Source of the DNA: Treponema sp.
Lineage (GTDB): Bacteria; Spirochaetota; Spirochaetia; Treponematales; Breznakiellaceae
Length of the DNA: 44,433 nucleotides
NCBI GenBank assembly: GCA_031266075.1
Contig: JAISBS010000091.1
Location: forward strand, 1-44,433
Direction of reading: 5' to 3'
In this document: positions 1-44,433 of the stretch, one piece after another
How the letters are laid out: each line of letters starts with the position of its first letter
How positions within the stretch are numbered: position 1 is the stretch's first letter
Made by a program: the position numbers and the translations under genes
The notes under the pieces: model-generated
The model's database searches: none
What the model was told of the DNA's origin: nothing
The model's input: the letters and a program-made list of their open reading frames with translations, nothing else

Positions 1-176
1 ATCAACAACCTCGCCCTAAAGGGACGAGGTATGTTGTTCTCATAAGGTATTAGACTCAGGGTACATACCCTTTATAACGCCCTAAAGGGCGGGGTATGTA
101 CCCTTCGCTACGAATCAAATCCAAGGATACGGCGTCCTTTCTTGGTTTGAGCCTGCAAGGATGGGCCCTTGCGGGC
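1..176. repeat. cluster of four hairpins at the left edge
   Basis: No gene is visible in positions 1-248. Four inverted repeats follow one another: 4-38 (outer arms AACAAC and GTTGTT), 59-103 (outer arms GGGTACATACCC and GGGTATGTACCC), 116-149 (CAAA-CCAAG with CTTGGTTTG) and 151-176 (GCCTGCAAGG with CCTTGCGGGC). The first two share the core CGCCCTAAAGGG and the following GGTATGT, so they look like diverged copies of one nested palindrome. They lie beside an A/T-rich, probably acquired gene and could mark an insertion boundary. I see no integrase, transposase or attachment site to support that. Confidence 0.6.
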
Positions 177-248
177 CGCCCCAAGCCCCATTTTGCCCGG
201 CAGGAAAAATGCGTAAACAGCCGGAACGTTATGCGAAACGCCGTTTTT

Positions 249-1274
249 TCACATGTTTTTTTGCGGCCTTAGCTTTAATATAAATTCCGGAAATTTATGT
301 TTTATATATTCATCTATTTTTTTCTTGTTTTTCTGGAAAAACATTCCGGCCGCAATTAACAGAACGCCAATTATGGTAAGCGCAACGGGAAAAAGTGCCG
401 AATCTTCAAAAAATTCCCAGGACAATCTTCCCAAAAATTCCGTTAATCCGGCTGCTCCAAAAACCAAAAACACATTCCGGTTTATGAATACCGAGAATAA
501 TATCAAAATGACATTTATGATCCCCAAAATAATAAATTTGAAAACATTGTCATTATAAAATATCGACAACCCTGATACAAGCGTTAATAATCCAAAAAGA
601 TACAGCCAGAAGGAATAATCTTTTTTAAATTTTATATCCACAAAATATCCAATTCCTATTATACACAATCAGAAAATATCGGAAATTATTGCCCGTTCCG
701 TCCATGTTATTGTTGTCTTTTCATAAATTATTGGCACAATATCCATTGAGAAAAACCATAACGCGCCGGCTATTAAAAATACATGGAATGGAAATTTTGT
801 CTTTATAAAAATTGGCAGCGCGACAATAATGGCGGCTAATTCAAGAACTATCCATTTTCCTTTTATCCATATATAATAGTCATTGTAGTCCCATTCCTGG
901 GGCCAGAAGCTAAAAATCCGCAATAAGGAAAAAACAAAAAGAGGCGTTACAGCTATGGGTATAGATAATAATAACCCGCCGGCAACTTCCATTTTCTTTT
1001 TGAAAAAAACAACATAACCAAAAAATAAAAATACGACAAAATAAACGCCTGGAAAAATTGTTATAGCGCCTGGGCCAAATCTCTGCCAGTTGTCTATCAT
1101 GAGCCACGTCATTGCGGAAATAATTAACAGCCCGCCGCCATAGTACAAAACTTTTTGTAGTTTTGTAACCTGGTTATCAAGACTTTGTATATATTCCCTG
1201 AAATTTTTGACCTGTTCATTGGTGAAAATGCCCTTTTCTGCCGCGTTATTCATTTGTTCATCGGTATATTTCAT
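249..1274 (-). pseudogene. DUF2157-like multi-pass membrane protein, split by an in-frame TGA
   Basis: The start is the ATG at 1274, with GGAGG about seven bases upstream. The first 201 codons give a soluble N-terminus (MKYTDEQMNNAAEKGIF) followed by several hydrophobic helices, in the style of DUF2157 membrane proteins. A TGA at 669-671 stops translation after ISDIF. The same frame then continues without a break from LCIIGIGYF for 138 more codons, also hydrophobic, to the stop at 249. The joined product would be about 340 residues. Changing TGA to TGG (Trp) would restore it, and no GC-rich stem follows the TGA, so selenocysteine is unlikely. A TTG at 666-668 directly after the stop could allow restart. 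The gene is clearly richer in A/T than everything to its right, which suggests foreign origin. The function is unknown. Confidence 0.7.
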
Positions 1275-1297
1275 AATATGCCTCCGGTTTGGATTAT

Positions 1298-1339
1298 GGG
1301 AACCTCTGAAAACCAAGCCGGGGTTTCCGGAGATTCCCC
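1298..1339. repeat. dispersed palindromic element, copy a
   Basis: Imperfect inverted repeat with left arm GGGAACCTCTGAAAACC and right arm GGTTTCCGGAGATTCCC around a short spacer. It belongs to the same family as the elements at 3430, 18371, 19343 and 27733. It lies just upstream of the start of the DUF2157-like gene. Confidence 0.75.
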
Positions 1340-1354
1340 AATTGCGCTTGGTTT

Positions 1355-1500
1355 GACAGAAGCCGGTTCAGTTTTTTCACAAAGTCAACGGACTTTGTAC
1401 GCTTAACTCGACAGTAACCGGTTCAGCCGCTTCACAAAGTCAACGGACTTTGCGCGCTTAACTTGACAGCAACCGATTCAACCGTTTCACAAAGTCCGCG
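1355..1500 (-). repeat. three tandem 55-base copies of the htpG 3' end
   Basis: Units begin at 1355, 1410 and 1465, a period of exactly 55 bases. Each starts GACAG(A/T/C)A and contains the core TTCACAAAGTC. The unit at 1465 lies inside htpG and encodes its last residues, DFVKRLNRLLSS. The unit at 1410 spans the real stop codon, and the two outer units repeat almost the same codons and a second in-frame stop beyond it. The copies differ at scattered bases, so the duplication is not brand new. Confidence 0.85.
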
Positions 1501-3407
1501 GGGTCCTTCAGCTTCACCCCTTCCACCAGCAGGGCCTGATCCAGCAGAACCCCGGCGGTATCGGCGATCCGGTCCTCGTCGTCAATGTTTTTAAGGCCCG
1601 CCACGATGGGATGATCGCCGTTTACTTCCAGGATCGGTTTGACATCGGGCATTTCGGCCTGGCCCATGGCCTTGAGCATCTGGGCCATCTGGATGCTGGG
1701 ATCGTTTTCGTCCGCCACAATGCAGGAGGGAGAATCGTGGAGGCGGCGGGAAAGTTTCACGTCCTTCACCCGGTCGCCCAGGGCTTTTTTGATCTTTTCG
1801 ATGACCGGCTTCGCTTCTTTCTCCGCGGCCTTGTCCTTCTGTTCCCCCAGTTCCTCATCGGCGCCGGCCCGGTTCACCGCCTTCAAGTCCCAGGAACTGC
1901 TTTCGGTCTTGCCGTCCGCGCCGGGCTTCTCCTGCCTATAGCTGTGGAGCGAGGGGATCACGATGTCGTCGATCTCATCGTCCATGATGAGGACTTCAAT
2001 CTCCCTGGCTTTGTAGGCTTCCAGGAGCGGCGAGGCCCGAAGGGTTTTTTCATCCCCGCCGGTAACATAGTAAATGTTTTTCTGATCGCCCTTCATCCGG
2101 GACACATAGTCTGCGAAGCTGGTCCAGCCTTCCACGGCGGTACTTTTGAAGCGCACCAGTTCCTGAATGGCTTCCCGGCTGGCAAAGTCCTGATAGAGCC
2201 CCTCCTTGAGGGGGCGGTTAAACTGGCCGATGAAGGTCTCCCACTTTTCCTTTGCCTCTCCGTCCCCTGCGGCGGCCTTGTCCGCCAGGGTTTTGAATTC
2301 CGAAAGAAGCTTTTTCACCGAGGCGTTCTTGATGTTAAGGAGGATCTTGTTCTGCTGGAGAATTTCCCGGCTTACGTTCAGGGGCAGGTCTTCGGAATCA
2401 ATGACTCCCCGGACAAAACGGAGCCAGGTGGGCATGAGTTCCTTGTCGTCGTCGGTGATAAACACCCGCTTCACATAGAGTTTGACCCCCGGCTTGTAAT
2501 CCATGTTATACATATCAAAGGGGGCTTTTTTCGGCACATAAAAGAGGGTAGTGTATTCCAGGGTTCCCTCCGCCCTGGTGTGAATGTGGAAGAGGGGCTC
2601 GTCGGTGTCGTGCCCGAGTTGTTTATAGAACTCAGTATAATCCTCGTCCTTAAGTTCCGTTTTAGGCCGCCGCCAAAGGGCCGTACCGGAATTGATCCGG
2701 TCGGTTTTTGTTTTGCTGCCCTTCTCTTTACCGGAGGAACCTTGGTTCCCATCGTCCCACTCTTTTTCGTCATACGTCAGGTAGATGGGGAAGGCGACGT
2801 GATTGGAGTACCGTTTGATAATGTCCTCAATGGACCAGCGGTTGGCGTATTCGGCCCCCTCTTCGGTAAGGTAGAGGATCACTGTCGTGCCCTGGGTATC
2901 CCGCTGGGCGCTCTCGATGGCGTAGCTGTCCTTCCCTTCACTGGTCCAGCGCCAGGCTTCCCCTTCTCCGGCCTTGCGGCTTATTACCTCAATCCGGTCC
3001 GCCACCATGAAGGCCGAATAAAAACCGACCCCGAACTGGCCGATGAGGTTGGAATCCTTTTTTGCGTCAGCGGTCAGTTTTTCCAGAAAAGCTTTTGTTC
3101 CCGATCGGGCGATGGTTCCCAGGGACTCGACCAAATCCGCCTCGTTCATGCCGATGCCGTTGTCGGAAATAGTGAGGGTCGGGTTGCCGGGCTTGTCCGG
3201 ATCTTTGTGAAAGGAAATATCGATCCGGGGATCAAAGCTGATGGATTTATAGGCATCGTCCGCCACGGTCAGGTATTTGAGTTTGTCCAGGGCGTCCGAC
3301 GCATTGGAGACAAGCTCCCGCAAAAAAATCTCCCGGTTGGAATAAAGGGAATGGATGATCAGGTGCAGCAGTTGGCTGACTTCGGTCTGGAATTGGTGCT
3401 GTGCCAT
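1458..3407 (-). CDS. htpG: HtpG, Hsp90-family molecular chaperone
   Basis: This 649-residue protein is a cytosolic ATP-dependent Hsp90 chaperone. The N-terminal GHKL ATPase domain shows NREIFLRELVSNASDAL at residues 24-40, with the catalytic Glu31 and the Mg/ATP-binding Asn35, then DNGIGM (Asp82 onward) and the lid motif GQFGVGFYSAF. The middle domain (about 230-490) contains LYVKRVFI and DLPLNVSRE, and a dimerisation domain follows. Length is normal for bacterial HtpG. The ATG at 3407 has AAGGAG seven bases upstream. The gene stands alone. I see no CIRCE operator upstream, only palindromic repeats. Its 3' end is tandemly triplicated, see 1355-1500. Confidence 0.98.
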   Translation of the reverse strand: MAQHQFQTEVSQLLHLIIHSLYSNREIFLRELVSNASDALDKLKYLTVADDAYKSISFDPRIDISFHKDPDKPGNPTLTISDNGIGMNEADLVESLGTIARSGTKAFLEKLTADAKKDSNLIGQFGVGFYSAFMVADRIEVISRKAGEGEAWRWTSEGKDSYAIESAQRDTQGTTVILYLTEEGAEYANRWSIEDIIKRYSNHVAFPIYLTYDEKEWDDGNQGSSGKEKGSKTKTDRINSGTALWRRPKTELKDEDYTEFYKQLGHDTDEPLFHIHTRAEGTLEYTTLFYVPKKAPFDMYNMDYKPGVKLYVKRVFITDDDKELMPTWLRFVRGVIDSEDLPLNVSREILQQNKILLNIKNASVKKLLSEFKTLADKAAAGDGEAKEKWETFIGQFNRPLKEGLYQDFASREAIQELVRFKSTAVEGWTSFADYVSRMKGDQKNIYYVTGGDEKTLRASPLLEAYKAREIEVLIMDDEIDDIVIPSLHSYRQEKPGADGKTESSSWDLKAVNRAGADEELGEQKDKAAEKEAKPVIEKIKKALGDRVKDVKLSRRLHDSPSCIVADENDPSIQMAQMLKAMGQAEMPDVKPILEVNGDHPIVAGLKNIDDEDRIADTAGVLLDQALLVEGVKLKDPADFVKRLNRLLSS

Positions 3408-3429
3408 GAAAAAGCTCCTTTGAGAATTT

Positions 3430-3621
3430 GGGAACCGGTGAAAACCCCGGTTGGGTTTCCTCCGGTGTGAAAATGGGATACTTTATTTTACAAGATATAA
3501 AAAAACGGGAATAAAGGCAAGTGAGGTTGTTCCAAAACCCGGTTGGCGCAGACTAAAGGTCTGATGAAACAACCTTGTAAATCCAGGGCAGCTGTTCCAA
3601 AAACTGAAGTTTTGGAACAGC
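3430..3621. repeat. three palindromic repeats in the htpG-flavodoxin gap
   Basis: The 255-base gap between htpG and the flavodoxin gene holds three hairpins. The one at 3430-3467 belongs to the GGAACC...GGTTTCC family. The one at 3524-3575 has outer arms AGGTTGTT and AACAACCT. The one at 3591-3621 is nearly perfect, with arms GCTGTTCCAAAA and TTTTGGAACAGC around a tiny loop. The last two share TGTTCCAAAA and look like a second subfamily. The 3591 hairpin could end transcription, but no clean T tract follows on either strand. Confidence 0.7.
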
Positions 3622-3662
3622 CTTAAATACCTGAACCCGGAAACCGCGGCGCCTATGCCGCG

Positions 3663-4205
3663 TCAGAGGGACTTGATCATGGCAAGGCAGGCTGCCGCTG
3701 CTGCCCGCAGATCATTTTCATCGGGGTGTTTCGCCGCCTCCCGGTGACGTTCCATCCGTTCTTCCGTCATGGCGTGGGGATTGCCGGGCGGAAGATTTTT
3801 GAAGCGCTCGGTCAGGGCAGGGTCGATTTTGCCTTGACACAAAAAACAGCCCAGGACGATGTTTTTTTCCGCCGCCAGTTCCCGGACTCGTGCGCCAATA
3901 TCCCTGGCGTGTTCCGAGTCCGGGTAGGCTCCCAGGGTTCCGAAAAGGCCGATTTTGCGGCCCTCCAGGGACTTCAGGTACTGCTGAGCCTTTGCATCCG
4001 CCGTCCCCCGGTCGGCCCAGAAACCGGCAAGGACCCAGTCCGCCTCTGCGGGATCGGGGTTTTCTTCCACCGCCGCTATCCGCAATTCCGGCGCCTCATC
4101 CGTTCCGGCAAAGGCTTCCGCAAGGCCCTGCCGAATCCCCTCGGCCAGTTTCCGGGTGTTTCCGGTTTTACTGGAATAAACAATAAGTCCGTTCCGGCCC
4201 TTCAT
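3663..4205 (-). CDS. flavodoxin-family protein (BilS-like)
   Basis: A 180-residue flavodoxin-fold protein expected to bind FMN and move electrons in the cytosol. The phosphate-binding loop SSKTGNT is at residues 11-17, directly after the first beta strand (GLIVY). The strand-loop segments WVLAGFWADRGTAD and KIGLFGTLGAYPDSEHA match the fold. The C-terminal part (GKIDPALTERFKNLP, then PHAMTEERMERHREAAKHPDE) resembles the flavodoxin family that includes BilS, but the partner enzyme is not in this window, so the substrate is unknown. The ATG at 4205 follows a GGGGGA stretch. The gene is single and divergent from the pst operon. Confidence 0.85.
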   Translation of the reverse strand: MKGRNGLIVYSSKTGNTRKLAEGIRQGLAEAFAGTDEAPELRIAAVEENPDPAEADWVLAGFWADRGTADAKAQQYLKSLEGRKIGLFGTLGAYPDSEHARDIGARVRELAAEKNIVLGCFLCQGKIDPALTERFKNLPPGNPHAMTEERMERHREAAKHPDENDLRAAAAACLAMIKSL

Positions 4206-4321
4206 TAAATCCCCCTTGTGTTGTACTGATGTGGAATCATGTTATTATGCCATAACATATTGGACTTGTTCAATAGATACATCATGGATACGGACACCTT
4301 GTGTACTTTGCGGACAGACTA

Positions 4322-4376
4322 TTTAACCAAAATTTAACAATTTCCTCATATCCCTTTAACCGTGGGTGCGTATGTT
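4322..4376 (+). promoter_or_regulatory. PHO-box-like array and promoter of the pst operon
   Basis: TTTAACC occurs at 4322-4328, TTTAACA at 4333-4339 and TTTAACC at 4355-4361. The starts are spaced 11 and then 22 bases, so all lie on one face of the helix, with a degenerate site possible at 4344. Phased TTAACA-type repeats are known PhoP/PhoB operators in Gram-positive bacteria. TATGTT at 4371-4376, about ten bases after the last repeat, is a plausible -10, with the array replacing a -35 box. PhoB encoded downstream is the likely activator (inference). Confidence 0.65.
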
Positions 4377-4421
4377 TAGGCCAATTACAAGCAGGGCCCG
4401 CGGGCTCTGAAGGAGTTGAAA

Positions 4422-5246
4422 ATGAAAATAGTACAAACGGCTTTTCTGGCGTCCCTTTTGGGAATCTTTTCGCTGGCCCCGCTGGTGGCCGGGGGCGCGG
4501 ACGACAAGGGCGCTTCCCACACCGTAACGGTGGCGGGTTCTACTTCGGTAAACCCCCTGATGGAACTCCTGACGGCGGAATACAAAAAAACCCACAGCAC
4601 GGTAAACTTTAACATCAGCGCCACCGGGTCAGGCGACGGGATCAAGGCGGTGCCTGCGGAAACCGCCGAGATCGGTATGTCCAGCCGGGACCTCACCGCC
4701 GCGGAAAAGGGAACCGGCATTGATGAACACCTGATCGCCATCGACGGCATTGCGGTGATTGTCAATCCCGCCAACCCCCTGTCCAACCTGACCGTCGACC
4801 AGATCCGGAATATCTACACCGGCGCGGTTACCGACTGGAGCCAGGTTGGCGGCAGGGCCGGAAAAATCGCCGTAGTTTCCCGGGAGCCTGGATCGGGTAC
4901 CCGCGGCGCTTTTGAAGAGATCGTTAGATTCCAGGACAAACTGGTACAGGGCGCCACCGAATTTGACGGTACCGGCGCGGTGATTGCGGAAATTTCCCGC
5001 AACGCCGACGCTGTCGGTTACATCTCGCTGGGATCGGTAAGCGGCGCGGTAAAGGCCCTGAGCGTGGACGGAACAGCCGCCACCACCGCCAATGTGGTAA
5101 ACGGCAGCTATAAAATTTCCCGGCCCTTCCTCCTTTTAACCAAAAGGGGCAGAAACCTGAACGCCGCCACCGTCGCTTTTCTGGAATGGATTCTGAGCCC
5201 GCCGGGACAGGCCATTGTAAAAACAAGCTGGATCGCGGTGAAGTAA
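4422..5246 (+). CDS. pstS: PstS, periplasmic phosphate-binding protein
   Basis: This 274-residue protein captures phosphate outside the inner membrane and delivers it to PstCA. It opens with a cleavable signal (KIVQTAFLASLLGIFSLAP) without a lipobox cysteine, so it is probably a soluble periplasmic protein. Family motifs are TVTVAGSTSVNPLME near the mature N-terminus, ATGSGDGIKAV, SSRDL, the anion-binding loop SREPGSGTRGAFEE, and ADAVGYISLG. The ATG at 4422 is chosen because AAGGAG lies six bases upstream; a TTG at 4416 touches the ribosome site and is too close. It is first in the phosphate operon, behind the PHO-box-like array. Confidence 0.96.
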   Translation: MKIVQTAFLASLLGIFSLAPLVAGGADDKGASHTVTVAGSTSVNPLMELLTAEYKKTHSTVNFNISATGSGDGIKAVPAETAEIGMSSRDLTAAEKGTGIDEHLIAIDGIAVIVNPANPLSNLTVDQIRNIYTGAVTDWSQVGGRAGKIAVVSREPGSGTRGAFEEIVRFQDKLVQGATEFDGTGAVIAEISRNADAVGYISLGSVSGAVKALSVDGTAATTANVVNGSYKISRPFLLLTKRGRNLNAATVAFLEWILSPPGQAIVKTSWIAVK

Positions 5247-5260
5247 GCGGCGTGACCGGT

Positions 5261-6460
5261 ATGGCGCTTAACCGCCGGCGAATTGATATTTTTTTCAAAT
5301 ATCTTTTCCGGGTCATGTCGCTGACTTCGATCCTTGCGCTGGCTTCCATTCTGATCTTTGTGTTTGTCCAGGGGGTCGTGCCTTTTGCGGCCCCCAGCGC
5401 GCCGGGCATCAGGATCGTTACCGAGCGGATCGAAACGATAACGGTAAACGGACAGACCTACCGGCAGGATGGACATTATATTGACATACCTGCGGGGGTC
5501 AAAACCATAGACCTGGCCTTTAGCGCCGGCGGCGAAGAAAAATTCCTTGAGATGTCTGTGGACAGCCGGGAGAAAGATCCGGAAAAACAGCTTGCCTTTA
5601 CCGAAACCACGGGGGGCGAAATCTCCAGTCCTGAGGCCTATACCGTTACGGTGAATTTTCCGGCCCCCATCGCGGCTTTGAGCCAGAAAGTTCACATCAT
5701 CCTGCCTGAGCCGCCCTACAGCCTCTGGTCTTTCCTCAGCGGCAGGGACTGGCGCCCGGTCTACAACAAGCAGTACGGCATTTTCCCCATGCTCATCGGA
5801 ACGCTGGCGGTCAGCTTCGGGGCGATTCTGCTGGGGCTGCCGCTGGCCCTGTTAAGCGGCCTTTTCCTCGCGGAATTTCTCCCGGATAAATTCGCGGCTT
5901 TTATCCGGGCGGGGATTGAACTTCTGGCGGGGATTCCCTCGGTGGTCTACGGTTTCTTCGGCCTCATGGTGATTGTTCCGGCGGTAAAGAAAATTTTTCA
6001 GGTTCCGTCGGGGAATGGCCTCCTTTCGGCGGTTCTGGTTCTGGCGGTGATGATCCTCCCCACCGTAATCGCCATCACCGAAACGTCCCTTCGGGCGGTT
6101 TCCCAGTCCCACCGGGAAGCCTCCCTGTCGCTGGGGGCCAGTAAAATGCAGACCGCCTGGTTCGTTACCCTCCTTCACGCAAAATCCGGGGTTATCGCGG
6201 GGGTCATTCTGGGAATCTCCCGCGCCGTGGGGGAAACCATGGCCCTGATTCTGGTGGCGGGAAATTCGGCCCAGATGCCGCAGGGACTTACCGAAAGCAT
6301 TCGGACCCTCACCGCCACTATCGCGCTGGAAATGGGCTACGCCGGGGGCCGCCACAGCCAGATGCTTTTTTCCATCGGGGTTGTGCTGTTTGTCCTCATA
6401 CTGATGCTCAACAGCGTCATTTTGATGTTCCGGCGCCGTACGGAGGAGGAAGAAGAATGA
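5261..6460 (+). CDS. pstC: PstC, phosphate ABC transporter permease with a large extracytoplasmic insertion
   Basis: Inner-membrane permease that pairs with PstA. The permease core is clear: helix 1 at about residues 17-40, then YGIFPMLIGTLAVSFGAILLG, AGIPSVVYGFFGLMVIVP, the cytoplasmic coupling loop SHREASLSLGASKMQTAW, and SRAVGETMALILVAGN. The protein is about 399 residues, against roughly 300 for most PstC. The excess is a hydrophilic, strand-rich stretch at about residues 42-158 between helix 1 and helix 2, outside the membrane. The start is uncertain: ATG at 5261 or in-frame GTG at 5252, neither with a strong ribosome site. pstS ends 14 bases upstream. Confidence 0.93.
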   Translation: MALNRRRIDIFFKYLFRVMSLTSILALASILIFVFVQGVVPFAAPSAPGIRIVTERIETITVNGQTYRQDGHYIDIPAGVKTIDLAFSAGGEEKFLEMSVDSREKDPEKQLAFTETTGGEISSPEAYTVTVNFPAPIAALSQKVHIILPEPPYSLWSFLSGRDWRPVYNKQYGIFPMLIGTLAVSFGAILLGLPLALLSGLFLAEFLPDKFAAFIRAGIELLAGIPSVVYGFFGLMVIVPAVKKIFQVPSGNGLLSAVLVLAVMILPTVIAITETSLRAVSQSHREASLSLGASKMQTAWFVTLLHAKSGVIAGVILGISRAVGETMALILVAGNSAQMPQGLTESIRTLTATIALEMGYAGGRHSQMLFSIGVVLFVLILMLNSVILMFRRRTEEEEE

Positions 6461-7299
6461 CGGGGAAAAGAAAAATTCTCGACCGTCTTGTCTATGGCCT
6501 GATGGCCGCGGCGCTGGGGATGGTGATCCTGATCCTTTTTTTTATTCTTGCCTACATCCTTGTCCAGTCCGCGGGGTTTCTCAACATTTCATTTTTTTTC
6601 CGATCCGCCGAAAAGGGCGGAATTTTTCCCATGATAGTTACCACCCTTTATGTGGTGCTGGTGTCCCTTGTCATCGCCCTCCCGGTGGGGATCATGACCG
6701 CGGTGTTCCTCAACGAATATTCGGGAAACACCCCGCTTATCCGGTTCCTCAGGCTGGCTATTGAAACGCTGGCGGGGATTCCCTCGATCATCTACGGGCT
6801 TTTCGGCCTGCTCCTCTTCTGCCGTTTCTTCAAGCTCGGCCAGTCCATCATCTCCGGGGGGCTTACCTTGAGCATCATGATCCTTCCGGTGATCATCAGA
6901 ACCGTGGAGGAATCCCTCAAGACCATCCCCGTTTCGTTCCGGGAGGGGAGTCTTTCTCTGGGGGCCACGAAATTTCAAACTATCTGGCATGTGGTGATCC
7001 CCCCGGCCCTGCCGGGAATCGTTACCTCCGCCATTCTTGCGGTGGGCCGGGTAGTGGGGGAATCCGCGCCGGTGCTTCTTACGGTGGGGATCACCCGGAA
7101 TATGCCCGCGTCTATCTTCGAGTCGGGCCGTACTTTGACCATTCACCTGTATTATTTAACCAAAGAGGCGATCAATCCCGATGATTTCGGCATAGCCTTT
7201 GCCACCGCGGGAGTGCTTATCATTCTGGTACTGATCATCAACACGGCTACCAGGGTTTTGTCCTGGCAGTTCAGAAAAAAAACGGGAGACGGGGAATGA
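6457..7299 (+). CDS. pstA: PstA, phosphate ABC transporter permease
   Basis: A 280-residue inner-membrane permease, the second half of the phosphate channel. It has about six helices, the conserved stretch [19 protein letters not shown], the coupling loop [18 protein letters not shown], and [16 protein letters not shown]. Length is normal. The ATG at 6457 overlaps the pstC stop in an ATGA arrangement, which implies translational coupling, and its own stop overlaps the pstB start in the same way. Confidence 0.95.
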
Positions 7300-8090
7300 G
7301 CAATTCGGAAACCGGAACGGCGGCCCTCAATGCGGCGGCAGAACACAAACTGGAAGTCCGGGAACTGGACCTTTTTTACGGCGAATTTCAGGCCCTGAAA
7401 AAAGTCAACTTTACTCTGGCCCGGCGGGAAGTGTCCGCCCTTATCGGTCCATCGGGCTGCGGCAAATCTACCTTTATCAGAATTTTCAACCGGATGAACG
7501 ACCTTATCCCCTCCTGCCGGATCACCGGGGAAGCGCTGCTGGACGGCGAAAATATTTTTGGCGATATTGACGTAACGGACCTTAGAACCAGAGTAGGAAT
7601 GGTGTTTCAGAAACCCAACCCTTTTAACATGAGCGTCTTTGACAACGTGGTCTACGGCAGGCGGATGGCGGGGATGCGGAACCGGCGGGAACTGGAGGAT
7701 CTGGCGGAACAGGCGCTGATTCGAGCCGCCCTCTGGGAAGAGGTAAAAGACCGGCTAAAAAAACCGGCCCTCCGTCTTTCCGGGGGCCAGCAGCAGCGGC
7801 TCTGCATTGCCCGGAGCATCGCCATGGCCCCGGAAATTATTTTGATGGACGAACCGACGAGCGCCCTGGACCCCATTGCCACGGGGAAGATCGAAGAACT
7901 TATCGGGGAATTAAAAAAAGATTTTAGTATTATTATTGTAACCCATGCCATGCACCAGGCCGCCAGAGTCAGCGACCGGACGGCCTTTTTTCTTTTGGGG
8001 GAAATTGTCGAATATGGGGACACCAAGACCCTGTTCACCAACCCCCGCGAAAAACGGACGGAAGATTATATTTCAGGAAGATTTGGATAA
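7296..8090 (+). CDS. pstB: PstB, phosphate ABC transporter ATPase
   Basis: A 264-residue cytoplasmic ATPase that drives PstCA. It shows Walker [10 protein letters not shown] (residues 51-59), the Q-loop in [18 protein letters not shown] (typical of PstB), signature LSGGQQQR, Walker [14 protein letters not shown], and the H-loop VTHAMHQA. The ATG at 7296 overlaps the pstA stop (ATGA). The stop codon at 8088-8090 lies inside the left arm of a strong hairpin. Confidence 0.97.
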
Positions 8091-8155
8091 TCAACAACCG
8101 CGCGGCAGAGCCACGCGATTGTTGATTATTAAGGAGTTTTGCAAAGCAAAACTCC
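8087..8155 (+). promoter_or_regulatory. two hairpins between pstB and phoU
   Basis: The first hairpin has perfect 11-base arms ATAATCAACAA (8087-8097) and TTGTTGATTAT (8119-8129), with further CGCG pairing inside, and it includes the pstB stop codon. The second is GGAGTTTTGC, an AAA loop, and GCAAAACTCC (8133-8155). Neither has a clean T tract after it, so they are more likely RNA processing or partial-attenuation elements than full terminators. They could lower phoU-phoB-phoR expression relative to pstSCAB (inference). Confidence 0.6.
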
Positions 8156-8176
8156 ACGACGTATTAAGGAACGATT

Positions 8177-8839
8177 ATGCAAAATACACGGGTGTTTTTT
8201 TCGGAAGAACAGGATCGGCTGCGCCATGAGATTTTGACCATGGCGACGCTGGTGGAGGAAAATCTGGGAAAGGCCCTGACGGCCCTGCGGAACAGCGATG
8301 CGGAGCTGGCCCGGGAAGTAAAGGCCGCCGACGCCGAAATTAACGGACGGCAGCTGAAAATTGAGGATGCTGCCGCGGTGCTGATCGCCACCCAGCAGCC
8401 GGTGGCCGCGGACCTCCGGGAACTGGTAACGATCCTCAAACTTACCGCCAACCTTGAACGGGTGGGGGATCATGCGGTACACTTGGCCAGAACGGTGATC
8501 AAACTGTCGGGAAAGGCGTCCTTCAGGGCCATGGAGCATCTGGAGAAGATGGCGGAAACCGGGCAGGAAATGATCCGGGCCGCCATAGCCGCCTTTCTGG
8601 ACAAAGACGCGGAGGCAGCCCGGCGGACCGCTGCCCTGGACGATGTTATCGACGGGGAGCATAAAAGCCTGATAAAGGCGGGGCTGTTGATGATGAAGAA
8701 ACATCCTGAGCTTTTGAAAAAAGCCCTGCGGATCATCCAGACCTCCTCGGATCTGGAACGCATGGGGGATCATATCACCAATATTTGCGAGGCCATTGTG
8801 TATATGACCGAAAGCAAACACGAAGAACTCAATGAGTAA
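8177..8839 (+). CDS. phoU: PhoU, phosphate signalling and uptake regulator
   Basis: A 220-residue helical cytoplasmic protein with two PhoU repeats, about residues 15-105 and 120-210. Each carries the E/DxxxD-type metal-binding helix: LTANLERVGDHAVHLA in the first and TSSDLERMGDHITNICEA in the second. In known systems PhoU links the Pst transporter to the PhoR kinase and damps signalling when phosphate is plentiful. The ATG at 8177 is preceded by AAGGAACG. Its end overlaps the phoB start by eight bases. Confidence 0.96.
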   Translation: MQNTRVFFSEEQDRLRHEILTMATLVEENLGKALTALRNSDAELAREVKAADAEINGRQLKIEDAAAVLIATQQPVAADLRELVTILKLTANLERVGDHAVHLARTVIKLSGKASFRAMEHLEKMAETGQEMIRAAIAAFLDKDAEAARRTAALDDVIDGEHKSLIKAGLLMMKKHPELLKKALRIIQTSSDLERMGDHITNICEAIVYMTESKHEELNE

Positions 8840-9530
8840 AGCCCTCATCGTCATCATTGAGGACGATCCGGAAATTCAGGAGATGCTTGCCCTGGCCTTT
8901 GCCGGAGAGGGCTGGGAACTGCGGGCGGCGCAGTCCGGGGAAGCGGGCGTTGCCATGCTTGAACGGGACGGGGCGGACTGCATCATCCTGGACATTATGC
9001 TTCCCGGCATGGACGGCCTGAAAACCCTGAAGATCATCAAAAGCCTCCCCCGGTTCAAAAACACGCCGCTTATTATGGCCACTGCGAGGGGCGAGGAGGC
9101 GGATATTATCACCGGGCTGGAACTGGGGGCCGACGACTATGTGGTGAAGCCCTACAGCCCGCGGGTCCTCAAGGCCCGGATCCGGGCCGCCCTGCGCCGC
9201 CGGGAAGAAGAACAGGAGAGTTCCCCGGAAACCCGGCCCCGGCGGGTGGGGGCCCTGAACATCGACCCCCTGCGGCATGAGGCCCTGCGGGACGGCGAGG
9301 CCCTGGATCTTTCGGCCACCGAATTTGCCATGCTCTTTCATTTTATGTCCCACCCGGACATGGTGTTTTCCCGGAACCAGATTATCAGCGCGGTTCACGG
9401 CCCCGGTTATCCGGTAACGGATCGTTCCGTGGATGTGCAGATTCTGGCCCTGCGGAAAAAGCTGGGGGAGGCGGGGGAGATGCTTGAAACCGTCCGCGGC
9501 GTGGGGTACCGTTTCAGGCGGCCATCGTGA
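8832..9530 (+). CDS. phoB: PhoB-type response regulator (OmpR family)
   Basis: A 232-residue DNA-binding regulator. The receiver domain (about 1-120) has the acidic pocket EDD at residues 10-12, the phosphorylated Asp54 in ILDIMLPGMDG, and the conserved Lys in YVVKPYSP. The C-terminal winged helix (about 135-230) shows LSATEFAMLFHFM, the recognition region TDRSVDVQILALRKKL, and the wing ETVRGVGYRF. It probably binds the phased TTTAACC sites upstream of pstS. It overlaps phoU at the start and phoR at the end. Confidence 0.95.
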   Translation: MSKALIVIIEDDPEIQEMLALAFAGEGWELRAAQSGEAGVAMLERDGADCIILDIMLPGMDGLKTLKIIKSLPRFKNTPLIMATARGEEADIITGLELGADDYVVKPYSPRVLKARIRAALRRREEEQESSPETRPRRVGALNIDPLRHEALRDGEALDLSATEFAMLFHFMSHPDMVFSRNQIISAVHGPGYPVTDRSVDVQILALRKKLGEAGEMLETVRGVGYRFRRPS

Positions 9531-11410
9531 AAACCGTATTCCGCCAGAGTATGCTGGTGCTGTCCCTCACTACATTGGTGCTTTCCCTTTCCTTTATCGT
9601 ATCGGTACTGCTCTTTATGGACGGCCTCTACTACGAAACCAACAGCCGCAGCCTCCGGGAAACCACCCGGCTGCTTTTCGCGGCCCTGCCGCCGGATCAG
9701 CTCCGCGCCGTTTTTGCGGGGGGGGGAGGCCGGGCGCCGTGGCTCGCGGAGATCCCCGGCGAAAGCCCCTACCGGATCAGCTTTATCGGAAAAGACGGCA
9801 GGGTGCTGGCGGATTCCCGGTTTCCTCCCGGTGATCTGGAAAACCACGGGGAACGGCCCGAGGTACGGGATGCGCTGGAAGGCCGGGAAGGGCAGGCCCG
9901 GCGAAGTTCCGCCAGTCTGGGAACGGAACTGCTGTACTACGCCCTGCCGGTCTACGAAGAACCGGGGAATTTTGCCCCGGCTCCGGCGGCTCTTTCCGCC
10001 CCCCCCCGAATTGCCGGAGTGTTCCGCCTTTCTGTGGAGACGCCGAATTTTCAGCGCCGGATTTCCCCCGCGGCCCCGCCTCTGCTGGCCCTCGGCGGCG
10101 TTCTTTTTTTTCTGGCCCTCATGCTGGTGTCCCTCTTTTCCCGCTCCCTTTCCCGGTCCTTTACCCGGCTGGCGGAAATGGCCCAATCCGTGAACTCCCC
10201 GGAAAATTTCCGGCGGCTCATCAATTCCCCCCGGCTCCTGTCGGATACCGAAGAATGTATCACCCTGGAGCGGGCCCTCAAATCCATGGCTGCGGAGTTG
10301 GGCGGGCGGATAGAGCGGGCCCGGCGGGAAGGCCGGAGGCTGGAAGCGATCCTCAACGGTATGTCGGAGGGGGTTTTTGCCGTGGATGAAAACGGGCGGC
10401 TCCATCTGGCAAACCGGCGGGCCCGGGAACTCTTCGGCATTGACGGAGAGGCGGACATACGGGCCCTGACTTTGCTGGAAGCCGCCCGATCCGCGGAACT
10501 GGAGGAGGCCGCCCGGGAAGCCCGGACGGACGGCGGCCCGGTGGAACGGGAAATCACCTGGCACGGCGCCGGGGTTCAACGCCGCTTTCAGGTCTTCGCC
10601 GCCCCCTTTGAACCCGGCCCCGGCGGGGAGGAACAAAATTCCGCAGGCCGGTGGCAGAACCGCCGGGACGGCGGCAGGGGCGTGGTGCTGGTGTTGAACG
10701 ATGTTACCCGGCTCCACAGGCTGGAACAGGTCCGCAAGGATTTTGCCGCCAATGTGTCCCACGAACTGCGGACGCCTATCCAGATTGTGAAGGGCTTTGC
10801 GGAGACCCTGCTGGATTCCCCGCTGGAAGACCGGGAACAGATCCGCCGCTGCGTCAGCCTGATCGAAAAAAACGCCCTGGCCATGGAGAACCTGACCAAC
10901 GACCTTTTAAGCCTGGTGAGCCTGGAGGACGAAAACAGCCCCAGGCCGGAGATGAAAGAAACGGCTGTTCAAACCCTGCTGGAAGAAGCGGTGCAGCCGG
11001 TAAAAAAAGCCGCGGAGGAAAAAAATATCGCCCTCAGCGTTGCCTGTCCCCGGGAGCTTTCCGCCGGCCTTAACGGGCCCCTTATCGTCCAGGCCCTGAT
11101 CAATCTTTTGGATAACGGGATAAAATATTCCCCCAGGGATTCAAAGCTCTTTCTCGAAGCCTCATCAGATGCCGGGGAACTCCGCTTTACCGTGAAGGAT
11201 CAGGGGGCGGGTATTCCCCCGGAACATCTGGACCGGATATTCGAGCGTTTTTACCGGGTTGACCGGAGCCGGAGCCAGGATCCCGGCGGCACGGGCCTGG
11301 GCCTTGCCATTGTCCGCCACATTGCCCTGCTCCACCGGGGAACCGTTGAGGTGGAAAGCCACGCCGGGGAAGGCTCGGTTTTCAGGATTCGGATTCCCCG
11401 TTTGCCCTGA
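9527..11410 (+). CDS. phoR: PhoR-type sensor histidine kinase
   Basis: A 627-residue inner-membrane kinase started by a GTG that overlaps the phoB stop (GTGA). The order is helix 1 (about 8-30), an extracytoplasmic domain of roughly 150 residues (with FIGKDGRVLADSRFP, Cache-like in style), helix 2 (about 180-205), HAMP, a PAS segment (LEAILNGMSEGVFAVDENG), the dimerisation/phosphoacceptor motif NVSHELRTP with His412, the N box NLLDNGIKYSP, DQGAGIPPEH, and GGTGLGLAIV. A G9 run at 9718-9726 and a C9 run at 9999-10007 lie in the sensor-domain coding part. The gene is intact here. It is the cognate kinase of PhoB by position. Confidence 0.95.
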   Translation: MKTVFRQSMLVLSLTTLVLSLSFIVSVLLFMDGLYYETNSRSLRETTRLLFAALPPDQLRAVFAGGGGRAPWLAEIPGESPYRISFIGKDGRVLADSRFPPGDLENHGERPEVRDALEGREGQARRSSASLGTELLYYALPVYEEPGNFAPAPAALSAPPRIAGVFRLSVETPNFQRRISPAAPPLLALGGVLFFLALMLVSLFSRSLSRSFTRLAEMAQSVNSPENFRRLINSPRLLSDTEECITLERALKSMAAELGGRIERARREGRRLEAILNGMSEGVFAVDENGRLHLANRRARELFGIDGEADIRALTLLEAARSAELEEAAREARTDGGPVEREITWHGAGVQRRFQVFAAPFEPGPGGEEQNSAGRWQNRRDGGRGVVLVLNDVTRLHRLEQVRKDFAANVSHELRTPIQIVKGFAETLLDSPLEDREQIRRCVSLIEKNALAMENLTNDLLSLVSLEDENSPRPEMKETAVQTLLEEAVQPVKKAAEEKNIALSVACPRELSAGLNGPLIVQALINLLDNGIKYSPRDSKLFLEASSDAGELRFTVKDQGAGIPPEHLDRIFERFYRVDRSRSQDPGGTGLGLAIVRHIALLHRGTVEVESHAGEGSVFRIRIPRLP

Positions 11411-11433
11411 ACAAAGACCCCCGGCAAGCAAAA

Positions 11434-11453
11434 GGCCCTTCTTTCGGAGGGCC
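11434..11453 (-). terminator. hairpin between phoR and tRNA-Phe
   Basis: GGCCCTTC (11434-11441) pairs with GGAGGGCC (11446-11453) over a four-base loop. Read on the minus strand it is followed by TTTTGCTTG, so it fits a terminator for the tRNA-Phe transcript. It may also slow transcripts arriving from phoR. Confidence 0.6.
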
Positions 11454-11474
11454 CGGCTTCAGAGAATCGCCTTT

Positions 11475-11547
11475 TGCCGCCTCAGAGAATCGAACTCTAG
11501 ACACAAGGATTTTCAGTCCTTTGCTCTACCAACTGAGCTAAGGCGGC
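11475..11547 (-). tRNA. tRNA-Phe (anticodon GAA)
   Basis: Read on the minus strand, the acceptor GCCGCCT pairs with AGGCGGC, followed by the discriminator A. The D arm contains AGCTCAGTTGGTAGAGC. The anticodon stem AAGGA/TCCTT encloses the loop CTGAAAA with anticodon GAA. The T arm contains GTTCGATTC. It is 73 bases and CCA is not encoded. The gene of its own synthetase subunit, pheT, lies immediately upstream on the same strand. Confidence 0.96.
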
Positions 11548-11556
11548 GATAGCTTT

Positions 11557-11586
11557 TTTATACCCCTTCGAGGGGAAAAATGTCAA
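11557..11586 (-). promoter_or_regulatory. tRNA-Phe promoter overlapping the pheT stop
   Basis: On the minus strand, TTGACA (11586-11581) is followed by an 18-base spacer and TATAAA (11562-11557), about ten bases before the mature tRNA. The TGA stop of pheT lies within the -35 box. The spacer holds a small palindrome, CCCCT-CGA-AGGGG, which followed by the A/T stretch may end some pheT transcripts. Confidence 0.8.
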
Positions 11587-13391
11587 CTACCCCGGCCAGG
11601 CCCCGAATCGCTTTCCGGCAGCAGCGCGTCCAGGTCTATTTCTCCGGCGGTGCAGGGGACCGTAACGCCCCAGTTTTCCAGCGCTTCGGGGTGGATTTCG
11701 CCGAAACAGCCGATGACCGTGCCCCCACACCGGATCGCGGCGGCGCGGCCAGGGATGAACCGGGGATCCGCGGATTCTTCCACCTCATAGTCCCGGCTGA
11801 GGTAATAAAAAAGAGTCTGGATATGGCCCGCGGCGGTGTTAAAGTTGGCCTCCGCGCCGGCGTGGAGGAAGCCCAGATACTGCCGGGTGCCGGCGCCGTA
11901 ATTTTCCGCGGAATCCCGAAAGGCCACTTTGCCCGTTTCAAAAATCCGGTGAGGGTAGACCGCATGGCCCGACACGGACTCGCTGGCCAAAAGGGAGGCC
12001 AGCACGCTGTCCCGGACATATTCGTAATTTTCGGTCATGGGGTTGGCGATTTTGATAATCCTGCTTTCGTTCCCCCGCATATTCTCCACCAGGTCTTTCC
12101 GGGAGCCGAGGTAGTTGTAGATCATCTCCTGATACCCCATACCGGTCATAATGCCCTTGACCCGGCGGCTGAACAGGGTAATGGGGGAGAGGCGGCCCAC
12201 GGTGAAGTCCCGGGGGCGTTCGGGCTTAAAGGAGGAAAGACCCCGGCCTATCATCACATCCTCGGCCACGTCCGCGGCGTGGAGAAAATCGTTCCGGTAT
12301 TCCGGGGGCCAGGCCCGGACGCCCTCAAGCTCCTCCCCCGCGGCCTGCCCCCGTTCCAGGGCCCGGCCAGCTTCAGCTTTTACCCCCATCCGCGCCAGGG
12401 CCGCCACACATTCGGCAGCGGAAAGTTTTTCGCCCAGAAATTTTTCAATCCGCGCCAGGGAGCAGAATACCGGTTCCTGAAAATAATAGGGCGTAGTGAT
12501 CCGGTTCCCCGGACCGGCGGTTTTGGCGACGGCTCCGGTAAAGGGGGTTTCGTATTCGTAGTCAACCTCCACCGGCTCAATAGTGTAGTCCTGATCCGCC
12601 AGATCGCAGGCCATAATCGAAGCCGCCAATGTTACCGCCGCCTGATCCGTGCCCGTCAGTTCGATAAACAGATCCGTATCCCCCACCTGCACCGCGCCGA
12701 GATCCGCGGAGTTGATAATGGGCGGGTAGGACAGCACCGCCCCCCCGGAATCCACCAGCAGGGGGTGGAGAGGCTCATGCTCCTGAATAAACCCGTATTC
12801 CCTGCCCTTGGGATGCTGTTTCAGAATCTCCCGGAGGCTCAGGGGCCTGTCCCACTGGAGGGGTACAAAGGACACCGAGTCCGGGTCAACGGCACGGTAA
12901 ATTATAGGCCACTTGATACTGGCGATCCGGTACAATCCCATGGAGATAGTCCGCCGCTTCCGGCCAAAATTCCATGCCAGTTTTTCCTGGGTCTGGATCA
13001 TGTCCCGGAGGGATGCGTCGCTGACAGGCTTGCCGCTGGCGATAAAGCCCGCCAGATATGGCCGCACCTGCCGGACGCTTTTTTCCACCAGCACCCGGCG
13101 GCCCGTTTTTTGCATAGTGCCAGGAAAGGAAAAGAAAGGGTATTCAGGCCGCTTCCCCCCCCCGTGGAGCCGGATCTGCCGGGCGCAGCCCGCGGTGGCC
13201 CAGAGATCAGGCCGGTTGGTATCGTTCAGCTCTATCTTGAGAGTCCGTTCCGCCTGAGGGAGGCTCTGGTCCGCGTCTTCGTCAAGTTCCGCCTTGGCGC
13301 AGGTCAGGGCCTCCTCAAACAGATCCCGGCTCTCCCAGCGGCGGCCCGCGAGGGCGTAAAAAACTTCCTCGTTCACTTCGATTTTCGGCAT
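11583..13391 (-). CDS. pheT: phenylalanyl-tRNA synthetase beta subunit, archaeal/eukaryal type
   Basis: A 602-residue subunit that with PheS charges tRNA-Phe. It is far shorter than the usual bacterial PheT of about 800 residues and lacks the N-terminal tRNA-binding EMAP-like and C-terminal anticodon-binding domains. Instead it starts MPKIEVNEEVFYALAG and carries B3/B4 editing-like segments (IELNDTNRPDLWAT; RRTISMGLYRIASIKWPI), B5 (TPYYFQEPVFCSLARIEKFLG), and a catalytic-like core domain (RDFTVGRLSPITLFSRRVKGI; IANPMTENYEYVRDSVLASLL). Archaeal-type PheRS is known in spirochaetes such as Treponema and Borrelia. pheS is not in this window. No strong ribosome site precedes the ATG at 13391. The tRNA-Phe gene follows. 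Confidence 0.95.
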   Translation of the reverse strand: MPKIEVNEEVFYALAGRRWESRDLFEEALTCAKAELDEDADQSLPQAERTLKIELNDTNRPDLWATAGCARQIRLHGGGKRPEYPFFSFPGTMQKTGRRVLVEKSVRQVRPYLAGFIASGKPVSDASLRDMIQTQEKLAWNFGRKRRTISMGLYRIASIKWPIIYRAVDPDSVSFVPLQWDRPLSLREILKQHPKGREYGFIQEHEPLHPLLVDSGGAVLSYPPIINSADLGAVQVGDTDLFIELTGTDQAAVTLAASIMACDLADQDYTIEPVEVDYEYETPFTGAVAKTAGPGNRITTPYYFQEPVFCSLARIEKFLGEKLSAAECVAALARMGVKAEAGRALERGQAAGEELEGVRAWPPEYRNDFLHAADVAEDVMIGRGLSSFKPERPRDFTVGRLSPITLFSRRVKGIMTGMGYQEMIYNYLGSRKDLVENMRGNESRIIKIANPMTENYEYVRDSVLASLLASESVSGHAVYPHRIFETGKVAFRDSAENYGAGTRQYLGFLHAGAEANFNTAAGHIQTLFYYLSRDYEVEESADPRFIPGRAAAIRCGGTVIGCFGEIHPEALENWGVTVPCTAGEIDLDALLPESDSGPGRGS

Positions 13392-13740
13392 AGCTACTTA
13401 TACATCATGTCCGGGCAGCGAATCAACGCGGTCCCGGACTAAAGAGGGGGGGGGGCTGTTTCCAAACCTTTTTTCGCAGGTAGCCGGGGGCGGCACGGAT
13501 GCCGCCCCACAATGACGGCCGGAATGCGAAGCGTTCTGAATCGGCACAGATGCCGCCCGCCCCCCCTGCGGCCGGGCCAAGGTACCGGCCGACCCCCCAG
13601 GGTGATGTTATTACCGCTGTTAGGGGGGCGCCGTGTTACCTGTACGCTGGACAGGCTCAATATTTCGCCTGCTTGATTGGGCGCCCCCTGAGCTCCAAAA
13701 GTTTTTGCTTCGCAAAAACGCTTTTCCGCTACCCCCCGGC
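13392..13740. other. gene-free GC-rich gap with hairpins and a G10 run
   Basis: I find no credible gene here. A run of ten G occurs at 13446-13455. GGCGGCA-CGGA-TGCCGCC forms a hairpin near 13490-13507, and a related GGCACAGATGCCG lies near 13543. The structured element at 13622-13689 is listed separately. GTTTTTGC-TTC-GCAAAAAC (13701-13719) is a perfect hairpin inside weaker AAAAG/CTTTT arms. Confidence 0.6.
13622..13689. other. predicted three-way-junction structure
   Basis: The outer arms are AGGGGGGCGCC (13622-13632) and GGCGCCCCCT (13680-13689). Inside are two hairpins, CCTGT-ACGCTGG-ACAGG and, overlapping its end, CAGGC-TCAATATTTC-GCCTG. The layout is an outer stem with two inner stem-loops, as in a small folded RNA. 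The two inner hairpins share a few bases, so they may be alternatives. No known RNA family is recognised. Confidence 0.45.
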
Positions 13741-13880
13741 GCGAAAGAGCAGCCCGTCAAGGGCTGTTATTTAATAATGGTAACACACGCCAGGCGCACA
13801 CCAACAGTAACACATAAACAACAGTAGACCGGCTTTAGCCGGGCGTACGCGCCAGTGCACCAGAAGCAGCCGCAGGCTCC
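13740..13880. repeat. composite dispersed repeat, copy A
   Basis: It contains AGCAGCCC-GTCA-AGGGCTGTT, then GGTAACACACGCC, then GTAGACCGGCTTTAG (13824-13838) followed by CGTACGCGCC, and ends near AGCAGCCGCAGGCT. The same blocks in the same order occur at 34801-34925 upstream of lgt with scattered differences. On the minus strand both copies can be read as RVRPxKAGLxLFM...CAPGVCY, but the differences between the copies do not favour silent changes, so I treat it as non-coding. Confidence 0.75.
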
Positions 13881-13887
13881 TGGGTTC

Positions 13888-13917
13888 TTCATTATTTTCG
13901 GCCTTTACTGGTATAAT
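13888..13917 (+). promoter_or_regulatory. promoter and leader of the dpp operon
   Basis: TATAAT at 13912-13917 is preceded by TGG, an extended -10. TTCATT at 13888-13893 is a weak -35 at 18 bases. The leader of about 140 bases contains the hairpins ACGAACC/GGTTCGT (13936-13959) and GGGAA/TTCCC (13965-13978) before the ribosome site AAAGGAG at 14050. The first hairpin shares CAAACCGAAGGTT-type sequence with the hairpin ending dppF. Confidence 0.7.
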
Positions 13918-14063
13918 GGAACGGCTTTTAACAAGACGAACCTCAAACCGAAGGTTCGTGCCTTGGGAAAGGTTCCCGGACAGAGTTTCAAAAACAGGCG
14001 GCGCAAAACTCAGGCCCGGTAAAAAGGGTCCGCATACCGCGGATTTCACATAAAGGAGCAATT

Positions 14064-15632
14064 ATGAAAACCAAAACACGCTTTCCCCATGCCGCGCCGG
14101 CGGCTTTGCTGGCCCTGCTGGCCCTCTTTACCGCCTGTTCCCGGAACGGGGGGGCCGAGAGTTCCAGCGGAAGAGCCGAAATTACCATCGGCCCGGCGGA
14201 AACCCCGCTGGAGGGGGGGGAATTGCGCTTTGGCCTTACTACCGAACCGGCGACCCTGGACCCCCTGAGCCCCGCCGATAATACGGCGGATGGCCGGAGC
14301 ATCCTCTTTAACGTGTTTGAGGGGCTGGTAAAGCCGGACCGCGATGGCCGGCTCCAGCCTGCGGCAGCGGAATCCTGGACCGTGGAGAATGGGGGCCGGG
14401 TCTATGTCTTTACCCTTCGGGAGGGGCTGCGCTTCCATGACGGGACGCCCGTCAGCCCGGAGGATGTCATATTTAGCCTGGACACTGCGGCGCAGGCGGG
14501 CTTTGAAGGCTTCACCCGGATTGAACGAGTCGAGACCACGGGAAGCCGGATCATCCGCGTTACCCTCAAGGAACCCGATCCCGAATTCCTTCCCTATATT
14601 ACCGTGGGGATCGTGCCGAAAAACAACGCCGACCGGAAGAAAAACCCCATCGGCACCGGGCCCTTCAAAATCGAAAGCTATGCCGCCCAGCGATCCCTGG
14701 TCCTGGTCAAAAACCCCGCGTACTGGCAGCCAGGTCTTCCCCACCTGGACAAGGTAAGCTTTGTGTTTCTCGCCGATTCCGATGCCCTGCTGCTGGGTCT
14801 CCGGGGCGGGAGTATCGACGCTGCCGGTGTTACGGGCTCCATCTTCCACCAGCTTGACCGGGCCCAATTTGACGCCTTTCCCTACCCTTCCGCATCGGTC
14901 CAGCTTCTGGCCCTGAACAACGCGGTAAAGCCCTTTGACGATCTCCGGGTCCGGCAGGCCCTGAATTACGGCATCAACATTCAAGAGATCATCGACACGG
15001 CCTTTTACGGCGAAGGGGAACCTTCCGGGGCCCCCCTGATTCCCGGCCTTACCCAGTATTACGAAAGCTCCCTGAAAGACCCCTATCCCTTTGATCCGGC
15101 AAAAGCCCGCTCTCTGCTGGCCGAAGCCGGTTACGGGCCCGGGGGCCGGAAGATCACCCTGGAGATCACCGTCGCTTCAAACTACACCATGCACGTTGAC
15201 ACCGCCCAGGTCATCGTCAGTCAGCTTGGGGACATCGGAGTCTCCGCGGCTATCAAACTGGTGGACTGGGCCGCATGGCTTTCCGGTGTGTACCGGGACC
15301 GGAACTATCAGGGAACGATCATTTCGCTGGACGCCGCCAACGTTTCCCCCCGGAGCTTCCTTGCCCGCTACCTTTCCGATGGGGGAAGCAACTTTGTGAA
15401 TTTCACCAGCGCCGAATACGACCGGGTCTACCACGCGGCCTTGACCGAAACCGGCGAGGCAAAGCGGATAGGCCTCTACCGGGAGGCCCAGCGGATCATC
15501 TCGGAGAACGCCGCGGGTGTATACATTCAGGATATTCTGGGCTTCCGGGTCTTCCCCAAAGGGCGCTTCCGGGGAGTCCTGGCGTACCCCCTCTATGCCA
15601 TAGACCTCGCATCGATCTATCGCATCCAATAG
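14064..15632 (+). CDS. peptide-type ABC transporter substrate-binding lipoprotein (SBP family 5)
   Basis: A 522-residue extracytoplasmic binding protein for peptides, nickel or a similar ligand; the ligand cannot be read from sequence. It has a signal with lipobox LFTAC (Cys near residue 27), so it should be anchored by lipid. Family-5 features include LRFGLTTEPATLDPLSPADN, LFNVFEGLVKPD, FTLREGLRFHDGTPVSPEDV, and NPIGTGPFKIESY. The ATG at 14064 follows AAAGGAG. A G8 run at 14213-14220 lies in the early coding part. It heads a five-gene operon. Confidence 0.94.
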   Translation: MKTKTRFPHAAPAALLALLALFTACSRNGGAESSSGRAEITIGPAETPLEGGELRFGLTTEPATLDPLSPADNTADGRSILFNVFEGLVKPDRDGRLQPAAAESWTVENGGRVYVFTLREGLRFHDGTPVSPEDVIFSLDTAAQAGFEGFTRIERVETTGSRIIRVTLKEPDPEFLPYITVGIVPKNNADRKKNPIGTGPFKIESYAAQRSLVLVKNPAYWQPGLPHLDKVSFVFLADSDALLLGLRGGSIDAAGVTGSIFHQLDRAQFDAFPYPSASVQLLALNNAVKPFDDLRVRQALNYGINIQEIIDTAFYGEGEPSGAPLIPGLTQYYESSLKDPYPFDPAKARSLLAEAGYGPGGRKITLEITVASNYTMHVDTAQVIVSQLGDIGVSAAIKLVDWAAWLSGVYRDRNYQGTIISLDAANVSPRSFLARYLSDGGSNFVNFTSAEYDRVYHAALTETGEAKRIGLYREAQRIISENAAGVYIQDILGFRVFPKGRFRGVLAYPLYAIDLASIYRIQ

Positions 15633-15641
15633 GGACGCGCC

Positions 15642-16607
15642 GTGCAGTTTATCGCCCGCAGGCTGGCCATTACCCTCGTTACCCTGCTGCTGGTTTCGGT
15701 CCTGACCTTTCTGGCCTTTAACGTAATCCGGGGAGACCCCGCCAGCCTGATCCTGGGCATCGAGGCCACGGATGAACAACTGGCGGCCCTGCGGGAAGAG
15801 ATGGGCCTAAACCGGGGCCTCCCGGCGCGGTACTTCGCCTGGCTCGGCAATTTTTTCACCGGAAACCTGGGGAATTCCGTCCGCTTTCGCGGGGAACCCA
15901 TCGCCGGCCTTATCATGGACCGGCTTCCCGTTACCTGCGCGCTGGCCTCCCTTTCCCTGGCCTTCGTCTTCCTCCTGTCGATTCCCGTCGCCCTCATCGC
16001 GGTCAGGAAAGAAGGGGGCCCCCTGGACCGGATCATCAACACCATGACCACGGTGAATATTTCCTTTCCCGGTTTTTTCCTCGCCGTCCTTTTCATCTGG
16101 ATTTTCGGCGTTACGTTCAAATTTTTCAGCCCCGGCGTGTATATCAGTTACGCGGAAAGTCCCGCGGGATTTTTCGGCGGCCTGATATTTCCCGCCCTGG
16201 CCATCGCCATACCCAACGCCGCAATTCCGGTCAAATTTTTGCGGGCCTCGATTTTGCAGCAGCTCCGCCTCGATTACGTCCGCACCGCCCGCAGCAAAGG
16301 CGCTTCTCCCCGGCAGGTTCTCTACCGCCATGCGCTGAAAAACGGCCTTCTCCCGGCCCTGACCCTTTTGGGCATGATCGTGGGCGACATTTTTTCCGGC
16401 AGCATCATCATCGAACAGGTCTTCACTATCCCCGGCCTCGGACGGCTCCTTATCGCCTCCATCAGTTCCCGGGACTACCCCATGATCCAGACCCTGGTGG
16501 TATACATCGCCTTTGTCGTGATCCTCGCCAATACGCTGGTGGACATCGCCATTCAGGTTATTGATCCGAGAATCAGGATTGGCGAGAAGGTAGAAGTGAG
16601 TGCGTAA
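15642..16607 (+). CDS. peptide-type ABC transporter permease (DppB/OppB-like)
   Basis: A 321-residue inner-membrane permease starting with GTG nine bases after the binding-protein gene. It begins MQFIARRLAITLVTLLLVSVLTFL, the usual DppB opening (LxxRxxxxxxxxxxxxxxxFxxxxxxPGDP form, here NVIRGDPASLI). The coupling loop is YVRTARSKGASPRQVLYRHALKN within the ABC-2 permease core, followed by GDIFSGSIIIEQVFTIPGLG and DYPMIQ. Its stop overlaps the next gene. Confidence 0.94.
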   Translation: MQFIARRLAITLVTLLLVSVLTFLAFNVIRGDPASLILGIEATDEQLAALREEMGLNRGLPARYFAWLGNFFTGNLGNSVRFRGEPIAGLIMDRLPVTCALASLSLAFVFLLSIPVALIAVRKEGGPLDRIINTMTTVNISFPGFFLAVLFIWIFGVTFKFFSPGVYISYAESPAGFFGGLIFPALAIAIPNAAIPVKFLRASILQQLRLDYVRTARSKGASPRQVLYRHALKNGLLPALTLLGMIVGDIFSGSIIIEQVFTIPGLGRLLIASISSRDYPMIQTLVVYIAFVVILANTLVDIAIQVIDPRIRIGEKVEVSA

Positions 16608-17397
16608 CGGGAATCCGGAATTAAAGGCCGGGGCGCTGCTCTGCCTGTTGATTGCGGGGATGAGCGTGGTGGGGATTTTTTACCTGCCCTACGGGATCAA
16701 CGAAATAGAAAGCGGGCGGCGGTTTTTGCCCCCCCAGGGACAGCACCTTTTGGGAACCGACAACTTTGGCCGGGACCTCTTCTCCCGGATCATGGCCGGG
16801 GGCAAGTATACCCTGCTCGTGGCAATCCTCACCGTGGCGGGGAGCGCGTTCGCCGGATCCGTGCTGGGACTTGCATCGGGCTACGCCGGGGGCATCTGGG
16901 ACGAAATAACCATGCGGCTCATGGACGCCTTGAGTTCTTTTCCGGGGATCCTTCTGGCCCTGATGATGACGGCCCTTTTCGGCAGCAGCGGGCCCGCGCT
17001 GGTGGCCGCCCTGCTGGTGCTGTTTATCCCCGGCTTTGTCCGAATCACCCGGAGCGGCGCCTTGCAATACCGGCGGCGGGATTTTGTCCTGACCGCGGAA
17101 ATTCTGGGGGCCTCCCCCTGCCGGATTCTCTTTTCCCACATCCTGCCGAACCTGACTCCTTCCCTGCTTTCCGCCGGGGCCCTGGGCCTGTCCAACGCGA
17201 TCCTCGCGGAAGCCGCCATGAGCTACCTGGGGCTGGGAATCCAGCCCCCTATCCCCAGTTGGGGCCGGATGCTCGCCGAGTCCCAGATTTTTCTCTTTAA
17301 CGCTCCCTGGTGCGCCCTCGCTCCGGGGATGATGATCATGCTGGCGGTTCTGGCCTTCCACATTCTCGGCGAAGGAATCCGCCGCCGGTACTGCTAA
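16600..17397 (+). CDS. peptide-type ABC transporter permease (DppC/OppC-like)
   Basis: A 265-residue permease pairing with the upstream DppB-like protein. It shows the family motif HLLGTDNFGRDLFSRIMAGG early on, GSVLGLASGYAGGIWDEITM, RLMDALSSFPGILLALM, and the coupling segment DFVLTAEILGASPCRILFSH. The GTG at 16600 overlaps the end of the previous gene by eight bases, which implies coupled translation. Confidence 0.94.
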   Translation: MRNGNPELKAGALLCLLIAGMSVVGIFYLPYGINEIESGRRFLPPQGQHLLGTDNFGRDLFSRIMAGGKYTLLVAILTVAGSAFAGSVLGLASGYAGGIWDEITMRLMDALSSFPGILLALMMTALFGSSGPALVAALLVLFIPGFVRITRSGALQYRRRDFVLTAEILGASPCRILFSHILPNLTPSLLSAGALGLSNAILAEAAMSYLGLGIQPPIPSWGRMLAESQIFLFNAPWCALAPGMMIMLAVLAFHILGEGIRRRYC

Positions 17398-17411
17398 AGG
17401 TCAGGGCAATC

Positions 17412-18380
17412 ATGGAAACCACAAGGCCCCTGCTGGAAGTGCGGCATCTGTCCATCGGCGTCCGGCGGGGAAAAGAAACCTTTGCCGCGGTGGATGACAT
17501 CAGCTTTTTTATTGAGGAGGGGGAAATCCTGGGGCTCGTGGGGGAATCGGGCTGCGGCAAAAGCCTTACCTGTCTTTCCATCCCCGCGCTGCTGGCGCCG
17601 GGAATTGAACGGCTGGGGGGAACCGTCCTTTTCCGGGGCCGCGATCTTGCCGCCCTGTCCCAAAAGGAATTAAGCCGTCTCCGGGGCGGGGAAATTTCGT
17701 TTATCTTTCAGGAACCCGCCGCCTCCCTCAACCCCCTGCACCGGGTGGGCAGGCAGATCGCCGAAGTTCTGGAACTCCACGGCCTGGGGGACAAAAAAAA
17801 ACGCCGGGCCGAAGTCCTGGACATCATGGAACGCCTGGGCCTTCCCGAACCGGAAAACCTTTACAGGGCCTGGCCCCACGAACTTTCCGGCGGTATGTGC
17901 CAGCGGGTGATGATCGCCATTGCCGCCATCTCCCGTCCCACCCTGCTCCTGGCCGACGAGCCTGCCACCGCCCTGGACACGGCGTCCCAGTCCCGGATAC
18001 TGGAACTGCTGCAAAAGATCAACCGGGACTTCGGCGCCGCCGTTCTCTTTGTCTCCCACGATCTGGGTCTAGTAAGCCGTATCTGCCGCCGGACCCTGGT
18101 AATGTACGCGGGAAAAATCGTGGAAACCGGAAACACCGGCGACGTGTTCAGCCGCCCTGCCCACCCCTACACCCAATCCCTCATGGAGGCCATCCCCCGG
18201 CGGGACCGGAAAGGAAAGCCCCTGGCCCAGATCCCCGGACGGGTGCCGCCCATCGAAGAGCCCCGCCGGGGCTGCCCCTTCGCCCCCCGCTGTCCCGCCG
18301 CCGAATCCCGCTGCGCCGCCGCCTTCCCGGAGCCGCTCAACCTGGGCGGGGGGCATTGGGTGTATTGCGTGAACCTCTGA
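17412..18380 (+). CDS. peptide-type ABC transporter ATPase (DppD/OppD-like)
   Basis: A 322-residue ATPase. Walker A is GESGCGKS (residues 44-51), the Q-loop FIFQEPAASLNPLHRVG, the signature LSGGMCQRV (with Cys where Arg is usual), Walker B LLLADEPATALD, and the H-loop VSHDLGLV. The C-terminal oligopeptide-transporter extension with RGCPFAPRCPAAESRC is present. The ATG at 17412 fits the family; an earlier in-frame ATG would run into the dppC-like gene. The stop codon (18378-18380) lies within a dispersed palindrome that begins at 18371. Confidence 0.95.
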   Translation: METTRPLLEVRHLSIGVRRGKETFAAVDDISFFIEEGEILGLVGESGCGKSLTCLSIPALLAPGIERLGGTVLFRGRDLAALSQKELSRLRGGEISFIFQEPAASLNPLHRVGRQIAEVLELHGLGDKKKRRAEVLDIMERLGLPEPENLYRAWPHELSGGMCQRVMIAIAAISRPTLLLADEPATALDTASQSRILELLQKINRDFGAAVLFVSHDLGLVSRICRRTLVMYAGKIVETGNTGDVFSRPAHPYTQSLMEAIPRRDRKGKPLAQIPGRVPPIEEPRRGCPFAPRCPAAESRCAAAFPEPLNLGGGHWVYCVNL

Positions 18381-18409
18381 AAACCCCGGTTGGGTTTCCA
18401 GAAGTTCCC
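18371..18409. repeat. dispersed palindromic element, copy e
   Basis: Left arm GAACCTCTGAAAACC and right arm GGTTTCCAGAAGTTCCC. The TGA of the preceding transporter ATPase gene lies inside the left arm. The rest of the 148-base gap to the next transporter gene holds another hairpin, GGCCT...AGGCC (about 18492-18513). The gap is unusual within an otherwise overlapping operon. Confidence 0.75.
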
Positions 18410-18522
18410 TTGTGTAGAAAATTCGTAACCCCGCCGGGGCCTTTTCCCGGCAGCCGGCGGCGGATCACCCGGTATGTGCCCAGCGGCGAGCCGGCCTGTT
18501 TCTCCGGGAAGGCCGCTTTTGG

Positions 18523-18528
18523 TATACT
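18523..18528 (+). promoter_or_regulatory. possible extended -10 directly before dppF
   Basis: TGGTATACT ends one base before the ATG at 18529 and nine bases before a second in-frame ATG at 18538. If used, transcription would begin near 18535 and the message starting at 18538 would be almost leaderless. No good -35 is seen. Confidence 0.4.
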
Positions 18529-19413
18529 ATGACCAGCATGACAGATAGGCTCATAAAAACAGGCGCTCCGCCATCAGAAAACGAGACATTCATCCTCAGG
18601 ACGCAGAGACTCAGCGCCTCCTATACCAGCCGCAGTCACGGACTCTTCGGCAAAATAAACATCAAGCCCGTGCTGGATTCGATCAATCTGGAAATCCGGG
18701 AGGGGGAAATTTTCGGCCTGTTGGGGCTGTCGGGCTGCGGCAAAACTACTCTGGGACGGTGTATTCTGGGGCTCATTCCGTACGAAGGGGAAATTTTTAT
18801 CGACGGTCTGGCCCGGGGCGGCGGGCAAAACTCCCGGCTCCGCGGGCCCTTCCGGTCCGGCGCGGCCCGGCGGGCTATGGCCCGCAAGGTGCAGGCGGTT
18901 TTTCAGGACCCCGCCGCCTCCCTTAACCCGGTCAGGCGCATAGGCTGGATCATGGAGGAACCGCTGGCCATACACCGGATTGGTTCCGCCGGGGAGCGGA
19001 TAAGACAGGTGGACGAAATGCTGGAACTGGTGGGGCTTAATTCGTCCTATAAAACCCGGCGTCCCGGCGAACTGTCCAGCGGCCAGAAACAGCGGGTCTG
19101 CATTGGCCGGGCCCTGATGCTGAAGCCAAAACTCATCATCGCCGACGAGGCGGTCAGCGCGCTGGATGTTTCCGTGGGAGCCCAGATACTCAACCTCTTC
19201 CGGGAACTCCACGAAACCCTGGGGATGGCCCTGCTGTTCATCTCCCACAATATCGACGCGGTGTATTACCTTTGCAGCCGCATTGCGGTAATGGAGCAGG
19301 GCCGGATTGTCAAAACCGGAACCCCGGAGGAAATAGACGTGTGGGAACCTTTGGAAACCCAACCGGGGTTTCCAAAGGTTCCCCTGTTCGAAAACCGCAA
19401 ACCTTCGGTTTGA
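18529..19413 (+). CDS. peptide-type ABC transporter ATPase (DppF/OppF-like)
   Basis: The second ATPase of the transporter, up to 294 residues. Walker A GLSGCGKTT, Q-loop AVFQDPAASLNPVRRIG, signature LSSGQKQR (Ser for the first Gly), Walker B LIIADEAVSALD, and H-loop ISHNIDAV. The start is ATG 18529 or ATG 18538; neither has a ribosome site. The last 20 or so residues, including EPLETQPGFPKVP, are encoded by a perfect dispersed palindrome (19343-19383), so the C-terminus has been extended or replaced by repeat insertion. A CAAACC-TTC-GGTTTG hairpin (19398-19412) covers the stop. The gene converges on trkH with a 12-base gap. Confidence 0.92.
   Translation: MTSMTDRLIKTGAPPSENETFILRTQRLSASYTSRSHGLFGKINIKPVLDSINLEIREGEIFGLLGLSGCGKTTLGRCILGLIPYEGEIFIDGLARGGGQNSRLRGPFRSGAARRAMARKVQAVFQDPAASLNPVRRIGWIMEEPLAIHRIGSAGERIRQVDEMLELVGLNSSYKTRRPGELSSGQKQRVCIGRALMLKPKLIIADEAVSALDVSVGAQILNLFRELHETLGMALLFISHNIDAVYYLCSRIAVMEQGRIVKTGTPEEIDVWEPLETQPGFPKVPLFENRKPSV
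19343..19383. repeat. dispersed palindromic element, copy f (perfect arms, inside a gene)
   Basis: The arms GGGAACCTTTGGAAACC and GGTTTCCAAAGGTTCCC are perfect 17-base complements around a seven-base centre. It lies inside the 3' end of the dppF-like gene and is translated as EPLETQPGFPKVP. This is the best-preserved copy in the window and serves as the family reference. Confidence 0.9.
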
Positions 19414-19425
19414 AGCTTCCGCCCC

Positions 19426-20775
19426 TCAGCGCCGCCAATAGTCCTTGGAGAAAAAAACAACCGCGGCCCACAGTTCAAGCCGCCCCAGGATCATGGTGAA
19501 GGCCAGGCCCCATTTGACATAGGCCGGGAACCCGGCAAAACCGGAGAAGGGGCCGAAGTTCCCCAGGCCCAGGCCGATATTCCCCAGGCAGAGCAGGGCG
19601 GCGTTCAGGGAGGAAAAAATATCCAGCCCCGCGGCGCTGACCAACAGGGCGGCGGCGAAGAGGCACACAAAATAGAGGAACACAAAACCCGCCACCCCGT
19701 AGATCGCTTCTTTTTTTCCGGGCCCGCCGTTCATCTGAATATTGAAAACTCCCCTGGGGTAGATAATTTTTTTCATTTCGTTGCCCAGTTGTTTTGCCAG
19801 CACGACGTGGCGGATCACCTTGATCCCCCCGGCGGCGGAACCGGAGCAGCCGCCGGTAAACATAAGGAAAAAAAGCGCGCCCTGGGCCAGGGGCGGCCAC
19901 ACATGGTAATCCGCGGCGGAAAAGCCGGTGGTACTCAGGATCGAGGCGCTTTGAAAAAAGGCGTGACGGATCGCCGTTCCCGGAACGGGGCTTAGGGGAA
20001 GGATCGCCGCGGCGATGAGGAGTGCCGAAACCAGCGCAATGCCCCCATAGGCTCTGGCTTCGCTGTTGGAGACAAGCTCCCGGAACTTTCCCCGGAGGAG
20101 CCGGAAAAGGAGGCCAAAGTTGAACCCCGCCAGCAGCATAAACGCCGAGCAGACCCATTCGGCCCAGGGGGAATTGAAGGCAGCGATTCCGGCGTTCCGG
20201 GAACTAAAGCCCCCGGTGGACAGGGTGGAAAAGGCGTGAACCGCCGCGTCAAACCAGTTCATGCCCCCGGCGGCCAGCAGCAGGGTCTGGAGGAGCGTCA
20301 GGGCGAGGTACAGGGCCCAGAGCCGCTTTGCCGGGCCGGTGATCCTGAGCCTGATTCGGTATTTTTCCGGGCCGGGGCCTTCCGCCTGGAAAAGGGTGCC
20401 GGCGTTTACCGGGAAACCCCCGGCCCCCGGCAGGGGAAGGAGGGCTGCGCCGAGGGCCACGATGCCCATGCCCCCCAGCCACTGGGTCATGGCCCGCCAG
20501 AAAAGCAGGGGCCGGGGCAGGCTTTCCACATCGGCGAAAATAGTGGCTCCGGTGGCAGTAAAGCCGGAGACGCTTTCAAAGACCGCGTCGGTCAGGGACG
20601 GCGCGGCCCCGGAAAAATAAAAGGGAACGGCCCCCAGCAGGCAGGCAAAAACCCAGGCGGGGAAAACCAGCAAAAAGCCGTCCCGGGGGCTGAAGCGGCG
20701 GGAGCTTTTCCGGGTAAAAAACGCCGCAATCCCCGGAAGAAAAACGGGAGCTCTGGAAATCGCGCCCCGCTTCAT
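19426..20775 (-). CDS. trkH: TrkH, potassium uptake channel subunit
   Basis: A 449-residue inner-membrane protein of the TrkH/KtrB superfamily. The four pore loops are visible in order: SGFTATGAT, FSTLSTGGFS, ILSTTGFSAAD, and CLGNIGLGLGNFG. Each keeps the glycine that lines the K+ filter. It works with the cytosolic TrkA gate encoded just upstream. The ATG at 20775 overlaps the trkA stop (ATGA). It is last in the lrgA-lrgB-aroA-trkA-trkH operon. Confidence 0.96.
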   Translation of the reverse strand: MKRGAISRAPVFLPGIAAFFTRKSSRRFSPRDGFLLVFPAWVFACLLGAVPFYFSGAAPSLTDAVFESVSGFTATGATIFADVESLPRPLLFWRAMTQWLGGMGIVALGAALLPLPGAGGFPVNAGTLFQAEGPGPEKYRIRLRITGPAKRLWALYLALTLLQTLLLAAGGMNWFDAAVHAFSTLSTGGFSSRNAGIAAFNSPWAEWVCSAFMLLAGFNFGLLFRLLRGKFRELVSNSEARAYGGIALVSALLIAAAILPLSPVPGTAIRHAFFQSASILSTTGFSAADYHVWPPLAQGALFFLMFTGGCSGSAAGGIKVIRHVVLAKQLGNEMKKIIYPRGVFNIQMNGGPGKKEAIYGVAGFVFLYFVCLFAAALLVSAAGLDIFSSLNAALLCLGNIGLGLGNFGPFSGFAGFPAYVKWGLAFTMILGRLELWAAVVFFSKDYWRR

Positions 20776-22241
20776 GCGCCTGGGCCGAAAAGTTTTTCGA
20801 TTTCCGCTTCGCTTCCGGTCCGGGCAATCAGGATAATATGATCTCCCTGCCGGAACACATAATCCCCTCTGGGGATAAAAGAAGCGTCCCCCCGGTTCAC
20901 CAGCATCACGAGCCCGCCGGAGGAAAGTTTGAATTCGGTCAGGGGTGTATCAAGCGCCGGAGCGCCGCCGCGCATCTCGATTTCGATAATGTCCACACTG
21001 CCGTCCCCTATCCGGTGCAGCCCCTTGATTCCGCCGCCCATGAGGTGGGCGAGGATCGAATCCACTACCACCGATTGCATGGGGATCACCACATCAACCC
21101 CGAGCCGGCGGGCCATGGCCGCATAGCCGGAACCGGTAACTATGGCGATAGTCCGGGCAACGCCCCGGGACTTGAGGTATACGGCGGTGATAATGTTCAG
21201 CTCCTGATTGTTGGTAGTGGCAACGAGGAGATCGAGGCCGCCGATCTGTTCCTCGTTGACAAAACTTTCGTCGGAAATATCCTCATTCATGATCAGGGCA
21301 TCGGGGAACCGGGCCGCCAGTTCCTTGCAAAGCCGGTAGTCCTGTTCAACAATGGTGATCCGGCGGCTGCTCCGGGGAATCAGGGTTTTCAGCAGGGGAA
21401 AGAAAAAGTTCCGCCTGTTTTTTTCCCCCCGGGGAGAAAGGAGCCCTTCGGCGACCAGGGCCCCCACCTTGCCGCCCCCTACAATGCCGATCTTGCGGAT
21501 CGGTTTTTCGTCGCTTCCGGCGAATTTAAAAACCTGCTGCAGATTTTCCCCTCTGGCCAAAACATGGATCCGGTCGCCCCGGCCAAGAATCGTGGAGCCC
21601 GAAGGAAGCAGCAGTTCTCCTTTCCGTTCAAGCAGGGTAACGAGGCCCTCCTCCTGCACCTTCCGGTGATAGTCTTTAAGGGCCATGCCGTCAAAGGCGC
21701 TTCCCGGATCAATGTCAATGGCCCCCAGTTCATAGGGGGTATTGGCAAACGAAAGAATGTCTCCCAGGGCCCCCCGTTCAATGGCGTTGATGATTGACCG
21801 GGAGGCTTCCACGTCGGGGTGGATGAAATGATCGATTCCCAAAATTCCGGATTCCCGGCTGTCCGGCTCCGGGCCGTTTTCCGGGCCTTCGGTTTTGACC
21901 GGGGCCTCCACTTGACGGCTCAAACGCACATAGTCATCGTTCCGCACCCGTGCGATCTTCAACAGCCCCGGATACCGGGAAGCCGCCAGGCCGCAGATGA
22001 TCATGTTCAGTTCGTCCGAATCGGTAACGCAGACCAGGGCTTCGGCCTTTGCGATTCCCGCTTCCTCCAGCGCGTGGAGGCTGTTCCCCTCGTCGTGGAT
22101 CACCATGCAGTCAAGGCGGTTGGAGGCGTGCCGGGCCCGTTCCTCATTGGACTCGATCAGGGAAACATCGTGTTTTTCCTGAATCAGATACTTGGCCAAC
22201 TGGGTTCCCACCAGCCCCGCGCCGATTATCACGATACGCAT
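20772..22241 (-). CDS. trkA: TrkA, NAD-binding potassium uptake regulator
   Basis: A 489-residue peripheral cytosolic protein with two RCK units in tandem. The first Rossmann fold starts MRIVIIGAGLVGTQLAKYL with GAGLVG at residues 7-12, and LVCVTDSDELNMI follows. The second has IGIVGGGKVGALVAEGL. Each is followed by a TrkA-C domain (ELGAIDIDPGSAFDGMALKD; ALDTPLTEFKLSSGGLV). A variable stretch rich in Glu and Pro lies at about residues 113-130. The ATG at 22241 is three bases after the aroA stop. Confidence 0.96.
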   Translation of the reverse strand: MRIVIIGAGLVGTQLAKYLIQEKHDVSLIESNEERARHASNRLDCMVIHDEGNSLHALEEAGIAKAEALVCVTDSDELNMIICGLAASRYPGLLKIARVRNDDYVRLSRQVEAPVKTEGPENGPEPDSRESGILGIDHFIHPDVEASRSIINAIERGALGDILSFANTPYELGAIDIDPGSAFDGMALKDYHRKVQEEGLVTLLERKGELLLPSGSTILGRGDRIHVLARGENLQQVFKFAGSDEKPIRKIGIVGGGKVGALVAEGLLSPRGEKNRRNFFFPLLKTLIPRSSRRITIVEQDYRLCKELAARFPDALIMNEDISDESFVNEEQIGGLDLLVATTNNQELNIITAVYLKSRGVARTIAIVTGSGYAAMARRLGVDVVIPMQSVVVDSILAHLMGGGIKGLHRIGDGSVDIIEIEMRGGAPALDTPLTEFKLSSGGLVMLVNRGDASFIPRGDYVFRQGDHIILIARTGSEAEIEKLFGPGA

Positions 22242-22244
22242 GGT

Positions 22245-23657
22245 TCAATCCCTCTCCGCGTCCAGGAGTTCCAGGAAGCCGGGGTAGGTAACGGCGGCGT
22301 GTTCGGCGCCTGTTATTTCCACCGGGCCCGAAGCCCCGCAGGCCCCGGCGGCCAGGGCCATGACGATCCGGTGATCCCCATGGCCGTCTACCCGGCCCCC
22401 GGCAAGCCCCGCCCCGCCGTGGATCACGAGGCCGTCGGGCCGTTCGGTACAGCGGACCCCCAGTTTGGCCAGTTCCGCCGCCATCACCGCAATCCGGTCG
22501 GTTTCCTTGATCCGGGCGTGGGCCACATTCACCAGCGCCGTATCCCCTGTCGCATAGGCCCCCAAAACCGCGGCGGCGGGGAGCAGATCCGGGGCGGCGT
22601 TGAGATCAAATTCGCCGCCCCTGAGCGGCCCCTTCAGGGACACCGAAAGGGCCCATTCCGGCGGGCCCCCGGCAGGCCCTGCCAGGGCCGCTCCCGCGCC
22701 GGGATCCGCCGGAGCCTGCTGTTCCCGGCGGACTTCGCATCCCATCCGGGCCAGCATCTCAAAAAAGAATTTGTCCCCCTGGGTATCGCCGGGGTCGAGT
22801 CCGGGGAGCCTTACGGCCCCGCCGCTGACCACGGCGGCGCAGGCGGGAAAGGCGGCGGAGGAAAAATCCCCCGGCGCCGGGCCGGAAAGGGGCCGCCAGA
22901 TCGCGCCGCCGGGGATCACGAAACGGGAAAAATCCGCCGCCGCCTCGTGGGGGATATGCTGAGCCCTGAGGTAGGACAGGGTCATTTCAATGTAGGGCCG
23001 CTCGTTAAGCAGGGGCACGTCAATTTCGGTAATAACCCCCTGCGGGGCCAGCGGGGCGGCCAGCAGCAGGGCCGAAAGATACTGGCTCGTGGGGCAGGGC
23101 AAAACGACCCGGCCTCCGCGCCAGGGCCCCTGAATCAGGATGGGGGCGCAGCCGCTGTGGTTCAGGGATTCCGCCCGGATCCCCAGGCCGGAGAGGGCCG
23201 CCAGCAGGGGGGCGGCGCTGCGGCGCTGAATCTGCGCGTCCCCGGTAAATTCAACCGGGGTTTCCCCCAGGGCCGCGGCGGCCAGGGCCAGGTACAGGGT
23301 GGTCCCCGAATTGCCCACGTCCAGCCGCGGGGGGCCGGCGGCTTCCGGCCCGCCCGCCGCCCGCCGCCCCGGCCTGCCGCCGGTTCCCCGGACCCGCCAC
23401 TGAACCAGCCGTTCACCCCCTTCGTCCGCCGGATTGGGACTCCGGGGATCCGCAGCCCGGCGCTCCTCGATTTCGGCCCCCAGCCCCCGGCAGACCGCCA
23501 GACAGGAGCGGGCGTCCAGGGAATCCAGCGGATAATCGATTTCCGAGACCCCCTCCGCCAGCGCGGCGATCAAAAGCCGCCGGATGCAATGGGACTTGGA
23601 GGCGGGAACCCGGATGGCCCCCCCAAAACAATGGGGCCGGATGCGGGCCTTCACCAT
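22245..23657 (-). CDS. aroA: EPSP synthase (AroA), divergent at conserved active-site positions
   Basis: A 470-residue enzyme of the shikimate pathway that joins PEP to shikimate-3-phosphate. Retained family residues: PASKSHCIRR (Lys21, Ser22, Arg26), the Arg in GDAQIQRRS, PTSQYLSALL, IKETDRIAVM, and GHGDHRIVMALA. Two positions differ from the usual pattern. GNSGTTLYL has Tyr where family members have Arg after the GNxGT motif, and AAVTYPGF has Val where the catalytic-site Lys (Lys411 in E. coli) normally stands. A Gly/Pro/Arg-rich insertion lies at about residues 66-111. The start overlaps the lrgB stop (ATGGTGA). It may be an active divergent form or may have changed function. Confidence 0.88.
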   Translation of the reverse strand: MVKARIRPHCFGGAIRVPASKSHCIRRLLIAALAEGVSEIDYPLDSLDARSCLAVCRGLGAEIEERRAADPRSPNPADEGGERLVQWRVRGTGGRPGRRAAGGPEAAGPPRLDVGNSGTTLYLALAAAALGETPVEFTGDAQIQRRSAAPLLAALSGLGIRAESLNHSGCAPILIQGPWRGGRVVLPCPTSQYLSALLLAAPLAPQGVITEIDVPLLNERPYIEMTLSYLRAQHIPHEAAADFSRFVIPGGAIWRPLSGPAPGDFSSAAFPACAAVVSGGAVRLPGLDPGDTQGDKFFFEMLARMGCEVRREQQAPADPGAGAALAGPAGGPPEWALSVSLKGPLRGGEFDLNAAPDLLPAAAVLGAYATGDTALVNVAHARIKETDRIAVMAAELAKLGVRCTERPDGLVIHGGAGLAGGRVDGHGDHRIVMALAAGACGASGPVEITGAEHAAVTYPGFLELLDAERD

Positions 23658-24343
23658 GGTCCCGCAAACAACAGGATAAAGATAAGGCTCGTGATTATCC
23701 CCATCAGGCTGATAGAGACGCCCGCCATGGCCCCCTGGGTTTCCCCCAGTTCCAGCGCCGAAGCGGTTCCAATGGCGTGGCCCGAAGCGCCAAAGGCGAC
23801 CCCCGCGGCCACCGGGTCTTTCAGCCGGAAGAGCTTCACAAAAAACGGGGAAAAGGCGGCGCTGAACACCCCGGTAATAATCACCGCCGTGGCGGCGATT
23901 CCCTGAATACCGCCGTTTTTTTGGGCCAGTTCCAGCGCAATGGCGGTGGTAACCGATTTGGGGAGCATGGACACGGTAATGGCCTTATCAATGGAAAAAA
24001 CCCGGCACAGCCACAGCACGCTGAACACCGACGCCGCGGAACCAACCACGCAGCCCGCCAGAATGGGAAGGGCGTTGGCCCTGAAAAGTGCCCGCTGCCG
24101 GTAGATCCGCAGGGCCAGAATCACCGTAACCGGCACGATAAACATGGTAATCATATTCCCCCCCACCATGTACTGTTCCAGCGTCAGGGGGGTCAGGGCG
24201 ATAACGAGGATGACCAGGGCGTTGGCTATCACCAGCGGGTTGGTCAGGGGGGAAGGCAGCAGTTTCCGTACTTTAACGCCGATGGCGTAACAGGCAATGC
24301 TGATAAGGATGCCGCAGACGGGCAGGGACAGCAGATAATCCAT
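23651..24343 (-). CDS. lrgB: LrgB/CidB-family membrane protein
   Basis: A 230-residue inner-membrane protein with about seven helices. Family motifs include LPSPLTNPLVIANALVI near the N-terminus, SMLPKSVTTAIALELAQKNGG in the middle, and GVAFGASGHAIGTASALELGE. LrgAB/CidAB pairs are known for effects on murein hydrolase activity and, in some bacteria, transport of small organic acids. The ATG at 24343 is chosen because AAGGAG ends six bases before it; the TTG six bases upstream is too close. It directly follows lrgA and overlaps aroA. Confidence 0.94.
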   Translation of the reverse strand: MDYLLSLPVCGILISIACYAIGVKVRKLLPSPLTNPLVIANALVILVIALTPLTLEQYMVGGNMITMFIVPVTVILALRIYRQRALFRANALPILAGCVVGSAASVFSVLWLCRVFSIDKAITVSMLPKSVTTAIALELAQKNGGIQGIAATAVIITGVFSAAFSPFFVKLFRLKDPVAAGVAFGASGHAIGTASALELGETQGAMAGVSISLMGIITSLIFILLFAGPW

Positions 24344-24345
24344 GT

Positions 24346-24702
24346 TCAACTCCTTTTTTTCAGCAAAATTTGAAAAAGCCGTACCGTCCCGTAGGTCAGG
24401 GCAAAGGTGAAAAAGGTACAGATGATGCAGATTGCCAAAAGCTGGAAGACCACCCCTTTAATGACATCGTAGTTCTCCAGCACCGAAGCCACCGCGGGGA
24501 GGAAAAAAAAGCCCATATTGGCGCTCAAATAATCCGCCGTGGCCCCCAGATGTTCCGGTTTAAGGGCCCGGATGCCCAGAAACAGGAGCATGAGAAAGAG
24601 CCCCAGCACACTGGCGGGTATACCGGCGGGGATCAACCATGCCAGCGCTTCGCCCGCAAAGCCAAAAGCCAGAATCAGCCCTAATTGTTTTATAATACGC
24701 AT
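24346..24702 (-). CDS. lrgA: LrgA/CidA-family holin-like protein
   Basis: A small membrane protein of 118 residues with four helices. It shows the family core AGIPASVLGLFLMLLFLGIRALKPEHL, spread over the second helix and loop, then ANMGFFFLPAVASVLENYDVI. It acts with LrgB. The ATG at 24702 gives the normal family length but has no ribosome site; longer starts (for example ATG at 24738) overlap the promoter of the divergent pyrophosphatase gene. It is first in the five-gene minus-strand operon. Confidence 0.92.
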   Translation of the reverse strand: MRIIKQLGLILAFGFAGEALAWLIPAGIPASVLGLFLMLLFLGIRALKPEHLGATADYLSANMGFFFLPAVASVLENYDVIKGVVFQLLAICIICTFFTFALTYGTVRLFQILLKKRS

Positions 24703-24755
24703 ATACAAAGCGTAGCAAAAAAAAGCCGCTGTTTCCATGGCCCGGAAAAAATTAC

Positions 24756-24784
24756 TTGATGACCGGCGCAGGGCATGGTACAAT
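24756..24784 (+). promoter_or_regulatory. promoter of hppA, probably giving a leaderless message
   Basis: TTGATG (24756-24761), a 17-base spacer ending in TGG, and TACAAT (24779-24784) form a strong promoter with an extended -10. The hppA start codon is at 24793, eight bases after the -10, so transcription should start zero to three bases from the ATG. Confidence 0.8.
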
Positions 24785-24792
24785 ACGGAATT

Positions 24793-26883
24793 ATGCCACA
24801 AATATTCCAAATTCTTTTAATTATCACCCTGTGCGGCAGCCTTTTGGCGCTTTTGTACGCCGTACTGCGGTCGCGTTGGATTCTCAAGCAGCCTGTTGAA
24901 AACAGCGGCTTGAAGAAAATTGCCGGTTTTGTCGCCGATGGGGCCATGGCCTTCCTGAAAAAGGAATATTCGGTCCTCCTGCCCTTTATGCTTGCGGTGG
25001 CGGCGTTCCTCTTTATCGGCCAGAAGGGGGCGGTTCAATTCCAGAGCATCGCCTTCCTCCTGGGGGCCCTGTGTTCCGGCCTGGCCGGGTTTGCCGGGAT
25101 GCTGGTCGCCACCGCGGCGAACTCCCGGACTACCGAGGCCGCCACCCGGGGGATCAACCCCGCCCTGCGGCTTGCCTTTGCCGGCGGCTCGGTCATGGGC
25201 ATGAGCGTGGTGGGACTGGCCCTTTTGGGGATCTTCCTGGTTCTGCTGGGGTCCCTCCAGGCCTTCGGCGGCACGGTGGGGGCGCTGGCGGAGAAAGTGT
25301 TTCCCATTTTGTCGGGCTTCTCGCTGGGGGCTTCCAGTGTCGCCCTGTTCGCCCGTGTGGGCGGCGGTATCTTTACCAAGGCCGCCGATGTGGGGGCGGA
25401 TCTGGTGGGCAAGGTCGAAGCGGGTATCCCGGAAGACGACGCCCGGAACCCCGCAGTCATCGCCGACAGCGTGGGCGACAATGTGGGCGACGTAGCGGGT
25501 ATGGGGGCCGACCTGTTTGAATCCTATGCGGGTTCCATCGTCGGCAGCATGATACTGGGGCTCTCCGTCGTTCCGGCGGCCTCGGTGGTAAACGGGGACC
25601 TGTTCCGCGTGAAACTGGCGTGGCTGCCCCTGCTCCTCTGTGTGGTGGGGATAGTGGCGTCGATTATCGGCATATTCTTTGTGCGGGTCCGGGAGGGACG
25701 CTCCCCCCAGAAGGCCCTGAACACCGGCTCCATCGGGGCCGCCGTTATTGCCGCGGCGCTGGCCTACCCTTTGATCCGGTTCTTTTTGGGAACCGAAACC
25801 ACGGCGGCGGGAGTCGGCGCGGAGCGGATATTTTTAGCGGTCATCGTGGGTATCCTGGCCGGTTCCTTGATCGGCATTTTGACGGAATTTTTCACCGGAA
25901 CCGGCACCCGGCCCGTAAAGGCCATCGTCCATTCCTCGGAAACCGGGGCGGCCACTAATATCATCACCGGGCTGGGCATGGGGATGATGTCCTGTTTCCC
26001 CGCGGTTCTTCTGGTTGTGGGCGCCATTATGGGGAGCTACGCGCTGGCGGGCTTCTACGGCATCGGGATCGGGGCGCTGGGGATGCTCATTACGCTGGGC
26101 ATCCAGCTTGCGGTGGATGCGTACGGGCCCATTGCGGACAACGCCGGGGGCCTTGCGGTTATGGCCGAATTCCCCCACGAAGTCCGGGAAATCACCGACA
26201 AGCTTGACGCGGTGGGCAACACTACCGCCGCCATCGGCAAGGGCTTTGCCATCGGTTCCGCGGCCCTGACGGCGATCATCCTCTTTACCGCGTTCCGGGA
26301 ACAGGCAGGGCTCCAGATCATCGATCTGACCTCGGTGCCCGTCTTGTCGGGACTGTTTTTGGGCGCGGTGATCCCCTTCCTCTTTTCCTCCCTTTCCATG
26401 ACCGCCATCGGCAGGGCAGCCTTCGCCATGATCGAGGAAGTGCGCCGCCAGTTCCGGGAAAAACCCGGCATTTTGCAGAACACCGAAGAACCGGATTACA
26501 AACGCTGCATCGGCATATCCACCTCTGCGGCTCTGCGGGAAATGCTGCTCCCCGGCATTATCGCCATTGCGGCTCCCCCGCTGGTAGGCTTTATCGGCGG
26601 AGTGGAAATGCTCGCCGGGCTGCTGGTGGGCGTTACGGTCTCCGGCGTCATCATGGCGACCTTCATGGCCAATTCCGGCGGGGCCTGGGACAACGCCAAA
26701 AAGACGATCGAAGGCGGCGCGTCCGGTGGCCGGGGCTCCGACGCCCACAAAGCCGCCGTAGTGGGCGACACCGTGGGCGACCCCTTTAAAGACACCGCGG
26801 GCCCGGCCCTGAACATCCTGATCAAGCTGATGGCGGTTATCTCGCTGGTAATCGCGCCCATGCTGAAAAATTTCTGGGGGTAA
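24793..26883 (+). CDS. hppA: membrane-bound ion-pumping pyrophosphatase, K+-dependent type
   Basis: A 696-residue multi-span protein (about 16 helices) that splits pyrophosphate to pump H+ or Na+ across the inner membrane. The pyrophosphate/Mg site motifs are present: [42 protein letters not shown], and near the end [19 protein letters not shown]. In [10 protein letters not shown] the position that is Lys in K+-independent enzymes is Ala, which marks the K+-dependent class. Sequence alone does not settle Na+ against H+ here. The ATG at 24793 has no ribosome site, consistent with a leaderless message. The next gene starts three bases after the stop. Confidence 0.96.
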
Positions 26884-26885
26884 AA

Positions 26886-27674
26886 ATGCCGTATACCAAT
26901 TATCTCTACATGATCTGCTATCCCAATCCGGCGCTGGTGGGTTCCCAGCTGGACCCGGAACAGTTTGCCCGGCATTACACCGTGGGTTCTTCCCGGGATT
27001 ATCAGGGACGGCTGGTGTTTGCCGAGCTTGATCCGGATTTTCGGAACAGTTTTTTCGATATTGAAACGGGGATGAAGGCGCTGGTTCCCCACGAGGATGG
27101 CCGCCCCAAATCCACCCGGTTTATCGCTTCTTACCGGATTCTGGAAAACGTTGATTTTTCCGCGATCCGTTCCCTGTACCTTTCAAGTTCCGCCGGGTAC
27201 GTCATGCGAATCAATTCCGCGCCCTACAAGGAGGCCCCTTCCCGCAATGTGCTGCGGATCTATGCGGAAATAAACCCCGTCCGGATGCTGGTGCTTTCCA
27301 AAAGCAACTTTGTGGAATTTGGCAGCTATTTTACCGATCCGGCGAACGGCAAGGGAGCGCCGAAACTGCTGTATACCCAGCTTGAATTTGACATCGACGA
27401 ATTTCTGGAAGAATTTTCGTCCAACCCCCTGATGCAGTCCCCCATTGCGGGTATTCATCCTTCCAAGCTTCGGGACGCCATCGACGAGATTCAGCGGACC
27501 GCCGGAAAAAGCCAGAAGGGTCTGTCGCTGGACTGCCCCTTTGACCGGATCCCCGCCCGGATGATCCGTCACGGTTTCATGTTCGCCTCCCAGGGGAAAA
27601 ACCTGTTCTTCCCCATGCCGGATATGCAGACCATTGAAAAAGATTTTTACAAATATTTTAAAACGATGATTTAG
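26886..27674 (+). CDS. conserved-looking protein of unknown function, cotranscribed with hppA
   Basis: A 262-residue protein I do not recognise. It starts [20 protein letters not shown] and has no signal or membrane helix. It looks like a soluble mixed alpha/beta protein with charged linkers ([53 protein letters not shown]). The ATG is two bases after the hppA stop, with GGGGG in the hppA end as a possible ribosome site, so it is expected on the same message. Base and codon use match its neighbours, so it is a real gene. No function is assigned. Confidence 0.8.
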
Positions 27675-27771
27675 GGAAGCTCTAAAAACTTTCAGTTTTT
27701 GGAAGCGGCTTTAGCTGTCGTTTTCGTACCCCGGAAGCCCCGGAAGCCCAGCCGGGGTTTCCGGGGCTTCC
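27674..27771. repeat. two dispersed palindromes at the convergent gene ends
   Basis: The element at about 27674-27710 pairs AGCTCTAAAAACT with AGTTTTTGGAAGC, imperfectly. The one at 27733-27771 has perfect 13-base arms GGAAGCCCCGGAA and TTCCGGGGCTTCC. They sit between the unknown gene (plus) and the barrel gene (minus) and could act as a two-way terminator. Confidence 0.75.
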
Positions 27772-27781
27772 CGTTTAAATA

Positions 27782-28714
27782 TCACGGGGCTGTTTGAGGA
27801 TCGACGTAAACTTCCGCGGGCCTGGTTCCCCTCCGCAGCCGGAAATCAACTTTCCCCAGAAGCCGCACTTCGTGAAGGGCGGGCCGGTTCCGTCCGGCGA
27901 GGGACGGGCGGTACTGCACCGTAATTTCAAAGGGAAATTTCATGAACGGAAAGGCGGCGGTGAAGGCGGGGCCAATGCTAAAGCAGTAGCGGAGGTCATT
28001 CAGGCCGGCGCCGTAGATCGTGGATTCGGGGGAAAATTCACCGGTCAGGGGGAGGCCGAAGCGAAGCGCCGTTCCGCCGGGCAGAGGATAACTGAACCGG
28101 GGTTCCAGTTCAAAAACGGCGTCCAGCGGATGGTTCACCATCTGCCGGTCAAAGGCGGGGTTGCTCGACTTCTGTTCGGGGCTGTATACCAGTTCCGCAG
28201 ACACATTCAGCAAAAAAAGGGGATGAAACCGGTAACCGTAGTAGAGCCTGAACCCCAGCCCCCAAAGATGGGAACCGGGTTCCAGCGCGGAGCCGTTCCC
28301 CGAAGGCATGGACACCTTGAGGGCCAGCGCGGCGGAAAGGGCCGTCTTTTCCGATGACGCCGGGGCTTTTTCCCCGATGAACCGCAGTTTGATCCCCAGC
28401 AGCGGGTCCGCAAAAAGACCGGTTTTCCCATCCTCTGTTTCACCGTAGGGGAAAACGCCGGGGAGCCATTCGGCACAGATAGCGGCCCAGGGGGTAACGC
28501 CGTATTCAAGGGCCGCCCCCAGACCGAAATACGTGAGACTTTGGGGCCCCGGAAGGGGGGAATTCCAGCTGTGGCTGCCGTTTCCGTACGAGGCCCCAAG
28601 GGTGGCGCGCAGCACCCCCTCGGGGGGAGTTTCCGGTTCCCCGGCGGCGACAATGACGGTTCCTGATGTCAAAAGGGCGGCGCAGCACAGCGACCTGATG
28701 GTTCGTATATTCAT
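27782..28714 (-). CDS. predicted outer-membrane beta-barrel protein
   Basis: A 310-residue secreted protein with an N-terminal signal (SLCCAALLTSGTVIVAAG). The mature part is made of alternating aromatic/polar strands joined by short turns, for example LTYFGLGAALEYGVTPWAA, HLWGLGFRLYYGYRFHPLF, and PFEITVQYRPSLAG, as expected for a barrel in the outer membrane. It does not end in an aromatic residue. The ATG at 28714 is preceded by GGCAGGAT. It is the last gene of the surface-protein operon. No substrate or exact family is recognised. Confidence 0.75.
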   Translation of the reverse strand: MNIRTIRSLCCAALLTSGTVIVAAGEPETPPEGVLRATLGASYGNGSHSWNSPLPGPQSLTYFGLGAALEYGVTPWAAICAEWLPGVFPYGETEDGKTGLFADPLLGIKLRFIGEKAPASSEKTALSAALALKVSMPSGNGSALEPGSHLWGLGFRLYYGYRFHPLFLLNVSAELVYSPEQKSSNPAFDRQMVNHPLDAVFELEPRFSYPLPGGTALRFGLPLTGEFSPESTIYGAGLNDLRYCFSIGPAFTAAFPFMKFPFEITVQYRPSLAGRNRPALHEVRLLGKVDFRLRRGTRPAEVYVDPQTAP

Positions 28715-28731
28715 TTATCCTGCCTTGCTGA

Positions 28732-29265
28732 TTAAAAACTGAAACGGTGGCCCGCGGTGAAACCGACGCCCCAGATAAAGGGGTGGCCCAGACGGACGGC
28801 GGCTTCCGCGTAAAAGCCGCCCAAAAAAAAGTACCGGAAACCGGCGGCGAAATCCATGAGGGCGGTGTAGGTCTGCCGCCCTTCCTCCTGATACACGGAG
28901 AGCCCCGCTTCCAGTTGGGTAAAGGCCCCGCCGAGCCCCAGTTTCCAGGGGTACAGGCGGAAGTAGAGGCCCGCGTCGACGGTGGAAACCGCCGCAAAAT
29001 CGGAGCCCATGGCCCCCCGAACGCCTGCGGCAATATGGCGGTTCAGCACATGGCGGTCCAGGGTTACGGAAAAACCATGGGCCCAGCCTTCCCGGGCGGC
29101 CATGTTCATTTCGATGCCGCCGCCCAGCGCGTAGGGGTGGATCTGCCAGTCCTGTTCCTGAGCCCCCGCAGGGACGGCGTGGCCCAGCAGCAGGGCGAGG
29201 GTCGCGGCGCAGGCAAAAAGCGCCGCGGCGGGCCGGGGTTTTTCCCGGTGGTGGAGATGATTCAT
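28732..29265 (-). CDS. small outer-membrane beta-barrel protein
   Basis: A 177-residue protein with a signal peptide (about 14-36, ending VPAGAQ) and an eight-strand-like pattern (IHPYALGGGIEMNM; GFSVTLDRHVLNRHIAAGV; VDAGLYFRLYPWKLGLGG). It ends FTAGHRFSF, with the terminal Phe typical of outer-membrane barrels inserted by BamA. The ATG at 29265 overlaps the stop of the beta-helix lipoprotein gene (ATGA), so the two are translationally coupled when that gene is in frame. Confidence 0.8.
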   Translation of the reverse strand: MNHLHHREKPRPAAALFACAATLALLLGHAVPAGAQEQDWQIHPYALGGGIEMNMAAREGWAHGFSVTLDRHVLNRHIAAGVRGAMGSDFAAVSTVDAGLYFRLYPWKLGLGGAFTQLEAGLSVYQEEGRQTYTALMDFAAGFRYFFLGGFYAEAAVRLGHPFIWGVGFTAGHRFSF

Positions 29266-30657
29266 TCTTCGTAGGCCCCCAGATCAATGGTGGTGTTTTT
29301 AATGCGCCCGGTATATAAGCCGGGATCGGGAGTATCGGGAGTAGTCCCGGCATTTGTGTACACGTACCGCGCGCCCACGGCGGACCGTACGTCGGACTTG
29401 AGGAAATAGTCGATGGCATGGCTTGTGTCGTTCGCATCCGCGGCGGCGGCGTCAGCCAGATTCCGGCTGAGCAGGTTCGTTACGTTAGTCATCCATGTTC
29501 CTGTCAGACCGTTAAGGAGAAAGGCCGCCGCGGCGGAGGCCGATGTGGTGGGCGGATATTTGGCGTTGTCGCCCGCGTTGAGCAGCGGAGTTCCCGTAAG
29601 ATAGGGATGCGTAATGCTGTAGCTGCCGGAATCCAGGTTGTCTGAACCCGGTGAACCGCCGGAGCCTGAACCGTTCAGTTCCTCGTCCGTTTTCCCCTGG
29701 GCCAGACTTCTGATGTAGGTAATAATGCCGGTATATCCGCCCGAGGCGAAGGGATCCCGGATATTGTCGCTGGCGGTTCCCGCTGCCGTATCTGTATTGC
29801 CCCAGATGACGCTGTTGGTGAACCTGATGTCATAGTGAGCGGCCAGGTTGACGCTGGCAGTGGAACCGGGAGTGCCGGGATTGGGGTTATACGTGTTGAC
29901 GCCGCCGCCCCCCCAGTCCGCGCTGGTATTCCGGCTCTCGTTACCGGCTACGGTAACATTGGTAAAACGCCCTTTCACCGAACCGTCCACGCTCGCAAAT
30001 TGAATGGCGATGCCGCCGCCCCTGCCGGAACCGTCGACGGCCGTGTTATCCGCCACCAGCACATTGGTAAACACGGCGCAGACATAGCCCTGGTGTGAGG
30101 TGGATGTTTCCGCCATAAAGTAATTGTTAAGACCGCCTCCATGGCTGCCCTGGTTCCCGGTGATTTTTCCGTTGGTAAGAATTAAAATTCCGGCGACATT
30201 AGGGTTCGATGAATCACACCGCAGGAAAATGCCCCCGCCCGCGGCGACAGCCGTGTTGCCGGTAATGAGGGCGTTCGTCATAATGAGCCGGCTCTGCAGC
30301 GTATAGATTCCCGCTCCCGCTCCCCAGCCGCCGGGGCCTGCCCGGTTTCCCTCTATGGTTACATAGGTCATCGTTGTATAGGAATAGCTGTTATAAATGC
30401 CGCCGCCGCTGCTGGTCCCGGTGTTGCCGTCAATGGCTACATCAATATACCGAGACCAGCAGCTTTCATCGTAGACGCCGCCGCCTGAACCCGCCACGTT
30501 GTTTGTTATCCGGACCCGGCTAAAAACAGGCCGGGCGTTTGAATAGTTGCTGACGCCGCCGCCGTAATTGGCGGAGTTTTCTTTTATGAGGCTGTTGGTG
30601 ATCCGCGGGGCGCAGAGGACGTTGTCGGTATTCGCGCTATTGGCATAGCTGTATATG
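29262..30657 (-). CDS. C-terminal part of the polymorphic beta-helix lipoprotein (out of frame here)
   Basis: This frame continues the upstream 30637-33405 coding region after the G11 tract. It encodes about 460 residues of right-handed beta-helix rungs: repeats of the form GGGIYN/NVTIxxNxA, for example SGGGIYNSYSYTTMTYVTIE and SANYGGGVSNYSN just after the tract. It closes with IDLGAYEE. The GTG at 30497 is not a credible separate start because the repeat pattern runs through it. It would be made only if the tract loses one G or gains two. Its stop overlaps the next barrel gene. Confidence 0.75.
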
Positions 30658-33405
30658 CCCCCCCCCCCGGCCCCCGGAAGAGCTGTTGTTTTGGATAGTT
30701 ACGTTATTCAGGACCGGCTCGCATTTGTTGCCCGTCCCCGGTGTGTACGCGAGATTGGCCATGCCGCCCCCGTACCCCACCACGGTATTGTTCCGAATGG
30801 TAACATTGGTGAGTACGGGATTACATACGGCGGTAACACCCCCGCCGGTGGCGATATTGTAGATCCCCGCGCCGTAGGCCGCGGTGTCAGTGGCATACGC
30901 GGAGTTCATCTGGCCGCCGTAGGTTGCCGCCCGGTTGTTTTCGATGATCACGTTGGTAAAGGAGGGGCTGGCGTTGTGGTTGTAGACCCCCGCGCCGGAA
31001 CGCTGGTAAATAACCGCCCCACCGGTGGTGATGGAACCCGTAAACGATGAAGAGCCCTGCCCGTTGGCGATAGTCAGGCTGTGAAGCAGGGTTCCCGGAC
31101 TTGCGGGAATGTTTACGGCCAGTACCGTGTGGCAGGAATTGCCGCCCCCGGAAAGGATCGTTTTGCCGGCGTTGTGGCTGGGGGTTTCCGGGTTGTGCGC
31201 CGGCCCTTCGGTTCCTTCAAAACCGCCGTAAATTTTCAGCCCCGGCCTTAGCACAAAAGATTTGTTTTTCCCTTCGGCGTCCCGTCCGGCGGTCTGGATT
31301 CCGTAGTTGCTGCCGTTGGGGCTTATCACGGAACCGGTCTGACCGTCGCCGCTGATCCCTTCCGCCCATGATTCGGGGGTATAGGTTCCCTTGAGTATCC
31401 AGATGGCGTCGTAGTTGGTTCCCCCCGTTGCGTCTACGCCGTTTGTGAAGTAGCGGTTAATGGTGTCCTGCAAATCCGTAGAGGCGTCCGCCCAGGAATG
31501 GCCGATGCCGCCGGGACGGCGGTAGGGTTTGTCCGCCTGGGAAACCGCCGCTACATAGGCGATGCCGGGTTTTCCCGCCGCGATGTCTTCGTATGTTATG
31601 TCAAACTTGACCAGCCGGTCGGGCATTTTGAATTTCCAGACTTTGTAGGTATCACCGGCAGAGCTTGCCGGATCGGGGTGTACTTTCAGGTTTTCCAGCA
31701 TCCCGTCGCCGGTATAGTTTGAACCCAGCGTAATTTCTACGGGAGCAATGGCAATCCCCGTTATCTTGTATCCCGTGTTGGCCTGAACCGTCAGGGTTAT
31801 CACCTCGCCGGGGAGGGCGTTGCTTACCGGTGTTGGAACGCCGGCCACCAGCGCGTTGGCCCGGACCTTTCCCCCCGGATAGGAGAAGCCGGCGGGCACA
31901 TGGGTGTCAAGCGGAACCACAATGTCGTTGACCCCGATCCGCATCAGGGTAAGCAGGTAGACCTGATCCGCCTTGAGGGGGGTCGTAACCCTGATCTCCA
32001 CCGTGATTCTCCCGATAAAGGCAAATTCCAGAGCGCCGGAAACGCCGGAACTCCATGTTCCATTTCCGTCCTCCCTGCGGTAGGATACCGCGCCGCCGCT
32101 TTCCGGCGTGGCGCTGACCCGTACCGTTTCAACATTGGCCGCAAGCTGCAGGTGATGGGCCAGCGTACCGGGGAGGAACCCTGCCGGAAAAAGCTCCACG
32201 CCGGGAACCGCCATGTCCTTTACGGAAATTCCCGTGATGGAGGCGGAGGGAACTTCCCGGCGGATCAGCGCCGTGTAGATCATGTCTTCCATACCACTGT
32301 GGCTGACCGTGATCCGCAGGGCCGTGGCGCGTTTGTCCGGGTCAGGGACAAAGGGAAAAACCGGAGGACTTGCCGCGGCAACAGGGGCCCAGGTTCCCGC
32401 GTTGGTTACGGTGGCGGTGGAAAGATTATAGTCGTAATCGTAACTCTGGGAAAACGCCAGCGTGGAGCCCGGCACGGCGGCCAGGATGTCAAGGCTTATT
32501 TCGGCGGTGTCAAAGGGAACCGTCGCCTGATAGATCCCGCCGCTGGGGACAAAGCTCTGGACCTTTCCCAGCCAGTCATCTCCTGCCGCCGCCGCCCCCG
32601 CGTGAACCTTGAGCCGGGAAAGATAGGCCGTTGCGCTGTCCCGGCTTATATTGATGACATACTCGCCGTCATCCATGCCGCCCCCCAGCCCGCGGGCGGT
32701 CAATTTCACCTGACAGGAGAGTTCGGGGTAAAAGTCCAGCAGGATTTCCGTGCCGGAAAGGGCGCCGTTTTCGGTTTCCACGCCGTCCACCAGTTTTTTA
32801 TAGTCCACCATGCCGCCGGGCAGGGGAGCTACCTCAAATTTGAGCTTCGTCGCATAATAGGGAACCTTGATTCCGTAGGCGAGTCCTGGGGGAAAGAAAT
32901 TATTCAGATAGTTGACGGCTTCAAACGCGGCGGGGTCGGCGGCGGTAAAGTTGGTGGTAAAAAGGCTTAAACCGGCAAGCCGGGCGGCAGTCTCTCCCCG
33001 GCGGACCGTGATGGTGTACACTGTGGGGGACATATATTTCCGGGTGGCGGTAACCGTAAAGGTAAAGACCGTGTCGATTTCCTCAGGGAAAAGCTCGAAT
33101 ACGCCGGAATCGTTCAGGCGCCGTCCACCATGTTTTAGAGCGTACGTGGCGGTTTCGCCGCTGGCCCTGAGGGTAATCGTGTCCGCTTCAAAGGGAATGA
33201 CGGCGGTGTAGGAGGTGGTCCTGGGGTTAAAAAACGGATCTATCATGCCGCCCCCGCTGCCTACGCCCGCTATGCCGTACCGGAGTTCCAGCGAGGAAAA
33301 ATACACCGGGGCCCGGAGCAGCTCCTGTACCAGCGTATTTTCACAGGCGGTCAAAAGGCCCAGCGTCAGTAAAAAACCCACAAACCGTTTCATCGCCTTG
33401 ATCAT
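30637..33405 (-). CDS. surface lipoprotein, cadherin-like repeats plus beta-helix, N-terminal part
   Basis: This frame encodes 922 residues. The N-terminus has a lipobox, LLTAC (Cys near 20), so the protein should be a lipoprotein. Several 90-100-residue units follow that resemble the cadherin-like beta-sandwich family (SYTAVIPFEADTITLRASGE; YTITVRRGE). Next come a Gly-Tyr-type repeat (ITLTVQANTGYKITGIAI) and an anchor segment typical of treponemal polymorphic proteins (IWILKGTYTP; FVLRPGLKIYGGFEGTE), then Gly-rich beta-helix rungs. At the G11 tract the frame ends with GGRGGGHIQLCQ and TAG at 30637. With 10 or 13 G it would run on to 29262, about 1,380 residues. ATG 33405 is chosen; ATG 33393 is possible. 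Confidence 0.8.
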   Translation of the reverse strand: MIKAMKRFVGFLLTLGLLTACENTLVQELLRAPVYFSSLELRYGIAGVGSGGGMIDPFFNPRTTSYTAVIPFEADTITLRASGETATYALKHGGRRLNDSGVFELFPEEIDTVFTFTVTATRKYMSPTVYTITVRRGETAARLAGLSLFTTNFTAADPAAFEAVNYLNNFFPPGLAYGIKVPYYATKLKFEVAPLPGGMVDYKKLVDGVETENGALSGTEILLDFYPELSCQVKLTARGLGGGMDDGEYVINISRDSATAYLSRLKVHAGAAAAGDDWLGKVQSFVPSGGIYQATVPFDTAEISLDILAAVPGSTLAFSQSYDYDYNLSTATVTNAGTWAPVAAASPPVFPFVPDPDKRATALRITVSHSGMEDMIYTALIRREVPSASITGISVKDMAVPGVELFPAGFLPGTLAHHLQLAANVETVRVSATPESGGAVSYRREDGNGTWSSGVSGALEFAFIGRITVEIRVTTPLKADQVYLLTLMRIGVNDIVVPLDTHVPAGFSYPGGKVRANALVAGVPTPVSNALPGEVITLTVQANTGYKITGIAIAPVEITLGSNYTGDGMLENLKVHPDPASSAGDTYKVWKFKMPDRLVKFDITYEDIAAGKPGIAYVAAVSQADKPYRRPGGIGHSWADASTDLQDTINRYFTNGVDATGGTNYDAIWILKGTYTPESWAEGISGDGQTGSVISPNGSNYGIQTAGRDAEGKNKSFVLRPGLKIYGGFEGTEGPAHNPETPSHNAGKTILSGGGNSCHTVLAVNIPASPGTLLHSLTIANGQGSSSFTGSITTGGAVIYQRSGAGVYNHNASPSFTNVIIENNRAATYGGQMNSAYATDTAAYGAGIYNIATGGGVTAVCNPVLTNVTIRNNTVVGYGGGMANLAYTPGTGNKCEPVLNNVTIQNNSSSGGRGGGHIQLCQ
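30658..30668 (-). repeat. G11 homopolymer tract, candidate phase-variation switch
   Basis: Eleven C on the plus strand, hence eleven G in the coding strand, lie between the two halves of the beta-helix lipoprotein. With 11 G, CAT ATA CAG follows and a stop is met; with 10 or 13 G, GGC ATA TAC AGC follows and the repeat rungs continue. A second run of five G lies just upstream. A homopolymer sequencing or assembly error is the main alternative. Confidence 0.85.
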
Positions 33406-33705
33406 CAGCCTTTCTCCCTAATTGTAAGAATGTTTATCCATAGTACCGGTAAATTTTGAGGAACCGTGGTATTTTTCAATTCCTGGTAGAATCTTACTGT
33501 AAATATATCGTATTATTTTCCATTGTTCTATACGAAATTCAAAATGTTTTTAAAAGAAAGTTCGAAAAACCTGAGCTTGCTTCAAAGGCGGCAGGGAACC
33601 GCCGGAAATCCTGGCCGGATTTTCAGGCCGTTTTCGTTCTGCGGCAGCGTGGATGTCCCGTACGTGGCATAAAGATCGTTATTCTGAATAGGGGAGCCGG
33701 GGCGG
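33406..33705 (-). promoter_or_regulatory. 300-base A/T-rich gap upstream of the surface lipoprotein
   Basis: There is no credible gene. The stretch 33425-33560 is strongly A/T-rich against its surroundings. On the minus strand, GGTACTAT about 40 bases before the ATG could be a -10, but no good -35 is seen. Just before the start codon, AGAAAGG is a possible ribosome site. The rest, next to the lgt stop, shows nothing recognisable. Confidence 0.4.
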
Positions 33706-34710
33706 TTACCGCTGTCTGGCGTCCCGTTTTGGCCTGCCGGGGCTCCCGGTGTTTTCGGGATACCGGATCACCGCTTCCCGGTCCGGGAGCCGGGCGGCGA
33801 CAATCAGCCAGACTATGCCCAGGAGGATCATGCCAAAGGAGAGAATCTGGCCGGTGGAAAAACTCAAGAGGGGGTGGGCCAGGGCCGGGGAAAGCCCGTT
33901 TTTGATCAATTCGATCCGGTAGCCCAGGTCTTCGTCGGGTTCCCGGAAATATTCGATCATAAAACGGAAAAGGCCGTAGCCGGCAAGATAGATGCTGATT
34001 AAAAAGCCCTTGAAGGGTTTCCGGTTGCGGAGTAGCCAGATGATTGCCCACAGGACGATGCCCTCGAAAAAGGCTTCGTAGAGCTGGGAGGGGTGCCGGG
34101 GCAGGTTCACCAGGCCGCTGAAAGGGATGGGTGTGCCGGTTTGTTCCGCAGCCTCCCGAACCCAGGTTTCACCGGCGGGCAGGGGCCGCGCATAGGGAAA
34201 GATTATCCCCAGGGGGCCTGTGGTAACCCGCCCGTACAATTCGCCGTTGATAAAGTTCCCCAGCCGGCCAAAGGTGTAGCCCAGGGGGATGCTAGCCGCA
34301 TACATATCGCCGATCTCCCGCCAGTCAAACCGCTTTACCGCCGAATAGATCAGTATCCCCAGTATCCCGCCGATGACCCCGCCGTGGTAGCTCATCCCCA
34401 TAAGGCCCGTAAAGCGTCCGTCCCGGAAGGGCCAGAATACCAGCCAGGGCTCCCGCCGGTAAATATCGCCGGTTTCGTAAACGATGGTGGCGAAAATCCG
34501 GGCCCCCAGGAGGAGGCCCAGGATGCACCAGGTAAACATCCCCGAAAGCTCATCCTTGGTCATGGGAAAATTCCGTTCCCGGATTTGGCGGCGGTAGAGC
34601 AGAAACGCGGCGCCAAAGGCAAAAATATACATGAGCCCGTACCACCGGAAGGGCAGGCCGGGGATTATCTCCGGTTTGAGCCAGGCGGGAAAATTGACAG
34701 CCAATAACAT
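33706..34710 (-). CDS. lgt: Lgt, prolipoprotein diacylglyceryl transferase
   Basis: A 334-residue inner-membrane enzyme that adds diacylglycerol to the lipobox Cys of prelipoproteins. It shows seven helices, the early FRWYGLMYIFAF, HGGVIGGILGIL, the Lgt signature GRLGNFINGELYGR (catalytic and lipid-binding Arg, Asn and Glu), and HPSQLYEAFFEG. The start is uncertain: ATG 34710 gives the natural N-terminus MLLAVNFPAWLKPEI, and in-frame starts upstream (ATG 34738-34740) would read out of the tandem repeat. No strong ribosome site is visible. It modifies lipoproteins such as the two encoded in this window. Confidence 0.95.
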   Translation of the reverse strand: MLLAVNFPAWLKPEIIPGLPFRWYGLMYIFAFGAAFLLYRRQIRERNFPMTKDELSGMFTWCILGLLLGARIFATIVYETGDIYRREPWLVFWPFRDGRFTGLMGMSYHGGVIGGILGILIYSAVKRFDWREIGDMYAASIPLGYTFGRLGNFINGELYGRVTTGPLGIIFPYARPLPAGETWVREAAEQTGTPIPFSGLVNLPRHPSQLYEAFFEGIVLWAIIWLLRNRKPFKGFLISIYLAGYGLFRFMIEYFREPDEDLGYRIELIKNGLSPALAHPLLSFSTGQILSFGMILLGIVWLIVAARLPDREAVIRYPENTGSPGRPKRDARQR

Positions 34711-34749
34711 GGGAAAATCATACACCAATCGGGGAGGCATGAGAAGGGG

Positions 34750-34925
34750 GCGCGCAAGAGCAGCCGCAGGCTGTTCTGGGATAGTGGTAGCACACGCCCG
34801 GCGCGAGGGAGCAGCCGCAGGCTGTTCTGGGATAGCGGTAGCACACGCCCGGCGCGCAATAACGGCAGCGCATAAACAGCGGTAGACCGGCTTTAGACGG
34901 TCGTACGCGCCGGCGCAAGAGCAGC
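34750..34925. repeat. 51-base tandem repeat plus composite repeat copy B, upstream of lgt
   Basis: Two copies of a 51-base unit run from 34750-34800 and 34801-34851, differing at a few bases, and a third begins at 34852. Each holds AGCAGCCGCAGGCTGTTCT and GGTAGCACACGCC. From 34801 the sequence continues through GTAGACCGGCTTTAG (34882-34896) and CGTACGCGCC, the same order as in copy A at 13740. 51 is a multiple of three, so the open frame entering lgt is not broken by the repeats. It fills most of the 223-base gap between the MinD-like gene and lgt. Confidence 0.85.
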
Positions 34926-34933
34926 CCGTGTTT

Positions 34934-36079
34934 TTAGGGCGTAAAACCCTGGGACATGGCACTGGAAAGTTTGAGCTTTAAAAAATTGTTTTCTTTTTTC
35001 AGTTTTGAAATTTCAAACTGCTGGGACTTTACAGTCTCAACCAGATCCCCCTGGGTCAGGGCCCCGGAGTGGAGCAGATCCTCCACGTATTCCATTTTGC
35101 TGTCAAAATCGATCTCCGCCTCCAGCCCCGCTTCCTGAAAACTTTCGTCAATCTCCTTGTCATCCAGGGTGAACTGATCTTCCTCGGAGTCGAGGATTTT
35201 GTCGGCGATCCGGTAAATCGCCTGGGAGAGGATCGACTGGGGCTTATACAGGGTGATGGGCAGCCGGGACTGGAGGGCCGTATCCTGCATGGCGTCCCGG
35301 TAGATCACCCCCAGGTGTTCGATTTTCAAATCCAGGTATTCCTCGCAGGAACGGCGGATCTTCATGGCCACATCGGCGTCCCTGGGTTCATCCACCATGT
35401 TCATGATCAGCCGGGGGTGGAGCCGCCCGATATGGTCCATAAATTTGCCGTAGGATGCGGGATCGATCTTTTTGACCTCCGGCAGCATCCGGGGAATGTA
35501 TAGCTTCTGGGGCCCCGCCCCCTCCTTGCGAATCTGCTCCAGATAGGCGCGGGCCGCGGTCCCCTTGCCAAAAACCGTAAACATGAGCCGGAAGACCGTG
35601 TTTTTCAGGAACACGTAGGCGTTCAGCACCGCCGTTACCACCGGGGCGGAGACCACAATACCCTGGCCCGAAAGGAGAAAAAAGTCCAGAATCGACTGGT
35701 GGGTTCCCGCCCCCAGGTCCAGAATGAGGATGTCCGTTTCGGTTTTGAGGGCCAGGAGCCGCCGGACCAGGGCCTTGAGCTGGGAAGCCCGGAGGTTGGC
35801 GGTGCCCGGTATTTCCGTGTCGCCGGGAATGAACCGGAGGCCCCGGACATCCGTATCGACGATCACCCGGTTAAAGTCCGATTTCAGATCGTTGAGGAAG
35901 GTGCCGATTCCCGTCTGGGGGGACTGATGGCCCAGTACCAGATGGAGGTTCGAGGCCCCCAGATCCAGATCCGCCAGCACCACCCGCTGTCCCGCCTGGG
36001 CGAAGGCCACGCCCAGATTCGCCGCCACCAGGGATTTTCCCACGCCGCCCTTGCCGCTGGCCACCGGAACAATACGCAT
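34934..36079 (-). CDS. MinD/ParA-family ATPase with C-terminal coiled coil
   Basis: A 381-residue cytosolic P-loop ATPase. The deviant Walker A SGKGGVGKS lies near the N-terminus (about residues 8-16) with the signature Lys before GGVGK. Walker A' is LADLDLGASN and the Walker-B-like strand is ILILDLGAGTHQSILDFF. The last 40 residues (SQQFEISKLKKENNFLKLKL) should form a coiled coil. MinD/FlhG/ParA relatives place cell poles, flagella or DNA, and which applies here cannot be read. The ATG at 36079 overlaps the upstream stop by one base (TGATG); the GTG three bases earlier is less likely. Confidence 0.9.
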   Translation of the reverse strand: MRIVPVASGKGGVGKSLVAANLGVAFAQAGQRVVLADLDLGASNLHLVLGHQSPQTGIGTFLNDLKSDFNRVIVDTDVRGLRFIPGDTEIPGTANLRASQLKALVRRLLALKTETDILILDLGAGTHQSILDFFLLSGQGIVVSAPVVTAVLNAYVFLKNTVFRLMFTVFGKGTAARAYLEQIRKEGAGPQKLYIPRMLPEVKKIDPASYGKFMDHIGRLHPRLIMNMVDEPRDADVAMKIRRSCEEYLDLKIEHLGVIYRDAMQDTALQSRLPITLYKPQSILSQAIYRIADKILDSEEDQFTLDDKEIDESFQEAGLEAEIDFDSKMEYVEDLLHSGALTQGDLVETVKSQQFEISKLKKENNFLKLKLSSAMSQGFTP

Positions 36080-36552
36080 CACGTAACCCCGCCGCTTCCG
36101 GCTGTTTCCGCCGGAAGGGCCCCGGCAGCCGGCGTCCCGGCGGAGGCTTCAAGCTCCCGGACTTTTCCCGACAGCGCGATCCCTCCGGCCACGGAAAACA
36201 GATCCCCCGCCAGCAGAAAAACGAGGCTCCCCAGAACCAGTAAAATGCCGGCGAGCCCCAGGTAAAAACCGGTATACATATTTTGCCGGGAGAAAATACA
36301 AAACGCGACGGTGGAAACCAGGGCCACGCATTTCCCCGCAGTGTAGAGGGGCGCATAGGCCCCGCAGCGGGAAAAGGAACGCCATAAAAAAAGGGTCATC
36401 AGGGGAAACAGCGCGTTGGGAGCCGCATAAACCAGCCAGGGGAAGGTTCCCCCGCCGCCGGGGCCGGCCAGTCTGAACACCTGCACCAAAACAACGAGCC
36501 GCATACACTCGTATATAAAAAGGGCCGCCCGCAGGGGCCGGTAAATTTCCAT
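36079..36552 (-). CDS. small membrane protein of unknown function
   Basis: A protein of about 157 residues with four probable helices (for example LRAALFIYECMRLVVLVQVF and LYTAGKCVALVSTVAFCIF) and a short hydrophilic tail rich in Ala, Gly and Glu. I do not recognise a family. ATG 36552 gives a compact membrane protein; the frame stays open upstream, but that stretch (Arg/Pro-rich) looks non-coding. It is translationally coupled to the MinD-like ATPase, so it may anchor it at the membrane (inference). Confidence 0.6.
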   Translation of the reverse strand: MEIYRPLRAALFIYECMRLVVLVQVFRLAGPGGGGTFPWLVYAAPNALFPLMTLFLWRSFSRCGAYAPLYTAGKCVALVSTVAFCIFSRQNMYTGFYLGLAGILLVLGSLVFLLAGDLFSVAGGIALSGKVRELEASAGTPAAGALPAETAGSGGVT

Positions 36553-36557
36553 ACTTA

Positions 36558-36587
36558 AAAATACGTTCAAGAGGGGATGGGGGTCAA
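36558..36587 (-). promoter_or_regulatory. possible promoter of the membrane protein-MinD-like operon
   Basis: On the minus strand, TTGACC (36587-36582), an 18-base spacer and TATTTT (36563-36558) lie five bases before the chosen ATG at 36552. The start of transcription would fall at or inside the start codon, so either the message is leaderless or another promoter is used. Confidence 0.4.
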
Positions 36588-36738
36588 GGGCTGTCAATCC
36601 GGCATCCCTGCCGGCGTGCCCGGCGGTTATGGGTACAGGCAGCGGCCATTGGTGTACGCCGGACCTGCGCTCCCAATGCCTGCCGCATAGCCCTCCACGG
36701 ACTGCTTTTGTTCGCCGCGCGTCCATGACGGCGTTGTA

Positions 36739-36767
36739 TTGTTTTTCCTCTGGGTTTTTGCTAAAAT
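36739..36767 (+). promoter_or_regulatory. promoter of ctpA
   Basis: TTGTTT (36739-36744), a 17-base spacer ending TGC, and TAAAAT (36762-36767) form a plausible promoter with an extended -10. The leader of about 70 bases contains GGGTTTTGGAACAGCC, half of the GCTGTTCC palindrome family, and the ribosome site GGAG before ATG 36842. Confidence 0.65.
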
Positions 36768-36841
36768 TCAGTAAAACTGAGGTTATTCCCAAGCCGGGCG
36801 GGTTTTGGAACAGCCGCAACTGCCGATATTATGGAGTAACT

Positions 36842-38326
36842 ATGAATACGCCTGAATCCCCCCAAAAATTGCCCCTTCCCTGGCTTTGGATGATCGCCAC
36901 CGCGGCGCTGTGCGCCATATTCGCCCTGGCGTCGGTTCCGCCAACCCTGGCTCAGGAGCAGAACGGAACGGCCCAGAACGCCCGCCGTTACGCCGTGGTT
37001 ATCCAGCAGGTCTTTGATTTTATCCAGCGCCATTATGTGGACGAAGTGGACCCCCAGGCTATTTATGAAGGGGCCATGTCGGGTATGTTCAGCGCCCTGG
37101 GAGACCCCTATTCAAGCTTCCTCCCCGAATCGGAAATGACCGACCTGAACGACACTACCCGGGGAAATTTCGGCGGCGTGGGCCTGTATATTTCCGCCGG
37201 GGGGCTCCAGACCGACGGTAAAATGACCTACGTGGAAGTAGCCGCCCCCATTGAAGACACCCCCGGCTGGCGGGCGGGGATAAATCCCGGCGATCAGATC
37301 ATTGCCATTGACGAAGCGTCCACCAACGGCCTTACCATGGATGAAGTGCTGGCCAAACTCAGGGGCGTTCCGGGAACCGGGGTGAATCTCCTCATCCGCC
37401 GGGGAGAAAAACTGGAATTTCCCGTAACCCTGGTTCGGGCGATCATTGAAGTTCCTACTACCAAATACGCCATGATCGGCGATACGGGCTACCTCAAGCT
37501 CATTACCTTTACCCCCATGACTGTGGATAGGGCCCAGGACGCCATTAATTCATTCCGGGCCCAAAACTACACGAGCCTGATTCTGGACCTTCGGAACAAC
37601 TACGGCGGGCTCCTCAATTCCGCGGTGGAAATCAGCAGCCTTTTCCTTGACGGCGGCCTGGTGGTGCGGACCAAATCCCGGATCCCCTCGGAAAACGACG
37701 ACTTCAATACCCGGCTCCCCGTCATGGTGGGCCCGGAAATTCCGGTCATCATCCTTATTAACCGGGGCTCCGCCTCGGCATCGGAAATTGTGGCGGGGGC
37801 GCTGAAAGACCGGGGCCGGGCCTATCTGGTGGGGGAAAGGTCTTTTGGCAAGGGATCGGTTCAGCAGGTCTATCCCCTGGAAAAATCGGGCTTCAGGATC
37901 ACTACCGCCCGGTACTACACTCCCAGCGATGTCAACATTGACAAGATCGGCATACCGCCGGACCGGGAGGTCATGTTCCCCGAATACACCGATGCGGATG
38001 CGGAAAAACTCAGCGAGCTTATTAAATCGAACAAAATCGCCTCGTTTATTAAAAACAGCCCCAGCGCAAGTTCCGCGGATATCGACCTTTACGCCCGGGT
38101 TCTGGCCAGGGAATATCAGCTTGACATTCCCCTGCTCCGCCGGCTTATCAGAAACGAACAGAACCGGGCCACCATCGCCCCGGTTTACGATTTGGAATAC
38201 GATGTCCAGCTCCAGGAGGCGGTAAAAATACTCCGGGAAGGGCAGTACCTCCCGCTGATGCAGACCACTAAAACCCTCAAGGCCCTGCAGGAAGAGGCTG
38301 TTGAGGATATGCCCCTGGCCTCATAG
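36842..38326 (+). CDS. CtpA-type C-terminal processing protease (S41)
   Basis: A 494-residue serine protease exported by an N-terminal signal or anchor (WMIATAALCAIFALASVPP). It has a PDZ domain (GVGLYISAGG; PGWRAGINPGDQIIAIDEAS) and an S41 catalytic core with TGYLKLITF, LILDLRNNYGGLL, the nucleophile Ser in NRGSASASEIVAGALKD, and the general-base Lys in ERSFGKGSVQ. A C-terminal helical extension of about 110 residues follows. It acts in the periplasm on protein C-termini. The ATG at 36842 follows GGAG; the open frame upstream is the promoter region. rsmE is 21 bases downstream. Confidence 0.96.
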   Translation: MNTPESPQKLPLPWLWMIATAALCAIFALASVPPTLAQEQNGTAQNARRYAVVIQQVFDFIQRHYVDEVDPQAIYEGAMSGMFSALGDPYSSFLPESEMTDLNDTTRGNFGGVGLYISAGGLQTDGKMTYVEVAAPIEDTPGWRAGINPGDQIIAIDEASTNGLTMDEVLAKLRGVPGTGVNLLIRRGEKLEFPVTLVRAIIEVPTTKYAMIGDTGYLKLITFTPMTVDRAQDAINSFRAQNYTSLILDLRNNYGGLLNSAVEISSLFLDGGLVVRTKSRIPSENDDFNTRLPVMVGPEIPVIILINRGSASASEIVAGALKDRGRAYLVGERSFGKGSVQQVYPLEKSGFRITTARYYTPSDVNIDKIGIPPDREVMFPEYTDADAEKLSELIKSNKIASFIKNSPSASSADIDLYARVLAREYQLDIPLLRRLIRNEQNRATIAPVYDLEYDVQLQEAVKILREGQYLPLMQTTKTLKALQEEAVEDMPLAS

Positions 38327-38347
38327 CCGCCCGGCTGTACCGGCCCC

Positions 38348-39163
38348 ATGAAGCGCTTTATTTTAAGCCGGAGCCCCGGCGTGGACGGTACGGTGCGGCT
38401 CGTTGGGGAGGACTACCATTATCTGGTCCGGGTCCGGCGTCTGGCCCCCGGCGAGACCTTTCCCGTCCGGCTCCCCGGCGGCGGCGAAACCCTGGTGCGG
38501 ATTCTGGCGGTTGAAAACGGCGTCCTCACCGGGGCCTGCGTTCCCGCCGCCGGAGCGCCCGCCGGGGCCGCGTCCCCCCCGCTGCCGCCGCTCATCCTGT
38601 TCCAGGCCCTGCCCCGGGGGGCCAAAATGGACCTTATCGTCCGGCAGGCCGCCGAGGGGGGCCTTGCGGAAATCGTCCCCTTTGTGTCGGAACATTCAAT
38701 CCCCCGGCCCGAAGACGGGGGGCCGGGGAACCGGCTGCGGCGCTGGGAAAAGATTGTCCGGGAAGCCCGCCAGCAAAGCGGCTCCCCCATTGCCACCGCC
38801 GTCAGGCCCCCCCTGGACCCGGAAGGGCTTTTTGAATATTGGCAGGAACTCCGGGGCGGGGGCCGGAATGTCCTGGGTCTCCTTTTTCATCAAAGCCCCC
38901 TTGAACAGGCCAGCCTCCACAGGTATCTTGGTATGGAGCCCGAACTGGTTGTGTTGGCCATAGGGCCCGAGGGGGGCTTTTCCCCCGGCGAGGTATCCCG
39001 GTTTTTGAAAGCGGACTTCAAACCGCTGACCATTGGCGATACCGTTTTGCGAACCGAGACCGCCGCCCTCTACGGGGCCGCGGCGGTCCGGACCATTCTT
39101 TTGGAGCGTAGTTCGTGGCTGCCGAAAACACCCCCCTCCAGCGGGAGCGGGTCAATTTATTAA
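38348..39163 (+). CDS. rsmE: RsmE, 16S rRNA m3U1498 methyltransferase
   Basis: A 271-residue SPOUT-class enzyme. The N-terminal PUA-like domain (about 1-75) contains HYLVRVRRLAPGETFPV. The knotted methyltransferase domain shows LPRGAKMDLIVRQAAEGG, KIVREARQQSGSP, AIGPEGGFSPGEV and the knot motif IGDTVLRTETAALYGAAAV. The last 17 residues (SWLPKTPPSSGSGSIY) are outside the usual family end and are encoded in the overlap with the next gene. The ATG at 38348 has no clear ribosome site. Confidence 0.94.
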   Translation: MKRFILSRSPGVDGTVRLVGEDYHYLVRVRRLAPGETFPVRLPGGGETLVRILAVENGVLTGACVPAAGAPAGAASPPLPPLILFQALPRGAKMDLIVRQAAEGGLAEIVPFVSEHSIPRPEDGGPGNRLRRWEKIVREARQQSGSPIATAVRPPLDPEGLFEYWQELRGGGRNVLGLLFHQSPLEQASLHRYLGMEPELVVLAIGPEGGFSPGEVSRFLKADFKPLTIGDTVLRTETAALYGAAAVRTILLERSSWLPKTPPSSGSGSIY

Positions 39164-39873
39164 AAGTTCCGGTTGACATTGTACCCCAGGACCGGCTTAC
39201 CGAAGTGGTGTATGAGCTTCTGGCCGCCGGCAAGGGCCAAAATATTATCCTCCTTTCCCTCTGGGACCTCCTGCGGGCCCGGCGGAGCGGGGAGTACCGT
39301 TCCTTTGTCCTTAACGCGGGCCTGGTGATCCCCATTTCAAAAAGCCTGGTGGGGGGCGTCCGTTTTTTAACGGGGAAAACCGCCGTCCGGTATATGCCCT
39401 TTGATTTTGTTGTCAATCTGCTGACGATCCTGGAGGGCCGGGAATTTTCCGTGTACCTGCTGGGTGGTAAGCCCCGGGTTCTCCAGAAAACCGAAAAAAA
39501 CATCCGTCAGACCTTCCCCCGGCTGCGGGTGGTGGGCCGCTATATCGGGGCCTTCAAACGGCAGGAAGAGGCCACGATCCTCCAGGCGATCCGCAAGGCG
39601 TCCCCCTCGCTGCTGCTGGTGGGCAAGGGCGTCGGCGGACAGGAACAGTGGATCGTAAAAAACAACCTCCGGCTCAGCGGGGGGCTGCGGCTCTGGTGCA
39701 GCGATCTGTTCGAGGTCTTTGCGGAGCGGAAAAAACGGCCTTCCCGGAAAACTTTTGACCGGGGCCTTGAGTGGATGGGCTACTGTGTGCGGAACCCCCT
39801 GAAATTTTTCCGTATCTTCCCCTATTGTTATTACAAGCTGCTGCTGTTGATCTACCGGGTTTTTAAAAAATAA
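39115..39873 (+). CDS. WecG/TagA/CpsF-fold protein lacking usual catalytic residues
   Basis: A 252-residue protein of the WecG/TagA/CpsF glycosyltransferase fold. Recognisable parts are VPVDIVPQDRLTEVVYELL, FVLNAGLVIPISKSLVGG, FSVYLLGGKPRVLQKTEKNI, LRVVGRYIGAF, and LLLVGKGVGGQEQWI. The usual DG catalytic Asp after the (A/V)LVVP strand is replaced by Ile-Ser, and the early Thr-x-Asn motif is not seen. A basic, hydrophobic C-terminal tail (FFRIFPYCYYKLLLLIYRVF) could bind the membrane as in TagA. The GTG at 39115 overlaps rsmE by 49 bases, with GGAG nine bases before it. It may be an enzyme with an altered mechanism or a non-catalytic relative. Confidence 0.8.
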   Translation: MAAENTPLQRERVNLLKVPVDIVPQDRLTEVVYELLAAGKGQNIILLSLWDLLRARRSGEYRSFVLNAGLVIPISKSLVGGVRFLTGKTAVRYMPFDFVVNLLTILEGREFSVYLLGGKPRVLQKTEKNIRQTFPRLRVVGRYIGAFKRQEEATILQAIRKASPSLLLVGKGVGGQEQWIVKNNLRLSGGLRLWCSDLFEVFAERKKRPSRKTFDRGLEWMGYCVRNPLKFFRIFPYCYYKLLLLIYRVFKK

Positions 39874-40055
39874 CCGGAGCTGTTCCGAAACCGGCTGGCT
39901 TTTGGAGCAAGCTCAACGGATAGGGCGGACAAAACCTCTCCGGCCCCGCCGGGCAGTGCCTCTGTGCCGCCGGGCGGCTCCACACTTCGCTCTTTCCCCC
40001 CATAGAAACCCCGGCCCCGCCGCTGCCGGGGGCCTGGTTTCGCCATACGTACGTA

Positions 40056-40084
40056 TTGACAAGGAGCCCCTTGTTCATTAGTAT
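40056..40084 (+). promoter_or_regulatory. consensus promoter of rho with long leader
   Basis: TTGACA (40056-40061), a 17-base spacer, and TAGTAT (40079-40084). Transcription should start near 40091, leaving a leader of about 220 bases before ATG 40311. rho is known to be autoregulated through its leader in E. coli; the same is possible here. Confidence 0.85.
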
Positions 40085-40260
40085 TAAAGCACCGGGGTTG
40101 GCCCGGAGCAGCAGATTCAAAACCCGCCGGGCCGCAGCTTGGCTTGTCTTTTATACGAGGGGCTGTTCCAGGGCGTTGGTTTTTGGAACACCTCACTAGA
40201 CAAACAATCAAGAAGTGTGTTTTATTTTAAAAAAAGGCTGATGTTGATGTATCCAATCTT

Positions 40261-40283
40261 TTTCCGGGTTGTCTACCCGGAAA
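40261..40283 (+). promoter_or_regulatory. hairpin just upstream of the rho start
   Basis: TTTCCGGGT (40261-40269) and ACCCGGAAA (40275-40283) are perfect complements with a five-base loop, 28 bases before the rho ATG and 14 bases before the ribosome site AGGTGG. It could control translation or leader attenuation. Confidence 0.6.
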
Positions 40284-40310
40284 CATGGTAATCCAATAGG
40301 TGGTTCAATA

Positions 40311-42101
40311 ATGGCAATGGTACGGAGGGGCCGCAAGCCCAAGATCGTGGAAAACGATGAAATGTTGAGTTTTGATCCGGTAAACCCGGATTCAGGCGCC
40401 GGGGCCGGGGAAAACGAAAACGGCGCCGGCGACTGGGAGGGTTCCCCCTCAGAGGCGGATGCGGCCTTTGACGACGAGGGCGGCGAGAAAAACGGCGGGC
40501 GGGCGGTGGTTGTCCGGGCCCGGACAAAACGAGCCGTCCCAAGGCCGGAGGGCCGGGGCCGCTACAACCGGCAGGGCGCCGCTTCCGGCGGGGCCCCCTA
40601 CGGCGCGGGTCCATCAGGCCCGTTTTCGGGGAATAACGGGAACCGGGGGCCTGCAGCCTGGGAAAACAGCGGCGGGGACTCCGCCGGGGCGCCTGCTCCG
40701 GGCCTTCCCCTTGCCGGGCCGGGAGAGACTCCCGCGCCCCTCCAGGGACTGCCGGTCCGTCTGCCCTCTATGCCGGACATCTATGGCCGGCCCGAACCCC
40801 GGCTGGATCAGGACAACGGCAAGCCCCGGCTCACTATCAATGAGCTGATCCGCCTGAACATGATCGATTTGCGGGAACTGGCGACCTCGTACAACATTTC
40901 CCATGACGATATGGTGGCCCTTAAAAAACAGGAAATCGTCTTTTCGATCCTCAAGGCCCACACCGAGCGGGGGGGGATCATCTACGCCTACGGCTCCCTG
41001 GAAATTCTGCCCGACAGTTACGGCTTTCTGCGGAGCCCCCAGAATTCCTACCTTCCCGGCCCCGACGACATTTACATCAGCCCCAGCCAGATCCGGCTCT
41101 TTGCCCTGAAAACCGGGGACACGGTCTACGGCCAGATCCGCAGCCCCAAGGAGCAGGAACGGTTTTTCGCCATGCTCCGGGTGGAAACGGTAAACTACGA
41201 CGACCCCACGGTGGCCCAGAACCGGATTCCCTTTGACAACCTGACCCCCCTGTACCCGAACCAGAAACTGGATTTGGAAACGGTTACCGAGGGTATATCC
41301 GAGCGGATCATCAACCTCTTCTGCCCCATCGGCAAGGGCCAGCGGGCCCTGATTGTGGCCCCGCCCCGGACGGGAAAAACCATTATGATGCAGAAGATCG
41401 CCAACGCCATCACCAAAAACCACCCCGAGGTCTACCTTATCGTGCTGCTCATCGACGAGCGGCCCGAGGAAGTTACCGACATGGAGCGGACCGTCCGGGC
41501 AGAGGTGATTTCGTCAACCTTTGACGAACAGGCCAGCCGCCACGTCCAGGTTACCGAAATGGTACTGGAAAAGGCCAAACGCCTCGTGGAGCATAAAAAA
41601 GACGTGGTCATACTGTTGGATTCCATCACCCGCCTGGCCCGGGCCTATAACCAGACCGTCCCCACCTCGGGGAAGATTCTCTCAGGCGGTGTGGACTCCA
41701 ACGCCCTCCACAAGCCCAAGCGGTTTTTCGGGGCCGCCCGGAATATTGAGGAAGGGGGAAGCCTGACCATCATCTCCACCGCCCTGATCGAAACCGGCAG
41801 CCGCATGGACGAGGTTATCTTTGAAGAATTCAAGGGTACGGGGAATCTGGAAATCGACCTGGACCGGCGGATCAGCGACCGGCGGCTCTTCCCGGCGATC
41901 AACATCAAAAAGTCCGGCACCCGGAAGGAAGAACTGCTCCTCAGCGAGGAAGAACTCCAGAAGATCTGGGTTCTGCGGAAGGTCATCAATCCCATGGACG
42001 ACATCGAGATCATCGAGCTTCTTATTGACAGGATGAAAAAATCCCGGAATAATGAAGCGTTCCTGAGATCCATGAACACCGGCAGCGCCGGGACAGATTG
42101 A
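40311..42101 (+). CDS. rho: Rho transcription terminator with long disordered N-terminus
   Basis: This 596-residue protein forms a hexameric RNA helicase that ends transcription. Residues 1 to about 175 are low-complexity (Gly, Ala, Glu, Pro, Arg) and probably disordered. The Rho N-domain ([20 protein letters not shown]) and the cold-shock-like RNA-binding domain ([30 protein letters not shown]) follow. The ATPase core has [14 protein letters not shown] (Walker A), [26 protein letters not shown] (Walker B), and [20 protein letters not shown] 40311 is chosen for its AGGTGG; a TTG at 40269 lies inside the hairpin. The 3' end is tandemly duplicated just after the stop. Confidence 0.97.
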
Positions 42102-42145
42102 AGGAACGCGGCGTTCCTGAGATCCATGAACACCGGCAGCGCCGG
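42057..42145 (+). repeat. tandem duplication of the rho 3' end, 54-base period
   Basis: Thirty-five bases starting GCGTTCCTGAGATCC are repeated exactly at 42057-42091 and 42111-42145. The first copy encodes [12 protein letters not shown] near the Rho C-terminus; the second follows the stop codon at 42099-42101. It is the same type of event as at the htpG 3' end. Confidence 0.9.
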
Positions 42146-42191
42146 AATTGGCGCGCCCGGTTTACACGAATATCGCGGAGGATGATACATA

Positions 42192-42395
42192 ATGAAAGAG
42201 CAGATTCACCCCAAATACGAGGCGGCCAAAATCACCTGCGTCTGCGGGAACGTGATCGAAACCCGTTCCACCGTGAAGGATATTAAGGTGGAAATTTGTT
42301 CCGCCTGCCACCCCTTCTTCACGGGTAAACAGAAACTGGTAGACACCGCGGGCCGTATCGAGCGGTTCCGCAAAAAATACAACATCAAAGAGTAG
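42192..42395 (+). CDS. rpmE: 50S ribosomal protein L31 (zinc-binding type)
   Basis: A 67-residue ribosomal protein starting [20 protein letters not shown]. It keeps the four zinc Cys as C-x-C (residues 16 and 18) and C-x2-C (CSACHPFF), so it is the zinc form made when zinc is sufficient. GGAGG lies ten bases before the ATG. rho followed by rpmE is a common bacterial order. A terminator follows. Confidence 0.97.
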
Positions 42396-42444
42396 GAAGC
42401 CGCCAAAACCCACGCGGCGCTTCCGCAGCTTCCATCGCTTCCAG

Positions 42445-42469
42445 CTGTCCCGCCGGACAGTTTTCCGTT
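42445..42469 (+). terminator. Rho-independent terminator after rpmE
   Basis: CTGTCC (42445-42450), loop CGCC, GGACAG (42455-42460), then TTTTCCGTT. It ends the rho-rpmE message. The last codons of the convergent rlmK-like gene begin at 42468. Confidence 0.85.
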
Positions 42470-43550
42470 ACAGCCGAAAAAGATATGCGGCGGGCGTTTT
42501 CTTCCCCCGGAAATCCTCATCCGTTAAAAGGCCCTGAATGTCTTTGATCACGGGGCCGGGGGCTCCGGTTTTTTCGAATTCCGCGGGGTCCAGACGGAAG
42601 CCGCGGGCGTTGGCGCTGAAGTAAAGCCTGCCGCCGGGGGCCAGCAGCCGGAGGGCCCCCCGGACAAGGCCGCCGTGATCCCGCTGAATGTCCAGAAAGC
42701 CGGACATTTTTTTTGAATTGGAAAAGGCCGGCGGATCCAGGATGATAAGGTCCCACTGGCGGCGGGCCTTTGCCGCGGCGGGCAGGAAGGAAAGAACGTC
42801 GGCCCGGATAAACCGGAAAGGAGGCAGGAAAGCGCCCTGCCGGCGGCTTTCCAGGAGCGCCTCGGCGGCCACCGGTACTCCGGTAAAACCGTTCAGGGTA
42901 AAATTCTTGCGGCTCCAGGCCAGGTAGGTATTGGAAAGATCCACCGAGTCGATTTCCGCCGCGCCCCCGGCGGCGGCGTATACCGAAAAAGACGCGGTGT
43001 AGCAAAAAAGGTTCAGCACCCGCTTTCCCGCGCTTTTGTCCCGCACCAGCGCCCGGAGCCGGCGGCGGTCGGGGAACAGCCCCGTATCCAGGTAATCGGA
43101 AAGGTTCACCTGAAACCGGAGCCCCCCTTCGTTCACGACCCGGAGGGCGCCGAGGTCATCCATCCGCCGGTACTGGGCCGCGCCCCGCTGATGTTCCCGG
43201 ACTTTGATGAACACCGAATCGCGCCCTATCCCCAGAGCGTCCGCGGCGGCCTCCGCCATGGCTTCTGTCCAGCGGCGTTCATCGTCTTCGTCTTTTTCAT
43301 AGGGCCGTTTGTAGAGGGCCCCCGCCAGCGCGCCGCCGTACCAGTTAAACGCCAGGGGGATTTCGGGAATGTCCCGGTCGTAGAGGCGGAACACATCCGT
43401 TCCGGTCCGCCGGGCCCATTTTTTCAGATGCCGGAACCGTTTCCGCAGGCGGTTGGCCAGCATTTCCGCCTGAGCCAGCGTACGCTGATCCGCCGGCAGC
43501 GCGCCGCCGGGCTCACCGTTCCGGCGCGCCGGGCCGGGGGCCTCAGTCAT
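42468..43550 (-). CDS. RlmK-like 23S rRNA methyltransferase (class I SAM)
   Basis: A 360-residue protein that matches the C-terminal (RlmK) half of the fused RlmKL enzyme, which makes m7G2069 in 23S rRNA. Visible segments are ANRLRKRFRHLKKWARRTG, DVFRLYDRDIPEIPLAFNWY, QVNLSDYLDTGLFPDRR, the SAM motif LNLFCYTASFSVYAA, VDLSNTYLAWSRKNFTLNG, and LIILDPPAFSNSKKM. RlmI is the main alternative but lacks this N-terminal pattern. The start overlaps the rex stop by eight bases, so it is translated together with rex. Ends next to a terminator shared with rpmE. Confidence 0.9.
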   Translation of the reverse strand: MTEAPGPARRNGEPGGALPADQRTLAQAEMLANRLRKRFRHLKKWARRTGTDVFRLYDRDIPEIPLAFNWYGGALAGALYKRPYEKDEDDERRWTEAMAEAAADALGIGRDSVFIKVREHQRGAAQYRRMDDLGALRVVNEGGLRFQVNLSDYLDTGLFPDRRRLRALVRDKSAGKRVLNLFCYTASFSVYAAAGGAAEIDSVDLSNTYLAWSRKNFTLNGFTGVPVAAEALLESRRQGAFLPPFRFIRADVLSFLPAAAKARRQWDLIILDPPAFSNSKKMSGFLDIQRDHGGLVRGALRLLAPGGRLYFSANARGFRLDPAEFEKTGAPGPVIKDIQGLLTDEDFRGKKTPAAYLFRL

Positions 43551-44169
43551 GAAGCATGATGCAGAACATGGCGTAACCGGAGGAAATATCTTCCTTTTGA
43601 ACCATCACGCCGTCAGGGACTTTCAGCTTTACGTTGGTAAAATTCCATATCCCCCGGATCCCCGCCTTGATAAGGATGTCGGCAATTTCCTGGGCAAAGG
43701 AAGAAGGAATGGTGAGAATCGCCGTAGTAACGCCGAGCCGGAGTATCTCCGTTTCCATAGCGTCCACCGAAAGCACCGGAGTCCCATGAACCGTGCCGCC
43801 GGTTTTTTCCGGGTTCTTGTCAAAGGCAGCCAGAATATTCAGGCCGTGGCGCTTTAATTCCTGGTAGCCCAGCAAGGCCGAACCCAGATTCCCCACCCCC
43901 ACCAGCACGGCGTTTCTGGTCCGGTTCCAGCCAAGAAAACACTCAATGGCGCTGATCAGTTCCTCCACCGGATAGCCCTTTTTCGGTTTTCCGGCAACCC
44001 CCGTAATCCCCAGATCTTTCCGCACCTGAATAGGATCCAGATTCAGTTTTTGGCCGATAAAGGTTCCCGAAATGTACTCCTCCCCTTCTCGTTGGAACAG
44101 CCGGATAATATGCAGGTATGATGGCAGTCTGCGAATGGAGGGCGCTGAAGCGATCTTTTGTTTGGTCAT
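43543..44169 (-). CDS. rex: Rex, NADH-sensing transcriptional repressor
   Basis: A 208-residue redox regulator with an N-terminal winged helix (SIRRLPSYLHIIRLFQREG; DPIQVRKDLGITG, then GKPKKGYPVEELI) and a Rossmann domain with GVGNLGSALLGY (GxGxxG) and FDKNPEKTGGTVHGTPV. Rex senses the NADH/NAD+ ratio and represses fermentation and respiration genes. The ATG at 44169 follows AAGGAA. I find no typical TTGTGAA-type Rex operator in the gaps of this window, so its targets are presumably elsewhere. Confidence 0.96.
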   Translation of the reverse strand: MTKQKIASAPSIRRLPSYLHIIRLFQREGEEYISGTFIGQKLNLDPIQVRKDLGITGVAGKPKKGYPVEELISAIECFLGWNRTRNAVLVGVGNLGSALLGYQELKRHGLNILAAFDKNPEKTGGTVHGTPVLSVDAMETEILRLGVTTAILTIPSSFAQEIADILIKAGIRGIWNFTNVKLKVPDGVMVQKEDISSGYAMFCIMLHD

Positions 44170-44213
44170 AGTATTCCTTTGCGTACTAAATGACTAAATT
44201 ACTCAGCTATTGA

Positions 44214-44243
44214 AGAATAGTGGAAAATCCGCGGCCAGGTCAA
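44214..44243 (-). promoter_or_regulatory. promoter of rex-rlmK operon
   Basis: On the minus strand, TTGACC (44243-44238), an 18-base spacer and TATTCT (44219-44214). Transcription should begin near 44207, giving a leader of about 38 bases before the ATG. Confidence 0.7.
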
Positions 44244-44270
44244 GCTTGCGAAACCGGAAACCCCGTCCAC

Positions 44271-44299
44271 TGGAAAAACACCTCAAAATATGGCACAAT
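44271..44299 (+). promoter_or_regulatory. possible promoter of ileS
   Basis: TGGAAA (44271-44276), a 17-base spacer ending in TGG, and CACAAT (44294-44299). Weak by consensus but well spaced, with an extended -10, 38 bases before the start codon. Confidence 0.45.
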
Positions 44300-44336
44300 G
44301 GGGCATTACGGCTTTTGCGGCGGCAGGAGGAACAGC

Positions 44337-44433
44337 TTGTATAAACCGGTGGACCCACGAGTCAATTTTCCCCAACTGGAAGAAGAAGTATTAGCCTTCT
44401 GGGAAAAAAACCACATATTTGAGCAGTCCGTGT
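44337..44433 (+). CDS. ileS: isoleucyl-tRNA synthetase, N-terminal fragment
   Basis: The gene runs off the window after 32 codons. The reading MYKPVDPRVNFPQLEEEVLA, then FWEKNHIFEQSV, matches the N-terminus of IleS of the long (eukaryal-like) type. The start is a TTG at 44337 with a perfect AGGAGG six bases upstream; no ATG or GTG is better placed. Confidence rests on this short N-terminal stretch only. Confidence 0.75.
   Translation, partial: MYKPVDPRVNFPQLEEEVLAFWEKNHIFEQSV

Follow-up and report, generated by a model that had tools for sequence, protein, structure and literature searches.

Evading vertebrate immunity is the usual explanation for phase variation, and surface switching of this kind is known mainly from pathogens. 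Homopolymer tracts lying within coding genes give rise to translational phase variation (PMC2831843). In Neisseria, where a poly-G/C length of 9 serves as the threshold for phase-variable loci, the pilC gene carries a poly-C tract within its reading frame (PMC5953494); Campylobacter autotransporter genes with homopolymers and decay are a further case (PMC7168839). Among spirochetes, T. pallidum has poly-G tracts of 7-11 in promoters, which vary within isolates and alter expression (PMC7864442). The open-access literature searched yielded no account of homopolymer phase variation in the spirochete group considered here.

The locus described in this study has features of both types of system. 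The window (the whole 44,433-nucleotide stretch of Treponema sp. DNA that was analysed) contains a run of exactly 11 G's on the minus (coding) strand at 30658-30668, read as C11 on the plus strand, which falls in a Gly-rich β-helix turn; no other G/C run in the genome is exactly 11 long. As in pilC and other translational phase-variation loci, this is a poly-G of at least 9 in the open reading frame of a surface protein, its length sets the frame, and both frames are intact. Unlike those loci, the tract lies about two thirds along the gene, not near the start, and is known here from one consensus length. With the poly-G promoters of T. pallidum (tprL, tp0126 and others) it shares the spirochete setting, the link to outer-membrane proteins and a length in the 7-11 range; however, the T. 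pallidum tracts work on transcription from the promoter (PMC7864442), whereas G11 sits in the coding region. No tract of the promoter or leader type is found in the window upstream of position 33405, where the gene begins, but a paralogue elsewhere in the genome has one (see below). The locus is thus a plausible candidate for the known class of translational poly-G/C phase variation.

Two open frames meet at the tract. The 5' part of the gene (30637-33405, minus strand) is a 922-aa ORF with a lipoprotein signal (LTAC), a Cadherin-like domain and the first β-helix turns. Its frame at the tract reads ...NNVTIQNNSSSGGRGGGHIQLCQ*, and translation through G11 gives ...SSSGGRGGGHIQLCQ before the ORF is closed by a premature stop at 30637-30639 (minus strand), 18 bases past the run. 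The 3' part (29262-30656, minus strand) reads GGGIYSYANSANTDNV... in another frame and stays open for 464 codons of continuing β-helix pattern, down to ...IDLGAYEE* at 29262. Scored for codon usage with the neighbouring genes as reference, the two gene parts (A and B) reach 0.21 and 0.14 in their own frame, while the two remaining sense frames score between -0.46 and -0.53; each side of G11 thus scores as coding in its own frame. A preliminary description of this DNA had proposed that G11 splits a large lipoprotein gene, that β-helix repeats continue on both sides in different frames, and that 10 or 13 G's would keep the frame. The arithmetic is correct, and the split is borne out by sequence, codon usage and intact homologues; the β-helix pattern does continue past the tract.

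A family-wide search found homologues of the split lipoprotein in 16 other genomes of the same GTDB family. Those in other genera, judged where the contig permits, are intact single ORFs of about 1,460-1,770 aa (1525, 1551, 1466, 1547, 1565 and 1541 aa, for example), some of them in tandem. The lipoprotein start of the homologues, ACKNPYI..HNL.RPVYL, is similar to ACENTLVQELLRAPVYF of the window gene, and most of them share its type of ending, GAYE or GAFE followed by a single residue. Alignment places the second half in the C-terminal portions of the intact homologues, with residues 19-464 matching 1004-1466 of the homologue at L179. On these sequence comparisons, the two halves belong to a single gene, broken precisely at the tract. 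None of the homologues examined, including the remaining matches, many of which are shorter β-helix lipoproteins, contains a homopolymer split or an in-gene G-run longer than 9, and the same poly-G split was not found at other β-helix turns across 200 family genomes. Comparing tract length in related genomes had been put forward as a check on variation at the locus; it returned homologues without an equivalent in-gene tract, and as the one same-genus genome (G001) holds no ortholog of the split gene, only distant homologues are there to compare.

The split gene stands at the head of a set of three. Behind it lie a gene for a small exported barrel-type protein of 177 aa (28732-29265, minus strand), with homologues in 23 other genomes of 79 searched, and a third gene for a second outer-membrane-type protein of 310 aa (27782-28714, minus strand), whose PF13557 score of 21.5 bits is just under the cutoff of 22. 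This cassette of β-helix lipoprotein, small barrel and second outer-membrane-type protein is kept across genera of the family (L177-L181, compared with window positions 27782-33405), with tandem lipoprotein copies in some genomes; at L178, L179 and L180 the small barrel homologue directly follows the lipoprotein gene. A GGAGGA ribosome site for the next gene follows the lipoprotein stop in four of five relatives examined, whereas the window genes overlap instead, the barrel ATG sharing the sequence ATGA (29262-29265) with the stop of the second half. The preliminary description had seen this overlap and suggested that switching might also change barrel translation. The overlap is real but involves the distal stop and not the premature one, which lies 1.37 kb upstream of the barrel ATG; any effect on the barrel would therefore require lost coupling or polarity exerted by Rho. 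The operon showed no promoter-like site above chance. The cassette is not beside lgt in Treponema sp. Gx481_bin22 or Spirochaetaceae Pcl387_bin77, the named relatives of the lgt gene adjacent to it in the window. Scans of named genomes gave no match for the split gene itself. Going by the names of these lgt-relative MAGs, the bacterium carrying the locus is probably a termite-gut spirochete, with the Breznakiellaceae as its probable family.

The product of the split gene matches PF12733 (Cadherin-like beta-sandwich) at residues 57-136 (32998-33237, minus strand) with 51.6 bits, above the curated cutoff of 24.2. In profile searches, the Chlamydia PMP repeat PF02415 (15 bits, cutoff 20.6) and the choice-of-anchor Q domain NF041518 (17.1, cutoff 25) remained below threshold. 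The GGG-[IV]-Y-N β-helix repeats and the C-terminal GAYE motif are shared with both of these groups; unlike them, the window protein is a lipoprotein and not an autotransporter, and both models score sub-cutoff. For the 464-aa second half, a structure predicted with no alignment had strands in the first 290 residues at a mean pLDDT of 41 and was unusable, and sequence searches of the PDB returned no match. The antigen or adhesin role that the preliminary description attached to switching is a guess, the family matches being the Cadherin-like domain and sub-threshold β-helix signals.

The most likely reading of the locus, to which we give a probability of roughly one half, is that G11 is a translational on/off site operating by slipped-strand mispairing and caught in the "off" state in the assembly. 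This was also the central proposal of the preliminary description; the single split gene, the lipoprotein start, the slippage-prone length and the many tracts at surface-lipoprotein genes speak for it. The locus itself is a single gene encoding a large exported lipoprotein, which combines the Cadherin-like domain with a long β-helix, and is the first in a three-gene surface cassette. Slipped-strand mispairing would alter the number of G's and put the frame on or off, so that a population would mix truncated products of 922 aa with full-length ones of about 1,380 aa, with whatever selective benefit such a mixture might carry. In the off state, the 922-aa lipoprotein would lack roughly a third of the full product. 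The first candidates for an in-frame start in the 3' part are GTG (30497) and ATG (30371); a clear Shine-Dalgarno sequence is missing from both, so the second half would have no nearby ribosome start and reinitiation would be unlikely. The barrel genes would come after 1.37 kb of untranslated message, and their expression could be lowered through lost coupling and the action of Rho, whose gene is present in the window at 40269-42101. Against a switch stand the single consensus sequence, a tract length within chance expectation and homologues without an in-gene tract longer than 9.

The length of G11 is by itself unremarkable. Extrapolation of background G/C run lengths, taken from 344 kb of this genome, predicts 1.6-7 exact-11 runs genome-wide against the 1 seen, and with G9 as the maximum in homologues the tract is neither longer than chance nor kept in relatives. 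Synonymous codon resampling of the gene produced a G-run of at least 11 in 4.7% of cases and of at least 10 in 24%, and the run may therefore stem from codon choice in a Gly-rich gene. What has to be explained is thus the break in a gene that is whole in its relatives. One could envision that a GGG-coded Gly-rich turn reached G11 by accident and slipped, leaving a frameshifted allele (an early pseudogene or a strain polymorphism) with no selected switching. We consider this somewhat unlikely. A run length expected from composition and codon use agrees with it, as do homologues that lack the tract and a same-genus genome that lacks the gene altogether, which may for that reason be dispensable; however, the 464 downstream codons are still open and coding-like, so that any break would have to be recent, and the cassette is conserved in other genomes. 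General frame damage was rejected as the cause of the split: lgt, the pyrophosphatase, pheT, the S41 peptidase and rho, all in the window, have family matches each in one frame, and G9/C9 tracts elsewhere lie mostly within long uninterrupted ORFs.

Homopolymers of about this length are the commonest site of consensus errors, and the genome is a draft, 70% complete and in 116 contigs, some with artefact-like low-complexity G/C ends. The assembly might accordingly contain one G too many, the true majority length being in frame. This explanation appears unlikely: the mostly open frames around G9/C9 in coding genes tell against it, and so does the assembly of tracts of 14-18 in this genome with unique flanks on both sides. 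It is highly improbable that the G11 allele yields the full protein through ribosomal frameshifting or transcript slippage at the tract. A long homopolymer does span the junction of two open frames, but the homologues examined are continuous, none having such a junction, and no conserved shift site was found.

Unlike G11, the longer tracts of this genome exceed what chance predicts. Only 0.02-0.25 exact-14 G/C runs are expected, and seven tracts of 14-18 were seen, by exported-protein genes or at contig ends. (The long low-complexity G/C ends of contigs C10, C20 and C89, at L047, L048 and L049, resemble sequencing artefacts and are not countable as tracts.) Long tracts here have their C's on the coding strand and lie ahead of genes for exported proteins, namely lipoprotein-like genes on contigs C4 and C54, tandem exported proteins on C69, a barrel-type protein on C3 and, on C81, the paralogue of the window lipoprotein. 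In this paralogue (L046), a C15 tract at 1231-1245 separates the lipobox from the only in-frame ATG, which is preceded by AAAAGGAG (Shine-Dalgarno). As the frame stays open from the ATG through C15 to the lipobox, the tract could act on translation. A leader similar to that of C81, with a 16-base tract, is found at 33944-33959 of contig C61 (L044), at the contig end.

The association extends to other members of the family. Four genomes were scored for lipoboxes in genes whose start follows a tract of at least 12 by 20-300 nt: this one, G001 of the same genus, and the complete family genomes G030 and G168. A lipobox is present in 11 of 29 such genes on the C-reading strand versus 0 of 30 on the other. 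Poly-C tracts of 12-19 occur about 100-230 nt upstream of lipoprotein starts at L147, L151, L155, L163, L135, L138 and L148 (G030, G168), and likewise at L154 (G001) and L041 (C4 of the present genome). Of 22 homologues of the split gene, three, all in other genera, carry C13-C21 no more than 250 nt ahead of the start: C14 at L178 (G142), C21 at L189 (G120) and C13 at L190 (G119), 28-248 nt from the start codon. A related tract pattern was detected in 104 of 200 family genomes, a figure that is only a rough guide since reversed-pattern controls match many genomes too. No sharp shared motif was found beside the poly-C tracts, whose flanks are only AT-rich, with an A preceding the tract. Most known tracts in this lineage lie upstream, with C on the coding strand, and G11, a G run within a gene, is their opposite, which counts against a switch there. 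The candidate homopolymer on/off sites at lipoprotein genes of the family are a more interesting lead than G11. We rate it at slightly less than even odds that a family of probable termite-gut spirochetes carries homopolymer on/off sites genome-wide on its surface lipoproteins (mostly poly-C near starts, here an in-gene poly-G), the cassette having been recruited independently in several genera, and that these non-pathogenic insect symbionts switch their surface.

Should the tract vary, an uncultured symbiont of the gut would have in this locus a surface on/off switch open to testing, one of a wider family set. Because phase variation is usually tied to vertebrate immunity, what a spirochete of the insect gut gains from surface switching, be it in relation to phages, protists or attachment, would become a question. 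Should it not vary, G11 would be an ordinary frameshift or a consensus error; the useful annotation would then be the conserved lipoprotein/barrel cassette.

Further G/C runs were also observed. Five of the twenty G/C runs of 9-11 in the genome are on this 44-kb contig, which makes up 2.3% of it (positions 9718, 9999, 13155, 13446 and 30658); the run at 13446-13455 consists of ten C's in the coding sense and precedes pheT by about 50 nt. Two further candidate in-gene tracts, both in frame and in favour of a switch, occur within the genus in genome G001: a G13 in the ORF of an AraC-type regulator (L134:1499-1511) and a G12 in a 596-aa ORF with no family match (L140:836-847).
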